Below are positions 1 to 46,415 of a DNA stretch of 46,415 bases, in pieces. A program made the position numbers and the translations under genes. The DNA is taken from assembly GCA_029262115.1 (NCBI GenBank), contig JAJCZZ010000054.1:1-46415 (forward strand), written 5' to 3'. The stretch is from Gemmatimonadota bacterium (GTDB taxonomy: Bacteria; Gemmatimonadota; Gemmatimonadetes; Longimicrobiales; Gaopeijiaceae). Positions within the stretch are counted from its first letter, which is position 1. Each line of letters starts with the position of its first letter. The notes under the pieces were generated by a model that saw nothing but the letters and a program-made list of their open reading frames with translations, had not been told where the DNA came from and did no database searches.

Positions 1-402
1 GGACTCGACCACGTCAACCGCGCCGACCATGTCGTTCGCGTCCGGCGCGAGGTCGTCCAGCGTCATCACGGGCTCGTCCGCCAGCTCCGATACGTCGAGT
101 ACATCGTCGTCGGCCGCCCAAACGTCGGAAGCGACGACCTCATCGGCGGTGGACTCGACCACGTCAACCGCGCCGACCATGTCGCTCGCGTCCGGCGCGA
201 GGTCGTCCAGCGTCATCACGGGCTCGTCCGCCAGCTCCGATACGTCGAGCACCTCGTCGTCGGCCGCCCAAACGTCGAAAGCGACGACCTCGTCGGCGGT
301 GGACTCGACCACGTCAACCGCGCCGACCATGTCGTTCGCGTCCGGCGCGAGGTCGTCCAGCGTCATCACGGGCTCGTCCGCCAGCTCCGATACGTCGAGC
401 GC
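1..402. repeat. 150-bp coding tandem repeat, about 2.7 copies
   Basis: Copies begin at 1, 151 and 301, each opening with ggactcgaccacgtcaaccg. They are nearly identical over 150 bp, and the third diverges after about 402. The repeat may continue beyond the left edge. Read on the minus strand it encodes a 50-residue acidic unit. The near identity suggests recent expansion or ongoing homogenisation. Confidence 0.9.
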
Positions 403-879
403 AACATCCTCGGCGGCGATGTCCGCGGCGTCCTCCACCCCATCGAACGATTCGCCCGCAGCCGGTGCGCCGGGCGCGCCGGAATCGATCGATCCTGAGC
501 CCCATTCGGACACGTCGAGCTCAGCTAGACGCGCCCGGGCCTCCTTCGCGCGGCTTTCCGCGCCCGTGGCGGTCAGGGCACTCGCCAGGGACATCAAGGC
601 GTCCACGTTTTCAGGGTCGAGATCGAGCGCACGCTGCGCCGCGAGTTCCGCTTCGGCGTTGAGTCCCGCCGAGAGGTACAGACGCGCCGCGACCACATGT
701 CCGGACGCGAAGTCGGGATGGCGGGCGAGACCGTCCGTGAGAAGCTCGAACGCCTGCTTGATGTCGCCCGATCGCCGGCACGCATCCGCCAGTGGCGCAA
801 ACACCCTACCCTCCGGATCCCGATCGGACCAATACAGCGCGCGGAGCGTCCGGATTTCTCCCGCTATGGCGTCGGTCAC
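1..879 (-). CDS. TPR protein with acidic 50-residue repeats, C-terminus cut by window edge
   Basis: The minus frame is open from 879 to the window edge (293 codons). The N-terminal ~125 residues form TPR-like helices (GEIRTLRALYW, then repeats around ELLTDGLARHPDFASGH and LAAQRALDLDPENVDALM). They are followed by an acidic, Asp/Glu/Val/Ala-rich region of ~50-residue repeats with the core LDVSELADEPVMTLDDLAPD. TPR proteins are scaffolds; the partner is unknown. The start chosen is GTG at 879, with a purine-rich GAAGAG about 9 bases upstream. An in-frame GTG at 969 lacks a Shine-Dalgarno. The 150-bp DNA repeat is a multiple of three, which supports this reading frame, and the Ser-rich plus-strand frame over the same DNA is its shadow. 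The design, TPR plus acidic repeats, resembles the TPR protein at 4816-6855. The function is not recognised. Confidence 0.75.
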   Translation of the reverse strand, partial: MTDAIAGEIRTLRALYWSDRDPEGRVFAPLADACRRSGDIKQAFELLTDGLARHPDFASGHVVAARLYLSAGLNAEAELAAQRALDLDPENVDALMSLASALTATGAESRAKEARARLAELDVSEWGSGSIDSGAPGAPAAGESFDGVEDAADIAAEDVALDVSELADEPVMTLDDLAPDANDMVGAVDVVESTADEVVAFDVWAADDEVLDVSELADEPVMTLDDLAPDASDMVGAVDVVESTADEVVASDVWAADDDVLDVSELADEPVMTLDDLAPDANDMVGAVDVVES

Positions 880-997
880 TTCTGGAAGCTCTTCACGGAT
901 CGGGTGAGGCCGGCTGCACGCGCCATGGTTCGCATCCCCGGTAAGTACCCACGTTGAGGGACGAATCACGGACGACGTAGTGGGTGTAGACTCGGCG

Positions 998-1027
998 AAG
1001 ATACGGAAGACCGCGAAAAAGTGTCAA
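998..1027 (-). promoter_or_regulatory. Predicted promoter of the edge TPR gene
   Basis: On the minus strand TTGACA (1027-1022) is followed after 18 bases by TATCTT (1003-998). The -35 matches the sigma70 consensus exactly. Predicted transcription starts near 990, giving a 5' leader of about 110 bases before the GTG at 879. Confidence 0.5.
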
Positions 1028-1114
1028 CGCGCGCAACGATCGACCGACAGCGGCGTACAACGTTTCGGACCGATATTACCGGCCCGAAACGCCGATTCCA
1101 CAAGGGGACGTGGA

Positions 1115-1143
1115 TTGAGAGGCCATCGGCGAGCCGTTACTAT
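1115..1143 (+). promoter_or_regulatory. Predicted promoter of the PpiC/SurA-type gene
   Basis: TTGAGA (1115-1120), a 17-base spacer and TACTAT (1138-1143) form a good sigma70-type promoter. Transcription would start near 1150, about 50 bases before the chosen ATG at 1202, so it excludes the longer frame that opens at 980. Confidence 0.55.
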
Positions 1144-1201
1144 ATCCGGTCTGTTTTCGCGGGTCCTATGTACGTTCCGAGGTCGCAGGAGACGCCGGTC
1201 T

Positions 1202-3034
1202 ATGATGCGTCAGATGCGGGAAGTCACGAAGCCGATCATGCTGCTCGCAGCGGGGGCTTTCGTCGCTCTCATGGTGTTCGAATGGGGCATGGATGCCTCG
1301 GGTCGGTCGTCCGGTGGGTTCGGGGAGATCGGTCGGGTCAACGGGGCCGGGGTCGCCTACGACGACTATATGGCGGCCTATCGGAACCTGTACGACCAGC
1401 GCCAGCGCGCCCAGGAGGAGCCAATCACGTCCCAGCAGAACCGGGACATCGAGGACGCCGCCTGGGAAGAGGTCGTCAATCAGATCCTGATTCGTCAGGA
1501 GCTCAAACGGCGCGGCATCTCCGTCAGTGACGACGAGATCCGCGCGGCCGCTCAGTACAATCCGCCTCAGGACCTCCGACCCCAATTCGTGGACTCCGAA
1601 GGTCGCTTCGACCCGGCCGCATACCAGGCCTACCTTGCCCAAGCGCCTCAGGACATGCTGCTCATGCTCGAGGCCTACTACCGCGACGTGATCCCCCGGG
1701 GAAAGCTGCTGCGCCAGGTGTCGTCGGGCATCTTCCTTTCCGATGCCGAGTTGTGGCGCCAGTACCGAGACCAGTACGAGCAGGTCGAGGTCCGGTACGT
1801 GCCGTTCAACCCGTCCACGCGCTTTGCCGATTCGCTCTTCACCGTCAGCGACGCCGACGCGCGCCGCTACTACGACGAGCATGAAGACGAGTTCGAGGTT
1901 CCAGCCCGGGCGCAGGTCAAGGTGGTGGTCCTGGGAAAGGCGCCGACTGTAGCGGATTCGACCGCCTCCCAGGAGTTGGCCGCCTCCGTTCTCGACGAAC
2001 TCCGCACCGATGGTGACTGGAACGCGGTGGCCGCCCGTGAATCTTCGGATCAATCGACTGCACAGTCGGGCGGTGACCTCGGCGTGTTTCCGAAGGGCCG
2101 CATGGTGCCCCCGTTCGACTCCACGGTGTTCGCGGCCCGACCGGGCACCGTGACGGGTCCGGTACGTTCCTCGTTCGGATGGCACGTCATCGAGGTACAG
2201 GAGCGGTGGGGTCAGGACAGCGCACGGGCGCGTCACGTCCTGATTCCGATTGCGCGTACCGACGACAGTGAGATCGGCCTCCTGACGATGGCGGACTCCT
2301 TGGAGGATCTGAGCGAGGAAGTGGGCCTCGAGGCCGCCGCCCGGACGCTGGGACTGACGGTGAACCGGCAGGAGATCTCCGCCACGTTCCCGTTCGTGAC
2401 CGGGGCCGGACAGATCGGTGAGGGAGCCGACTGGATCTTCGAGGAAGCGACCGCGGGCGATGTGAGCCCGGTGTTCGAGAACGGGCAGGCATTCTACGCC
2501 TTGGAGGTCGTTTCGTCCGAGCCCGAGGGGCTCCTTGCTTTCGAGGACGCGCGCCCTGCAATCGAGGCCACGCTCGTCTTCGACCGGAAGATGGCCCGTG
2601 GTGCCGAAGAAGCCGCGACCCTGCGCCAGGTGATCGGCGCGGGCGAGGCCCTTCCAAACGCGGCGGCCGAGGCGGGCCTCGAGGTGCGGCAGGCCGGTCC
2701 GTTCAGTCGGAACGACTTCGTGCCGGGTCTGGGGCGGCAGAACGCGGCCATCGGAGCGGCGTTCGGCTCGGCAGTCGGCTCCGTCAGCGACGTCGTGAAG
2801 ACGCCCGCGAACGTGTTCCTCATCGAGGTGTTGCGTCGCCAGCCGGCGGACTCGCTGGCGTGGCTCGACCAGCGGGATCAGCAGCGCCAGGCGATGGTGG
2901 CTTCGCTCCAGCAGCAGAGGCTACAGGAGTGGATCACCGCGCTGAGGGACGCGGCCAGGATTGTCGACCGGCGGGCGGAGGTCCTCCAGCCCGCCGATGA
3001 TGAGGATCAGCCGCAGTTGCCCATGATGTTCTGA
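1202..3034 (+). CDS. Membrane-anchored peptidyl-prolyl isomerase (PpiD/SurA type, PpiC domain)
   Basis: A 610-residue periplasmic folding factor for outer-membrane proteins. Residues ~11-30 form one membrane anchor, followed by a SurA/PpiD-like helical N domain (LTSQQNRDIEDAAWEEVVN-type region, LIRQELKRRGISVSDDEI). A parvulin domain lies at ~233-340, with the signature SGGDLGVFPKGRMVPPFD and the closing FGWHVIEV. A second, degenerate parvulin-like segment begins near ARARHVLIPI. The frame is open back to 980, but ATG 1202 has AGGAG (1187-1191) ten bases upstream and lies just behind a good promoter. The Pro/Asp-rich tail ends at a strong terminator. By architecture it is closer to PpiD (anchored) than to free SurA; exact naming is uncertain, while membership of the PpiC family is clear. 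Confidence 0.88.
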   Translation: MMRQMREVTKPIMLLAAGAFVALMVFEWGMDASGRSSGGFGEIGRVNGAGVAYDDYMAAYRNLYDQRQRAQEEPITSQQNRDIEDAAWEEVVNQILIRQELKRRGISVSDDEIRAAAQYNPPQDLRPQFVDSEGRFDPAAYQAYLAQAPQDMLLMLEAYYRDVIPRGKLLRQVSSGIFLSDAELWRQYRDQYEQVEVRYVPFNPSTRFADSLFTVSDADARRYYDEHEDEFEVPARAQVKVVVLGKAPTVADSTASQELAASVLDELRTDGDWNAVAARESSDQSTAQSGGDLGVFPKGRMVPPFDSTVFAARPGTVTGPVRSSFGWHVIEVQERWGQDSARARHVLIPIARTDDSEIGLLTMADSLEDLSEEVGLEAAARTLGLTVNRQEISATFPFVTGAGQIGEGADWIFEEATAGDVSPVFENGQAFYALEVVSSEPEGLLAFEDARPAIEATLVFDRKMARGAEEAATLRQVIGAGEALPNAAAEAGLEVRQAGPFSRNDFVPGLGRQNAAIGAAFGSAVGSVSDVVKTPANVFLIEVLRRQPADSLAWLDQRDQQRQAMVASLQQQRLQEWITALRDAARIVDRRAEVLQPADDEDQPQLPMMF

Positions 3035-3078
3035 GGGCCGGCCGGCTCAGCCGGCCACCTGCGGGATACCATGAATCG

Positions 3079-3113
3079 AGAGGGCCGGGACGCACATGAC
3101 GTCCCGGCCCTCT
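3079..3113. terminator. Bidirectional intrinsic terminator between the PPIase gene and tatA
   Basis: A perfect 14-bp stem (3079-3092 with 3100-3113) with a 7-base loop sits between convergent genes. On the plus strand it is followed by a pyrimidine stretch (TTCTCGTT). It probably ends transcription of the plus-strand PPIase gene and may also serve tatA from the other side. Confidence 0.7.
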
Positions 3114-3170
3114 TCTCGTTCGTTGTACCGAAACCACCGCCGGGGGTTTTCCCCGTGACGGTCCGCGCTC

Positions 3171-3440
3171 CTACTGCTGTTCGGCCGGCTGCTGTTCAGC
3201 CGGCGGCGGCGTCAACTTCCGTGGCTCCCCGCCCTCGGGCCCATGGGGCGGCGTGGTCCGATGCCGTGGCTCGTCCGGGACCTTGAGCTCGTGCTCGATC
3301 TCGCGAATGGATCCTTTGAATTCCCGAATGCCTTTGCCCAGCGACGATCCGATCTCCGGAAGCCGCTTCGCACCGAAGAGCAGTAGCACGACGACGAAGA
3401 TGAGGATCATCTCGCCCATGCCGAGTCCACCGATTCCCAT
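3171..3440 (-). CDS. tatA: Sec-independent translocase subunit TatA
   Basis: An 89-residue protein with the classic TatA/E layout: a short N-terminus (MGIGGLGMGEM), one hydrophobic helix (~10-23), the hinge FGAKRLPEIG, an amphipathic helix (SSLGKGIREFKGSI) and a polar tail rich in Pro and Gln. TatA oligomers form the transport path for folded twin-arginine substrates across the inner membrane. It is the last gene of the minus-strand run from ftcD, 58 bases after the DUF4321 gene. TatC is encoded separately at 16973-17785, and no TatB is seen. A Tat substrate (7952-9109) lies in this window. Confidence 0.93.
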   Translation of the reverse strand: MGIGGLGMGEMILIFVVVLLLFGAKRLPEIGSSLGKGIREFKGSIREIEHELKVPDEPRHRTTPPHGPEGGEPRKLTPPPAEQQPAEQQ

Positions 3441-3498
3441 ATCCTGTCTACCCCCTTACGCGTCCACTGAGGACGGCAATTCGAAGTTCACTACGACG

Positions 3499-3777
3499 TC
3501 AGATCCACGAGCGCGCCACGAGGGCCACCACGGCGACCCCGATGAGGGTCAGCACGTTGAGCGTCAAAGTGAGCGGCCCGAGGGAGAAAGCGACGGCCAC
3601 GAGGTCGACCGACAGCGGACCCAGTGACGCATTCACCGATGTGGTGAGAAAGTCACGGGGTGCCCCCCCTGGCAGGAAAAGCTCCGCCAACCTCGTGAAG
3701 AGCCCTCCGAGGAACAGACCGAGTATCAGCGTCCAAACGAGTCGGACCATTCCGCGGCGCCGCGTATCGACAAGCAT
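3499..3777 (-). CDS. DUF4321-like small membrane protein
   Basis: A 92-residue protein with two hydrophobic segments (VWTLILGLFLGGLFTRLAEL and the C-terminal VLTLIGVAVVALVARSWI). The patterned stretch between them (LGPLSVDLVAVAFSLGPLTLTLN) fits the DUF4321 family of short bacterial membrane proteins of unknown role. It starts 9 bases after the polyprenyl synthase stop and precedes tatA, so it is probably co-transcribed with envelope genes. The basic N-terminus MLVDTRRRGMVR could alternatively begin at the internal Met. Family assignment is by pattern recognition only. Confidence 0.6.
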   Translation of the reverse strand: MLVDTRRRGMVRLVWTLILGLFLGGLFTRLAELFLPGGAPRDFLTTSVNASLGPLSVDLVAVAFSLGPLTLTLNVLTLIGVAVVALVARSWI

Positions 3778-3786
3778 ACCCCTCCC

Positions 3787-4782
3787 TTAGCGTCGGCGGT
3801 CCACGGCGTAGGATACCGCGTCCCGTAAAGCGTCCGTAGACAGCCCATCCGGCAGTTCGGACAGCGCCGTCTCGGCCCTGTTGGCATAGTGCCTCGCCCG
3901 CTCGCGGGCGTACTCCAACCCCCCTCGCGATTCGACGATCTCGACGATCCTCTGGATCTCGTCGTCGCTCGGCTCGTCGTGCGTGAAGAAGGTACGGATC
4001 TCTCGATCCTCCTCGTCCGAAGCGCACCCGAGAGCCCACACGAGTGGCAGTGTGACTTTCCTCTCGCGAAGATCGTGCCCGCTTGGTTTTCCGGTCACGT
4101 CTTCGGTGCCTGTGTAGTCGAGCAGATCGTCCGCGATCTGAAACGCCATCCCCAGACTATGGCCGTAGTCCGCCAAAATTTCACGGTGCGCCTGGTCGCT
4201 GGCCAGGGCGCCCATCTCACACGCCGCGGACATCAACGAGGCCGTCTTCGCGGCAATGAGGCGGTAGTAGCCGTCTTCGGTGAAGTCGAGCGCGTCGTAC
4301 GACGTCAGCTGCCGCATTTCCCCGACGCTCATGTCGTTGGCCGCCTTGGCGAGCACTCTGAGCGCCTCGATATTCCCGATCCGGGCGAGTTCCGACACCC
4401 CTCGCGAGTACAGATAGTCGCCCATGATGATCGCGACCTGGTGCGTCCAAAGCGAGTTGACGGTCGGCAGTCCGCGCCGCAGCACGGAATGATCGACCGC
4501 GTCGTCGTGAACCAACGTGGCGAGGTGTACGAGCTCGACGACGGCGGCGAGCGTAAGCGCCGAATCGTCCGGCTCGGTCCCGACCTGGGCGGACAGCAGG
4601 AGGAGGGTCGGACGGAATAGCTTTCCCTTCAAGAAGAGGAGGTGCTCGTTGACCTCTTCGATCATCTCGAAGTCGGAGAGAACGATGCGACGCAACTCCT
4701 CCCCTACACGGTCCAGCTCCGTCCGGACCGGGGCCTGAATGGCGGAGAGCGCGGGCGCGACGTCTCGGGTCGCGGACGTCAT
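3787..4782 (-). CDS. Trans-polyprenyl diphosphate synthase
   Basis: A 331-residue all-helical isoprenoid chain elongase condensing isopentenyl diphosphate onto an allylic diphosphate, normally to make the long side chain of quinones. Both aspartate motifs are intact: DDAVD at ~93-97 (first Asp-rich motif) and DDLLD at ~218-222 (second), with the basic GKLFRP (~53-58, equivalent of GKxxRP) and KPSGHDLRERKVTLPL after the second motif. Length is normal for hepta-/octa-/nonaprenyl synthases. The absence of bulky residues directly before the first Asp motif suggests a long product, but chain length cannot be read reliably. It lies 33 bases downstream of the large TPR gene and 9 bases before DUF4321. 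Confidence 0.9.
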   Translation of the reverse strand: MTSATRDVAPALSAIQAPVRTELDRVGEELRRIVLSDFEMIEEVNEHLLFLKGKLFRPTLLLLSAQVGTEPDDSALTLAAVVELVHLATLVHDDAVDHSVLRRGLPTVNSLWTHQVAIIMGDYLYSRGVSELARIGNIEALRVLAKAANDMSVGEMRQLTSYDALDFTEDGYYRLIAAKTASLMSAACEMGALASDQAHREILADYGHSLGMAFQIADDLLDYTGTEDVTGKPSGHDLRERKVTLPLVWALGCASDEEDREIRTFFTHDEPSDDEIQRIVEIVESRGGLEYARERARHYANRAETALSELPDGLSTDALRDAVSYAVDRRR

Positions 4783-4815
4783 GCGGGCCTGTGCACGGTG
4801 GCGCAGGACAGTAGA

Positions 4816-6855
4816 TCAGCGCAGCGCACGAAGTCGCTCCGTCACATCGGCGAAGTTGATGTCGAGCGAAAAGACACGGTCGTAGAACTCGACCGCCTTC
4901 TCGGTCTGTGCCGTGTCCTCGTATGCCCGGGCCAGATGATAGTAGATGCCGACCAGATCGTCCTCCACGACCGTATCGACGCTCAGTGCCCGCTCGAGTG
5001 AGCGGATGGCCTGGTCCGCGTTCCCCATTTCCATGAAGGTCTGCCCCATCAGTTCGAACGTCGGGAGATGCGACGGAGAGGCCCGCAGAGCCTGCTGGTA
5101 CTCGGCAATGGCCTCGTCGAGCAGTCCCATCTCCTTGTACGCCGTCCCGAGGTCGTGATGCGCGCGCACGTCATCCGCATCCAGATTCTCCGAGACCTTG
5201 TCCTTGAACTGGGACAGCATCTTCGCAAAGTCGGCGTCCTCGTCGCCGCTCGGCTCCTCGTACGCGACCGTGAAGCGGGTCGTCTTCTCTTCGACATCGC
5301 CCAAAATCAGCGCACCGAGATCGACGTAGTCCTCCTGTGCGGCCACTTCCTGGACCGGGGCTGGTGGCGTCGCTCCGCCGGAACTGAGCGCCGCTTGCGC
5401 GACGCCGTTCGCCGGATCCACCTGGAGAACCTGTTGGTAGGCGGCCCGAGCGCGAGCGGCCTGTCCGGCGCGTTCCAGCACGCTGGCCAAACCGAGGTAC
5501 GCGTCCGCCTGCACGGCAGCATCGCCCGTCACGTAGGATATCTCTACCAGACGCTGTCGGAGCGAGAGGTCGTCGGGTGCTGCCGCAATCCCCGCCCTCA
5601 ACTCCTCGACGGTGGATCCGCGGTCGGACGCTACGTCTTCCACCAACTCCGCAAACGCGTCTGCCGCCTGCTCGCCACCGGAGTCCCCATCCGCCCCGTC
5701 GGTGCCGGAGCCGGCGGGCTCGAACGAGACCGGTAGCGGGCCGCCGTCGTCCATCACGTCCATATCGATGAGCGGAAGGTCGACCACCTCCTCGTCCCCG
5801 TCCTCGGAGTCGTCGCCCAGGTCCATCAGAGGGAGGTCGAACGCTTGATCCTCGGTTTCTTCGCTATCGAAGGTGGGGAGTTCGAAGCGATCGGATTCCG
5901 CGTCGGCGCCCTCCATCAGCGGGAGTTCGAAGGCTCCTTCTTCGTGGGCGCCCTCGACATCAAGTTCCCCGTCCTCGGCGAACGATATCAGGGGAAGGTC
6001 CACCTCGACCTCACCGGTCGACTCCTCAGAATCTCCTTCCGCCTCGTCGGTAAAGCCCGCGATCTCGAAGTCGGGGATGGCAACGGCGGACGATGCCTCA
6101 TCAGCAGCCCTCGGTGTGGTCTCTACCTCGGCTTCCGCGTCGTCCGGACCACCCAGGTCGATCTCGCCGAACTGCGCGTAGATATCGCCATCGCTGTCCA
6201 CGCCACTGCCGCCGAAGCTTCCGGCCGGGGCCGCAGCCACCGTCAGATCCGCTCCTGGATCGACTTCGCGGATGCGTGCCTCGATTTCAGCCGCCTGATC
6301 CGTGGCGCCCGTCACCATCAATCGCTGGTACCCGGCCACCATGTGTGCCACGCCTTCGTCCGAGCGCCCGTTGATGATGAGTTGCTCGCCCACGAATACG
6401 CGCATGTCCGGGTCGTCCGGAGCGGTCTCGGTGAACTCGACGAGCGCCTGGAGCGAGTCGTCCTGCTCACCGGCCTGAGCCGCTCGCTCCGCGTACGTGA
6501 GGTAGTTGGTGCGAGCATCCGAGAGGAAGCCCTGCTGCGCCCGGATCTGCCCCATCTTCAGATAGATTTGATACCGGCCAGGCACGTTGCGGATGACCTT
6601 CTTGCACACCGCGATGGCGTTGTTCGGGAGCTCGGCCTCCAGGTACAGATCGACCGCCTGCTCGTAGTGCTGCACCGCTTGATCGAGGTTCCCGACGCGC
6701 ACGTAGAGATCGCCGACGCGGTTGTACAGTCCGATGTCCGGCTGGTCGTCCTCCGCCAGTCGGTCGATGGCCTTCTTGTACTGGTCCAGCGCCTTGAGCC
6801 ACTCCTCCTTCTGCTCGTGGCGCCGAGCCTGTTCTTTGAGCTTCTCAATGCTCAT
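4816..6855 (-). CDS. Large TPR protein with acidic linker carrying repeated DLPL-type motifs
   Basis: A 679-residue, probably cytoplasmic scaffold (no signal peptide). TPR helices occupy about residues 1-200 (for example YNRVGDLYVRVGNLDQAVQHYEQA) and again ~440-679 (HHDLGTAYKEMGLLDEAIAEYQQAL, YYHLARAYEDTAQTEKAVEFY). Between them is a strongly acidic low-complexity linker with five spaced copies of a short hydrophobic motif, [VF][DE]LP[LT]: VDLPLI, FELPLM, FELPTF, FDLPLM, VDLPLI. The ATG at 6855 abuts the ftcD stop at 6856, so the two are co-translated. No enzymatic domain is visible. It resembles the edge protein (1-879) in combining TPRs with repetitive acidic sequence. Partner and role are unknown. 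Confidence 0.82.
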   Translation of the reverse strand: MSIEKLKEQARRHEQKEEWLKALDQYKKAIDRLAEDDQPDIGLYNRVGDLYVRVGNLDQAVQHYEQAVDLYLEAELPNNAIAVCKKVIRNVPGRYQIYLKMGQIRAQQGFLSDARTNYLTYAERAAQAGEQDDSLQALVEFTETAPDDPDMRVFVGEQLIINGRSDEGVAHMVAGYQRLMVTGATDQAAEIEARIREVDPGADLTVAAAPAGSFGGSGVDSDGDIYAQFGEIDLGGPDDAEAEVETTPRAADEASSAVAIPDFEIAGFTDEAEGDSEESTGEVEVDLPLISFAEDGELDVEGAHEEGAFELPLMEGADAESDRFELPTFDSEETEDQAFDLPLMDLGDDSEDGDEEVVDLPLIDMDVMDDGGPLPVSFEPAGSGTDGADGDSGGEQAADAFAELVEDVASDRGSTVEELRAGIAAAPDDLSLRQRLVEISYVTGDAAVQADAYLGLASVLERAGQAARARAAYQQVLQVDPANGVAQAALSSGGATPPAPVQEVAAQEDYVDLGALILGDVEEKTTRFTVAYEEPSGDEDADFAKMLSQFKDKVSENLDADDVRAHHDLGTAYKEMGLLDEAIAEYQQALRASPSHLPTFELMGQTFMEMGNADQAIRSLERALSVDTVVEDDLVGIYYHLARAYEDTAQTEKAVEFYDRVFSLDINFADVTERLRALR

Positions 6856-7890
6856 TCAGTCATCGTCCGATGTCGGTCCAGTGCGGGGCGCCACGACGAG
6901 ACGGCGCGCAGCGTCCAATACTTCGCCCGGCACCGAGTCGCCCGCACGCGTCAGGGCGAGCAGAAGTGCTTCCGCGTCCCGCTCTCGGCGGGTCGAGAGA
7001 TGTGTGGAGACACGGCTGGAAAGCAGGCGGCGGGGTCCAAGGTCGGAAAGGTTTAATCTGTCCCCCGCCGCCGGAAGCACAAGGGCGTCGGGCACCATGC
7101 CGATCACCTCCGTTCCCGTCACGCGGCCCCCGTAGCGTTCAACCCCGCGTTCGATCGCCCGGAAGACGTCCAGGGGATCGGTTCGCTGCGGGTCCTCCAG
7201 ATTCATGGAGATCTGCATTCGGTCCTGCTGCTCGAGGTGGAGCGCGAGCGTGCGCAGGCCCTTGAAGCCACCGCCCCGTTCTCTCAACCGAGCGGCGAGG
7301 ACGCGCGTGTCGGCCAAGGACAGCCCCGACACGTCGACGTTCCACGCGAGAAGGACCGGGCGCGCCCCCACACACGTCACGCCTGCGCTCGGATGGGGAC
7401 CCACGCGCCCCGCATCCTCGTCCGGTGGCCGATCGTCGGGGTAGCCGGCCCAGAGGGCTTCCACTCCCCCCCGCCTCAACTCGGCAAGACCCCGACCGGG
7501 CGGCCGTGACGTCCCGGCATAGTAGAAGACGGGGATCCCCTCGTCGGAGAGCGCCCGACCGACCCGTCGGGACGCTGCCACCGCGTCGTCCATGGTCAGG
7601 CCGGCCAAGGGCACGAAGGGCAGGACGTCGAGAGCGCCTACACGGGGGTGGATACCATGGTGCTCGCGAAGATCAATCTGGTCCCGCGCCCAGAGAGCCG
7701 CGGCCAGGGACGCGGCCTCGACCGCCTCGGGCGCTCCGATGTAGGTAAGAACGCACCGGTGGTGATCCGGATCCGCGGACCAGTCCAACAAGTCCACATC
7801 ATGCCGGCAAACCACGTCGACCAGGGCTTCGATCTTCTCGAGGTCTCTGCCTTCGGAGAAGTTCGGAACAGCTTCGAGGACGGGCAGCAT
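6856..7890 (-). CDS. ftcD: Glutamate formimidoyltransferase
   Basis: A 344-residue enzyme moving the formimino group of N-formimino-L-glutamate to tetrahydrofolate, the last step of one histidine-degradation route. The N-terminal subdomain opens with VLEAVPNFSEGRD and contains GIHPRVGALDVLPF, where His81 corresponds to the general-base histidine of the family. The C-terminal subdomain includes the VTCVGARPVLLAWNVD and MQISMNLEDP regions. Length matches the transferase half only; there is no cyclodeaminase domain. No other hut gene is in view. It is the first gene of the run that continues with the TPR protein, polyprenyl synthase, DUF4321 and tatA, with zero spacing to the TPR gene. Confidence 0.92.
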   Translation of the reverse strand: MLPVLEAVPNFSEGRDLEKIEALVDVVCRHDVDLLDWSADPDHHRCVLTYIGAPEAVEAASLAAALWARDQIDLREHHGIHPRVGALDVLPFVPLAGLTMDDAVAASRRVGRALSDEGIPVFYYAGTSRPPGRGLAELRRGGVEALWAGYPDDRPPDEDAGRVGPHPSAGVTCVGARPVLLAWNVDVSGLSLADTRVLAARLRERGGGFKGLRTLALHLEQQDRMQISMNLEDPQRTDPLDVFRAIERGVERYGGRVTGTEVIGMVPDALVLPAAGDRLNLSDLGPRRLLSSRVSTHLSTRRERDAEALLLALTRAGDSVPGEVLDAARRLVVAPRTGPTSDDD

Positions 7891-7951
7891 GGCGCTGAAG
7901 ATAGCAATGCCTGTCCGGTCAAGCGACGCGGGAGATCGCGGGTCGGTGCAA

Positions 7952-9109
7952 CTACCCCGACGCGGCCTCCGACGCGGCGCGCCACGCCTCGAGCACCCGG
8001 GTTTCCTTCTCGGCGGCCAGACCCGCCACCGGCTCGGCCTGGCGCTCGAACGGCGTCGCCGCGGGTCCCGACCGGTGCCTGGGCCGAGCGTGCCACGCCA
8101 CGACGTCGCGGGCCGAGTCTGCGTACGACCGGCACGTGAGCCCCTTGGCCCACGCCGCGTCTCCCGCGATCGACGTCATGCCGACGTAGTCGTCGCGTGG
8201 CGGGATCCAGCAGGTCATCTCCGACCACGGCCGCACTCCCTGATCCAGAAGGAAGTCCGTGTCGGCCCAGTGGAGTTCGGTGCCCTCGGACGCAACGGCG
8301 TCCCGCATCTCGCCCAGCGCCTGGGCGACGGTGGTGGGCCGGTCCGGCCCCACGGCGTTATACGTGCCGGACTCGCCGTTCTCGGCCATCCTCACCATCC
8401 ACCCCGTAAGGTCCCGGGCATCGATGAGCTGGAAGGAGTCGGAACCGTCGCCGGGCGCCAAGACGTCGCCACCGCGGGCCAGCCGCGTCGGCCAGTAGGT
8501 CGATCGATCCGTGTAGTCCCACGGCCCACCGATGAGCACCGGACGGATGATCAGGGCACGGTCTCCAAAGGCGTCCCGCACCTCCTGCTCGCACAGCGCC
8601 TTGAGGCCGCCGAACGTGAGGCCGTTCACCTCCTCCACGGTCGGGTCGTCGAGCTGCTGCACCGGTGCATCCTCGGCCAGCCCGGTGTCCAGGTACGGAT
8701 AGTACACGCCCGACGACGACGTGTAGACGTACCGCCCCACCCGATCGGAGAGGAGGCGACACGCGTCGCGCACTCTCCGCGGTACCGTGGCCGAGTTGTC
8801 GATGACCACGTCCCACTCCCCTGTTTCCAGCGCTGAGAGGTCGGAGTCGCGGTCGCCGACGAGCTTCCGCACATCGGGGAACAGGTGAGGGTTGGTCCGG
8901 CCCCGGTTGAACAGCGTCACGTCGTGGCCTCGGGCCCACGCGTACTCCACCTGGTGGATGCCGATGAAGCCAGTGCCGCCCAGGACCAGGACCTGAAGGG
9001 GCCGCCCGCCGCGATCGGACGTCTCGGCCTCCCGACCGCAGGCGCCCAGGGCCGCGGCGGCACCGGCGGTCGCGGAGATACGGAGGAAGTCCCGGCGCGC
9101 GAGGCTCAT
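7952..9109 (-). CDS. Tat-exported SDR/NAD-dependent epimerase-like lipoprotein
   Basis: A 385-residue extended SDR. The N-terminus MSLARRDFLRISATAGAA is a twin-arginine signal ending in a lipobox (LGAC), so the protein is probably exported folded and lipid-anchored. The Rossmann motif GGTGFIG and the strand YVYTSSSGVYY are typical. At the usual YxxxK position the sequence reads FGGLK: the catalytic Tyr is Phe166 (codon TTC at 8614-8612), and Lys170 is kept. The ATG at 9109 has AGGAG seven bases upstream; the longer frame to 9187 is rejected because it would bury the Tat signal. The gene follows the subtilase at 9201 and is upstream of ftcD. Substrate is unknown. It may bind rather than convert a nucleotide sugar, or act by a different mechanism. 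Confidence 0.82.
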   Translation of the reverse strand: MSLARRDFLRISATAGAAAALGACGREAETSDRGGRPLQVLVLGGTGFIGIHQVEYAWARGHDVTLFNRGRTNPHLFPDVRKLVGDRDSDLSALETGEWDVVIDNSATVPRRVRDACRLLSDRVGRYVYTSSSGVYYPYLDTGLAEDAPVQQLDDPTVEEVNGLTFGGLKALCEQEVRDAFGDRALIIRPVLIGGPWDYTDRSTYWPTRLARGGDVLAPGDGSDSFQLIDARDLTGWMVRMAENGESGTYNAVGPDRPTTVAQALGEMRDAVASEGTELHWADTDFLLDQGVRPWSEMTCWIPPRDDYVGMTSIAGDAAWAKGLTCRSYADSARDVVAWHARPRHRSGPAATPFERQAEPVAGLAAEKETRVLEAWRAASEAASG

Positions 9110-9200
9110 GTGACGCTCCTGGTTCGAGTCGTCCGGCACGTGCAGACCGGACGACTGTAGACGGGTGTTTGCCGGGACCGCAAGCACGGCATCGTGAGGA

Positions 9201-12200
9201 CTACCGTGCGCCCTCGTCCCGGTGATCCAGAGGCCGCAATGTCACGGGAAAGGACGTCCCGTCCTTTTCGGCCTGGATGAGCAGGCCGAAATAGGGCGTC
9301 CGGCCCGCCTCGTGGCTCGCCGGGGCGAGCCAGCGACCCAGGTGGGCCAGCCAGCGGTCCCCGGGTTCGCGTTCCTGCGGGAGATCCGTGGTATTGATCG
9401 CTCCGTAGGCGGGGTTCACCACCACGTCGAGGTAGCCGAAGGAGGTCGTGTCCGCCGGTACGTCGAAGGCGTCCACCACGATCCTCCAGGCACCGGCATC
9501 GGGATCCGCCACGAAGACTCGATCGGCGCCCACGGGGTCGCCGTCCACCCGGGCTGCCTGGCACCCCTTCTCCTCGTCGGTACAGTCGAAGAGATACAGG
9601 TCCAGATCCGCGCCGGGGTCGGCCACGTGCCCCAGTTCGGCCACCAATGCGTCCGAGCCCGGGAGCACCTCCACGTCGAACACGCGCTGGTCTCCGTGGG
9701 CGATCTCCACGGTCTCCCGGCGGGCACTCCCCACCGCCGTCGACGTCGCGCCGCCCGTGAAGCCCGCCATCCGGTTGGTGATCCGTACCTCGGCCGCTGG
9801 CTGGCCTCCGGGTCCATCGAGACGAGCGTCGTCGTCCGTCGTGGTTCCAGCACGCGCCAGCGCAGCGACCTCGACGGCCAGGGCAGACACGCTCAGCGTG
9901 GCCGGGGTCGGCGGCACCGGCTCGTCCTTCTTGGCCTGTTGCCAGTCGAAGGTGCGGGTGTCCTCCACATCCGTGAGCCGGATCTCCCAGACACCGGGCA
10001 TCGGATCGGTCACCACATGGGCGACGCCGTTGTCGCGAGGAATCGGTCGACCCCGCACCTGGCGTGTATCGGGCGCGGACACGGCCAGGCTCACCGCGCG
10101 GTCCTTCCAACCCACGTCCACGAGGAGCGTTTGGGTGCCTTCGGGCACAAGGAAGAAGCGGCTGGTGATCCCGGGTCGAGGCACGACGACTTCGACCTCG
10201 TCGGCAAAGCCGTTGGCCGCCGTCAGTGGCCGGGGGGCGACGACGGTGGCGAGAGTCCGGTAGGCGTACCCCGTCACCCTGGGGTGATGGAGGGTCAGGT
10301 GGGCCGTGTGGACGCCGTACTCCTCCGGGGCTACGGTCACCGGGAACTCCACGGGCGTGTTCAAGGGCAGGGTCACGCTCCGAGGTGAGGAATACGTGCC
10401 GTGGCCGTTCCCGTCCCAGCGCGCTTCGAAGGTCATGGCTTCCCGGGGACCTGAAGTGCGGGTGAAGGTGATGGTCCGCTCTCTCCGATCGCCGCGCTCC
10501 CACCCGCTCCGCTCGTAGATCCCGACGCCTTCGTGGGGGGTGGGAAGCACATGGCTGTAGGGGTGCCGCACGGCGGCTCGACTGGTGATGTCCACCATCG
10601 TACCGCCCTCGTTGAGGGAGGTGAGCACACCCCAGGCACCGGACACGTTCACCACCCCGTTGCCCTGCTTGTACGCCTCGATGTGGGGCACCCAGCGCGC
10701 GCCCCGGGTCACGGCCCACTTGATCATGTACGGGTCGTACCGCAGCCCTGCCTGCTTGGCGCCACTGATGAGCAGGGCCACCGCGCCGGCCGCCGTGGGT
10801 GTGGCCGTGGAGGTCCCTCCGGCGATGGTGTAGCCCGGGGGCAACTCGAAGAGCCCGGGAAGGGCTCGGCCGTCCACGAAGCCCTGGGCCGTACTCACGT
10901 AGTTGGACGGTGAGATGATGTCGGGCTTGAGCGCCCCATTCCCCATGGGGCCGTAGCCGCCGGTGATGAGCAGGTTGTCGTCGTGCTCCACCCGGACGCC
11001 GTGATTCAGGAGAAAGTTCTCCTTGCTCTCGTGCCCGTTCACGCCGATGACGCCGCGCCCCATCACGATGTCGTCGATGGCGCCCACGATGGGGTAGTTG
11101 TGCGTCGGAGAGAGAATCGTCGGACCGTAGCGCGCCACCAGACGCTCGCCGATCACGGAGGGGACCAGTCGACCGTCTCGGGGCAGGTAGGTCCGGGTGA
11201 TGTTGGAGCTCTGTTCGAAGTAGATCACGTCGGCACCGGCCTGGGCCGACAGGATGGTGGATTCCGTCTGGCCATACGCCGCCCCACCCTCCGAGATGCT
11301 GATGAGCTGGGCGCCAGGCGCCATCCCATCGAAGCGTCCGTCCCGCCCCCGGCTCCCCACCGCCGCACCGACCACCAGTGAGGCGTGGCTGGCTACGCCG
11401 AGGTTCAGCGCCACGATGTTGCGGTCTTTGTCGATCTGTACCGAGAAGCCGATCGACTCCCGCACGGATGTGTCGGGATCGTCCGTACCGAACACGCCGA
11501 ACCGGGGTCGGTCCCGGTAGTCGGTCAGCGCCGTCTCGTCGGTGAAGTCCATGTCCTGATCGGTGTCCACCCACACGTCGCCCGAGTTCTCGTCCCAGAG
11601 TACGCCGAACAGACGACTGGAGCCCTCGGGATTGCCGTCGCGGTTCACATCCTTCTCCACCGCCGCTCCCTGCGACTGGTCCTCGCCGCTCTCGTCGAAC
11701 AAAGCCATGCGGAAGGGTCCGTCTCGCGGCGCCCTGTAGGTGGAGTCCCGGTGGACGAGGGTGCCCCCCGCGGCCTCCACCACGTCGTCCATATGGAGCC
11801 AGCGGCCGTCGTCCTCCTCACGCACGTCCAGGGCGGTGCCGTACACGGCGATCTTCGGAATATCCGAACCGTCCAGGGCCTTCGCCGTTTGAAGTTCGGG
11901 CAGGAGCACATCCGGATTCATGTCGATCATCGCGATCTTCACGCCCCGACCGTCGTAGGTAGGGTTCTCCTCCAGGTAGGTCAGCGCCCGTGTGTCGCCC
12001 CAGGGGTGGTACCGGTGCGTGAGGGGTCGGTCGGTCAGGGACGGAGGCCAGATCGTGTCCGCCATGGCCGGGGCTGGGAGTGGCGGCCATGGCGCCGCCC
12101 CACTCCGGGATCGCGCCGGTGCCGAGCGGCCCGCCTCCGTCTCGGGGCGTTCCGGCCCCCCGAGGCCCTCTCCGTCCGCCAGGGCGAACGTCCGGGGCCG

Positions 12201-12533
12201 GGCGGGCGGCAGCGACACGTCCACGCTGTGGAGGGCGGGATGGCCGGTCAGGGACTCGACTCCGGCCAGCGGTACGCGGGCCCGGAGGTAGTCCACCTCG
12301 TCATCCCGGAACTGGACACTCCCGCCCACTTCGTTCACAGCCCGGGCCAGGTCGGCGGCACGGCCGGGCATGGCCGCCATCACCAGGAGTACGTCGTCTT
12401 CGCCCCGGGCGCGGGCCTGCGCCAACTCCGCCCGGGAGTCCTTGAAGAGGAAGGGACGCCGCGCGACCTGTGCCGGGAGGGCGGTGTCGGCCAGCGTGAA
12501 GAGGAGTCCCAGGATCAGTCCGGTGCGGCGCAT
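9201..12533 (-). CDS. Large secreted subtilisin-family (S8) serine peptidase
   Basis: A 1110-residue exported protease. Signal peptide MRRTGLILGLLFTLADTALPAQ is followed by a prodomain-like region. The catalytic triad is inferred as Asp204 (VKIAMIDMNPD), His383 (GVASHASLVVG) and Ser575 (GGTSTATPTAAG). The serine motif is canonical; the histidine motif has Ala and Ser in place of the usual Gly-Thr. The ~180 residues between Asp and His are much longer than in subtilisin and recall tripeptidyl-peptidase II-type subtilases. C-terminal beta domains include a PPC-like segment (PGADLDLYLFDCTDEEKGC). ATG 12533 was preferred over the frame's 12638 opening because it begins the signal peptide and follows GGGGGA. 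Role is probably extracellular protein or peptide breakdown. Confidence 0.87.
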   Translation of the reverse strand: MRRTGLILGLLFTLADTALPAQVARRPFLFKDSRAELAQARARGEDDVLLVMAAMPGRAADLARAVNEVGGSVQFRDDEVDYLRARVPLAGVESLTGHPALHSVDVSLPPARPRTFALADGEGLGGPERPETEAGRSAPARSRSGAAPWPPLPAPAMADTIWPPSLTDRPLTHRYHPWGDTRALTYLEENPTYDGRGVKIAMIDMNPDVLLPELQTAKALDGSDIPKIAVYGTALDVREEDDGRWLHMDDVVEAAGGTLVHRDSTYRAPRDGPFRMALFDESGEDQSQGAAVEKDVNRDGNPEGSSRLFGVLWDENSGDVWVDTDQDMDFTDETALTDYRDRPRFGVFGTDDPDTSVRESIGFSVQIDKDRNIVALNLGVASHASLVVGAAVGSRGRDGRFDGMAPGAQLISISEGGAAYGQTESTILSAQAGADVIYFEQSSNITRTYLPRDGRLVPSVIGERLVARYGPTILSPTHNYPIVGAIDDIVMGRGVIGVNGHESKENFLLNHGVRVEHDDNLLITGGYGPMGNGALKPDIISPSNYVSTAQGFVDGRALPGLFELPPGYTIAGGTSTATPTAAGAVALLISGAKQAGLRYDPYMIKWAVTRGARWVPHIEAYKQGNGVVNVSGAWGVLTSLNEGGTMVDITSRAAVRHPYSHVLPTPHEGVGIYERSGWERGDRRERTITFTRTSGPREAMTFEARWDGNGHGTYSSPRSVTLPLNTPVEFPVTVAPEEYGVHTAHLTLHHPRVTGYAYRTLATVVAPRPLTAANGFADEVEVVVPRPGITSRFFLVPEGTQTLLVDVGWKDRAVSLAVSAPDTRQVRGRPIPRDNGVAHVVTDPMPGVWEIRLTDVEDTRTFDWQQAKKDEPVPPTPATLSVSALAVEVAALARAGTTTDDDARLDGPGGQPAAEVRITNRMAGFTGGATSTAVGSARRETVEIAHGDQRVFDVEVLPGSDALVAELGHVADPGADLDLYLFDCTDEEKGCQAARVDGDPVGADRVFVADPDAGAWRIVVDAFDVPADTTSFGYLDVVVNPAYGAINTTDLPQEREPGDRWLAHLGRWLAPASHEAGRTPYFGLLIQAEKDGTSFPVTLRPLDHRDEGAR

Positions 12534-12686
12534 GACGTTCCCCCGTCGGGTACAGGCGGGCACGGCGGCACCGGGGCGTCCCCGATCCGCTCGTGCCTGG
12601 CGTCTTCCGATTGTGGGGTGGTGGCGGGCGTCTCTCAAGTCTGGCCGGACACCCGGACCCCGTTTCGAGGGTGGACCGCGAGGACC

Positions 12687-13808
12687 CTACGTCGCACCCG
12701 GGCTGAGGTTCGGATTGTCCGCCTGTAGCTGGTAGGCCCAGTCGAAGATCATGAGCGCATCGTCGTCCTGGTCGAAGCCGAGCAGCGTCACACGGATCAC
12801 TGCGTAGTGCGTGAGGCCGTCGTCACCGCGCACACGAAGCGTGTAGCTGGTCTGCGGCTCCAGAGCGACGTCCTGCGTGGAGTAGCCGGACGTGGGTGCG
12901 ACCGACAGATCGACACACCCTTGGTCGGAGCCCGGACCACACTTGAGGGCCGTCGTGACGAAGCCCTGAGGAAAGGCCGTCGCGTTGGGACCGGGAACCA
13001 GCCACCACCCGTTCGAGTCGATCTCCAGGCGGAAGTGACGGCCACTGTCACCTCCCGTGACGACCGGATCCGCGGATTCGTCCTCCTGGAAACGGAAGCC
13101 CGACCGATCCGAGCGGTCGGAAAACGCGTAGAGGTACTCCCCCGTGAAGTCGGGGCGCGGCGTACCGTCGGCCGCGGCGCTGCCGTCGCTCTCATGGCCC
13201 TGATCATCGAGCGCGGTCACGAAATAGCTGTATGTCCCGCCGTTGACCGCGAGTTCGTCCAGGAACGCTTCGGAGTCGGTCTCCCCGAGCAGGAAGGAGC
13301 CGTCGGACGAATCGAGGTAGACCCTGTAGAACGAGAAGTCCGAAGCCTCGCGAGCGACGTCGGACCAACGGATATAGTTGGCGCCGTCCAGTGCGATCAC
13401 TTCGACCGCGTTGGGTGCCGAGGGAGCCGACGCGACCGGCACCGGCACCTCCACCGAGTAGTCGGAGGCGGTTTCGACACCGGTGACCGGGTCCACCGCC
13501 GAGACATAGTATTCGTAGGTCACCCCCCCGACGATGTTCTGATCGGCATAGGAACAGAAGCCCGCGGAGCAGTTGGTGACTTCGGCGATGAAGAAATAGT
13601 CGGCGTCGGACAGCCGCTTCGAGTAGACCCGAAACGCCTCGCCGTCCCAGGCGGGACCGAGTTCCCACGTGACCGTGACGGCCCCGGCGTAGTAGGAAGC
13701 GTTCAGCGCACGGGGCGCCGCAGGCCCGTCCCCGGACACGAGAATGGTATCCGACTGACACGCACCCAGGCCTATCGCTGCGAGAAGCACCCACGCCACG
13801 GATCTCAT
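12687..13808 (-). CDS. Lipoprotein with two fibronectin type III-like domains
   Basis: A 373-residue exported lipoprotein. The signal MRSVAWVLLAAIGLGAC places the lipidated Cys at position 17. Two FN3-like beta sandwiches follow (~30-125: PAAPRALNASYYAGAVTVTW to YEYYVSAVDPVTG; ~130-215: APSAPNAVEVIALDGANYIRW to YSYFVTALDDQG). A C-terminal beta-rich domain (~225-373) has no recognised family. The start is secure: AGGAGG lies eight bases before the ATG (13817-13822 on the complementary strand). FN3 domains usually mediate binding at the surface. It may be transcribed with the subtilase 153 bases downstream, but no linked function can be shown. Confidence 0.75.
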   Translation of the reverse strand: MRSVAWVLLAAIGLGACQSDTILVSGDGPAAPRALNASYYAGAVTVTWELGPAWDGEAFRVYSKRLSDADYFFIAEVTNCSAGFCSYADQNIVGGVTYEYYVSAVDPVTGVETASDYSVEVPVPVASAPSAPNAVEVIALDGANYIRWSDVAREASDFSFYRVYLDSSDGSFLLGETDSEAFLDELAVNGGTYSYFVTALDDQGHESDGSAAADGTPRPDFTGEYLYAFSDRSDRSGFRFQEDESADPVVTGGDSGRHFRLEIDSNGWWLVPGPNATAFPQGFVTTALKCGPGSDQGCVDLSVAPTSGYSTQDVALEPQTSYTLRVRGDDGLTHYAVIRVTLLGFDQDDDALMIFDWAYQLQADNPNLSPGAT

Positions 13809-14052
13809 CGTTCAATCCTCCTCACGGTCACGGTCGGGCACCCTACCGGCCCCGACTGCATGAAGCGAGGTGCACGGGACGTACCATACGGGAATGCGTT
13901 GGAGGACAACGTTTCCCCGGATTCCAGCGATGGCCGGGTGTCCTTGGGAGAGGACAGGCGGGGAGTGAGGACCGACACGGACACACACGGGTCCGACCAT
14001 GGAGCCCCGTGTGCTGCACAACCCGGACGGTGAGGGGCCTCTCGTTCCCGCC

Positions 14053-16971
14053 TCAGCGCGACGACGCCGGCAATCCGACGTCCAGATTCCGCTGTTCGTA
14101 GTCGAACTTGAGGTCCTGGTTGTCGATCAGGGACACCTCGAAGCGGAAGGTCCAGTTTCCGTTGGCCGCGTTGACGAAGTCGAAGTTGGCCTTCCAGCGG
14201 TGGAGGTCGCGGCTCAGTCGGATCGAGTGGTCGTTGAACTGCTTCCGCTCGATATCGTAGGCGGTCCTCCAACTCATGTCCCAGTGCTCGGTCGGCTTCA
14301 GCGTAAGCGTGCCGTTGAGCATCTGGCTCGACTCGAGGGAGGGGTCGCGAGGCCGCGTGAGCGCGTAGGACAGGCTGGCGTTCCAGCCGCCCAGGCCCCC
14401 GGAGCCGCTCCGTTCCTGCTGGCTCAACGGCGCCCTGTCGCCCCTGGGCACCATCGACGACTCGTCGGTGGCCCCTCCGTCCGCGAAGGGATCGTCAGGG
14501 TCGAGCGGGTCGATCACGTCCTCGTCCTCCTCAGCGTCCTGGCCGGCTGCTCCGTCAGCACCTGCCAGTCCCAACCAGCGGAAGATGCCCGAGCGGTTGT
14601 TCAGACTGAACGAGAGGTTCAACTGCGAGAGGTGGAAGTCGAATTCACGCGCGGGTCGGGTCTGACCCTCGATCTTCGTGTCCCTGAACAGCTCGTGTTC
14701 GACGGACATCGTCAGGCCGCGCAGGAGGTCGGAGGAGACCTGGTTGGTCAGCCTCGTCGTCTCGAAACCCGACAGGAAGCTCCCGGCCGAGTCCGCTTCG
14801 ACGAAGTCGTAGCGGACGACGCTGGTCCGAAGCGCAAGCAGATTGACGATGGGCGCCGACTCGATGCGCCGCGGTTCTCCTGTCATATCGCCCGTCGCAG
14901 GCGTCGTCGAAGCGTCCTCGCCGCCGGCGGTCGTCGAATCCGCCGGCTCCAGACGCTTGGCCTCCCATGTCTGGTTCAGCGTGACCGACACCGCGTTCTG
15001 GGGCTGGAGGACGCGCGCCCCGAAGACATTGCTCTGAAGTACCGTGGGCGTCTTCTCCGGGCTCCAACTGTAGTCGAACGAGGGGCTGAACTTGTGACGG
15101 ATGGCCTCGAAGCCCAGCGCCTCCGGGATCTCGCCCCGCAGGAAGCCGTAGACGTCCGTCTTGAGCGTGGCGCCAAAGCTCACCCGGGAAGGGGCCGAGA
15201 CGAAGCTCTGCGCGATCTGAGATGTGTCGGACCGGAACTGATTTCCCGACAGCCGAAGGTTCGGCGTGAAGGTCGTCGACCCGAAGAGCTGCTGCTGATA
15301 CCGAACCGACGTGTTCCAACTGAGGTTGGCGCGGTTGATGTCTCGGGCGGCCGCATTGGTCAGGAGTTCCTCGGCCGCTGCCGAGTCGCCGCGGAGGAGG
15401 AAGGCCTCCGGGATGCCCAGGTCGGCCTCTTCTCGAAGGTTGATCCCCTGCGAGAACGTCAGCGCTCCGAAGCTCAGACTGGACGACACCGACCCGGTGG
15501 TGTTGGCCGTATTGAACTGGCTGGGATCGAAGACGTCTTGTCCGGGAAAGGACCGGGTGTTGCGCCTGTACGACGCACTGCCGGCCACGGTGGCGTTGTT
15601 GAGGAACCCGGCACGCGCCGATGGAGCAGGGAACAGCGTGATCGTCGACAGGTTGAGGCTCACCGTCGGTAGCTGCCAATCGACCCTGCCGTCGGAGAGG
15701 TACTCCGTTCGGTTCGCCTGAACCGACGTGCTACCCCAGTCGAAGCGCCGGTCGATGCCTCCGTTGGAGTCGATGGTCTGGACCACCTCCCGCGGGTTCG
15801 TCGAGTTCTCCGCCAGGAAGTCCGTGTTGGAGATCCAGTCGGCCGACGCACGGAACTTCGTGCGCTCGCTCATCTCCCAGGAGTGCCGCGTGTTCAGCGA
15901 CCTCTCCGTCCTCCCGTTCTGCCTCCAGTACTGGCGGAAGTTGAGGTTGCCCTCCAGGAACTGGCTGTTCCACTTGTAGGCCGTGGACCCGGTCAGGCTC
16001 ACGAAGTTGTTGGAGAACCAGTCGAACGCGACAATCGCGTCCGAGTAGTCGCTCATGGCCCAATAGAAGCCGATGTTGCTGACCCGGCGGTTGTATCCGC
16101 CCGACGAGCGCACGATGTCGTTGACGCTGAAGCGCGGCGTCAACAGGCCCGACGCGCGGCCTTGCGACAGGCTCTGGGCAATGAACGGGAGCCAGGCCAC
16201 CGGCACGTCGGCGAAGTAGAGCCGCACCGGCCGGGCAACGAGCACCGAGTTGCCGACAATCTTGATCTCGTCCGTCTCGAAGTGGTAGTGGGGCTCGTCC
16301 AACTCGCACGACGTGAAGCGCGCGTGCGACATGAACGTGGAGTCGGTGTTCGCGTACGGCATGTCTCCGGTGATCTTCCAGCGGGCGCTCCCCTGCGCGT
16401 AGTTGGTTTCGGCCGCAACAGCCGAGCCCCTTTGGGACTGGAGATCGTAGACGAGGGACCCGGATTCCACGGGGTCGCCCTGCGTGGGCGTGAACGTCGA
16501 CCCTCCCACGGTCCGAACCCGGCCGGACGCCTCGCTGTACAGGATGGACGAGTCCGCCTGAACCTCGAGGCCGTCACGGTTCACCCGGGCACGGCCGCCC
16601 TCCGGGGCCTTCAGTGTGAGCTGACGGTCGCCGGCCCCGAATTCCGCCCGACCGCCCTCGTACTCGGTCACCGCATAGCCGGACAGGCCCAGGATGGCGG
16701 CAAGGGTCGAGTCGGCCCCCGCGCTCACGCCCCCCCCTCGTCGCTGACTGAGCGAGTCCTGGCGGACCGAGTCACGGACGAAAAGCAGCGAATCCGCACC
16801 GGGGGCACGCCCCAGCCGCTGAAGCCGCTCCATGACTTTGATGCGCGTGGAGTCGACCGGCGGCTCCTGCGCCCGTAGCGGGGCGACCCCCGCCACAGAG
16901 GCGACGAGCGCGCCCAGCAGGAGCGCGGGCCACCGACTCGCCATCCCCCTACCCCACCCCCCGGCGCTCAC
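14053..16971 (-). CDS. lptD: LptD-like outer-membrane LPS assembly protein
   Basis: A 972-residue exported beta-barrel. An OstA/LptA-like beta-jellyroll (~75-240) comes first, including the family-typical FTSCELDEPHYHFETDEIKI and a following VLVARPVRLYFADVPVAWLPF. A large barrel of alternating aromatic/polar strands follows and ends in a terminal strand. The family inserts LPS or a related lipid into the outer leaflet. The frame opens with GTG at 16971, two bases after the tatC stop. An ATG at 16944 also gives a good signal peptide (MASRWPALLLGALVASVAGV) with purine-rich sequence upstream, so either start is possible. An acidic stretch near 795-815 is unusual. It is the last gene of the tol-tat envelope run. 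No LptE is seen. Confidence 0.85.
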   Translation of the reverse strand: MSAGGWGRGMASRWPALLLGALVASVAGVAPLRAQEPPVDSTRIKVMERLQRLGRAPGADSLLFVRDSVRQDSLSQRRGGGVSAGADSTLAAILGLSGYAVTEYEGGRAEFGAGDRQLTLKAPEGGRARVNRDGLEVQADSSILYSEASGRVRTVGGSTFTPTQGDPVESGSLVYDLQSQRGSAVAAETNYAQGSARWKITGDMPYANTDSTFMSHARFTSCELDEPHYHFETDEIKIVGNSVLVARPVRLYFADVPVAWLPFIAQSLSQGRASGLLTPRFSVNDIVRSSGGYNRRVSNIGFYWAMSDYSDAIVAFDWFSNNFVSLTGSTAYKWNSQFLEGNLNFRQYWRQNGRTERSLNTRHSWEMSERTKFRASADWISNTDFLAENSTNPREVVQTIDSNGGIDRRFDWGSTSVQANRTEYLSDGRVDWQLPTVSLNLSTITLFPAPSARAGFLNNATVAGSASYRRNTRSFPGQDVFDPSQFNTANTTGSVSSSLSFGALTFSQGINLREEADLGIPEAFLLRGDSAAAEELLTNAAARDINRANLSWNTSVRYQQQLFGSTTFTPNLRLSGNQFRSDTSQIAQSFVSAPSRVSFGATLKTDVYGFLRGEIPEALGFEAIRHKFSPSFDYSWSPEKTPTVLQSNVFGARVLQPQNAVSVTLNQTWEAKRLEPADSTTAGGEDASTTPATGDMTGEPRRIESAPIVNLLALRTSVVRYDFVEADSAGSFLSGFETTRLTNQVSSDLLRGLTMSVEHELFRDTKIEGQTRPAREFDFHLSQLNLSFSLNNRSGIFRWLGLAGADGAAGQDAEEDEDVIDPLDPDDPFADGGATDESSMVPRGDRAPLSQQERSGSGGLGGWNASLSYALTRPRDPSLESSQMLNGTLTLKPTEHWDMSWRTAYDIERKQFNDHSIRLSRDLHRWKANFDFVNAANGNWTFRFEVSLIDNQDLKFDYEQRNLDVGLPASSR

Positions 16972-16972
16972 G

Positions 16973-17785
16973 TCAATCGACCCCGACCGACCCGTCGGGC
17001 GGAAGGATGCTCGGTTCGAGCGGTTCGCCCTCGCGCTGCATCTTCCGCTTGTAGATCCCGCTGGAGAGCACGATGGAGAGCTCGTACAGGAAGAGGAGCG
17101 GGAGGAGCATCAGGACGGTGAGCGTGATCACGTCACCGGGCGTGATCATCGACGCGAGGACGGTCATGAAGACTGCGGCGTGCCGGCGTTTGGAGCGGAG
17201 GAACTTCGGCGTCACGAGACCGATGGCCGTGAGAACCATGACCACGACCGGCAGCTCGAAGATGGCGCCGAACGCGACCAGCATCTTGATGACGAATCCG
17301 AGCGTCTCCCGGATCTCGAGCTGCTCCCGCATCGACTCCCCCTCGAACAGCTTGAAGAACTCGAGCGACACCGGAAGGGCAATGAAGTAGGCCATGGCCA
17401 CCCCGGCGGCGAACAGCACGGTGCCGAGGTACATGGCCGGCACGATCGCCCGCTTCTCATGCTTCTCGAGAGCCGGGGAGAAGAACGACCAGACGTGATA
17501 CACGACCACGGGAACGGCCAGGATCAGGCCGACGAGGATGGCCAACTTCAGCGTGATGAAGAACGGGTCGGCCGGCGACAGGTAGATGAGCTGGAAGTCG
17601 GGGTCGTCACGGGCCGCCCGGATCGGACGGGTCAGCAACTCCAGGGCGTTGAAGTAGCGCAGGAGCGCAAAGCCGATGACCGACCCGACGCCGACCGCCG
17701 TGAACGACCAGATCAGCCGCCAACGCAGCTCCTCGAGGTGGTCGAGGAACGGCATCTCACCTCGTTCGCTGCGGGAGTTCGTCAT
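16973..17785 (-). CDS. tatC: Sec-independent translocase subunit TatC
   Basis: A 270-residue polytopic inner-membrane receptor for twin-arginine signals. It carries the hallmark cytoplasmic N-terminus MPFLDHLEELRWRL, about six hydrophobic helices, and the conserved FELPVVVMVL region before the last helices. The C-terminus is somewhat extended and basic. It lies 23 bases after nrdR and directly before lptD. It works with the TatA encoded at 3171-3440. Length is normal for the family. Confidence 0.95.
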   Translation of the reverse strand: MTNSRSERGEMPFLDHLEELRWRLIWSFTAVGVGSVIGFALLRYFNALELLTRPIRAARDDPDFQLIYLSPADPFFITLKLAILVGLILAVPVVVYHVWSFFSPALEKHEKRAIVPAMYLGTVLFAAGVAMAYFIALPVSLEFFKLFEGESMREQLEIRETLGFVIKMLVAFGAIFELPVVVMVLTAIGLVTPKFLRSKRRHAAVFMTVLASMITPGDVITLTVLMLLPLLFLYELSIVLSSGIYKRKMQREGEPLEPSILPPDGSVGVD

Positions 17786-17808
17786 CGTGGAGTTGGCAGA
17801 ACGGCGGG

Positions 17809-18306
17809 TCAGAAGGGAAACTCCACCTGGTTGCGACGGAGGGCTTCCTGTTCCTGTTGGTGGGTCATTTCGTCGACGAACTCCTGGAACTCACCCGCGT
17901 CCTGGAAGTTCCGGTATACCGAGGCATATCGGACGAACGCGACCCGGTCCAGAGGGGAGAGTCGCTCCATGACCATCGCGCCCAGTTCGATGCTGGGGAC
18001 CTCCAGTCCGGCGCGGCGGGAGAGCACATCCTCGACGGTGTCGATCAGTCCTTCCATGGCCGACGCGGACACGGGTCGCTTGGCACACGCCACCTTGACG
18101 CTGCCGAGCAACTTGCCCCGGTCGAAGTCCTCCACGGCTCCGGACCGCTTGAGGACCTGGATCGTGCGCTCCTCCACATACTCGTAGGTGGTGAAGCGGG
18201 CACCGCACACCGAACACTCGCGGCGGCGGCGCACCGCACGCCCTCCCCGGCTCGTGCGGGTATCCACGACCCGGTTCTCCGTTGCGTCACACTCGGGACA
18301 TCGCAC
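17809..18306 (-). CDS. nrdR: Transcriptional repressor NrdR
   Basis: A 165-residue regulator of ribonucleotide reductase genes. The N-terminal zinc ribbon has Cys3, Cys6, Cys31 and Cys34 (RCPECD and ECSVCGARF). An ATP-cone domain follows (~46-136: VLKRSGAVEDFDRGKL to RVAFVRYASVYRNF), which binds dATP/ATP and controls DNA binding. The start is GTG at 18306, required to include the first Cys pair. It lies 12 bases after cpoB and 23 before tatC. No NrdR boxes or nrd genes were seen in the window. The slightly long C-terminus ends Gln/Glu-rich. Confidence 0.95.
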   Translation of the reverse strand: MRCPECDATENRVVDTRTSRGGRAVRRRRECSVCGARFTTYEYVEERTIQVLKRSGAVEDFDRGKLLGSVKVACAKRPVSASAMEGLIDTVEDVLSRRAGLEVPSIELGAMVMERLSPLDRVAFVRYASVYRNFQDAGEFQEFVDEMTHQQEQEALRRNQVEFPF

Positions 18307-18318
18307 GTCGAGCGTTCC

Positions 18319-19089
18319 TTACCGGAGGTCGGCGAGTTCGGCCCGGGCCAAGGATGCGATCTCCGCGTCGGGATAGGTGTTGATGACCCGTTCGAGGGTG
18401 CGGACCGCGTCGTCCTCTCGTCCGAGAGCGATCTGAACGAGCGCCGCGCGATACAATGCGTCGGGGACGATGGCCGCCGTGGGTGTCAGCGTCTGGATCT
18501 CCAGGAAGGCGCCGAGCGCCTCCTCGAGCCGACCCTCGCGTTCCTCGATGTCGGCGAGCCGGAAGCGAGCGTCCGGCGCGAGGGCGTGGTTGGGGTGGCT
18601 GTTCAGGAGCGCCTCGAAGGCCCGCCGCGCCGTCCCGAGCGAGCCGCGGCTGAGCTGCCGCATGCCCGCGCTGTACAGCCCCTCGGCCTCTCCGCCGCCG
18701 CCTCCGATCGACGACGCACCCGGGTCGTTGGACGGGGCGGGCGTCGGGCGTCGTAGGTTGGCCAGTTGGTCACGAACCTGGCCGATTCCTCTCTGGTTCT
18801 CGCCCACCATTGCCTCGATCCGCGTCATGACCTGAGAGAGGTCACGGAGTTGGCTGGCGATGTCCCCGCGGAAGCTGAAGAGCTGGTCCGTGGTGGTGCG
18901 GAGGGTGTCCTGAGTGGACCGGGTCTCCCTGCGGAGCTGTGCGAGCAGCGAGTCCTGGCGCATGGCCACGGCCCGCAATTCGGTCTGCAGGCTCCGGATA
19001 TCCCCCTTGGTCGCGCATCCGCCCATGACGGCGACGGCGACCGTCGCCGAAAGCAGGCGGGCCGCCGGAAAGATTCGTGTGCGTCTCAT
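18319..19089 (-). CDS. cpoB: Tol-Pal associated protein CpoB (YbgF-like)
   Basis: A 256-residue periplasmic lipoprotein. The signal ends in a lipobox at MGGC (Cys25), then a coiled coil (~30-105; repeated Gln/Leu/Arg heptads as in DQLFSFRGDIASQLRDLSQV), a Pro/Gly linker, and C-terminal TPR repeats (~145-256: GSLGTARRAFEALLNSHPNH, REGRLEEALGAFLEIQ). This is the CpoB/YbgF order, linking Tol-Pal with peptidoglycan synthesis in proteobacteria. The usual family member is soluble, so the predicted lipid anchor is a variation. ATG 19089 has AGGA just upstream; the longer frame to 19167 is rejected. It follows pal. Confidence 0.87.
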   Translation of the reverse strand: MRRTRIFPAARLLSATVAVAVMGGCATKGDIRSLQTELRAVAMRQDSLLAQLRRETRSTQDTLRTTTDQLFSFRGDIASQLRDLSQVMTRIEAMVGENQRGIGQVRDQLANLRRPTPAPSNDPGASSIGGGGGEAEGLYSAGMRQLSRGSLGTARRAFEALLNSHPNHALAPDARFRLADIEEREGRLEEALGAFLEIQTLTPTAAIVPDALYRAALVQIALGREDDAVRTLERVINTYPDAEIASLARAELADLR

Positions 19090-19152
19090 GTATTCCTGCC
19101 GTGGAGAGGCTCTACCGAGAGGAGCAGGCCCCTGTTCCCTCGAGTACGAGGC

Positions 19153-19181
19153 CCTCCCCCGTCCCACCGGGACGAGGGAGG
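19153..19181. other. Intergenic hairpin between pal and cpoB
   Basis: A 13-bp stem with one C/A mismatch (19153-19165 with 19169-19181) and a three-base loop lies in the 109-base pal-cpoB gap. No U-tract follows on the minus strand, so it is more likely an mRNA-stability or attenuating hairpin than a full terminator. Confidence 0.35.
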
Positions 19182-19198
19182 TACCCCGAACAGCCCCA

Positions 19199-19792
19199 TT
19201 AGTTGGGGCTGTTGATCGCGTTGGCGCCCGCCGTGATCGCGAACTCGGCCCGCCGGTTCCGGGCCCACGCCGACTCGTTCGACGCGCGCACCTGAGGGCG
19301 CTCCTCGCCGTACGACGTGATGTTGAAGCGAGCCGCCGACAGCCCGAAGCCCGTCAGGAACTGACGAACCGACTCGGCCCGCCGATTGCCCAGCGCGAGG
19401 TTGTACTCGGTCGAGCCGCGCTCGTCCGCGTGTCCCTCGATCCGGAGTTGGACCTGCGGGCTGGCCCGGAGGATGTCGACCTTCCGACGGAGGAGGTCCT
19501 GCGCATCGGCCCGCAGTTGCGACTCGTCGTAGTCGAAGTAGATGGCCTCTTCGAGCGTGGCGCGGACGGCCGCCATGGCACGCAGGCGCTCGGCCTCGCG
19601 CTGGCGCTCCATGTCTGCCTGGCGCTGCCGCTCGGCTTCGGCCTCCTGGGCACGCCGGACCGAGTCCTGATAGGCCCGAAGCGAGTCCTGGTCGACCATG
19701 GGGGGGGCCGGCGGTGGAGGCGGATCCTTCTTGCACGCACCGACGACGAGGGTGGCGGCGAGAACCGGCACGATGAAACGGCGGACGATCAT
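19199..19792 (-). CDS. pal: Peptidoglycan-associated lipoprotein Pal
   Basis: A 197-residue outer-membrane lipoprotein. The signal ends at VVGAC (Cys20), followed by a Pro-rich stretch, an unusually long charged Gln/Arg/Glu-rich helix (~37-80), and an OmpA-like peptidoglycan-binding domain (~82-190: IYFDYDESQLRADAQ, IEGHADERGSTEYNLALGNR, SYGEERP). Pal tethers the outer membrane to peptidoglycan and binds TolB. The ATG at 19792 has AGGAG about seven bases upstream. The gap of 180 bases to tolB is the largest inside the tol run, so an internal promoter is possible; no clear one was identified. Confidence 0.94.
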   Translation of the reverse strand: MIVRRFIVPVLAATLVVGACKKDPPPPPAPPMVDQDSLRAYQDSVRRAQEAEAERQRQADMERQREAERLRAMAAVRATLEEAIYFDYDESQLRADAQDLLRRKVDILRASPQVQLRIEGHADERGSTEYNLALGNRRAESVRQFLTGFGLSAARFNITSYGEERPQVRASNESAWARNRRAEFAITAGANAINSPN

Positions 19793-19972
19793 CCCTGCTC
19801 CTGGGTTGAACGCGTCGGCACCCGGATGTGGTCAGTCGACCACACGCCCGTGCGACGCCACGAAGCTAATGGGCTTTCGCGGGCGGAAAAGGCCCACTGC
19901 CATATAGATCGAAGAACGCTGAGGCGCAACGTGCGCCGGAGGGATGGGGGGGAGCGTGGCGGCCCTGAACCG

Positions 19973-21349
19973 CTATCGAGAAGCGGGCAAGGTCGGGGAC
20001 CACGCCGGCACGTTCACCTGGCGACTTCCAAGCAGTGTCCGGGTCCTGCCGGTGACGACATCGACCACCAGAAGGCCGAAGCCCCAACGGCGCTCTCCGA
20101 CGAACACCAGATGTCGCCCGTCCGGGGCCCAACTTGGATCCTCGTTGTTGCCTTCCCACGTGAGCTGACGGAGCCTGCGCCCCCCGTCCTTCATGTCCGC
20201 CACCAGAATATGGTAGGTGCCGCGGCGGATCGCTCCGTGAAAGGCGACGAGACCGCCCACGGGGGCCCAGTCGGGCGCCGAGAAGTAGCCGCCTCGGCCG
20301 AAGGAGTAGGGGGATAGCGTCTGGGCGCTTCCCCCCTGTGCCGGCATCACCATGACCTGAGGCACCGCCGAGCCGAACCGATTCGTGTTGAACGCCACCC
20401 ACTGACCGTCGGGAGAGAAGGTGGGTGACAGGTCGTCGTACCCCGGCCCACTGGAAAGCTGAGCGAGGCAGCAGTCCCGGTCGATGTTGTAGGTGAAGAT
20501 CCCGGAGCGCGTACCCCCGCTGACGGAGAAGGCCAAGGTCTGTCCGTCCGGGTGATAGGCCGGCGTGATGTAGCCCCCCCCACGGACGGACGGAAGCTCC
20601 TTCTGCGCACCCGTGGCCAGGTTCCGCTCGACGATGCGCTGATACCCGTCGACGTACGTCATGTACGCGATCTTCTCGCCCGACGGGTGCCAGGTGGGTG
20701 AAAGGCTGATGTCGTTGTTGTCCGTGACGCGACTCAGATTCTCGCCGTCGGAGTCGATGAGCCAGATGTCCTTGTTTCCGTCCGAGTCCAGCATCGAGAA
20801 GGCGATGCGGCTCGCGGCCATACCCGGGTCCCCGGTCGCCCACTCGACGATCTGGTCGGACACCCGGTGGACGGCCATGCGGAAGTCCGGCGAACGTGGA
20901 GAAGGAAGGAAGAAACGCCCCCGCTCCGCGATCTGGCTGTAGACGACGTTGTGCAGCTCGAGCACGAGGACCATCTCGTTGCCGGCCCCTTCGACCTGAC
21001 CCGTCACCAGCCAGGAGGCACCGAGTCCGTCCCACAACCGGTAGTCGACCCCTGCCCCGCCCCCCGTCAGCGTCGCCGGGAGCGAGTCCATCACGGTGAA
21101 GCGGTCGGAGTAGCGGAGGTCCCGCCCGATGATCGCCTCGACCTGAGGCGCCAGCGCCGCGCCCCCCAGTCGACCCGTGAACGGCTGCAACGCCAGAGCG
21201 GGCTGGGTCGCCGTCTCGTATGTCAGGCCCAGCGTGACGCCCGGGATCGAGTCCCGCTGCTGGGCGGCGCCGGGAGTCACGGCTCCGGCCAGTCCAACCC
21301 CCACCACCAGTGCCGCTAAAGCGGCCCGCGTCGTCCCACCGGATCTCAT
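19973..21349 (-). CDS. tolB: Tol-Pal system protein TolB
   Basis: A 458-residue periplasmic protein. The signal MRSGGTTRAALAALVVGVGLAG is followed by the TolB N-terminal domain (~40-160, with RYSDRFTVMD) and a WD40-like propeller with repeated SPDG/HPSG blades (SLSPTWHPSGEKIAYMTY, DPSWAPDGRHLVFVG). TolB links Pal and outer-membrane lipoproteins to the inner-membrane Tol motor. ATG 21349 sits four bases after the tonB-like stop, and the longer frame to 21574 only overlaps that gene in another frame. Length is near the family norm of ~430. Confidence 0.93.
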   Translation of the reverse strand: MRSGGTTRAALAALVVGVGLAGAVTPGAAQQRDSIPGVTLGLTYETATQPALALQPFTGRLGGAALAPQVEAIIGRDLRYSDRFTVMDSLPATLTGGGAGVDYRLWDGLGASWLVTGQVEGAGNEMVLVLELHNVVYSQIAERGRFFLPSPRSPDFRMAVHRVSDQIVEWATGDPGMAASRIAFSMLDSDGNKDIWLIDSDGENLSRVTDNNDISLSPTWHPSGEKIAYMTYVDGYQRIVERNLATGAQKELPSVRGGGYITPAYHPDGQTLAFSVSGGTRSGIFTYNIDRDCCLAQLSSGPGYDDLSPTFSPDGQWVAFNTNRFGSAVPQVMVMPAQGGSAQTLSPYSFGRGGYFSAPDWAPVGGLVAFHGAIRRGTYHILVADMKDGGRRLRQLTWEGNNEDPSWAPDGRHLVFVGERRWGFGLLVVDVVTGRTRTLLGSRQVNVPAWSPTLPASR

Positions 21350-21353
21350 CGCG

Positions 21354-22109
21354 TCACATTCCCTCGGGTGAAGGCGAGGAGGGGTCGGCCGGAAGAACCG
21401 CGGCGCCTCTCCTCGGATTGAATTCGAAGCGGATGGGGAAGCGCTCCATCGGCAGGTCGTCCGGAAGCGGTCCCAACTTGCCATTTCCGGCACATTCCGC
21501 GGCTCCCAGCGCCTCGATGTCGAACATGGCGCTGTTCGAACTCTGCACGATGCGGGACCCACGGACCGACCCATCCCGCAGAATCTCGAAGTAGATCACA
21601 GCCCGCAGGTTGTCCGCGCCGGTCCACTGGAAGCACCGACCCATCTGCCGGATGATGTTGTTGTAGTACTCCGGATAGTCCCGCTGGAGCCCCTCCATTC
21701 GAACCTCGATGCTCTCGCCGGTCTCCCGGGCAGGCTCTTCCGGCGCGTCCGGCTGGGCCGCCGGCTGTCTGTCCGCGGGCTCGGGCGGAGGTGGCGTCCG
21801 GTCCGGAGTGGGCTCCGGCGGGTCCGGGCGAGGTTTGGGCTCCGGTTCGATCGGCGCGGGAGCCTCCGCTTCGGGAGGAGGCGGCGGGGTCGGGTCCGGG
21901 CGCTCCACCACGAAGTCCTCCGCGGCCGTTTCCGGCTCCGGCGCCCGGGCCGGAGGCGCGGGCGACACCAACTCGATCTCGTAGGTCACGAAGTCGAGAG
22001 GCTCGGGAGGGGCGGTCGAGACGGCCACGATGACGGCCACGAGGACCGCGTGAACCGCCAGCGAACCCAACAGAGACCGTCGATCGAATGTTCCCCGGCG
22101 GCGGGACAT
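21354..22109 (-). CDS. TonB/TolA-type energy-transducing protein
   Basis: A 251-residue inner-membrane anchored protein. A short basic N-terminus (MSRRRGTFDRR) leads into one membrane helix (~13-32), a long Pro/Glu-rich periplasm-spanning linker (~60-135), and a TonB/TolA-like C-terminal domain (~150-240: YYNNIIRQMGRCFQW, GSVRGSRIVQSSNSAMFD). From its position between tolR and tolB it should act as TolA, carrying proton-motive force from TolQR to Pal/TolB. Its linker is Pro-rich, as in TonB, rather than the long Ala-rich helix of E. coli TolA. ATG 22109 is one base after the tolR stop; the longer frame to 22175 overlaps tolR and is rejected. Confidence 0.85.
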   Translation of the reverse strand: MSRRRGTFDRRSLLGSLAVHAVLVAVIVAVSTAPPEPLDFVTYEIELVSPAPPARAPEPETAAEDFVVERPDPTPPPPPEAEAPAPIEPEPKPRPDPPEPTPDRTPPPPEPADRQPAAQPDAPEEPARETGESIEVRMEGLQRDYPEYYNNIIRQMGRCFQWTGADNLRAVIYFEILRDGSVRGSRIVQSSNSAMFDIEALGAAECAGNGKLGPLPDDLPMERFPIRFEFNPRRGAAVLPADPSSPSPEGM

Positions 22110-22110
22110 G

Positions 22111-22542
22111 TCAGTTTCCCGTGTAGGGTTCGCCCACCAGGGCGAAGCGCAGATTCGCCGTGGCGGTCGCGGCAATCACCTTCAGCACGGGGCCGTAGTT
22201 GGCCAGCGAGTCACCGCGGATGTAGACCTGCTCGAACGTCCCGGCAGCGGCGAGTTGCGTCAGCGTGCTCTGGAAGTCCGCCAAGCTGACCGGGCTTTCG
22301 GAGATGAATACCTGGCCGTCCCGATCGATCGTCACGAAGAACGGATCGTCCTGAGCGGTCAGGGGCTGCACGTCCGCGCGCGGCACGGCGACCTCGATCC
22401 CACCCTGCAAGATGGGCGCGGTGATGATGAAGATAACGAGCAGGGTAAACGCCACATCAACCAACGACGTGACGTTGATCTCGGCATTGATCGGGAGGTC
22501 ACCCCGGTTCCTGTTTCGTCGACGTAGGCCGGGACTGCTCAT
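22111..22542 (-). CDS. tolR: Tol-Pal system protein TolR (ExbD/TolR family)
   Basis: A 143-residue protein with a basic cytoplasmic N-terminus (RRRNRNRGDLPINAEIN), one membrane helix holding the proton-conducting Asp29 (SLVDVAFTLLVIFII), and a periplasmic TolR domain (~55-135). It pairs with TolQ to make the stator/motor that energises the TonB/TolA-like partner. Its ATG overlaps the tolQ stop by four bases. Confidence 0.93.
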   Translation of the reverse strand: MSSPGLRRRNRNRGDLPINAEINVTSLVDVAFTLLVIFIITAPILQGGIEVAVPRADVQPLTAQDDPFFVTIDRDGQVFISESPVSLADFQSTLTQLAAAGTFEQVYIRGDSLANYGPVLKVIAATATANLRFALVGEPYTGN

Positions 22543-23237
22543 ACGCGCCCCTCCCTCGCCAGCGTCCCGATGAACTCGCTGGAAAAGCCTTCGAGCTCGC
22601 CCGTGACGAGATTGAGCTGGGCGACGAAGTAGTTGTAGGCAATCACGGCCGGGATCGCCACGGCCAGACCCGCCACGGTGGTGATGAGCGCTTCCGCCAC
22701 ACCCGGCGCCACCGCGCCGATGTTCGTCGAACCCGCGGCCGTGATCCCGAGGAACGCGTTCATGACCCCGATGACCGTGCCCATGAGCCCGAGCAACGGA
22801 GACACCGAACCGACCACGGCCAGCCCGGTCAGACCGCTGGCCAGTTCATCCCGCTCTTCGGCCTCCTCCTTTTCCAGCACCAGACGCAGCGCCTCGAGCT
22901 GCGTGAGGGAGAGCCCCGCCGACGGCGGGGCGCCCTCACGCAGCGCACCGGGCCTCAGTTCGCTGAAGAAGTTCACGCCCTGGCGGAAGACCCTGCCGTA
23001 CGGCGATTCCGGGAGCGCCAGGATCGCCTTGTACGCATCCTCGAGCCGCTGTGCGCGCTCCATCTGTTCGAGGAACCGGTCACCCTCCGCTCGCACGTGG
23101 CGAAACTGACGCCACTTCATGAAGACCAGCCACCAGGACATCACGGAGCCGAAAGCAAGGAGCAACAGGACGATCTTGGTGGCGATCGTGGCGCCGAGGA
23201 TCATGCCGAGGACGGACGTTGGCGGACCGGGCGTCAT
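22539..23237 (-). CDS. tolQ: Tol-Pal system protein TolQ (MotA/TolQ/ExbB family)
   Basis: A 232-residue inner-membrane protein. Helix 1 is near residues 17-37 (KIVLLLLAFGSVMSWWLVF), a cytoplasmic loop follows, and helices 2 and 3 hold the family core SPLLGLMGTVIGVMNAF and ALITTVAGLAVAIPAVIAYN. The ATG overlaps the stop of the preceding epimerase gene by four bases, which ties the SDR gene to the tol operon. TolR follows with another four-base overlap. Confidence 0.94.
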   Translation of the reverse strand: MTPGPPTSVLGMILGATIATKIVLLLLAFGSVMSWWLVFMKWRQFRHVRAEGDRFLEQMERAQRLEDAYKAILALPESPYGRVFRQGVNFFSELRPGALREGAPPSAGLSLTQLEALRLVLEKEEAEERDELASGLTGLAVVGSVSPLLGLMGTVIGVMNAFLGITAAGSTNIGAVAPGVAEALITTVAGLAVAIPAVIAYNYFVAQLNLVTGELEGFSSEFIGTLAREGRV

Positions 23238-24208
23238 TCACTGCTCTCCGAGTTCGATCGTTCCGCTTCGATGTGCCGATAGGTCGCGCGCAGCCCCGCC
23301 TCGAGCGAGAACAGGGGAGCCCACCCGTGCGCCCGTAGGCGGCCCGAGTCCAGAGTGCTGTGGCGAAGCTCCCCCGGGCGTTCGCCCCTGTACTCGCGGC
23401 CGGGGTGGTGGCCTGCCACGCTTTCCAGGAGATCGGCGAGACGATTCACCGCCGTACCCACGCCCGTACCCACGTTGAACGCCAGAGCATCGATTCCGGA
23501 GCCCCTCGCATCGGGCAGATCCGACACCATCAGATTCGCCGAAACAACGTCCCGGACGAACACATAATCGCGGGTCTGGTCACCGTCGCCGAATACCGTC
23601 AGCGGCTCCCGATCGAGGAGTCGGTTGGAGAAGATCGCTACTACACCCGCCTCACCATGCGGGTCCTGACGGGGGCCGTACACGTTCCCGTAGCGCAGCG
23701 CCACATAGTCCAGGCCCCGGATTCGCTTGTAGTAATTGAGGTAGAACTCTCCGGAGAGCTTGCCGACGCCGTACGGAGACAGCGGCTGCTTTTGCGCGTC
23801 CTCCGGGGTCGGAATGGTCTCGGGCTCGCCGTATACGACGCCGCCACTACTGACGAAGATCACGCGGCCCGCGCCTACCTCGAGGCATCCCTCCGCCACA
23901 TTCAAGAGCCCGAGGATGTTGGTGTGAGCGTCGGCCGCCGGGTCCCTTACGGACGCTCGAACGTCGATCTGTGCGGCGTGGTGGTTGACCAGGTCGAACC
24001 GGACCTCGCGGAAGAGGTTCCGAAGCTCCGGATCGGCGACGTCGATCTCGACGAAGTGCGCGTCGGTCGGGACCTGCGCTCTTCGACCGGTCGACAGATC
24101 GTCGACAACCCAGACCTCGTCTCCCCGCCCGAGGTACGCATCGGCGACGTGACTCCCGATGAAGCCCGCGCCCCCCGTCACGAGGATTCTCCGCCTCTGG
24201 CCGCTCAT
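23234..24208 (-). CDS. GalE-like NAD-dependent sugar epimerase/dehydratase (SDR)
   Basis: A 324-residue extended SDR. It shows the NAD motif GGAGFIGSH, the acidic end of strand 2 (VVDDLSTG), HHAAQIDV, the active-site strand FVSSGGVVYGEP, YGVGK (catalytic Tyr and Lys) and RYGNVYGPRQDP. These are typical of UDP-glucose 4-epimerases and related nucleotide-sugar SDRs; the exact substrate cannot be told. ATG 24208 follows AAAGGA at nine bases, and a GTG at 24238 is a less likely start. It is the first gene of the tol operon, so an envelope sugar (LPS or capsule precursor) is a reasonable inference. Confidence 0.86.
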   Translation of the reverse strand: MSGQRRRILVTGGAGFIGSHVADAYLGRGDEVWVVDDLSTGRRAQVPTDAHFVEIDVADPELRNLFREVRFDLVNHHAAQIDVRASVRDPAADAHTNILGLLNVAEGCLEVGAGRVIFVSSGGVVYGEPETIPTPEDAQKQPLSPYGVGKLSGEFYLNYYKRIRGLDYVALRYGNVYGPRQDPHGEAGVVAIFSNRLLDREPLTVFGDGDQTRDYVFVRDVVSANLMVSDLPDARGSGIDALAFNVGTGVGTAVNRLADLLESVAGHHPGREYRGERPGELRHSTLDSGRLRAHGWAPLFSLEAGLRATYRHIEAERSNSESSE

Positions 24209-24271
24209 CCGATCTCGTCCTTTACGTCGTGGTCTCACCCAGGCGCCGGGGGTCCGGCCCCGGACACAACA

Positions 24272-24310
24272 CCGCTCTCCTCGCCCATACGTCCAGAGCG
24301 AGGAGAGCGG
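24272..24310 (-). terminator. Terminator downstream of the LysM gene
   Basis: A perfect 13-bp inverted repeat (24272-24284 with 24298-24310) with a 13-base loop lies 30 bases past the LysM stop. On the minus strand it is followed by a T/G-rich stretch (TGTTGTGTCC). It separates the LysM transcript from the epimerase-tol operon. Confidence 0.65.
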
Positions 24311-24339
24311 CTACCGCTGAAAGGTAATGTCGGACGTCG

Positions 24340-25374
24340 TCAGCGCATCTTTCGCGTCAGGTGAACGACCACTCCCTGTTGAAACACGGCGTCATCGATG
24401 TCGATGATCTGGGCGGACGCCGTCTCCGCGGTGACACCGACGACCTGGAGGCGTCCTTCGATCACGCTGTCGCCGGCAGCCGGGTTCCGGTACACGAATT
24501 CGTCTCCGACGGCGACCCCCCCATTGAGTCCGAGATCCAGAAAGGCGATGGCGCCAAGGTCCTGAAGCACCGAGAGGCCGGCGAAGCCCATGACCATGGC
24601 CGCGGAGCCCCGCGTCACCGCCTCCGCCATCCGGCCGGCCTGGATCGGATAGTTCGGGAGCGGGCCGACCATGTCCGTCAGACTGATCCGGTCATACTCC
24701 TTCGTGACCACCCCGACGACCCCATGTGACCCGACGTCCGTAATGGTGATGACGCCCGTCGGGCGGACCACGTCACCGACGTCTTTCACGGTTCGCGCGA
24801 CCCGGAACGTCCTCAGCTCATCTCCGACCCGCAGCGTCGCGCCACGCGGCCGGATCACCACGCGGTCGAAGGAACGCGGGGTCTCCGAACGGCCGCTTCC
24901 GGTCGCGAACGACGCCACGACGCCCCAGTGCTCCGGGACCGTTTCCAACGGGATCAGCCACGGAGCCGAGTACACCTGGTCGCGTGAGACGGCCAGCACG
25001 TTGGGATCAGCCGCGGACCCCCCCGTCACCTGCGGCACGACCGGGTTGTAGAAAATGGTGCGCGGAGGCCCCGTGCGGACCGGAGGAAGCGGAGCGGCGG
25101 GGCCCCTCTCGACCAGGACGCCCGTCACGGTCGCGTCCACCATGACGTCCGGGATCGTCAGCACCTGGCCTGGAAGAATCAGGTTCGGATTTGTCACGGA
25201 TGCCTGGTTGGCTGTCCAGATCCGGCGCCAGTCGAACGGGTTGCTGTAGTATTGGTTCGCAAGATCCCACAGCGTGTCACCGGGCCGGACCGTGTGGCTC
25301 CGGGGAGTCTGTTGGGCAGCGAGAAGGCCGGGAATGACGAGAGCGGCGAAGACCGCTCGAGCCGATCGAACCAT
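24340..25374 (-). CDS. Exported LysM-domain protein
   Basis: A 344-residue protein with a signal peptide (MVRSARAVFAALVIPGLLAAQ) and one LysM module (~28-76: HTVRPGDTLWDLANQYYSNPFDWRRIW to NLILPGQVLTIP), which binds peptidoglycan N-acetylglucosamine. The remaining ~265 residues are beta-rich with recurrent G/V/D patterns (GDVVRPTGVITITDVGSHG) and match no family I recognise. It has its own promoter (25461-25490) and a strong terminator after it, so it is probably a single-gene unit between the capsule and tol operons. No catalytic hydrolase motif is visible. Confidence 0.83.
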   Translation of the reverse strand: MVRSARAVFAALVIPGLLAAQQTPRSHTVRPGDTLWDLANQYYSNPFDWRRIWTANQASVTNPNLILPGQVLTIPDVMVDATVTGVLVERGPAAPLPPVRTGPPRTIFYNPVVPQVTGGSAADPNVLAVSRDQVYSAPWLIPLETVPEHWGVVASFATGSGRSETPRSFDRVVIRPRGATLRVGDELRTFRVARTVKDVGDVVRPTGVITITDVGSHGVVGVVTKEYDRISLTDMVGPLPNYPIQAGRMAEAVTRGSAAMVMGFAGLSVLQDLGAIAFLDLGLNGGVAVGDEFVYRNPAAGDSVIEGRLQVVGVTAETASAQIIDIDDAVFQQGVVVHLTRKMR

Positions 25375-25460
25375 GGGGCTCCTTCGGCGAGTGGGGCGGG
25401 GCGAAATGGCGGTCCGAAACGCGTGAGCGGATCGGGCGCCACGCCGGGAACACTCCTTCC

Positions 25461-25490
25461 AAGATAGGAACGCGCTCAGCGGGGGGTCAA
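25461..25490 (-). promoter_or_regulatory. Predicted promoter of the LysM gene
   Basis: On the minus strand TTGACC (25490-25485), an 18-base spacer and TATCTT (25466-25461) form a sigma70-like promoter. Transcription would start near 25455, about 80 bases before the ATG at 25374. Confidence 0.5.
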
Positions 25491-25518
25491 CGCGTTTTTT
25501 CAGATCGCCGTCAAATGT

Positions 25519-28500
25519 TTATGGTCCGGATCCACGCCACCCCAGCCGGAAAGCCGTGACGCCGAGCGCAAAACGCCCCGTGCGCCAGCCATCGTCTCCC
25601 CACTCCAGCTCCGCGAGACCGGTGATGGAGATACGGTGACTCGGACGCACCCTCAGATCCAGCTTCGAGCCCCACGCGGCCCCTGGACGGGGCCCATGAA
25701 GGAGATTGAACTCGTCGCGGCGAAGACGGCGCAGCGCCACGGTCCCGTCGATCCGAAGGGTCCGGTCGGCTCCGCTGGCTGCCAGGACGTGCTGACGTCC
25801 GTAGCCGCCCAGAGGGTGACCCAGAAGATCACCGCCGGCCTGCCAGCCGTCCTGGAACCGCGTGTGCTGGTACCAGAACGCGGGCAGCGTGTCACACCAC
25901 GAGCACCATCGGCCGGCGGGCCCGATGCCCGTGTACTCGTACCGGACCGCCAACAGCCCCGCGGGAACGGGGACGTCGAGGATCGCGCCGACCTGGACGG
26001 CCCCGTCCCCGAAGGAGCGCTCGTTGTCCTCCAGCGCCACCTCCCCGTATGCGACGAGTGGAACGCCCCACCCCGCAAGAGAGCCGCGCGCGTCGAACGC
26101 CCACACCTGGTTGTCGAATTCGGTGACCCGCCCCACGAGGATGTCCACGACATCGCCGAAGCCGAGGTCTCGCGTGTCGGGCGGGTGGTCGATGGTCTGG
26201 AAGGGCGGCGTTCCTCCCGAAAAACGGCCACCGACCAGCGCGGCACGGCTCGCGCCGAACCGCACCCGCTCCGTGGGAGCAACGGTCAGGCGGGCGAGCG
26301 CGAACCACGGGTCGGACACGGGCGGGGCGTACGCACCCATCCGGAAGACACCGGCCGTGGCCGTGCCCCGGCCGAGCCAGCCGAGGCTGAACGGTCGCCA
26401 GGTCGTGAGGAGGGCACCGTCCAGCGGGGCGGCGGCGGACAGAGCCAGGCCTCCGAACAGGCCTCCACCCAGTTGGAGGCGGGAGCGCCCCAGGCGGAGC
26501 GCGAGGCTCCCGATCCGGACGCTGACGCCTCCCTCGCGCAGAGGACGCGATTCGCCTCCAAAGGCACCGAGGTGCGCCGACGCCCAGAGCCGATCGCCGG
26601 CCCGCCCGAGACGGACCCCCGCGAGCAGGGACGCTCCGGGCGTGCCCGACCGGGCATGCGTGTAGCCGACGCCGACGGACAGGGTCCCCCCTCGGTCGTC
26701 GGGCGCCATCTCGTCGCGAAGCCGACGAAGGGCCCGTGCCGGGAAGGGCGCGGCGTCCGACCGTTCGGATGTCGTAGCCCCTGACGACGCCGCGCTCAGC
26801 AACCGGTCGATCCACTCGCCATGCAGCGGACCTGAGCGCGCGGCACCGACCGGCACGGTCCCCCGGGCCTCGAGTGCTTCCAGGATCGTGACGGCCCAGT
26901 GATCCGCCGGAGTGAGCGCCGGGCCGGCCGACGCCTGGGCAGAGGCGGGTCGAACAGCCATCCCCATGAACAGGGCCAGTGCCGAGGCGACGGCCCCGGC
27001 GCGTCCCACCCTACGTGCGAACGAACGGATCTGCGGGACCCCCATGAGCCACGCGACGGCTCCGTAGGCGCCCATCCACACCAACGAAACGGAGAACAGG
27101 AGCGCGACCCGCCCTACCGTGCCCTGAACCTCGGGATCTGGCAGGTACCGTAGAGCGAATAGGAAGCCCGCCAGAGGAACTGCTGTGGCCACGGCGATCC
27201 CGCGGCCCGTTCCTCGGAGCACCGTGGAGAGCGCCGCTCGCGGGAGGCCCCACGAGGTGGGAGCCAACGTCACGAGCAGGACGAGAACGAGAGCGTTCAT
27301 GGCCACCTGAGCGCCGACCAGGCCGGCGTACGAGAACAGGAGAACCGCCGGAACGATGGCCGCGGCGCGAGTCAGATGTCCGACGATCTGGACGCGATTG
27401 ACGAGTCGGGCACGATCCGAGGCGAAGGCCGCCGTGAACACGAGCTGATTCATCCCCTGGAGAAGGAAGCCGAGCACGAAGATCTGGAGCGCGACAGAGG
27501 CGGGCGCCACCATCCCGTCCGCGAGGAACTGACCGCGCCCGAAGAGGATGGCAATCGACCACGGCGCGGTGACCGCGACCAGCACGGACAGCGGGACGGA
27601 GATCGAGGCGAGCGTGGCCAGGCCGTCCCTGAGCTGCCCGCCCAGTTCTGTGTCGAGGTCCGAAGTGGACGTCTCATGACGGGCGTCCGAGAAGCGCGGT
27701 AGCGACACCGTCTGCATGGGGTCGTTGACGGCGCCGTGCAGCAGGTCGTGGACCATTCGGCCGTAGAAAACGGCCGAGAACAGTCCGACCGGGAGGAGGG
27801 ACGCCGCGACCCGGAACGCCCATTCACCCAGGAACGTGGCGGCGTTGCTTCCGCTGAAGCTCAGCCACTGGCGACCGACCCGGACAACGGCCTCCCGCGC
27901 GTCCTGAACCTCACCCTCGACGGGCCCTCGTTCCGATCCGGCGCTCCCCTCAGGAGTCCGGGCGGTGGCCGAGGCGGGCTCGGTTCCCGGGTTCTTTGAT
28001 CTGGCACCCAGTAGAGGACGCACCGCCAGGAGAGCAATCGCCCCGCCCGCGACCCCACCGGTCAGACCGATCCAACCCACGCCGATCATTCCGCCACGGT
28101 CGGCCACCACGAGAAGGAGGACCAGCGAGAGGACCGCCGGGACCAGCTTCTGAGCGCTCACGGTGACCCCGAACCGGTGGGAGCTCTCCAGGGCCACGAG
28201 CGACGCCGCCGTCGTACCCAGGAAGACGAGAGCGGGCAGTCGAATCCGGACGAGAGAGACCGTCAGGTTCCTCTGCGCGCCCTCGTAGCCGGGGGCCAAC
28301 ACGTCCACGAGGACGGGGGCGGCGGCGAGCAGGACCAGCGCGAGCGCCAACAGCCCGCCGGCGGTCCAGCGCAGCACGAGGACGGCGAATCTGCGCGCCT
28401 CCTCCGGACGACGCTCCCTGAGCCCACGGTACGCCGGCAACGCGAGCGACTTCAGGTGCGTCAGCATCAGGAACTTCCCCAGGAAGCCGAAGATGCTGAG

Positions 28501-28641
28501 GCTCATGAACCAGGCGTCGGTGTCCGCCCCGGCGCCGAAGTAAAAGGCCAGGAGCGACTGAAAAAACAGCCCGAAGACCGCGGCAACGAGGGTACCGCCG
28601 CCCAGCAGGGCGGCCCCGCGGAGCGGAGCGGAAGCGGTCAA
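25519..28641 (-). CDS. MurJ-like polysaccharide flippase fused in frame to a Wzi-like capsule-assembly barrel
   Basis: A continuous frame of 1040 residues. Residues 1 to ~545 form a MurJ/MviN-type flippase with about 14 helices (FGLFFQSLLAFYFGAGADTDAWF at the start; NDPMQTVSLPRFSDARHE and GVPQIRSFARRVGR near its normal end). Residues ~548-568 (AGAVASALALFMGMAVRPASA) look like a signal peptide with an ASA/QA cleavage site. Residues ~570-1040 match capsule-assembly Wzi proteins: DHWAVTILEALEARG, WFALARLTVAPTERVRFGASR and FQDGWQAGGDLLGHPLGGYG, with barrel-like strands. The start is TTG 28641, whose TTGA overlaps the upstream stop; the frame further upstream only shadows the WecA-like gene. An internal ATG at 27045 or GTG at 27009 could start a separate Wzi protein. 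A stop (TAG, 27013-27011) lies one frame away. Confidence 0.78.
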   Translation of the reverse strand: MTASAPLRGAALLGGGTLVAAVFGLFFQSLLAFYFGAGADTDAWFMSLSIFGFLGKFLMLTHLKSLALPAYRGLRERRPEEARRFAVLVLRWTAGGLLALALVLLAAAPVLVDVLAPGYEGAQRNLTVSLVRIRLPALVFLGTTAASLVALESSHRFGVTVSAQKLVPAVLSLVLLLVVADRGGMIGVGWIGLTGGVAGGAIALLAVRPLLGARSKNPGTEPASATARTPEGSAGSERGPVEGEVQDAREAVVRVGRQWLSFSGSNAATFLGEWAFRVAASLLPVGLFSAVFYGRMVHDLLHGAVNDPMQTVSLPRFSDARHETSTSDLDTELGGQLRDGLATLASISVPLSVLVAVTAPWSIAILFGRGQFLADGMVAPASVALQIFVLGFLLQGMNQLVFTAAFASDRARLVNRVQIVGHLTRAAAIVPAVLLFSYAGLVGAQVAMNALVLVLLVTLAPTSWGLPRAALSTVLRGTGRGIAVATAVPLAGFLFALRYLPDPEVQGTVGRVALLFSVSLVWMGAYGAVAWLMGVPQIRSFARRVGRAGAVASALALFMGMAVRPASAQASAGPALTPADHWAVTILEALEARGTVPVGAARSGPLHGEWIDRLLSAASSGATTSERSDAAPFPARALRRLRDEMAPDDRGGTLSVGVGYTHARSGTPGASLLAGVRLGRAGDRLWASAHLGAFGGESRPLREGGVSVRIGSLALRLGRSRLQLGGGLFGGLALSAAAPLDGALLTTWRPFSLGWLGRGTATAGVFRMGAYAPPVSDPWFALARLTVAPTERVRFGASRAALVGGRFSGGTPPFQTIDHPPDTRDLGFGDVVDILVGRVTEFDNQVWAFDARGSLAGWGVPLVAYGEVALEDNERSFGDGAVQVGAILDVPVPAGLLAVRYEYTGIGPAGRWCSWCDTLPAFWYQHTRFQDGWQAGGDLLGHPLGGYGRQHVLAASGADRTLRIDGTVALRRLRRDEFNLLHGPRPGAAWGSKLDLRVRPSHRISITGLAELEWGDDGWRTGRFALGVTAFRLGWRGSGP

Positions 28642-30500
28642 CCGCTTGTAAGCGACGACACCGCGGGCTCGAGGAACGGGATGCCGGCCCCTCGTGCGTC
28701 CAGCCAGGCGTCGGCCGTGATCACATCCAGACGAGCCACTTCGGCCGTCATCCCGGTCTCCAGCACTCCGTGGAGCAGAAGCTGGAGGTCTTCGTCGGCC
28801 ATGTAGGGGAAGCAGAAGATCACATGCTCCGCACCATACAATCGCCCGAGAGCCGGAATCCGCGAGGCCGCGCCCAGGACGCGGACCCCGCCGACGAGAC
28901 TCCGATGCGCGGCCGGGTCGTCGTCGGCGAAGCCGATCACCTGGTACCCCGGCCCCGACCGGTGACGAAGGTGACGAAACACCGTGAGGACACCATCGGC
29001 CGAACCCGCGATGATCGTGCGCCGTCCCTCGCGCGTTCCCCACTCACGGGAGGTGACCTCGCCGAGGGCCCGGACACCCAGACGCGTCAGACCGAAGAAC
29101 AGGAGCGATACCAGTCCCTCGAGGACGATGACCGTTCTCGGGAAGGACGGAAGCCGCAGTACGAAGAGGAGGGCCGCGAAGAGGAGCGTCCCGAGCACGA
29201 CCGCACCGACCAGGCGCACCGCATCGGAGGCCAGCCCGAGCTTCCACTGGGTCTCGTAGACCCCGAAGAGGAGGGCGAGGCCCACACGGAACACGAGGAT
29301 GTAGGGGAGGACGGCCGCAAGGTTGGCGAGCTGATCCGCCGGGATGGAGCCGTCGAAGCGGAGGTAGAACGCCAGATACATCGATGCGAAGACGAGGACC
29401 ACGTCGCCGACGACCGCCACCATGCGGATGACCCACCGGTACCAGGGCGACTCCTCCCATCCGGGCTTCTCCCGCGCCACGAGAAACTCGCGCTGGAAGT
29501 CGTGGACCCGTCCCTCGTACAGGAACACGCCGAGATACATCAACAGGAGCAGGAAAAGCGACGCCCCCACGGCGTACGCCATCGGTGTCGACGTGACGAC
29601 CAGAACGCCGACGGTTCCGGACACCGCCGAGAGGACGTAGACGGCCAGAAGCGCGCGGCTCCGACTCATACCGTGCGCGAGCAACCGGTAGTTGATATGG
29701 TCCGCCTTCCCGCGGCTGAGCGGCACGCCGGACAGCTTCCGCGTGACCGTGACGAATGTGGTATTGAAGATCGGCACGGCCAGGAGGAGCGTGGGCGCCA
29801 GGATCGTGAACGCCAGCTGCGTCAGCCCTGCCCAGCTCTCACCGATGGCCAGCCCGGCCAACAGGAAGCCGAGGAACATCGATCCGGAGTCACCCATGAA
29901 GATCCGGGCCGGCGGCAGATTGGCAGGAAGGAAGCCCAGGACCGCGCCCGCCACGATCCAGGACACCAACGCGGTTTCCGGCCGGCCCGTCGCGTAGGCG
30001 AAGACGCCGACGAAGATGGCCGCGACGGCCGCCACACCGGGCAGCATGCCGTCCATGTTGTCGATGAGGTTGAACGCGTTGCACACCCCCACGAACCACA
30101 GCATCGTGACGGGAACGGCCACCCACTCCAGCCCCGGACCGAGGGGGAACGTGACCCCGCCGATGACCATGGCCGCCGCCGCGCCGAACTGGATGAGCAG
30201 CTTGGTCCGCGGCGCCAGGAGACGGACGTCGTCCCAGACGCCCGCAAGGAAGAGAACGGTCGCCCCGGCCAGGGGGAGCGCAACCCCCGCAATCGCGTGG
30301 CCGCTGACCGCCATGACGGTGACCAGCAAGCCGACGACCACCCAGATGGCGATCCCGCCGCCGAGTGGGACAGGACCCGGGTGATTGGGATCGGGTGCCG
30401 ACACGAGCCCGATCCGCGGGAGGACACCGATGGCGACGCGACTGAGCGCCCACGACCCCACGGCGGCGGCCCCCGCGTAGAACGCGACCTCGGCGATCAT
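28638..30500 (-). CDS. WecA-like polyprenyl-phosphate sugar-1-P transferase fused to a CapD/FlaA1-type N-terminal module
   Basis: A 620-residue membrane protein. Residues 1 to ~325 are a MraY/WecA-family transferase that loads a sugar-1-phosphate onto undecaprenyl phosphate. Visible motifs are DD at 90-91 (GVWDDVRLL), NLIDNMDG at 144-151, FMGDSGS at 201-207 and SRGKADHINYRL around His268. Residues ~354-480 add four helices (GDVVLVFASMYLAFYLRFDG), and ~492-590 add a Rossmann-like unit (RRTIIAGSADG, GYQVIGFADDDP, GGVRVLGAASRIPAL). This is the arrangement of the N-terminal half of CapD/FlaA1 dehydratases, but the catalytic SDR half is absent. It starts 4 bases after the SDR stop and overlaps the flippase start by 4. 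Confidence 0.85.
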   Translation of the reverse strand: MIAEVAFYAGAAAVGSWALSRVAIGVLPRIGLVSAPDPNHPGPVPLGGGIAIWVVVGLLVTVMAVSGHAIAGVALPLAGATVLFLAGVWDDVRLLAPRTKLLIQFGAAAAMVIGGVTFPLGPGLEWVAVPVTMLWFVGVCNAFNLIDNMDGMLPGVAAVAAIFVGVFAYATGRPETALVSWIVAGAVLGFLPANLPPARIFMGDSGSMFLGFLLAGLAIGESWAGLTQLAFTILAPTLLLAVPIFNTTFVTVTRKLSGVPLSRGKADHINYRLLAHGMSRSRALLAVYVLSAVSGTVGVLVVTSTPMAYAVGASLFLLLLMYLGVFLYEGRVHDFQREFLVAREKPGWEESPWYRWVIRMVAVVGDVVLVFASMYLAFYLRFDGSIPADQLANLAAVLPYILVFRVGLALLFGVYETQWKLGLASDAVRLVGAVVLGTLLFAALLFVLRLPSFPRTVIVLEGLVSLLFFGLTRLGVRALGEVTSREWGTREGRRTIIAGSADGVLTVFRHLRHRSGPGYQVIGFADDDPAAHRSLVGGVRVLGAASRIPALGRLYGAEHVIFCFPYMADEDLQLLLHGVLETGMTAEVARLDVITADAWLDARGAGIPFLEPAVSSLTSG

Positions 30501-30504
30501 GCCT

Positions 30505-31545
30505 TCAGACCGCCTCGGTCGCCCCGGCTACGCTCGGCTCCGTAGCGACAACCGGATCGAGGTCGGCCATGTGCTGCCGGTACCAACGGGCCGTGTCGAG
30601 GATCGCAGAGTCCAACTCCACACTCGGCCGGTAGCCGAGAAGCTCCTCGGCCTTGCGCAGACGAGGAACGCGGACGTCGATGTCCGAGAAGTCGATGGCT
30701 TCGAACCGGATCTGCGACGGCGAGTCGAGGAGGTCGAGCACGCGGCGGGCCAGATCGTAGATGGTCACCGTATTGCGGGAGTTGCCGATGTTGAACGTCT
30801 CTCCAACCGCGCTCGGGAGGGAGATGCACCGCAGGAGCGCGTCGACGAAGTCGTCGATGTGGCACCACGAGCGGATCTGCGTCCCGTCGCCGTGGACCTC
30901 CAGGTCCTCTCCCTTCAGCGCGGCCACGATGAACCGCATCATCGCGTGATCGCCCAGGCGCAGCGGGCCGAACACGTTGAAGGGCCGGACAATGACCGTG
31001 GGCATGTCCAACTCGCGATGGTAGCACGTAACCAGATGTTCGCCGGCGAGCTTCGCGATCGAATACGTCCAGCGCGCTTCGCTCACCGGCCCGACAGACG
31101 CGGGGGTCTCCTCGCCGGCGCGAAACGAGTTCATCCCGAACACCTCGGATGTCGAGAAATACACCATCCGATCGATCGGGCGCCCCTCGAGCGCCTTCAA
31201 GAGGTTGGAGGTACCCGTGAAATTCACCTCGATCGTCTCCCGTCCCCGGGACAGGACGTTCTTGACGCCGACGATAGCGGCAAGGTGAACCACAACGTCG
31301 ACGCCCTCAGTCGCCGCCCGGAGCGCAACCGGATCCAGGATGTCGCCCTCGATCGTGCGAAGATTCTCATGTCCCCACGCGGTGGAAAGCGTCGCGCTGG
31401 AACGCTCGAAGCCCCGGTCGAAGAGCGTGACCCGGTTGTCGTCCACGAGGCGCTGCGTGAGCGCCGCGCCGATGAAGCCCGCCCCGCCTGTGACGAGAAC
31501 GTTCTTCCCCGCCAGCTTCGGAGTCGGACTCTGCGTAGTGATCAT
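30505..31545 (-). CDS. Nucleotide-sugar SDR (epimerase/decarboxylase-like)
   Basis: A 346-residue extended SDR with NAD motif GGAGFIGAAL, the strand YFSTSEVFG, and the active-site pair in RWTYSIAK (Tyr and Lys, the latter four residues on). The RW-YSxxK context recalls the ArnA dehydrogenase/UDP-xylose synthase branch, which acts on UDP-glucuronate, although GalE-like epimerases remain possible. RPFNVFGP and RSWCHIDDFVDAL are typical later motifs. Its ATG overlaps the aminotransferase stop by four bases. It probably supplies or modifies a nucleotide sugar for the polysaccharide built by this operon. Confidence 0.86.
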   Translation of the reverse strand: MITTQSPTPKLAGKNVLVTGGAGFIGAALTQRLVDDNRVTLFDRGFERSSATLSTAWGHENLRTIEGDILDPVALRAATEGVDVVVHLAAIVGVKNVLSRGRETIEVNFTGTSNLLKALEGRPIDRMVYFSTSEVFGMNSFRAGEETPASVGPVSEARWTYSIAKLAGEHLVTCYHRELDMPTVIVRPFNVFGPLRLGDHAMMRFIVAALKGEDLEVHGDGTQIRSWCHIDDFVDALLRCISLPSAVGETFNIGNSRNTVTIYDLARRVLDLLDSPSQIRFEAIDFSDIDVRVPRLRKAEELLGYRPSVELDSAILDTARWYRQHMADLDPVVATEPSVAGATEAV

Positions 31546-32714
31546 TCGCTAGCGTCTTCGCCGTCGAGGACAGCGATCAGTGTATGGATGACGTGCTGCT
31601 GCTGCTCTTCCGTCAGCGTCGGGAAGATCGGCAAAGAGAAGGCGGTCGCTTCATACTCGACGGCGTTGGGATAGTCGGCCGCATCGTACGGTCCGCATCG
31701 GTCGAATACCCCTTGGTGGTGAAACGCCGGGTAGTACAATCGCGTACTGACCCCCCGTTCCGCCAACCTGGCCCGGACCTCGTCGCGCGTGAGCCCGCCC
31801 GTGCGTTCCGGAACCCGGACCGTGTAGAGCTGGAAGTTGGTGTCCTCGATCTGGCGAACAGCCGGAAGGACGACTTCCTCGCGGCCGGCGAACGCTTCCG
31901 TGTACCCGGCCGCGATCGCTCGCCTTCTTCGGACCGACTCCGGAAGCCGCCCGAGCTGGGCCAGACCAATGGCGCCCATCGCCTCGGGCATACGGAAGTT
32001 GAAGCCGAGAGAGTGCCACTCGAACTTCCCGTGATCCCCAAAATTGCGGAACAGCCGACATTGATCCGCCAGGTCGTCGTCGTCCGTCAAGATCATCCCG
32101 CCCTCGCCCGTCGTCATCAGCTTCGATGGCGTGAACGAGAAGATGCCGATGCGACCCATGGTTCCGGTATGGGCGCCTCCCCGGTACCGAGCCCAGTGGG
32201 ACTCCGCGGCGTCCTCGAGAACGGGGATCCCGTGGCGCTCCGCGACCTCCATGATCCCGTCCATCTCCGCACTCTGACCCGCGTAGTGCACGGGCACGAT
32301 GGCCTTGGTGCGCGGCGTGATCCACCGCTCGAGCGTGTCGGGATCTATGCCGTAGTACTGGAGTTCGATGTCGCTGAAGACCGGGCGGGCGCCGAGAAAC
32401 AGGGCGGCGCTGGCCGTCGATATGAACGACATGTCCGGGCACAGGACTTCATCGCCCGCCCCGATGCCGAGCACGCCCATGCTGACGAGGAGCGCGCTCG
32501 AGCCCGAATTCACGGCGATGGCGTGCCGAGAGCCCGTCATCTCGGCGAACCGATCTTCGAAGTCCGAGACCTTCGGGCCCTGGATCAGCCATCCGGATGC
32601 CACGACCTCGGCGGCGGCGGCCGCTTCCTCCTGACCGATCCAGGGCTGAGACAGGGGCACCTTCATGCCGACCGCCCCCTCGACGTCGGGGTTTCTCTTG
32701 TTGTTTGAAATCAT
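31542..32714 (-). CDS. DegT/DnrJ/EryC1/StrS-type PLP aminotransferase
   Basis: A 390-residue sugar aminotransferase placing an amino group on a keto nucleotide sugar. The family N-terminus (VPLSQPWIGQEEAAAAAEVV, then GWLIQGPKVSDFE), AVNSGSSALLVSM, VLEDAAESHWARY and the PLP-lysine region FSFTPSKLMTTGEGG are all present. The start is taken as ATG 32714, which overlaps the acetyltransferase stop in an ATGA, the same junction style used along this operon. A second candidate, ATG 32666 (MKVPLSQP), has AGGGGG eight bases upstream and matches the family's usual N-terminus. With the neighbouring PglD-type enzyme it would make an N-acetylated 4-amino-type sugar (inference). Confidence 0.88.
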   Translation of the reverse strand: MISNNKRNPDVEGAVGMKVPLSQPWIGQEEAAAAAEVVASGWLIQGPKVSDFEDRFAEMTGSRHAIAVNSGSSALLVSMGVLGIGAGDEVLCPDMSFISTASAALFLGARPVFSDIELQYYGIDPDTLERWITPRTKAIVPVHYAGQSAEMDGIMEVAERHGIPVLEDAAESHWARYRGGAHTGTMGRIGIFSFTPSKLMTTGEGGMILTDDDDLADQCRLFRNFGDHGKFEWHSLGFNFRMPEAMGAIGLAQLGRLPESVRRRRAIAAGYTEAFAGREEVVLPAVRQIEDTNFQLYTVRVPERTGGLTRDEVRARLAERGVSTRLYYPAFHHQGVFDRCGPYDAADYPNAVEYEATAFSLPIFPTLTEEQQQHVIHTLIAVLDGEDASE

Positions 32715-33376
32715 TCCGTTGGGTTCCATGGAGGATCCGCTCGCCGCATCGGGCGGGCGGGAACGCCGACGACAACCGCGTCGGGGGGGACGTCCTTCGT
32801 GACGACGGCACCGGCCCCTACGACCGCCCCGGCACCGATCCGGCAGTGGGGGAGCACAACCGCCCCCGTCCCGAGGTGGGCACCCTCGCCGACCTCGACG
32901 GCTCCGGCCAGGTCGACGCCCGGCGAGATGTAGGAGTAATCGCCAACCGTCACATCATGCGCGAGGGTACAACCGGGGTTCACCACCACGTGATCGCCGA
33001 GCGTCACGTCGACGGTGAACGAGCAGCCGCCCATGACCAGGCACCCCGTCCCGAAGGTCACCCACCGCGTCCGGATCGTCGAGGGGTGGAGTTCCGTGGC
33101 GAAGTCGTGCCCCGCGCTCGCCAGCTTGCAGGCGAGCACGCGACGGATGCGAGGTGCACCCATAACGAGGAGGACGGACACCGAGCCCTGGCGTCCTTCA
33201 AGCCATGCGCCCGTTCCCAGAACAGGCAGACCAAGGAGGTGCGTCCCCTCCTTTTCGGGGTCGTCGTCCACGAAGCCGAGCACGCGGTCGGGCGGGTCAC
33301 CGTCGCTCCCGAGGAAGACCGAAACGGCGTCACGGCCGAGTTCGGACGCCCCGTAGAGCACGACGGGTCCACTCAT
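32711..33376 (-). CDS. PglD/NeuD-family sugar O/N-acetyltransferase
   Basis: A 221-residue acetyltransferase. The N-terminal Rossmann-like domain (~1-80: VVLYGASELGRDAVSVF, GFVDDDPEKEG) would bind the nucleotide sugar. The C-terminal left-handed beta-helix of hexapeptide repeats (~95-215: GCLVMGGCSFTVDVTLGDHV, GAGAVVGAGAVVTKDVPP) binds acetyl-CoA. The catalytic-type His lies in the conserved CTLAHDVTVGDYSYISPG. Such enzymes usually acetylate the amino sugar made by an adjacent DegT aminotransferase, which is the next gene (four-base overlap). The start overlaps the glycosyltransferase stop by four bases. Confidence 0.9.
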   Translation of the reverse strand: MSGPVVLYGASELGRDAVSVFLGSDGDPPDRVLGFVDDDPEKEGTHLLGLPVLGTGAWLEGRQGSVSVLLVMGAPRIRRVLACKLASAGHDFATELHPSTIRTRWVTFGTGCLVMGGCSFTVDVTLGDHVVVNPGCTLAHDVTVGDYSYISPGVDLAGAVEVGEGAHLGTGAVVLPHCRIGAGAVVGAGAVVTKDVPPDAVVVGVPARPMRRADPPWNPTE

Positions 33377-34536
33377 GCCTTTCCGACCCCTGCCCTCGAC
33401 CCGCGCGCGCCATCGGGAGCCACGGCATGGCGGAGCGCGCCCATGTACAGTCGGAAGCGCTCGGCCCAGTCCGGGAACGCCGCCAACCGTTCGAAGCCGG
33501 CCGCTCGGAGGCGAGCGCGTTCGTCCGGCTCCATGGCTCGTTCGAGTTGGTCCGCACAGGCCGTCGGGTCCAGTGGATCCGCGAAGAGAGCCGCGTCCAC
33601 ACAGACGTCGTGCGCGAAGTCTCGATCGCTGGTCACGATGGGCACACCGAAGTGCATGGCTTCGAGGTAGGTGGCGGAGAACGACTCGAAGTGTGACGGA
33701 ACGAACACAACGGCGGCGCTCCGGAAGAGGTTTCCCAGTTCATCGTGCGGGACCCGGCCGATGCGCTCCACGAGACTCGGACGGCCCTCGCGTTCGAGTG
33801 CGTCGTCGAGGAGGTGGGACCAACGGTCACCACCGGCCGATACCGTGACCACGAACCGCAGATCTGCGTGCCCGCGGTTGGCCATCTCCTTCGCCACCAC
33901 AGGCAGGACCTCCAGATTTTTCGCGAGCTTGGCTTCCGCCACCACCAACACTACGGGGGGCGTGGGCGGCTCGGGCGGCGCCGGAGCCTCCCCACTCAGG
34001 TACGTCGAGGGGCCGTTGGGGACGAGAACGAACCGGTCCTCCCCGATGCCCCACAGACGCGAGAGTCGACGACGCATCGTCGACGTCTGCACCGTGATCG
34101 CGGCCGCCGCCCGCGCGGCCCCACGGGCGAGGACGGCGCGAAGGCGCTCGTTGGCCTGCTCCACACGGGGCAGGCGCCCGTGCACGGGCGCCTCCGGGTA
34201 GGCGATCGAGGAATCGTGCCAGCCGATCACCCGAGGGATCGGCGCACGCAGCGGTCCGACGCCCATGGGCGTCCACATCACGTCGGCGCCCGTCTCTGTC
34301 GCGACTCTCGAGAGCTCGACGTTTTCCGTCCAGAGGCGCGCGCGAAGCGACGGCGCCGACACCTCACGCAGTTGGCAGTTCGGCGTGACCGCCGGAGCCA
34401 GCCCGAGGTCGGACCGCGCGAACACGGTCCACTGGTGCTCGTGCCCGTGCGTCTGAATCGCGCGCCAGAGATTCCTGGCGTTCTGGAGACCACCGCCGCG
34501 AGGAAGGAGAGGCAGGAAGTCGACGATCACGTTCAT
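33373..34536 (-). CDS. GT4-type glycosyltransferase
   Basis: A 387-residue GT-B-fold transferase. The N-terminus MNVIVDFLPLLPRGGGLQNA is typical, with an acceptor-domain loop at WHDSSIAYPEAP. The donor domain contains LVVAEAKLAKNLEVL and the EX7E motif in PSHFESFSATYLEAMHFG, followed by GVPIVTSD. ATG 34536 overlaps the wzy-like stop by four bases. The much longer frame reaching 36027 only shadows the polymerase gene and is rejected. It probably adds one sugar to the lipid-linked repeat unit; being the only obvious glycosyltransferase here besides the priming enzyme, it suggests a short repeat unit or further enzymes elsewhere. Confidence 0.9.
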   Translation of the reverse strand: MNVIVDFLPLLPRGGGLQNARNLWRAIQTHGHEHQWTVFARSDLGLAPAVTPNCQLREVSAPSLRARLWTENVELSRVATETGADVMWTPMGVGPLRAPIPRVIGWHDSSIAYPEAPVHGRLPRVEQANERLRAVLARGAARAAAAITVQTSTMRRRLSRLWGIGEDRFVLVPNGPSTYLSGEAPAPPEPPTPPVVLVVAEAKLAKNLEVLPVVAKEMANRGHADLRFVVTVSAGGDRWSHLLDDALEREGRPSLVERIGRVPHDELGNLFRSAAVVFVPSHFESFSATYLEAMHFGVPIVTSDRDFAHDVCVDAALFADPLDPTACADQLERAMEPDERARLRAAGFERLAAFPDWAERFRLYMGALRHAVAPDGARGSRAGVGKA

Positions 34537-35873
34537 CGGACGACTCTCACCGCACGGGCTGTCACTCCCGGGTCCCCAGCCACCGCGGGCGGAGGTCCCA
34601 GCGCGCCATCCCCCTGGCCCGTGCCGTCGCTCCCACCGGGCTCCCCGGACGGGAGTTGCCGGCCCGCAATGAACTGGCTGAGAAGTGCAACGCCCGTGAA
34701 CCAGATCAGGGCATTCCCGAGAAAGCGATGGGTACGGAACGCGAGCACCACTGCCAACAGGAAGTCGATGTATACGATGAGCCAGAACAGATTCGCCCCG
34801 GTCCGGAAGCGCCGGTACACCACGCCCACGAGAGCCCCGTACACCATCGGCATGACCAGGAGACCACCGACACCGAAGTCGAAATAGAGGAACGACAAGA
34901 AGGTCGGCGTATTGTGGGTGCCGTACATGTAGCTGATCTGATCGTCCACGACGCGGGTGCCGGGCGCGAACGTCTTGGGCAGATCGTAGCTGTTGAGCCC
35001 CATGTTCAGGGGGCTCCCGCCCCGCTCCAGCGTGTACTGAAGGTTCTTGAAGCTCGCCGCCGTGTGGGCCCAGGCGGTGGCCGGTGCGCTGAGATCGATG
35101 CGTGGATTCACGAGACTCGGGTTCACCTCGTACATCGTCCGGCGGAAGCTCTCGATGACCGTGAAGACCGTGAGTGCGACCGCGACCGCGGCCACCATAT
35201 GGCGGACCTTCACCCTCGTGGGGCGATAGAAGAAGAAGATCAGCACCCACGCCAGCGCGGTCATGGGCGACACCCGCACCCCCGCGAACATCAATTGGAA
35301 CACGCTGGCGAGCCCCGTGGCCACCCACAGGATGCGCTCCGAACGTCCCTTCACGTGGAGCACCAGCATGGCCGAGAAAAGGGCGACCGCATAGTGGAGG
35401 TCGTATACGTATCCGAGAAGGGGGAGCTTGAACTCCGTACGGAGCGAGTCGATGCGCGGGCTGAAGAGGGGAATCGCCCCCGCCCTCTGGACGAAGTACA
35501 CCGTCATCAGTGACGCCAGGACGAACATCGTGACGGTCAGCGGCTTCAAGCGATTCCACGCGATCCCGTTCTCCAGGCGCCATCCGATCCGCTCGCGATC
35601 CAGCCGGCCCATTCCCGGGTCCGCCAGCCAGAACCCCAGGGCGAACGACGCGAGGGCGGCGAGGACGACCACGTAGGTGAGAACACCGAACGGCTCGGCG
35701 TAATACGGCTCGTCGTAGGTGCGCGAGACGTTGACGTGCGCGAACCCGAAAATGACGAGCCAGAACACGGTGAAGATCGCCAGCGGGTGGAGCGCGTCGT
35801 CCGTGCGTCGGTAGAGCAGCACGTACGCACCCACTCCGAGGGCGGCGAAAATGGATCCGAAAATGGCGTCCAA
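34533..35873 (-). CDS. O-antigen/capsule polymerase (Wzy-like)
   Basis: A 446-residue membrane protein with about ten to twelve helices and a large periplasmic loop (~225-300; VNPRIDLSAPATAWAHTAASF, SYMYGTHNTPTFLSFLYFDFG), as in oligosaccharide repeat-unit polymerases. Primary sequence is poorly conserved in this family, so the call rests on topology, the TPTFLS..YFDFG region and operon position. The start is TTG at 35873, with GGAG a few bases upstream. It is the first gene of the minus-strand polysaccharide operon, behind a predicted promoter at 35953-35982. The Gly/Ser/Pro-rich C-terminus is cytoplasmic or disordered. Confidence 0.78.
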   Translation of the reverse strand: MDAIFGSIFAALGVGAYVLLYRRTDDALHPLAIFTVFWLVIFGFAHVNVSRTYDEPYYAEPFGVLTYVVVLAALASFALGFWLADPGMGRLDRERIGWRLENGIAWNRLKPLTVTMFVLASLMTVYFVQRAGAIPLFSPRIDSLRTEFKLPLLGYVYDLHYAVALFSAMLVLHVKGRSERILWVATGLASVFQLMFAGVRVSPMTALAWVLIFFFYRPTRVKVRHMVAAVAVALTVFTVIESFRRTMYEVNPSLVNPRIDLSAPATAWAHTAASFKNLQYTLERGGSPLNMGLNSYDLPKTFAPGTRVVDDQISYMYGTHNTPTFLSFLYFDFGVGGLLVMPMVYGALVGVVYRRFRTGANLFWLIVYIDFLLAVVLAFRTHRFLGNALIWFTGVALLSQFIAGRQLPSGEPGGSDGTGQGDGALGPPPAVAGDPGVTARAVRVVR

Positions 35874-35952
35874 GGGACTCCGGGACAGTCGGGCGGCGGG
35901 CGGTAGAAGCTCCAGGGAGGGCCGATCCGCGCCCTATACCAGGGGCAGGGGA

Positions 35953-35982
35953 AAAGTACCGTGTTCGTAAGGGGCCGGTCAA
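35953..35982 (-). promoter_or_regulatory. Predicted promoter of the polysaccharide operon
   Basis: On the minus strand TTGACC (35982-35977), an 18-base spacer and TACTTT (35958-35953) form a sigma70-like promoter. Predicted start is near 35946, with a leader of about 70 bases before TTG 35873. It faces away from the wza promoter 33 bases away. Confidence 0.5.
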
Positions 35983-36014
35983 CCGAGAGGCCCACTCCGG
36001 CACGGCTTTTCGCC

Positions 36015-36043
36015 TTGCCGGCCCCACCCGCCAGGGCTACACT
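36015..36043 (+). promoter_or_regulatory. Predicted promoter of wza-wzc
   Basis: TTGCCG (36015-36020), a 17-base spacer and TACACT (36038-36043) form a sigma70-like promoter. Transcription would start near 36050, about 60 bases before the ATG at 36110. Confidence 0.5.
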
Positions 36044-36109
36044 ACTTTGCTGTACCGCAACCGTGAAACTCGAGCCCTCAGCGCCCTGCCGCACGCCGGG
36101 GCGACATCC

Positions 36110-36739
36110 ATGACACGAACTTTTCTTGGGGTCCTCGCACTCCTGTCCGTCACGGCCGGAGTCGCCTCCGCACAGTCCTCGCCGGCCGATGCGCCGCCGC
36201 CCACTCGCTCACTCCTGCCGGGTGACGTGATTCGCGTGGCGATCTGGCAGGAAGAGGACCTCTCGGGTGACTTCGTGGTGGACGGCGACGGCTCCGTCGT
36301 CCTTCCCCTCCTGGGCCGCCGGCAGGTCGTGGGCGTCGAGCCGGACGACCTTCGAGCGCAGCTCACCGAGGAGTTCGCCGACTACCTTGTGAACGTCGCC
36401 GTCAACGTTACGCTCCTCCGCCGGGTCGTGGTGCTCGGCGAAGTTCGCGTTCCGGGCCAGTACACCCTGGACACCACCCAGAGCATTGCCGACCTGATCG
36501 CGCGTGCACAGGGCATCACGTCGGACGGGAACGCGAACGACATTCGGCTGATCCGGGACGGGCAGTCCTATCGAGCCAACCTCAGCGGCGCCTCCAGCCT
36601 CGGGGACGCGGGCATCCGCTCCGGAGATCAAATCATGGTCGGGAAGCGAACCTGGTTCTCCCGCAACTTCTCGTCGATCGTCGGCATGGCCTCTCTCGTC
36701 GCCAACGTGGTCACCGTGATCATCGTTTCAGGCAACTGA
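36110..36739 (+). CDS. Polysaccharide export protein (short Wza type)
   Basis: A 209-residue exported protein. The signal MTRTFLGVLALLSVTAGVASAQ is cleaved by signal peptidase I type; no lipobox Cys is present, unlike E. coli Wza. The Poly_export domain (~33-110: LLPGDVIRVAIWQEEDLSGDF, GVEPDDLRAQLTEEF) is followed by one SLBB domain (~112-185: VVVLGEVRVPGQYTLD, LIARAQGITSDGNANDI). The protein is about half the length of Wza and ends in a hydrophobic segment (SSIVGMASLVANVVTVIIV) that may anchor it or complete the export channel. Start ATG 36110 was chosen over the frame opening at 36047 because it begins the signal peptide. wzc follows after four bases. Confidence 0.87.
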   Translation: MTRTFLGVLALLSVTAGVASAQSSPADAPPPTRSLLPGDVIRVAIWQEEDLSGDFVVDGDGSVVLPLLGRRQVVGVEPDDLRAQLTEEFADYLVNVAVNVTLLRRVVVLGEVRVPGQYTLDTTQSIADLIARAQGITSDGNANDIRLIRDGQSYRANLSGASSLGDAGIRSGDQIMVGKRTWFSRNFSSIVGMASLVANVVTVIIVSGN

Positions 36740-36743
36740 CGTC

Positions 36744-39146
36744 GTGGCCGAGAACGGACACGGTACCCGCCCGCCGCAGCGCCCTCCCGAGGTCGAATCG
36801 AGCGACGTCCGACTGCGGGACCTGGTCCACCTCGTCCGGCGCAACCTTCTGCTGATCTCGGCCATCGCCGGGGCAATCATCGGTGGGACGGCGTGGTGGG
36901 TCTGGACGTCGCCGCCCGTCTTCCAGGCGCAGGCGACCATCCACGTCGACCAGGACCGCGCCGCCTCGGCCGACCTGCCGTTCCTGGCGAATATGTTACA
37001 GAGCAGCGATGTCGAGACGGAGATGGCGCTTCTTCGGGCGCGCAGCATCGCCGAGGAAGTCGTCCGTCGGCTGAGCCTCCAGGCACGGGTGGTCGAACCG
37101 AAAGGCGTCTCACGAAACGGGCTCTTCGCTGAGATCGCGGCCGCGGCGAGCACGCAGAGCGAAACCTACACGTTCGAACGCCAACAAGACGGTCGCTACC
37201 GGGTGACGGCGAGCGACGACCGCGAGGTCGCGATGATCGCGCGCGGGGAGGTCGCTGTGTTCAACGGACTCCGGCTTGCGTTGACCGAGGTCGACCCTAC
37301 ACCTCCGGGGCGTAGCGTCTTCCCGGAGACGATCGTTCTTCAGGCCAAGTCGTTCTACGAGGCCGTGGACGACCTGCAGGGCGGGGTGAGCGTGGGGCGG
37401 CCGTACCGTGACGCGAACGTGGTCGCGGTGACCTTCATCGGACGCGACCCTCAACTCGTGCGAGACGTCCCCAACACGGTGGCCGCCCTGTACATGGAGG
37501 GGCGAAGGGAGGACAAGAAGACCGAGTCGTCCAGCACGGTGGCCTTCCTGAGCGACCAGATCGACGCGTACACGCTAGAACTGCGTCAAGCCGAGGACAA
37601 TCTCCTCGCCTTCCAGCAGGGCGAGCAGGTTGTGAACCTTCAGGCGGAGGGCGCCGAGCAGGTGCGGCGCCTGGTCGACGCCGAGGCCCGCAAGGACCAG
37701 ATCGATCAGGATCTCCGGACACTGACGACGCTGCTCCAGGAAATCGACGCGGCGCGTGCCAGCGACGATGTAGAAGCCAGCGCCGACGCGTTTCGGCGCC
37801 TGGCGGGCTTCCCGACCTTCCTGGAGACGCAGGCGGTCACCGAGATCATGACCCAGTTGAACGAGTTGGAGGCCAGTCGCACGGGGATGGCGCAGCGGCG
37901 TAGGGCGAATCACCCCGAGATGGTCGCACTCCAGAACTCGATCGAAGGGCTCGAGAACCGGTTGTACCAGCTCGCGCTCAACTACCGGAGCGGTCTGTCG
38001 TCCCAGCTTTCGGCGGTGGAAGAGAATCTGTCACGCTTCGGTGGCCAGCTCGAGGAGATCCCCCAAAAGGCAGTCCAGGAAGCTCGGCTCGAGCGTGAAA
38101 AGGAGGGGCTCGAGGAGATCTTCACACTGCTCCAGAGCCGCCTGAAGGAAGCCGAGATCGCGCAGGCCGTCGAGCCCGGCGACGTGCGGATGGTCGACTC
38201 GGCGGTCCTCCCGCTCCGCCCGATCCGGCCCCGGCGCGGACGGAGCCTGTTCCTCGGCGTCTTTTTCGGCCTGGTCGTCGGCGTGGCCGTCGCAGGCGCC
38301 CGTGACTACATGGACGAGACCGTCCACTCGCGGGACGAGGTGGTGAAGGTCACCAATCTGCCCGTGCTCGCCATGATCCCCCGGATCAAGGGGATCGGCA
38401 ATGGGAATGGGAAGCGGCTCCTTGGGCGGGACCGCGCCGTCGGAGATCGACTCGTCACACGAAACGATGTCGGCAACCCGGTTTCGGAAGCGTACCGCGC
38501 CTTCCGAACCAACATCACCTTCCTCGATCTCGACAATCCGCCCCAGATTCTGGTCCTGACGAGTCCGGGGCCCTCGGAAGGCAAGTCGACCAGCGCCGCC
38601 AACCTTGCCATCACCCTGGCCCAGCAGAGTACACGAGCCCTTCTCGTCGACTGCGACCTCCGGCGTGGAATCGTCCACCGCGTATTCGAGGTACCCAAGG
38701 AACCGGGTGTGACCGACATCCTCCTCGGCACGAGCAGCCTGGACGAGTCGATCCATTCCGTCGACGTGGGAGAGGGGAAGAGCCTCCACTTCCTCGCGAC
38801 CGGGACGCTCCCACCGAACCCCTCCGAGCTTCTCGGGTCACCCAGGATGCGTGATCTACTGAACAAGCTGAGGGAACGGTACGAGATCGTGATCCTGGAT
38901 TCGCCGCCGCTCAACCTGGTGACCGATGCCGCCGTGCTCGGGACGGTCGCCGACGGCGTTGTGATGGTGGCGCGGGCCGGCGCGACGGAGAAGGGCGCGC
39001 TTCGGTACGCCCAGGAGCAACTCGAGGCGGTGCGGGCGCCGATCAGCGGGGTGGTGCTGAACGACCTGGACTACTCGGGGCGCGGCAAGTACTACGGGAG
39101 CGGGTATGGGTATGGGTATTATTACCGCTACTACCGCGCCGACTGA
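36744..39146 (+). CDS. Wzc-type polysaccharide co-polymerase and tyrosine autokinase
   Basis: An 800-residue inner-membrane protein controlling polysaccharide length and export. The N-terminal Wzz domain begins after LRDLVHLVRRNLLL, with helix 1 at ~33-55. A long periplasmic coiled coil (~255-470) follows, and helix 2 lies near 495-515 (SLFLGVFFGLVVGVAVAGA). The kinase domain has Walker A around 606-616 (GPSEGKSTSAANLA), Walker A' near 633 (LLVDCDLRRG) and Walker B near 714 (IVILDSPP). The C-terminus is a tyrosine cluster (~778-798: YYGSGYGYGYYYRYY), the autophosphorylation site. The start is GTG 36744, four bases after the wza stop. The protein is full length and all kinase motifs are intact. 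Confidence 0.93.
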   Translation: MAENGHGTRPPQRPPEVESSDVRLRDLVHLVRRNLLLISAIAGAIIGGTAWWVWTSPPVFQAQATIHVDQDRAASADLPFLANMLQSSDVETEMALLRARSIAEEVVRRLSLQARVVEPKGVSRNGLFAEIAAAASTQSETYTFERQQDGRYRVTASDDREVAMIARGEVAVFNGLRLALTEVDPTPPGRSVFPETIVLQAKSFYEAVDDLQGGVSVGRPYRDANVVAVTFIGRDPQLVRDVPNTVAALYMEGRREDKKTESSSTVAFLSDQIDAYTLELRQAEDNLLAFQQGEQVVNLQAEGAEQVRRLVDAEARKDQIDQDLRTLTTLLQEIDAARASDDVEASADAFRRLAGFPTFLETQAVTEIMTQLNELEASRTGMAQRRRANHPEMVALQNSIEGLENRLYQLALNYRSGLSSQLSAVEENLSRFGGQLEEIPQKAVQEARLEREKEGLEEIFTLLQSRLKEAEIAQAVEPGDVRMVDSAVLPLRPIRPRRGRSLFLGVFFGLVVGVAVAGARDYMDETVHSRDEVVKVTNLPVLAMIPRIKGIGNGNGKRLLGRDRAVGDRLVTRNDVGNPVSEAYRAFRTNITFLDLDNPPQILVLTSPGPSEGKSTSAANLAITLAQQSTRALLVDCDLRRGIVHRVFEVPKEPGVTDILLGTSSLDESIHSVDVGEGKSLHFLATGTLPPNPSELLGSPRMRDLLNKLRERYEIVILDSPPLNLVTDAAVLGTVADGVVMVARAGATEKGALRYAQEQLEAVRAPISGVVLNDLDYSGRGKYYGSGYGYGYYYRYYRAD

Positions 39147-39198
39147 GAGGGCGGATCTCGGCGCAGGGCGTCGTTGGGCCGCGGTCTCGACTCACTGC

Positions 39199-39218
39199 GA
39201 CGTAGCTTGTGCTACGTC
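39199..39218 (+). terminator. Possible terminator hairpin after wzc
   Basis: An 8-bp perfect stem (GACGTAGC with GCTACGTC) and a TTGT loop lie 53 bases after the wzc stop. No run of T follows, so function as an intrinsic terminator is uncertain. Confidence 0.35.
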
Positions 39219-39268
39219 TCGTTCGCTCGCCTTGCCCGCCTAGCCCTGCATCCGAGCTGCGCCCTCTC

Positions 39269-39580
39269 AGACGGGTGGGTCCACCCTGTAGCTTCGGTGG
39301 ACGTTCGATGCGGGTGGGTTTTCGCATCGGTCGCGGCCGGCGTGACCAGCACGCCGGGGCGCTCGCTCGCTTCGACCTGATGGGCGGCGGTAACCGCTCG
39401 AGCGTCGATGCGTTGGGGTCGGCCGTTCAGATGGGTGGGTCCACCCGGTAGCTTCGGTGGACGTTCAATGCGGGTGGGTTTTCGCATCGGTCGCGGCCCG
39501 GCGTGACCAGCACGCCGGGGCGCTCGCTCGCTTCCACCTGATGGGCGGCGGTAACCGCTCGGGCGTCGATGCGTTGGGGT
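39269..39580. repeat. Pair of ~151-bp direct repeats, 160-bp spacing
   Basis: Copy 1 (39269-39419) and copy 2 (39429-39580) are over 90% identical, both running from an agaCgggtgggtccaccc-type start to gcgtcgatgcgttggggt. Copy 2 has one extra C. Each holds the inverted-repeat-like gtgggtccaccc and a ggcgtgaccagcacgcc hairpin. No coding content. Part of the unit (gtagcttcg) recurs just before the Fur-like site. Confidence 0.85.
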
Positions 39581-39686
39581 GCGTTCGCTCGGGGCGTCGA
39601 GCCAGGCCCGATGCCCCGGTGAATCCGACTCCCCCTTCTCCCCGCCCCTTCCCCGAACGACCGCGACCACGTAGCTTCGTGTCCAG

Positions 39687-39703
39687 TTGAGAATGGTTCT
39701 CAA
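39687..39703 (+). promoter_or_regulatory. Fur-box-like palindrome upstream of apbE operon
   Basis: TTGAGAA-TGG-TTCTCAA is a perfect 7-3-7 palindrome. Read as the 7-1-7 Fur pattern it is TGAGAAT-G-GTTCTCA, differing at one base from the TGAGAAT-N-ATTCTCA form common at ferric-uptake-regulated promoters. It lies 36 bases before the GTG of apbE, so binding would block transcription. No clear -35/-10 pair was identified, and the identity of the regulator (Fur or a relative) is an inference. Confidence 0.6.
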
Positions 39704-39739
39704 TCACAACGTCCGCGATCCACTTCGAACCCGGCTGTC

Positions 39740-40900
39740 GTGCCCGACACACACCCATCCGCCCTCGTGGCTTTGGCGTACAGGATCGTTCTGACTCTGG
39801 GGCTCACGTTTGCAGGCCTGGTCGCTCCGCACGCGGCCGCCCAGACGGGAACGTCGTCGGCCCCTCACCCGACGAATCCACCGGGCGGGAGCCAGCGGAT
39901 CGAGCGCCAGGCCAAAGTGATGGGCACGACGGCGTGGATCTCGGTGTCGGCGTCCTCAAGGGCGGACGCTCTTGAGGCGACAGAAGTGGCGCTCCTCGCC
40001 CTCGAAGAGACGGAAGCACTCCTCAGTACCTGGAACCCTGCGACGCCGCTGTCGGTCCTGAACACAGCCCCGGTGGAACGCCCCCTCGCGCTTCCGCCGG
40101 AACTCACGGGTCTACTCGCGGAGGCCGTGTGGTGGAACGAACGCACCCACCGTGCGTTCGACCCCGCGGTCGGCGCGCTGGTGGACGCATGGGGCCTGCG
40201 GGGCGCCCCGCGCGAGCCCTCCGCCGACGAACTGTCTGATGCCCTCGAAGCGACCGGTGCCCGGGCGTTCGCCATCGATCCGAATACCTCCTCGGCGACC
40301 CGACTCCACACCGACGCCTGGTTGGACGCCGGTGGATTCGGGAAGGGCGCGGGCCTGCGGAAAGTGGCCGGAAGGCTACGGGCGATGGGCATAACGAACG
40401 CCGTTCTCGATCTCGGCGGACAGCTCCAGATCGTGGGGGGCGGCTCACACGACGGGCCGAGTTGGACCGTGGACGTGGCGCACCCGGTCGAACGAATGAG
40501 GTCGGTGGCCCGCCTGCGAATCCGAGAGGCCTCCGTGGCCACGAGCGGCACATCGGAGCGCGGCGGACACATCCTGGACCCCCACACGGGCCGCCCCGTG
40601 CCGGCGTGGGGGAGCGTGACGGTTGTGGCGGAGGACGCGGTGGAAGCGGATATCCTGTCCACCGCACTCTACGTGATGGGGCCCGCAGACGGCATGACGT
40701 GGCTGGCCAGGCTCAATCGAGGCAAGAACGGTGGGGACGGGGTGATCGCGGTGCTGTTTCTGGAGATGCGGAACGGCTGCGTCGTCCCCACGTGGAACGA
40801 AGCGATGGATACTCTCCTGGAGACGGCGGCCGACGGCGCCGCACGTCCCCTGAACCTCATACATGAATCGAGAAGGGAAGACTCCTCATGCAATCTCTGA
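39740..40900 (+). CDS. apbE: FAD:protein FMN transferase ApbE
   Basis: A 386-residue exported enzyme that transfers FMN from FAD onto a threonine of target proteins. It has a signal peptide (RIVLTLGLTFAGLVAPHAAAQ), then the ApbE fold: MGTTAWISV near the start, AFDPAVGALVDAWGL, the conserved DAGGFGKG at 196-203, VLDLGGQLQIVGG, GGHILDPHTGRPV, and the metal-site region AEDAVEADILSTALYVMG. The start is GTG 39740, with GTG 39767 (before ALAYRIVL) as an alternative. It ends 13 bases inside the porin gene. The likely substrate is the FMN-binding protein two genes on. Confidence 0.92.
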   Translation: MPDTHPSALVALAYRIVLTLGLTFAGLVAPHAAAQTGTSSAPHPTNPPGGSQRIERQAKVMGTTAWISVSASSRADALEATEVALLALEETEALLSTWNPATPLSVLNTAPVERPLALPPELTGLLAEAVWWNERTHRAFDPAVGALVDAWGLRGAPREPSADELSDALEATGARAFAIDPNTSSATRLHTDAWLDAGGFGKGAGLRKVAGRLRAMGITNAVLDLGGQLQIVGGGSHDGPSWTVDVAHPVERMRSVARLRIREASVATSGTSERGGHILDPHTGRPVPAWGSVTVVAEDAVEADILSTALYVMGPADGMTWLARLNRGKNGGDGVIAVLFLEMRNGCVVPTWNEAMDTLLETAADGAARPLNLIHESRREDSSCNL

Positions 40901-42177
40901 ACACAAGTGGTCGCATTCTATCCGCTGTAGCCACGGCCGTGGTACTGGGGACAGCGACTCCGGCACCGATCCTCGCCCAGCAAGCGTCGGACTCCACAAG
41001 GCTCGTGGAGATGGAGCGGCGCATCGACGCCCTCGCCCGCGAACTCGAACGAATGAGTCTGGGGCGGGATGTCGTCATAGCAGACACCGCCATGCACGGA
41101 CTCGGGGCGGCGGCGTCCAAGGTGTATCGGGTCGACCGCGGTGTCTCGATCGGCGGATATGGTGAGGTCCTGTACGAGAACTTCTCCAGGGAGCGGCAGG
41201 ACGGCCTGCCGTCGGGGGCGGCCGACCGGGTGGACGCCCTCCGTGCCGTCCTCTACTTCGGGTACAAGTTCACCGATCGAATCCTGTTCAACTCCGAGAT
41301 CGAGATCGAGCACGCGAACGAGGCGTTTCTGGAATTCGCGTACATCGACTACAAGGTGAGCGAGAACGTCGGCGTTCGCGGCGGACTGCTCCTGGCCCCA
41401 CTCGGCCTGGTGAACGAGTTGCACGAACCCGCCGCGTACCTCGGCACGGAGCGGCCGGTGACGGAGCAGGTCATCATCCCCACGACGTGGAGGGAGAACG
41501 GGATTGGACTGTTCGGCGGAGGAGACGCTCTGGAATGGCGCGTCTACATGATGAACGCGCTGGACGGGGCAGGCTTCTCCGCGTCGGGGCTTCGCGGCGG
41601 ACGCCAGAAGGGTTCCAAGGCGTTGGCCGAGGACCTCGCGGTGGCAGGCCGCGTCGACTACGTGGGCACCCTGGGCCTGACCGTGGGCGGAGCGGCCTAC
41701 ACCGGTGGCGCAACACAGGCTCGGCAACTGGAGGGGCGGGACGTCGACGCCCGCGCCACCATCTGGGACGTTCATGCCGACTATCGGGTTCGAGGGTGGG
41801 ACCTACGGGCTCTGGTAGCGGGCGCGCACATCTCCGACGCGGCGGAACTCAACACCTTGAACGGGCGGGATGCGGGGTCCGGAGTGGCCGAATCCATGCT
41901 CGGATGGTACGTGCAGGGAGGATACGACGTCCTCCGCGCGACCGCGACGACCCACCAACTCACCCCGTACGTGCGCTACGAGCGGGTGGACACCCAGAAG
42001 GACCTCGCCGGCAACGATACCGTCTCCGATCCTGGGCTGGAGCGCTCGATCGTGTCCGTGGGGGCAGCGTGGAAGCCGGTTCCGCAGATCGTAGCGAAGC
42101 TCGGGTACCAGTTCCACGACAATCGCGCCGACACGGGCTTCGACCAGTGGAACATCCAGCTCGGGTGGCTTTTTTGA
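40888..42177 (+). CDS. Outer-membrane porin with N-terminal coiled coil
   Basis: A 429-residue exported beta-barrel. A signal peptide (ILSAVATAVVLGTATPAPILAQ) is followed by a short coiled coil (~36-60: DSTRLVEMERRIDALARELERM), then a barrel of alternating strands from GVSIGGYGEVLYENF onward, ending in WNIQLGWLF with a C-terminal Phe typical of outer-membrane proteins. It resembles OprO/OprP-like or carbohydrate-type porins in layout; selectivity cannot be told. GAAGGG lies about ten bases before the ATG. It overlaps apbE by 13 bases, and the next gene starts inside its end, so all are translationally coupled. Confidence 0.85.
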   Translation: MQSLNTSGRILSAVATAVVLGTATPAPILAQQASDSTRLVEMERRIDALARELERMSLGRDVVIADTAMHGLGAAASKVYRVDRGVSIGGYGEVLYENFSRERQDGLPSGAADRVDALRAVLYFGYKFTDRILFNSEIEIEHANEAFLEFAYIDYKVSENVGVRGGLLLAPLGLVNELHEPAAYLGTERPVTEQVIIPTTWRENGIGLFGGGDALEWRVYMMNALDGAGFSASGLRGGRQKGSKALAEDLAVAGRVDYVGTLGLTVGGAAYTGGATQARQLEGRDVDARATIWDVHADYRVRGWDLRALVAGAHISDAAELNTLNGRDAGSGVAESMLGWYVQGGYDVLRATATTHQLTPYVRYERVDTQKDLAGNDTVSDPGLERSIVSVGAAWKPVPQIVAKLGYQFHDNRADTGFDQWNIQLGWLF

Positions 42178-42800
42178 GGGCGGGCGCCGCGATCCTCGGG
42201 ATGAGCTGCCTGGCGGTCGGTCTTCCGGTGGCCGGCCAGAGTCTGACACAGGACGAGGCCCTGGCGCTCGCTTTTCCGGCGGCCGATACGATCGAGCGTC
42301 GGACCGCGTACCTCGACGACGCCCAACTGGAGCGGGCGGTGGAGTTGGCCGGAAGTGGCGTGGAGATCGCCTCGGGGGTGGTCACATACTACATCGCCGT
42401 CTCGGGCGGACAGGCCCAAGGCGTGGCGTACTTCGATCCACATCGTGTTCGGACGCTCCCCGAGGTTCTCATGTTCATCGTGGACCCAACCGGGCGCATC
42501 CGGCGGACGGAAGTCGTGCGGTTCGCCGAACCCGCCGAGTACCGTGCGCCCGAGGGCTGGTTCGAGCAGTTGGAGGGGCGGGCCCTCGATGACGCTCTCT
42601 CCCTCAAGGGGGAGATCCACAACCTGACGGGGGCCACGCTGACGGCCACGGCGGCGACCGGGGCCGCTCGGCGCGTCCTCGCGCTCCACGCCGTCATCGT
42701 GCCGTTCGGCTCATCCGCGGTCACGCCCCCCATGGCCCAACGTCCCGGAGCCGTCCGCAGGCCCGTCGGGCAGTCGACCGGAGGCCCGACTCGCCGGTGA
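42165..42800 (+). CDS. Exported FMN-binding-domain protein, probable ApbE substrate
   Basis: A 211-residue protein with a signal peptide (LRAGAAILGMSCLAVGLPVAGQ) and one FMN-binding domain (~65-180: VVTYYIAVSGGQAQGVAYFD, LMFIVDPTGRIRRTEVVRF, PEGWFEQLEG). The flavin site reads HNLTGATLT; Thr158 (codon 42636-42638) would carry FMN through a phosphoester bond. The usual Asp of the Dxx[ST]GA[ST] motif is His152. The start is GTG 42165, within the end of the porin gene; TTG 42174, which overlaps the porin stop as TTGA, is an alternative. The polar tail is unstructured. It would act as a periplasmic one-flavin electron carrier. Confidence 0.83.
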   Translation: MAFLRAGAAILGMSCLAVGLPVAGQSLTQDEALALAFPAADTIERRTAYLDDAQLERAVELAGSGVEIASGVVTYYIAVSGGQAQGVAYFDPHRVRTLPEVLMFIVDPTGRIRRTEVVRFAEPAEYRAPEGWFEQLEGRALDDALSLKGEIHNLTGATLTATAATGAARRVLALHAVIVPFGSSAVTPPMAQRPGAVRRPVGQSTGGPTRR

Positions 42801-43249
42801 CGGCGTTCCAGAAGTGGGTCGTCCTGGTCTCGTCCATTCTGACCGGTGCGACCGGTATCGTGTACTGGGTCATGGACACGCTGCTCGATCCGGTCGATCC
42901 CTGGGCGGTGATCAACCACCCGCTCCAGCCCCTCGTCCTCAAGCTCCATATCCTTGCCGCGCCCGTCCTGGTGTTCGCCGTTGGCCTGATCGCCACGGAC
43001 CACATCTGGCGCCACTTCAGGGGGCAGGTGCGCTTCGGGCGGCGCAGTGGAATCCTGACCTTCGCGGTCCTCGGCCCTATGGTCGCGTCCGGGTACCTCG
43101 TGCAGGCGGTTACCGCACCCGTTTGGTTGACGGTCGTGGCATGGACCCACGTGCTCACGTCAGCGATCTACCTGATCGGGCTCGCGACGCATCAGGTGGT
43201 GGTGACACGCCGCGGCCCCGGGCGGCCGGAGAACACGGCCGCGAGTTGA
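42797..43249 (+). CDS. Four-helix membrane protein with paired histidines (cytochrome b-like)
   Basis: A 150-residue integral membrane protein with four predicted helices (~7-30, 45-72, 83-105, 109-134). Histidines sit at both ends of helix 2 (His51, His69) and helix 4 (His118, His132), with more at 41 and 73. Pairs placed 18 and 14 residues apart on two helices fit two b-type hemes stacked across the membrane, as in small cytochrome b and DUF4405-type proteins. It would pass electrons from quinol to the FMN-binding protein encoded just upstream. The GTG start overlaps the preceding stop (GTGA). Heme binding is inferred from spacing only. Confidence 0.7.
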   Translation: MTAFQKWVVLVSSILTGATGIVYWVMDTLLDPVDPWAVINHPLQPLVLKLHILAAPVLVFAVGLIATDHIWRHFRGQVRFGRRSGILTFAVLGPMVASGYLVQAVTAPVWLTVVAWTHVLTSAIYLIGLATHQVVVTRRGPGRPENTAAS

Positions 43250-43270
43250 GGCGGAGGCGGCCCGCTCGTC

Positions 43271-43299
43271 TTGAAGTGGATGGGCGGACCCAATAGCGT
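43271..43299 (+). promoter_or_regulatory. Possible promoter of the second Wzi gene
   Basis: TTGAAG (43271-43276), 17 bases and TAGCGT (43294-43299). The -10 is weak. If used, transcription would begin at about the GTG start codon (43305), giving a leaderless mRNA. Confidence 0.3.
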
Positions 43300-43304
43300 A
43301 GCCT

Positions 43305-44888
43305 GTGTCCAGATTCGGTCCCTTGTCATCCGTTCGCGTCGTCGCCCTGACGCTATTCCTTCCCCTTTCGTCGTCGGGACAGCAAGCAACGGATCAGTGT
43401 ACGCTCGCCCTTCGAGCTTCGGCGGCACGGTCGGATGGACTTTGTCTCAGGCAGCGGGTGCTGCCTCTGCCCGCTCCCCTGCCGTCGACCGGAGATGGGG
43501 AGCAGGACGGGATTCGACCCCTGCCCTGGTCGTCCGTCACGAGCTTCCGGAGCGGGTATCCGATCGACCGGAACAACGGCGCCATATGGGCTGGACGTGG
43601 TCTCTCCGCCGGAGTGACCAGTGGCGCGCAGGGTCGATGGGGCCCGATACGACTCTCTATTCAGCCGCTCATCCACGCGAATGAAAACCGCTCCTTCCCG
43701 GTTCCTGACACGGCCGTGACCGGTCGATCGAGCCTGGCGTACCCGTGGGCGTTCGGAGATCTGGACTGGTATCTCCGCCCCGGCGGGGGGAGACAGTGGG
43801 CGCTCGATCTCGGTGACTCTTTCGTGCAGGCCGACATGGGCCCGCTTCGCGCCGGAGTCTCAGCGGAGCGTCTCTGGTGGGGCCCGGCCAGACGCTACCC
43901 TCTCCTTTTCAGCGGCTCGGCCCAGGGATTCCCCCATGTGTACGTCGGGACCGAGCGGGACGCCGCGACCTACCTCGGCAAGTTTTCCGGGGAGATCCTG
44001 TGGGGCCGCCTCGGGGAATCCGATTGGTTCGACGCAGACCCGCGCAACGACCTCCGTCTCTTGTCGGCGTTGCAGATCCGCTGGATCCCGGAATTCGTGC
44101 CGGGCCTGGAGGTATCGTATTCGCTCGCTCGCCACGAGCCACTACCAGATCGTCGGCTCCAGGCCCGACAGCTATTGGACCTCGTAACAGGAGATCCTCA
44201 GGGAGAACCACTCGGCCAGCGGGGCGTCCCGATGGGGAGCGTGGCATTCCGCCTGGGCCTACCCGATGACGGCGTGGAGGTCTATGCCGAGATTGGCCGG
44301 GGTGAGGGCTTTCTCGTTCCCGACCCCGGGGTATCCGACACCGGTCACAGCCAGATCTTCGTCATGGGATTCGCCCGGACGGACACGACCGCGTCTGGCG
44401 GAAAGTGGCGACTGGCCGGAGAGGTCGTAGCGCAAGCTCTTGAACTGCCGCAGCCACGGAGGGATCCGGCGGAGAACCGACCACTCGATCCACCAGTTCA
44501 CGGACACACCAATCGTGGGCAGCTGCTCGGCGCCTACGTCGGTCCCGGGTCGAACGCGCAGTACTTGGCCTTCGACCGAATCGACCCCGCGTGGACGTGG
44601 GGTTTCTTCCTCGAAAGGGTACGGAGGGACGACGACACCTACTTTCGCACGCTGTCCACCAATTACGGGTTTCGTGGCCATGACGTAGAATGGACGATCG
44701 GTGCCCGCGCGGGAGGGTGGTCGGATTTCTCGCCACTCGAGCGGCTCATTGGTCCTCTGGCGGGCGGCGCAGAGATCGGTCTGAGCCGAAGGAAGAACCG
44801 CAATTTCACAGGCCTACTCCAAGGTGACTGGATCTTCCTGCGTGAGTGGAACGCCTGGGCGGACCTTTACCTCTCCTGGGATCCTTAG
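43305..44888 (+). CDS. Capsule-assembly Wzi-family outer-membrane protein
   Basis: A 527-residue exported beta-barrel. The signal is MSRFGPLSSVRVVALTLFLP. Family-typical segments include DLGDSFVQADMGPLRAGVSAERLWWGPARRY and FSGSAQGFPHVYVG, then repeated beta strands to a terminal segment ending YLSWDP. Wzi proteins bind capsular polysaccharide at the surface of the outer membrane. The start is GTG 43305, with no Shine-Dalgarno visible. It is 55 bases after the cytochrome-like gene and may be a separate unit. With the Wzi module of the flippase fusion there are two such barrels in the cluster. Confidence 0.82.
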   Translation: MSRFGPLSSVRVVALTLFLPLSSSGQQATDQCTLALRASAARSDGLCLRQRVLPLPAPLPSTGDGEQDGIRPLPWSSVTSFRSGYPIDRNNGAIWAGRGLSAGVTSGAQGRWGPIRLSIQPLIHANENRSFPVPDTAVTGRSSLAYPWAFGDLDWYLRPGGGRQWALDLGDSFVQADMGPLRAGVSAERLWWGPARRYPLLFSGSAQGFPHVYVGTERDAATYLGKFSGEILWGRLGESDWFDADPRNDLRLLSALQIRWIPEFVPGLEVSYSLARHEPLPDRRLQARQLLDLVTGDPQGEPLGQRGVPMGSVAFRLGLPDDGVEVYAEIGRGEGFLVPDPGVSDTGHSQIFVMGFARTDTTASGGKWRLAGEVVAQALELPQPRRDPAENRPLDPPVHGHTNRGQLLGAYVGPGSNAQYLAFDRIDPAWTWGFFLERVRRDDDTYFRTLSTNYGFRGHDVEWTIGARAGGWSDFSPLERLIGPLAGGAEIGLSRRKNRNFTGLLQGDWIFLREWNAWADLYLSWDP

Positions 44889-44919
44889 GCGACTTCCACC
44901 AAGCGAGGGGTGACCGACC

Positions 44920-45775
44920 GCGACGCGAGCGAAGCAGACGCGCCATCACGGCGGTGGACAGACGTGTAGTACCTGTCGTGGAAGTCGATCCTCTTCGGTG
45001 AGGCGGGGGATTGGCCTCCTCCGGTGTCCGGTGTGTCCCGCGCGGCGGGTCCTGGCACGGTCGGGGCAGTCCTCATGTTCCCGGCGCGTGGGACCGGTCG
45101 GCGGAACGTTCGCGGCAGTCGCCTCGGTCGCCGCGGCGGTGGACCGACGCGTAGTCTCCGAGGTGGAAATCGATCGTTGTCTTCGGTGAGGCGGGGGATT
45201 GGCCTCCTCCGGTGTCCGGTGTGTCCCGCGCGGCGGGTCCTCCCCGTCGCCCTTCGCTGACGGCGGGGTCCGAGGTGGGTCTGGGTTCGACGGCGGACGT
45301 CTGTTGTCGCGGACTCTCCTGGGCGGCTGCGCTTCGCTGGCGCCCTGTTCGCGGGCGCGGGCTTCGGGCGCCAGGGAGGACCCACCTCACGGGACCTGGC
45401 ACGGTCGGGGCAGTCCTCATGTTCCCGGCGTGGGACCGGTCGGCGGAACGTTCGCGGCGGTCGCCGCGGTCGCCGCGACGCGAGCGAAGCACCGCGCGCC
45501 ATCGCGGCAGTGGACCGACCGGGGGCCACAACGACCCCACCAAAGCACCGCACCACCATCCACCCGCCGCACACCTCCGAGCTCAGGCCGTCGCAGGCCG
45601 ATCGTCTCGGATAAGGCGGGGAGTCGGCTCAGCTGGTGTCCGGGGTGTCCTGCGGCGTGGGTCCTCCCCACGGGACCGGGAACGGTCGGAGCAGTCCTCA
45701 TACGCCCGGCGGATGGAACCGGTCGGCGGGAGGTTCGGGGCGGTCGCCTCGGTCGCCGCGACGGCGTGCGCCGCG
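44920..45775. repeat. Mosaic of ~190-bp non-coding repeats
   Basis: Segments recur in order. A tcttcggtgaggcgggggat-type block occurs at 44992-45052 and 45180-45241, identical over about 60 bases and 188 apart, with a decayed copy near 45605. A ggcacggtcggggcagtcct-type block occurs near 45053 and 45402, with a diverged copy at 45681. A gcgacgcgagcgaagca block occurs near 44918 and 45476. A 10-bp inverted repeat (44890-44899 with 44978-44987) flanks the first part. No coding gene is supported; open frames here are GC-driven. Confidence 0.75.
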
Positions 45776-45849
45776 CGGCACCGCAGCGGTGAACCCGACC
45801 GTTGACCGCAACGACGCCGGCGAAGCGCCGCGTCGCCGCCCACCTCCGG

Positions 45850-46415
45850 GACCAGCTCGTCAGGCCGCCGCAGGCGGCCCATGACCACCAACCCCGCACG
45901 CCCGCCCAACGCACAAACCCGCGAGCTACCGACCACCCGACCAGAAAGGCGCCAGCGAAGCACCGCGCCGCCACCGCAGCGATGGGCCCAACTGTGACCA
46001 GCTTCCCAAGGCCGCCACAGGCGGCCCTGACCGCCCACCCCACACGCCCGCCCAACACACAAACCCGCGAGCTGCCCACCACCCGACCGGACAGGCGCCA
46101 GCGAAGCGCCGCGCCGCCACCACAGCGATAGACCCAACTGTGACCAGCTTCTCAAGGCCTCCGTAGGCGGCCCCTGTTCACCAGACCTACACGGCCGTCC
46201 AACGCACAAACCCGCGAGCTACCGACCATCCGACCGGACAGGCGCCAGCGAAGCACCGCGCCGCCACTGCAGCGATGGGCCCAACTGTGACCAGCTTCCC
46301 AAGGCCGCCACAGGCGGCCCTGACCGCCCACCCCACACGCCCGCCCAACACACAAACCCGCGAGCTACCCACCACCCGACCCGAAAGGCGCCCGCGCAGC
46401 GCCGCGCCGCCACCG
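45850..46415. repeat. Tandem ~146-bp repeat array running off the right edge
   Basis: Units start at 45850, 45996, 46142 and 46289 (periods 146, 146, 147), the last incomplete at the window end. Each contains gaccagct, a ggccgcc-aca-ggcggcc hairpin (45863-45879, 46010-46026 and 46303-46319; one mismatch in the third unit), acaaacccgcgagct and gcgccagcgaagc. The period is not a multiple of three, so the same peptide appears in successive reading frames; this argues that the long minus-strand frames (for example 45417-46082) are not genes. Confidence 0.85.

Follow-up and report, generated by a model that had tools for sequence, protein, structure and literature searches.

A single uninterrupted reading frame from an uncultured Gemmatimonadota bacterium encodes both a MurJ-like flippase and a Wzi-type outer-membrane barrel, joined through an internal helix that resembles a signal peptide. 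The frame is situated within the window, by which is meant the whole stretch of 46,415 nucleotides analysed (contig JAJCZZ010000054.1), and runs on the minus strand from 28641 to 25519 as 1040 stop-free codons. Its presence in the contig sequence is confirmed. On balance, and with restrained confidence, it is best explained as a real, lineage-specific, in-frame fusion of neighbouring genes of a Wzx/Wzy cluster, the chain of which would be cut by signal peptidase into two proteins. The computed part of this explanation comprises a single frame, the completeness of both modules, natural gene ends, a signal-like joint and separate genes in relatives; the substrate, the cutting and an equal stoichiometry of the products are inferred.

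The frame starts with a TTG codon that overlaps the stop codon of the upstream gene (TTGA). Within its 1040-residue product, Pfam recognises MurJ (PF03023, residues 32-488, 3.5e-31) and Caps_assemb_Wzi (PF14052, residues 700-971, 5.1e-21). Long open frames are cheap in a high-GC genome, and Wzi open frames of other genomes often extend hundreds of codons upstream without containing any domain, so the openness of 28641-25519 alone proves little. Nevertheless, each half has a coding-like GC content by codon position, and both have it in one and the same frame (0.72/0.51/0.84 and 0.75/0.60/0.82), which, together with the homology found in both, argues that the fused frame is not a mechanical artefact of high GC. 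Additionally, the flippase's own stop codon is absent from the contig sequence; unless that sequence is wrong, ribosomes translating the flippase must therefore run on into Wzi. The open frame, Pfam, AlphaFold2 and Foldseek thus all bear out the original prediction of one frame with two complete modules, and the signal-like helix, the ATG at 27045, the GTG at 27009 and the out-of-frame TAG at 27013-27011 that it listed are all present in the sequence.

The flippase module occupies residues 1-544 (27010-28641, minus strand), as delimited by Pfam, AlphaFold2, Foldseek and the gene ends of relatives, and belongs to the MOP superfamily. It scores 108.7 bits against PF03023 (gathering score 27.4), and its AlphaFold2 model, computed as for the other half from alignments of relatives found in the searched genomes, has a pLDDT of 86. 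The closest PDB matches to this model are MurJ structures (7wax, 9.0e-14, TM 0.74/0.83; 5t77, 2.9e-13), followed more weakly by MATE proteins and WzxE (5.1e-5). The MurJ-like fold that had been proposed therefore stands, but an identification as MurJ itself does not: the module reaches 119.8 bits against the NCBIfam MurJ equivalog TIGR01695, for which the cut-off is 235.55, and a canonical MurJ is encoded elsewhere in the same genome (G000:C60:6056-6628, L077), with 300.8 bits against TIGR01695 and a match to solved MurJ structures at 1.4e-48. Of the residues lining the MurJ cavity and portal, Arg24 is invariant and Arg18 conserved (PMC6465408). Both are replaced in the window flippase and in four close relatives, where the canonical SR...R[DE] reads AA...[FL]Q.

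The genomic surroundings point instead to a polysaccharide-cluster flippase. Directly upstream lies a WecA-like sugar-phosphate transferase (28638-30500, minus strand), the stop codon of which overlaps the TTG start of the fusion; it is 60-68% identical in relatives and precedes the flippase directly in every case. This transferase combines a WecA/MraY-type GT4 domain with CoA_binding_3, which is otherwise typical of WbaP/WcaJ-type transferases, and the combination is conserved in the relatives. The cluster further contains an O-antigen-polymerase-like Wzy (34533-35873, minus strand; PF01901, 5e-11), a glycosyltransferase, an aminotransferase, epimerases and, in divergent orientation, a Wzc-type chain-length regulator and kinase with Wzz, GNVR and AAA_31 domains (36744-39146, plus strand). 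Because of these neighbours, the flippase is most likely the Wzx of the cluster: it is encoded together with an initiating transferase, Wzy and Wzc, and no other flippase is recognised among the cluster genes. Its assignment as the Wzx of this local Wzx/Wzy cluster is thus considered probable. A second apparent fusion in the window, an 884-residue frame at 33373-36027 (minus strand), was rejected, as its N-terminal part is a wrong frame of the Wzy gene; the glycosyltransferase begins near 34536, and Wzy overlaps it by ATGA.

The second half of the chain is a complete predicted Wzi barrel, judged by its match to PF14052 (75.6 bits, gathering score 30.1) and by its modelled architecture. E. coli Wzi is built from a three-helix N-terminal plug and an 18-strand barrel (PMC3791409). 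In the AlphaFold2 model of the window protein (pLDDT 84), a periplasmic three-helix plug is predicted at residues 582-645 (26707-26898, minus strand), with helices at positions 38-48, 64-75 and 88-101 of the half-model, followed by 18 predicted strands forming an outer-membrane barrel at residues 652-1031 (25549-26688, minus strand). Foldseek returned E. coli Wzi (2YNK) as the top PDB match at 3.3e-20, with the next at 5.1e-10. A second, stronger Wzi is encoded in the same genome (G000:C82:95147-96283, L076). The window also contains a possible divergent Wzi-like barrel at 43305-44888 (plus strand), with a Pfam Wzi match of 0.0038, which is below the cut-off, and 91.6 bits against our own Wzi profile.

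Between the two modules, residues 545-568 (26938-27009, minus strand) form a signal-peptide-like joint, VGRAGAVASALALFMGMAVRPASA, complete with n-region, core and A-x-A site. The basic n-region is supplied by the flippase tail, the hydrophobic core is 16 residues long (mean KD 1.99), and the predicted cut at 26938/26937 separates VGRAGAVASALALFMGMAVRPASA from QASAG, that is, after ...RPASA. A-x-A sites follow residues 568 and 570, the latter being an alternative cut. In alignments the segment lies where separate Wzi genes have their signal region. A plausible signal-peptidase site between the halves, as was anticipated, is borne out. The C-terminus of MurJ-type flippases is cytoplasmic, so the joint helix would be correctly oriented as a signal. 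Over a 19-residue window, its KD of 1.64 is just at the membrane-helix threshold, and the helix might therefore stay uncut. Only 13 residues separate the predicted cut from the first Wzi helix in the AlphaFold2 model, which amounts to some 45 Angstrom at most; as these cannot span the periplasm, correct placement of both halves would require that the chain be cut or that translation start twice.

The origin of the joint is suggested by related genomes. Among the family and class genomes searched, the flippase subfamily has only four other members (G037, G054, G055 and G060), and in all four the flippase has a short tail and terminates within some 2-25 residues of window residue 545. The gene order in G060 and G037 is transferase, flippase, (LysM), epimerase and ExbB, with no Wzi at the locus, while G055 and G054 have Wzi as a gene of its own, with the same LysM gene next downstream, and their flippase is found on a different contig. 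The Wzi block of G055 adjoins RelA, UvrB, TsaE, TsaD and ALAD; the Wzi contig of G054 begins at the first codons of Wzi. In the window, as in G054 and G055, the LysM protein (24340-25374, minus strand) is encoded directly after Wzi; in G060 it comes after the flippase. The window thus unites a flippase block with a Wzi-LysM block, and the fusion point falls exactly between them. Since the relatives' flippases end close to the joint and Wzi is separate in G054 and G055, two abutting genes appear to have been joined at their natural ends, in agreement with the original prediction. The refuting case named with that prediction, in which close relatives all carry two separate genes, holds for G054 and G055 but not for G037 and G060, which have no Wzi at the locus. 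Separate genes, or no Wzi at the locus, in the relatives make the fusion lineage-specific, but not thereby false.

A bolder form of the preferred reading holds that the frame encodes a two-membrane precursor, in which one translation product yields an inner-membrane flippase and an outer-membrane anchor, and that it is one of several independent Gemmatimonadota fusions that attach the Wzi signal to the cytoplasmic terminus of a glycan enzyme and so fix the ratio of synthesis to anchoring. This broader form is tentative.

The reliability of the contig sequence at the joint bears directly on whether the fusion exists in the cell. An assembly artefact or strain polymorphism, such that the cell has two adjacent genes and the intervening stop was lost in assembly, would account for the fusion being seen in a single genome, known from a draft assembly (110 contigs; the analysis was performed on the contig sequence), and for the separate genes of G054 and G055. 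The out-of-frame TAG (27011-27013, minus strand) is located one base ahead of GTG 27009. The sole homopolymer near the joint, a five-G run (27039-27043, minus strand), lies about 26 bases upstream of that TAG, and one added G there would lead to it. It had been suggested that this TAG could be the trace of a one-base fusion of formerly overlapping genes. Yet out-of-frame stops occur in the fused gene at a rate of 25 per 2082 triplets, which gives roughly even odds of finding one close to the joint; the TAG is no more than chance and carries no weight. In an ungapped comparison of eight residues only, the fused-frame peptide VPQIRSFA (27039-27016) matches the tails of the four relatives with a summed BLOSUM62 score of 27 (shuffles -26 +/- 15, 0/10,000 as high), whereas the TAG-reaching frame obtained by adding one G to the run scores -34 against the same tails. 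Because flippase homology continues in the fused frame to about 27016, a hidden indel in the run is unlikely, and the one-base indel proposed at the joint is disfavoured; few bases are left to conceal one, none of them in a homopolymer. Moreover, among the tail codons immediately preceding GTG 27009, those at 27033 and 27024 are each one substitution from a stop, either of which would shorten the flippase tail, and the neighbouring genes align to those of the relatives without frameshift. The final few bases ahead of GTG 27009 could still contain an error, or the site could be polymorphic, but this explanation as a whole is considered rather unlikely. A contig chimera need not be invoked, as the genes around the joint occur in the same order in G060 and G037.

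The DNA fusion could also be real and most Wzi still arise by internal initiation, at GTG 27009 or ATG 27045, as had been offered as an alternative. Each of these codons has a complete signal peptide downstream of it, and in G054 the separate Wzi is read from a GTG-type codon at the equivalent position, although its start is not certain because the contig begins there. Shine-Dalgarno pairing is, however, absent at GTG 27009 (+0.4 kcal/mol), and the GGAG situated 14 bases before ATG 27045 is badly spaced, its -5.8 falling within the background of internal ATG and GTG codons (10th percentile -6.1), so that a separate start of the barrel finds little support. Furthermore, termination-reinitiation is impossible without a stop codon, and translation of the flippase would still give the fusion. 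Internal initiation as the main source of Wzi is thus improbable. In view of the short linker and the lack of a ribosome-binding site for a separate start, we infer cleavage by signal peptidase I as the best mechanism.

A recent stop-loss with impaired function, leaving the chain uncut or misfolded and the polysaccharide system damaged or redundant, would agree with a fusion seen once, and the strong Wzi of contig C82 could cover the loss. Both halves are conserved like their unfused relatives, though, with flippase profile scores of 616 bits fused versus 537-558 unfused and Wzi profile scores of 423 versus 417-420, which indicates that neither is decaying; the signal peptide is also intact, and damage of this kind is decidedly improbable. 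Finally, a single uninterrupted chain could in principle tie the flippase to the outer-membrane barrel as an uncut trans-envelope protein, but the reach from predicted cut to plug is far below the width of the periplasm and the A-x-A site is good, making this the most improbable of the readings.

For the preferred fusion and cleavage, the following course can be envisaged. The first half would act as the cluster's flippase for lipid-linked repeats, with its C-terminus facing the cytoplasm and its basic tail providing the n-region for the signal peptide of Wzi. This signal would cross the inner membrane in an N-in/C-out orientation in the course of Sec-dependent insertion and be cut by signal peptidase I after ...RPASA, such that the flippase would keep a short extra helix. 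A normal Wzi would be released by the cut and folded into the outer membrane by BAM, and the flippase and Wzi would be produced 1:1.

Such an arrangement is rare. None of the 121 family, 154 order and 394 class genomes searched yielded another MurJ-Wzi frame, and the fusion protein as query returned no match to the genome contigs. PF14052 matches occur in 175 of the 394 class genomes; the phylum sample largely repeats the class sample, and the fusion searches were confined to the phylum. A Pfam scan of 32 long Wzi open frames from other genomes, together with six more inspected, found Wzi alone in all except one (L097), and for several of the six the codon composition shows clearly that the upstream part does not code in that frame. 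The exception, an independent parallel in G319 (L097:1754-6109, G319:C12, plus strand), is one frame of 1452 codons that runs from a GT2 glycosyltransferase through the signal-like GRWPAGVLAAALLCGLPAGRSAAQ into two successive Wzi barrels, and its composition is of coding type across the GT2-Wzi joint; in family relatives of G319, GT2 and Wzi appear as separate matches. A frame in G175 (L096:455-4183, G175:C3, plus strand) contains two Wzi barrels, and in both tandem frames the barrels succeed each other with no intervening signal, in keeping with the notion that the signal is retained only where the upstream part is not exported. The G319 case suggests that in-frame joins recur around Wzi. A further candidate, a supposed GT2-Wzi frame of 1148 residues in G271 (L127, G271:C381), one of these family relatives, was rejected because a stop codon separates GT2 from Wzi in the sequence.

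If the chain is cut as predicted, a bacterium can derive an inner-membrane and an outer-membrane protein from one chain by means of an internal signal peptide. This would provide a simple way for neighbouring operon genes to fuse with neither product lost, and would caution against annotating such frames as one bifunctional protein. A literature search returned no paper joining MurJ and Wzi, and nothing on Wzi in Gemmatimonadota. Each module is known by itself, but the literature searched contains no description of the two united in one chain.

Among known systems, MurJ (PF03023, TIGR01695; PDB 7wax, 5t77, 6cc4; PMC6465408) shares the MOP fold and is the best match to the flippase half in both sequence and structure, from which the window flippase differs by its score under the equivalog cut-off, its replaced arginines and its location in a polysaccharide cluster. 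The WzxE/Wzx flippases belong to the same superfamily and correspond in the role and position expected within a Wzx/Wzy cluster, but the window flippase is structurally nearer to MurJ than to WzxE. E. coli K30 Wzi (PF14052, 2YNK; PMC3791409) shares with the second half the 18-strand barrel, the three-helix plug and the N-terminal signal, as well as a polysaccharide cluster with Wzy, a WecA-like transferase and Wzc. The window Wzi is about 18% identical to it, and carries its signal peptide inside a longer chain, in frame with a flippase. In the GT2-Wzi-Wzi frame of G319, the natural end of a glycan enzyme is likewise joined in frame to a Wzi signal and barrel, but the upstream partner is a cytoplasmic glycosyltransferase and a second Wzi without a signal follows. 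The cytochrome b-c1 precursor FbcH of Bradyrhizobium japonicum offers a precedent for the proposed processing: a single chain contains an inner-membrane protein with several spans together with an exported protein that bears a signal, and this internal signal is where the chain is cut. The proteins themselves are different, and both FbcH products stay at the inner membrane, whereas the window Wzi would reach the outer membrane.
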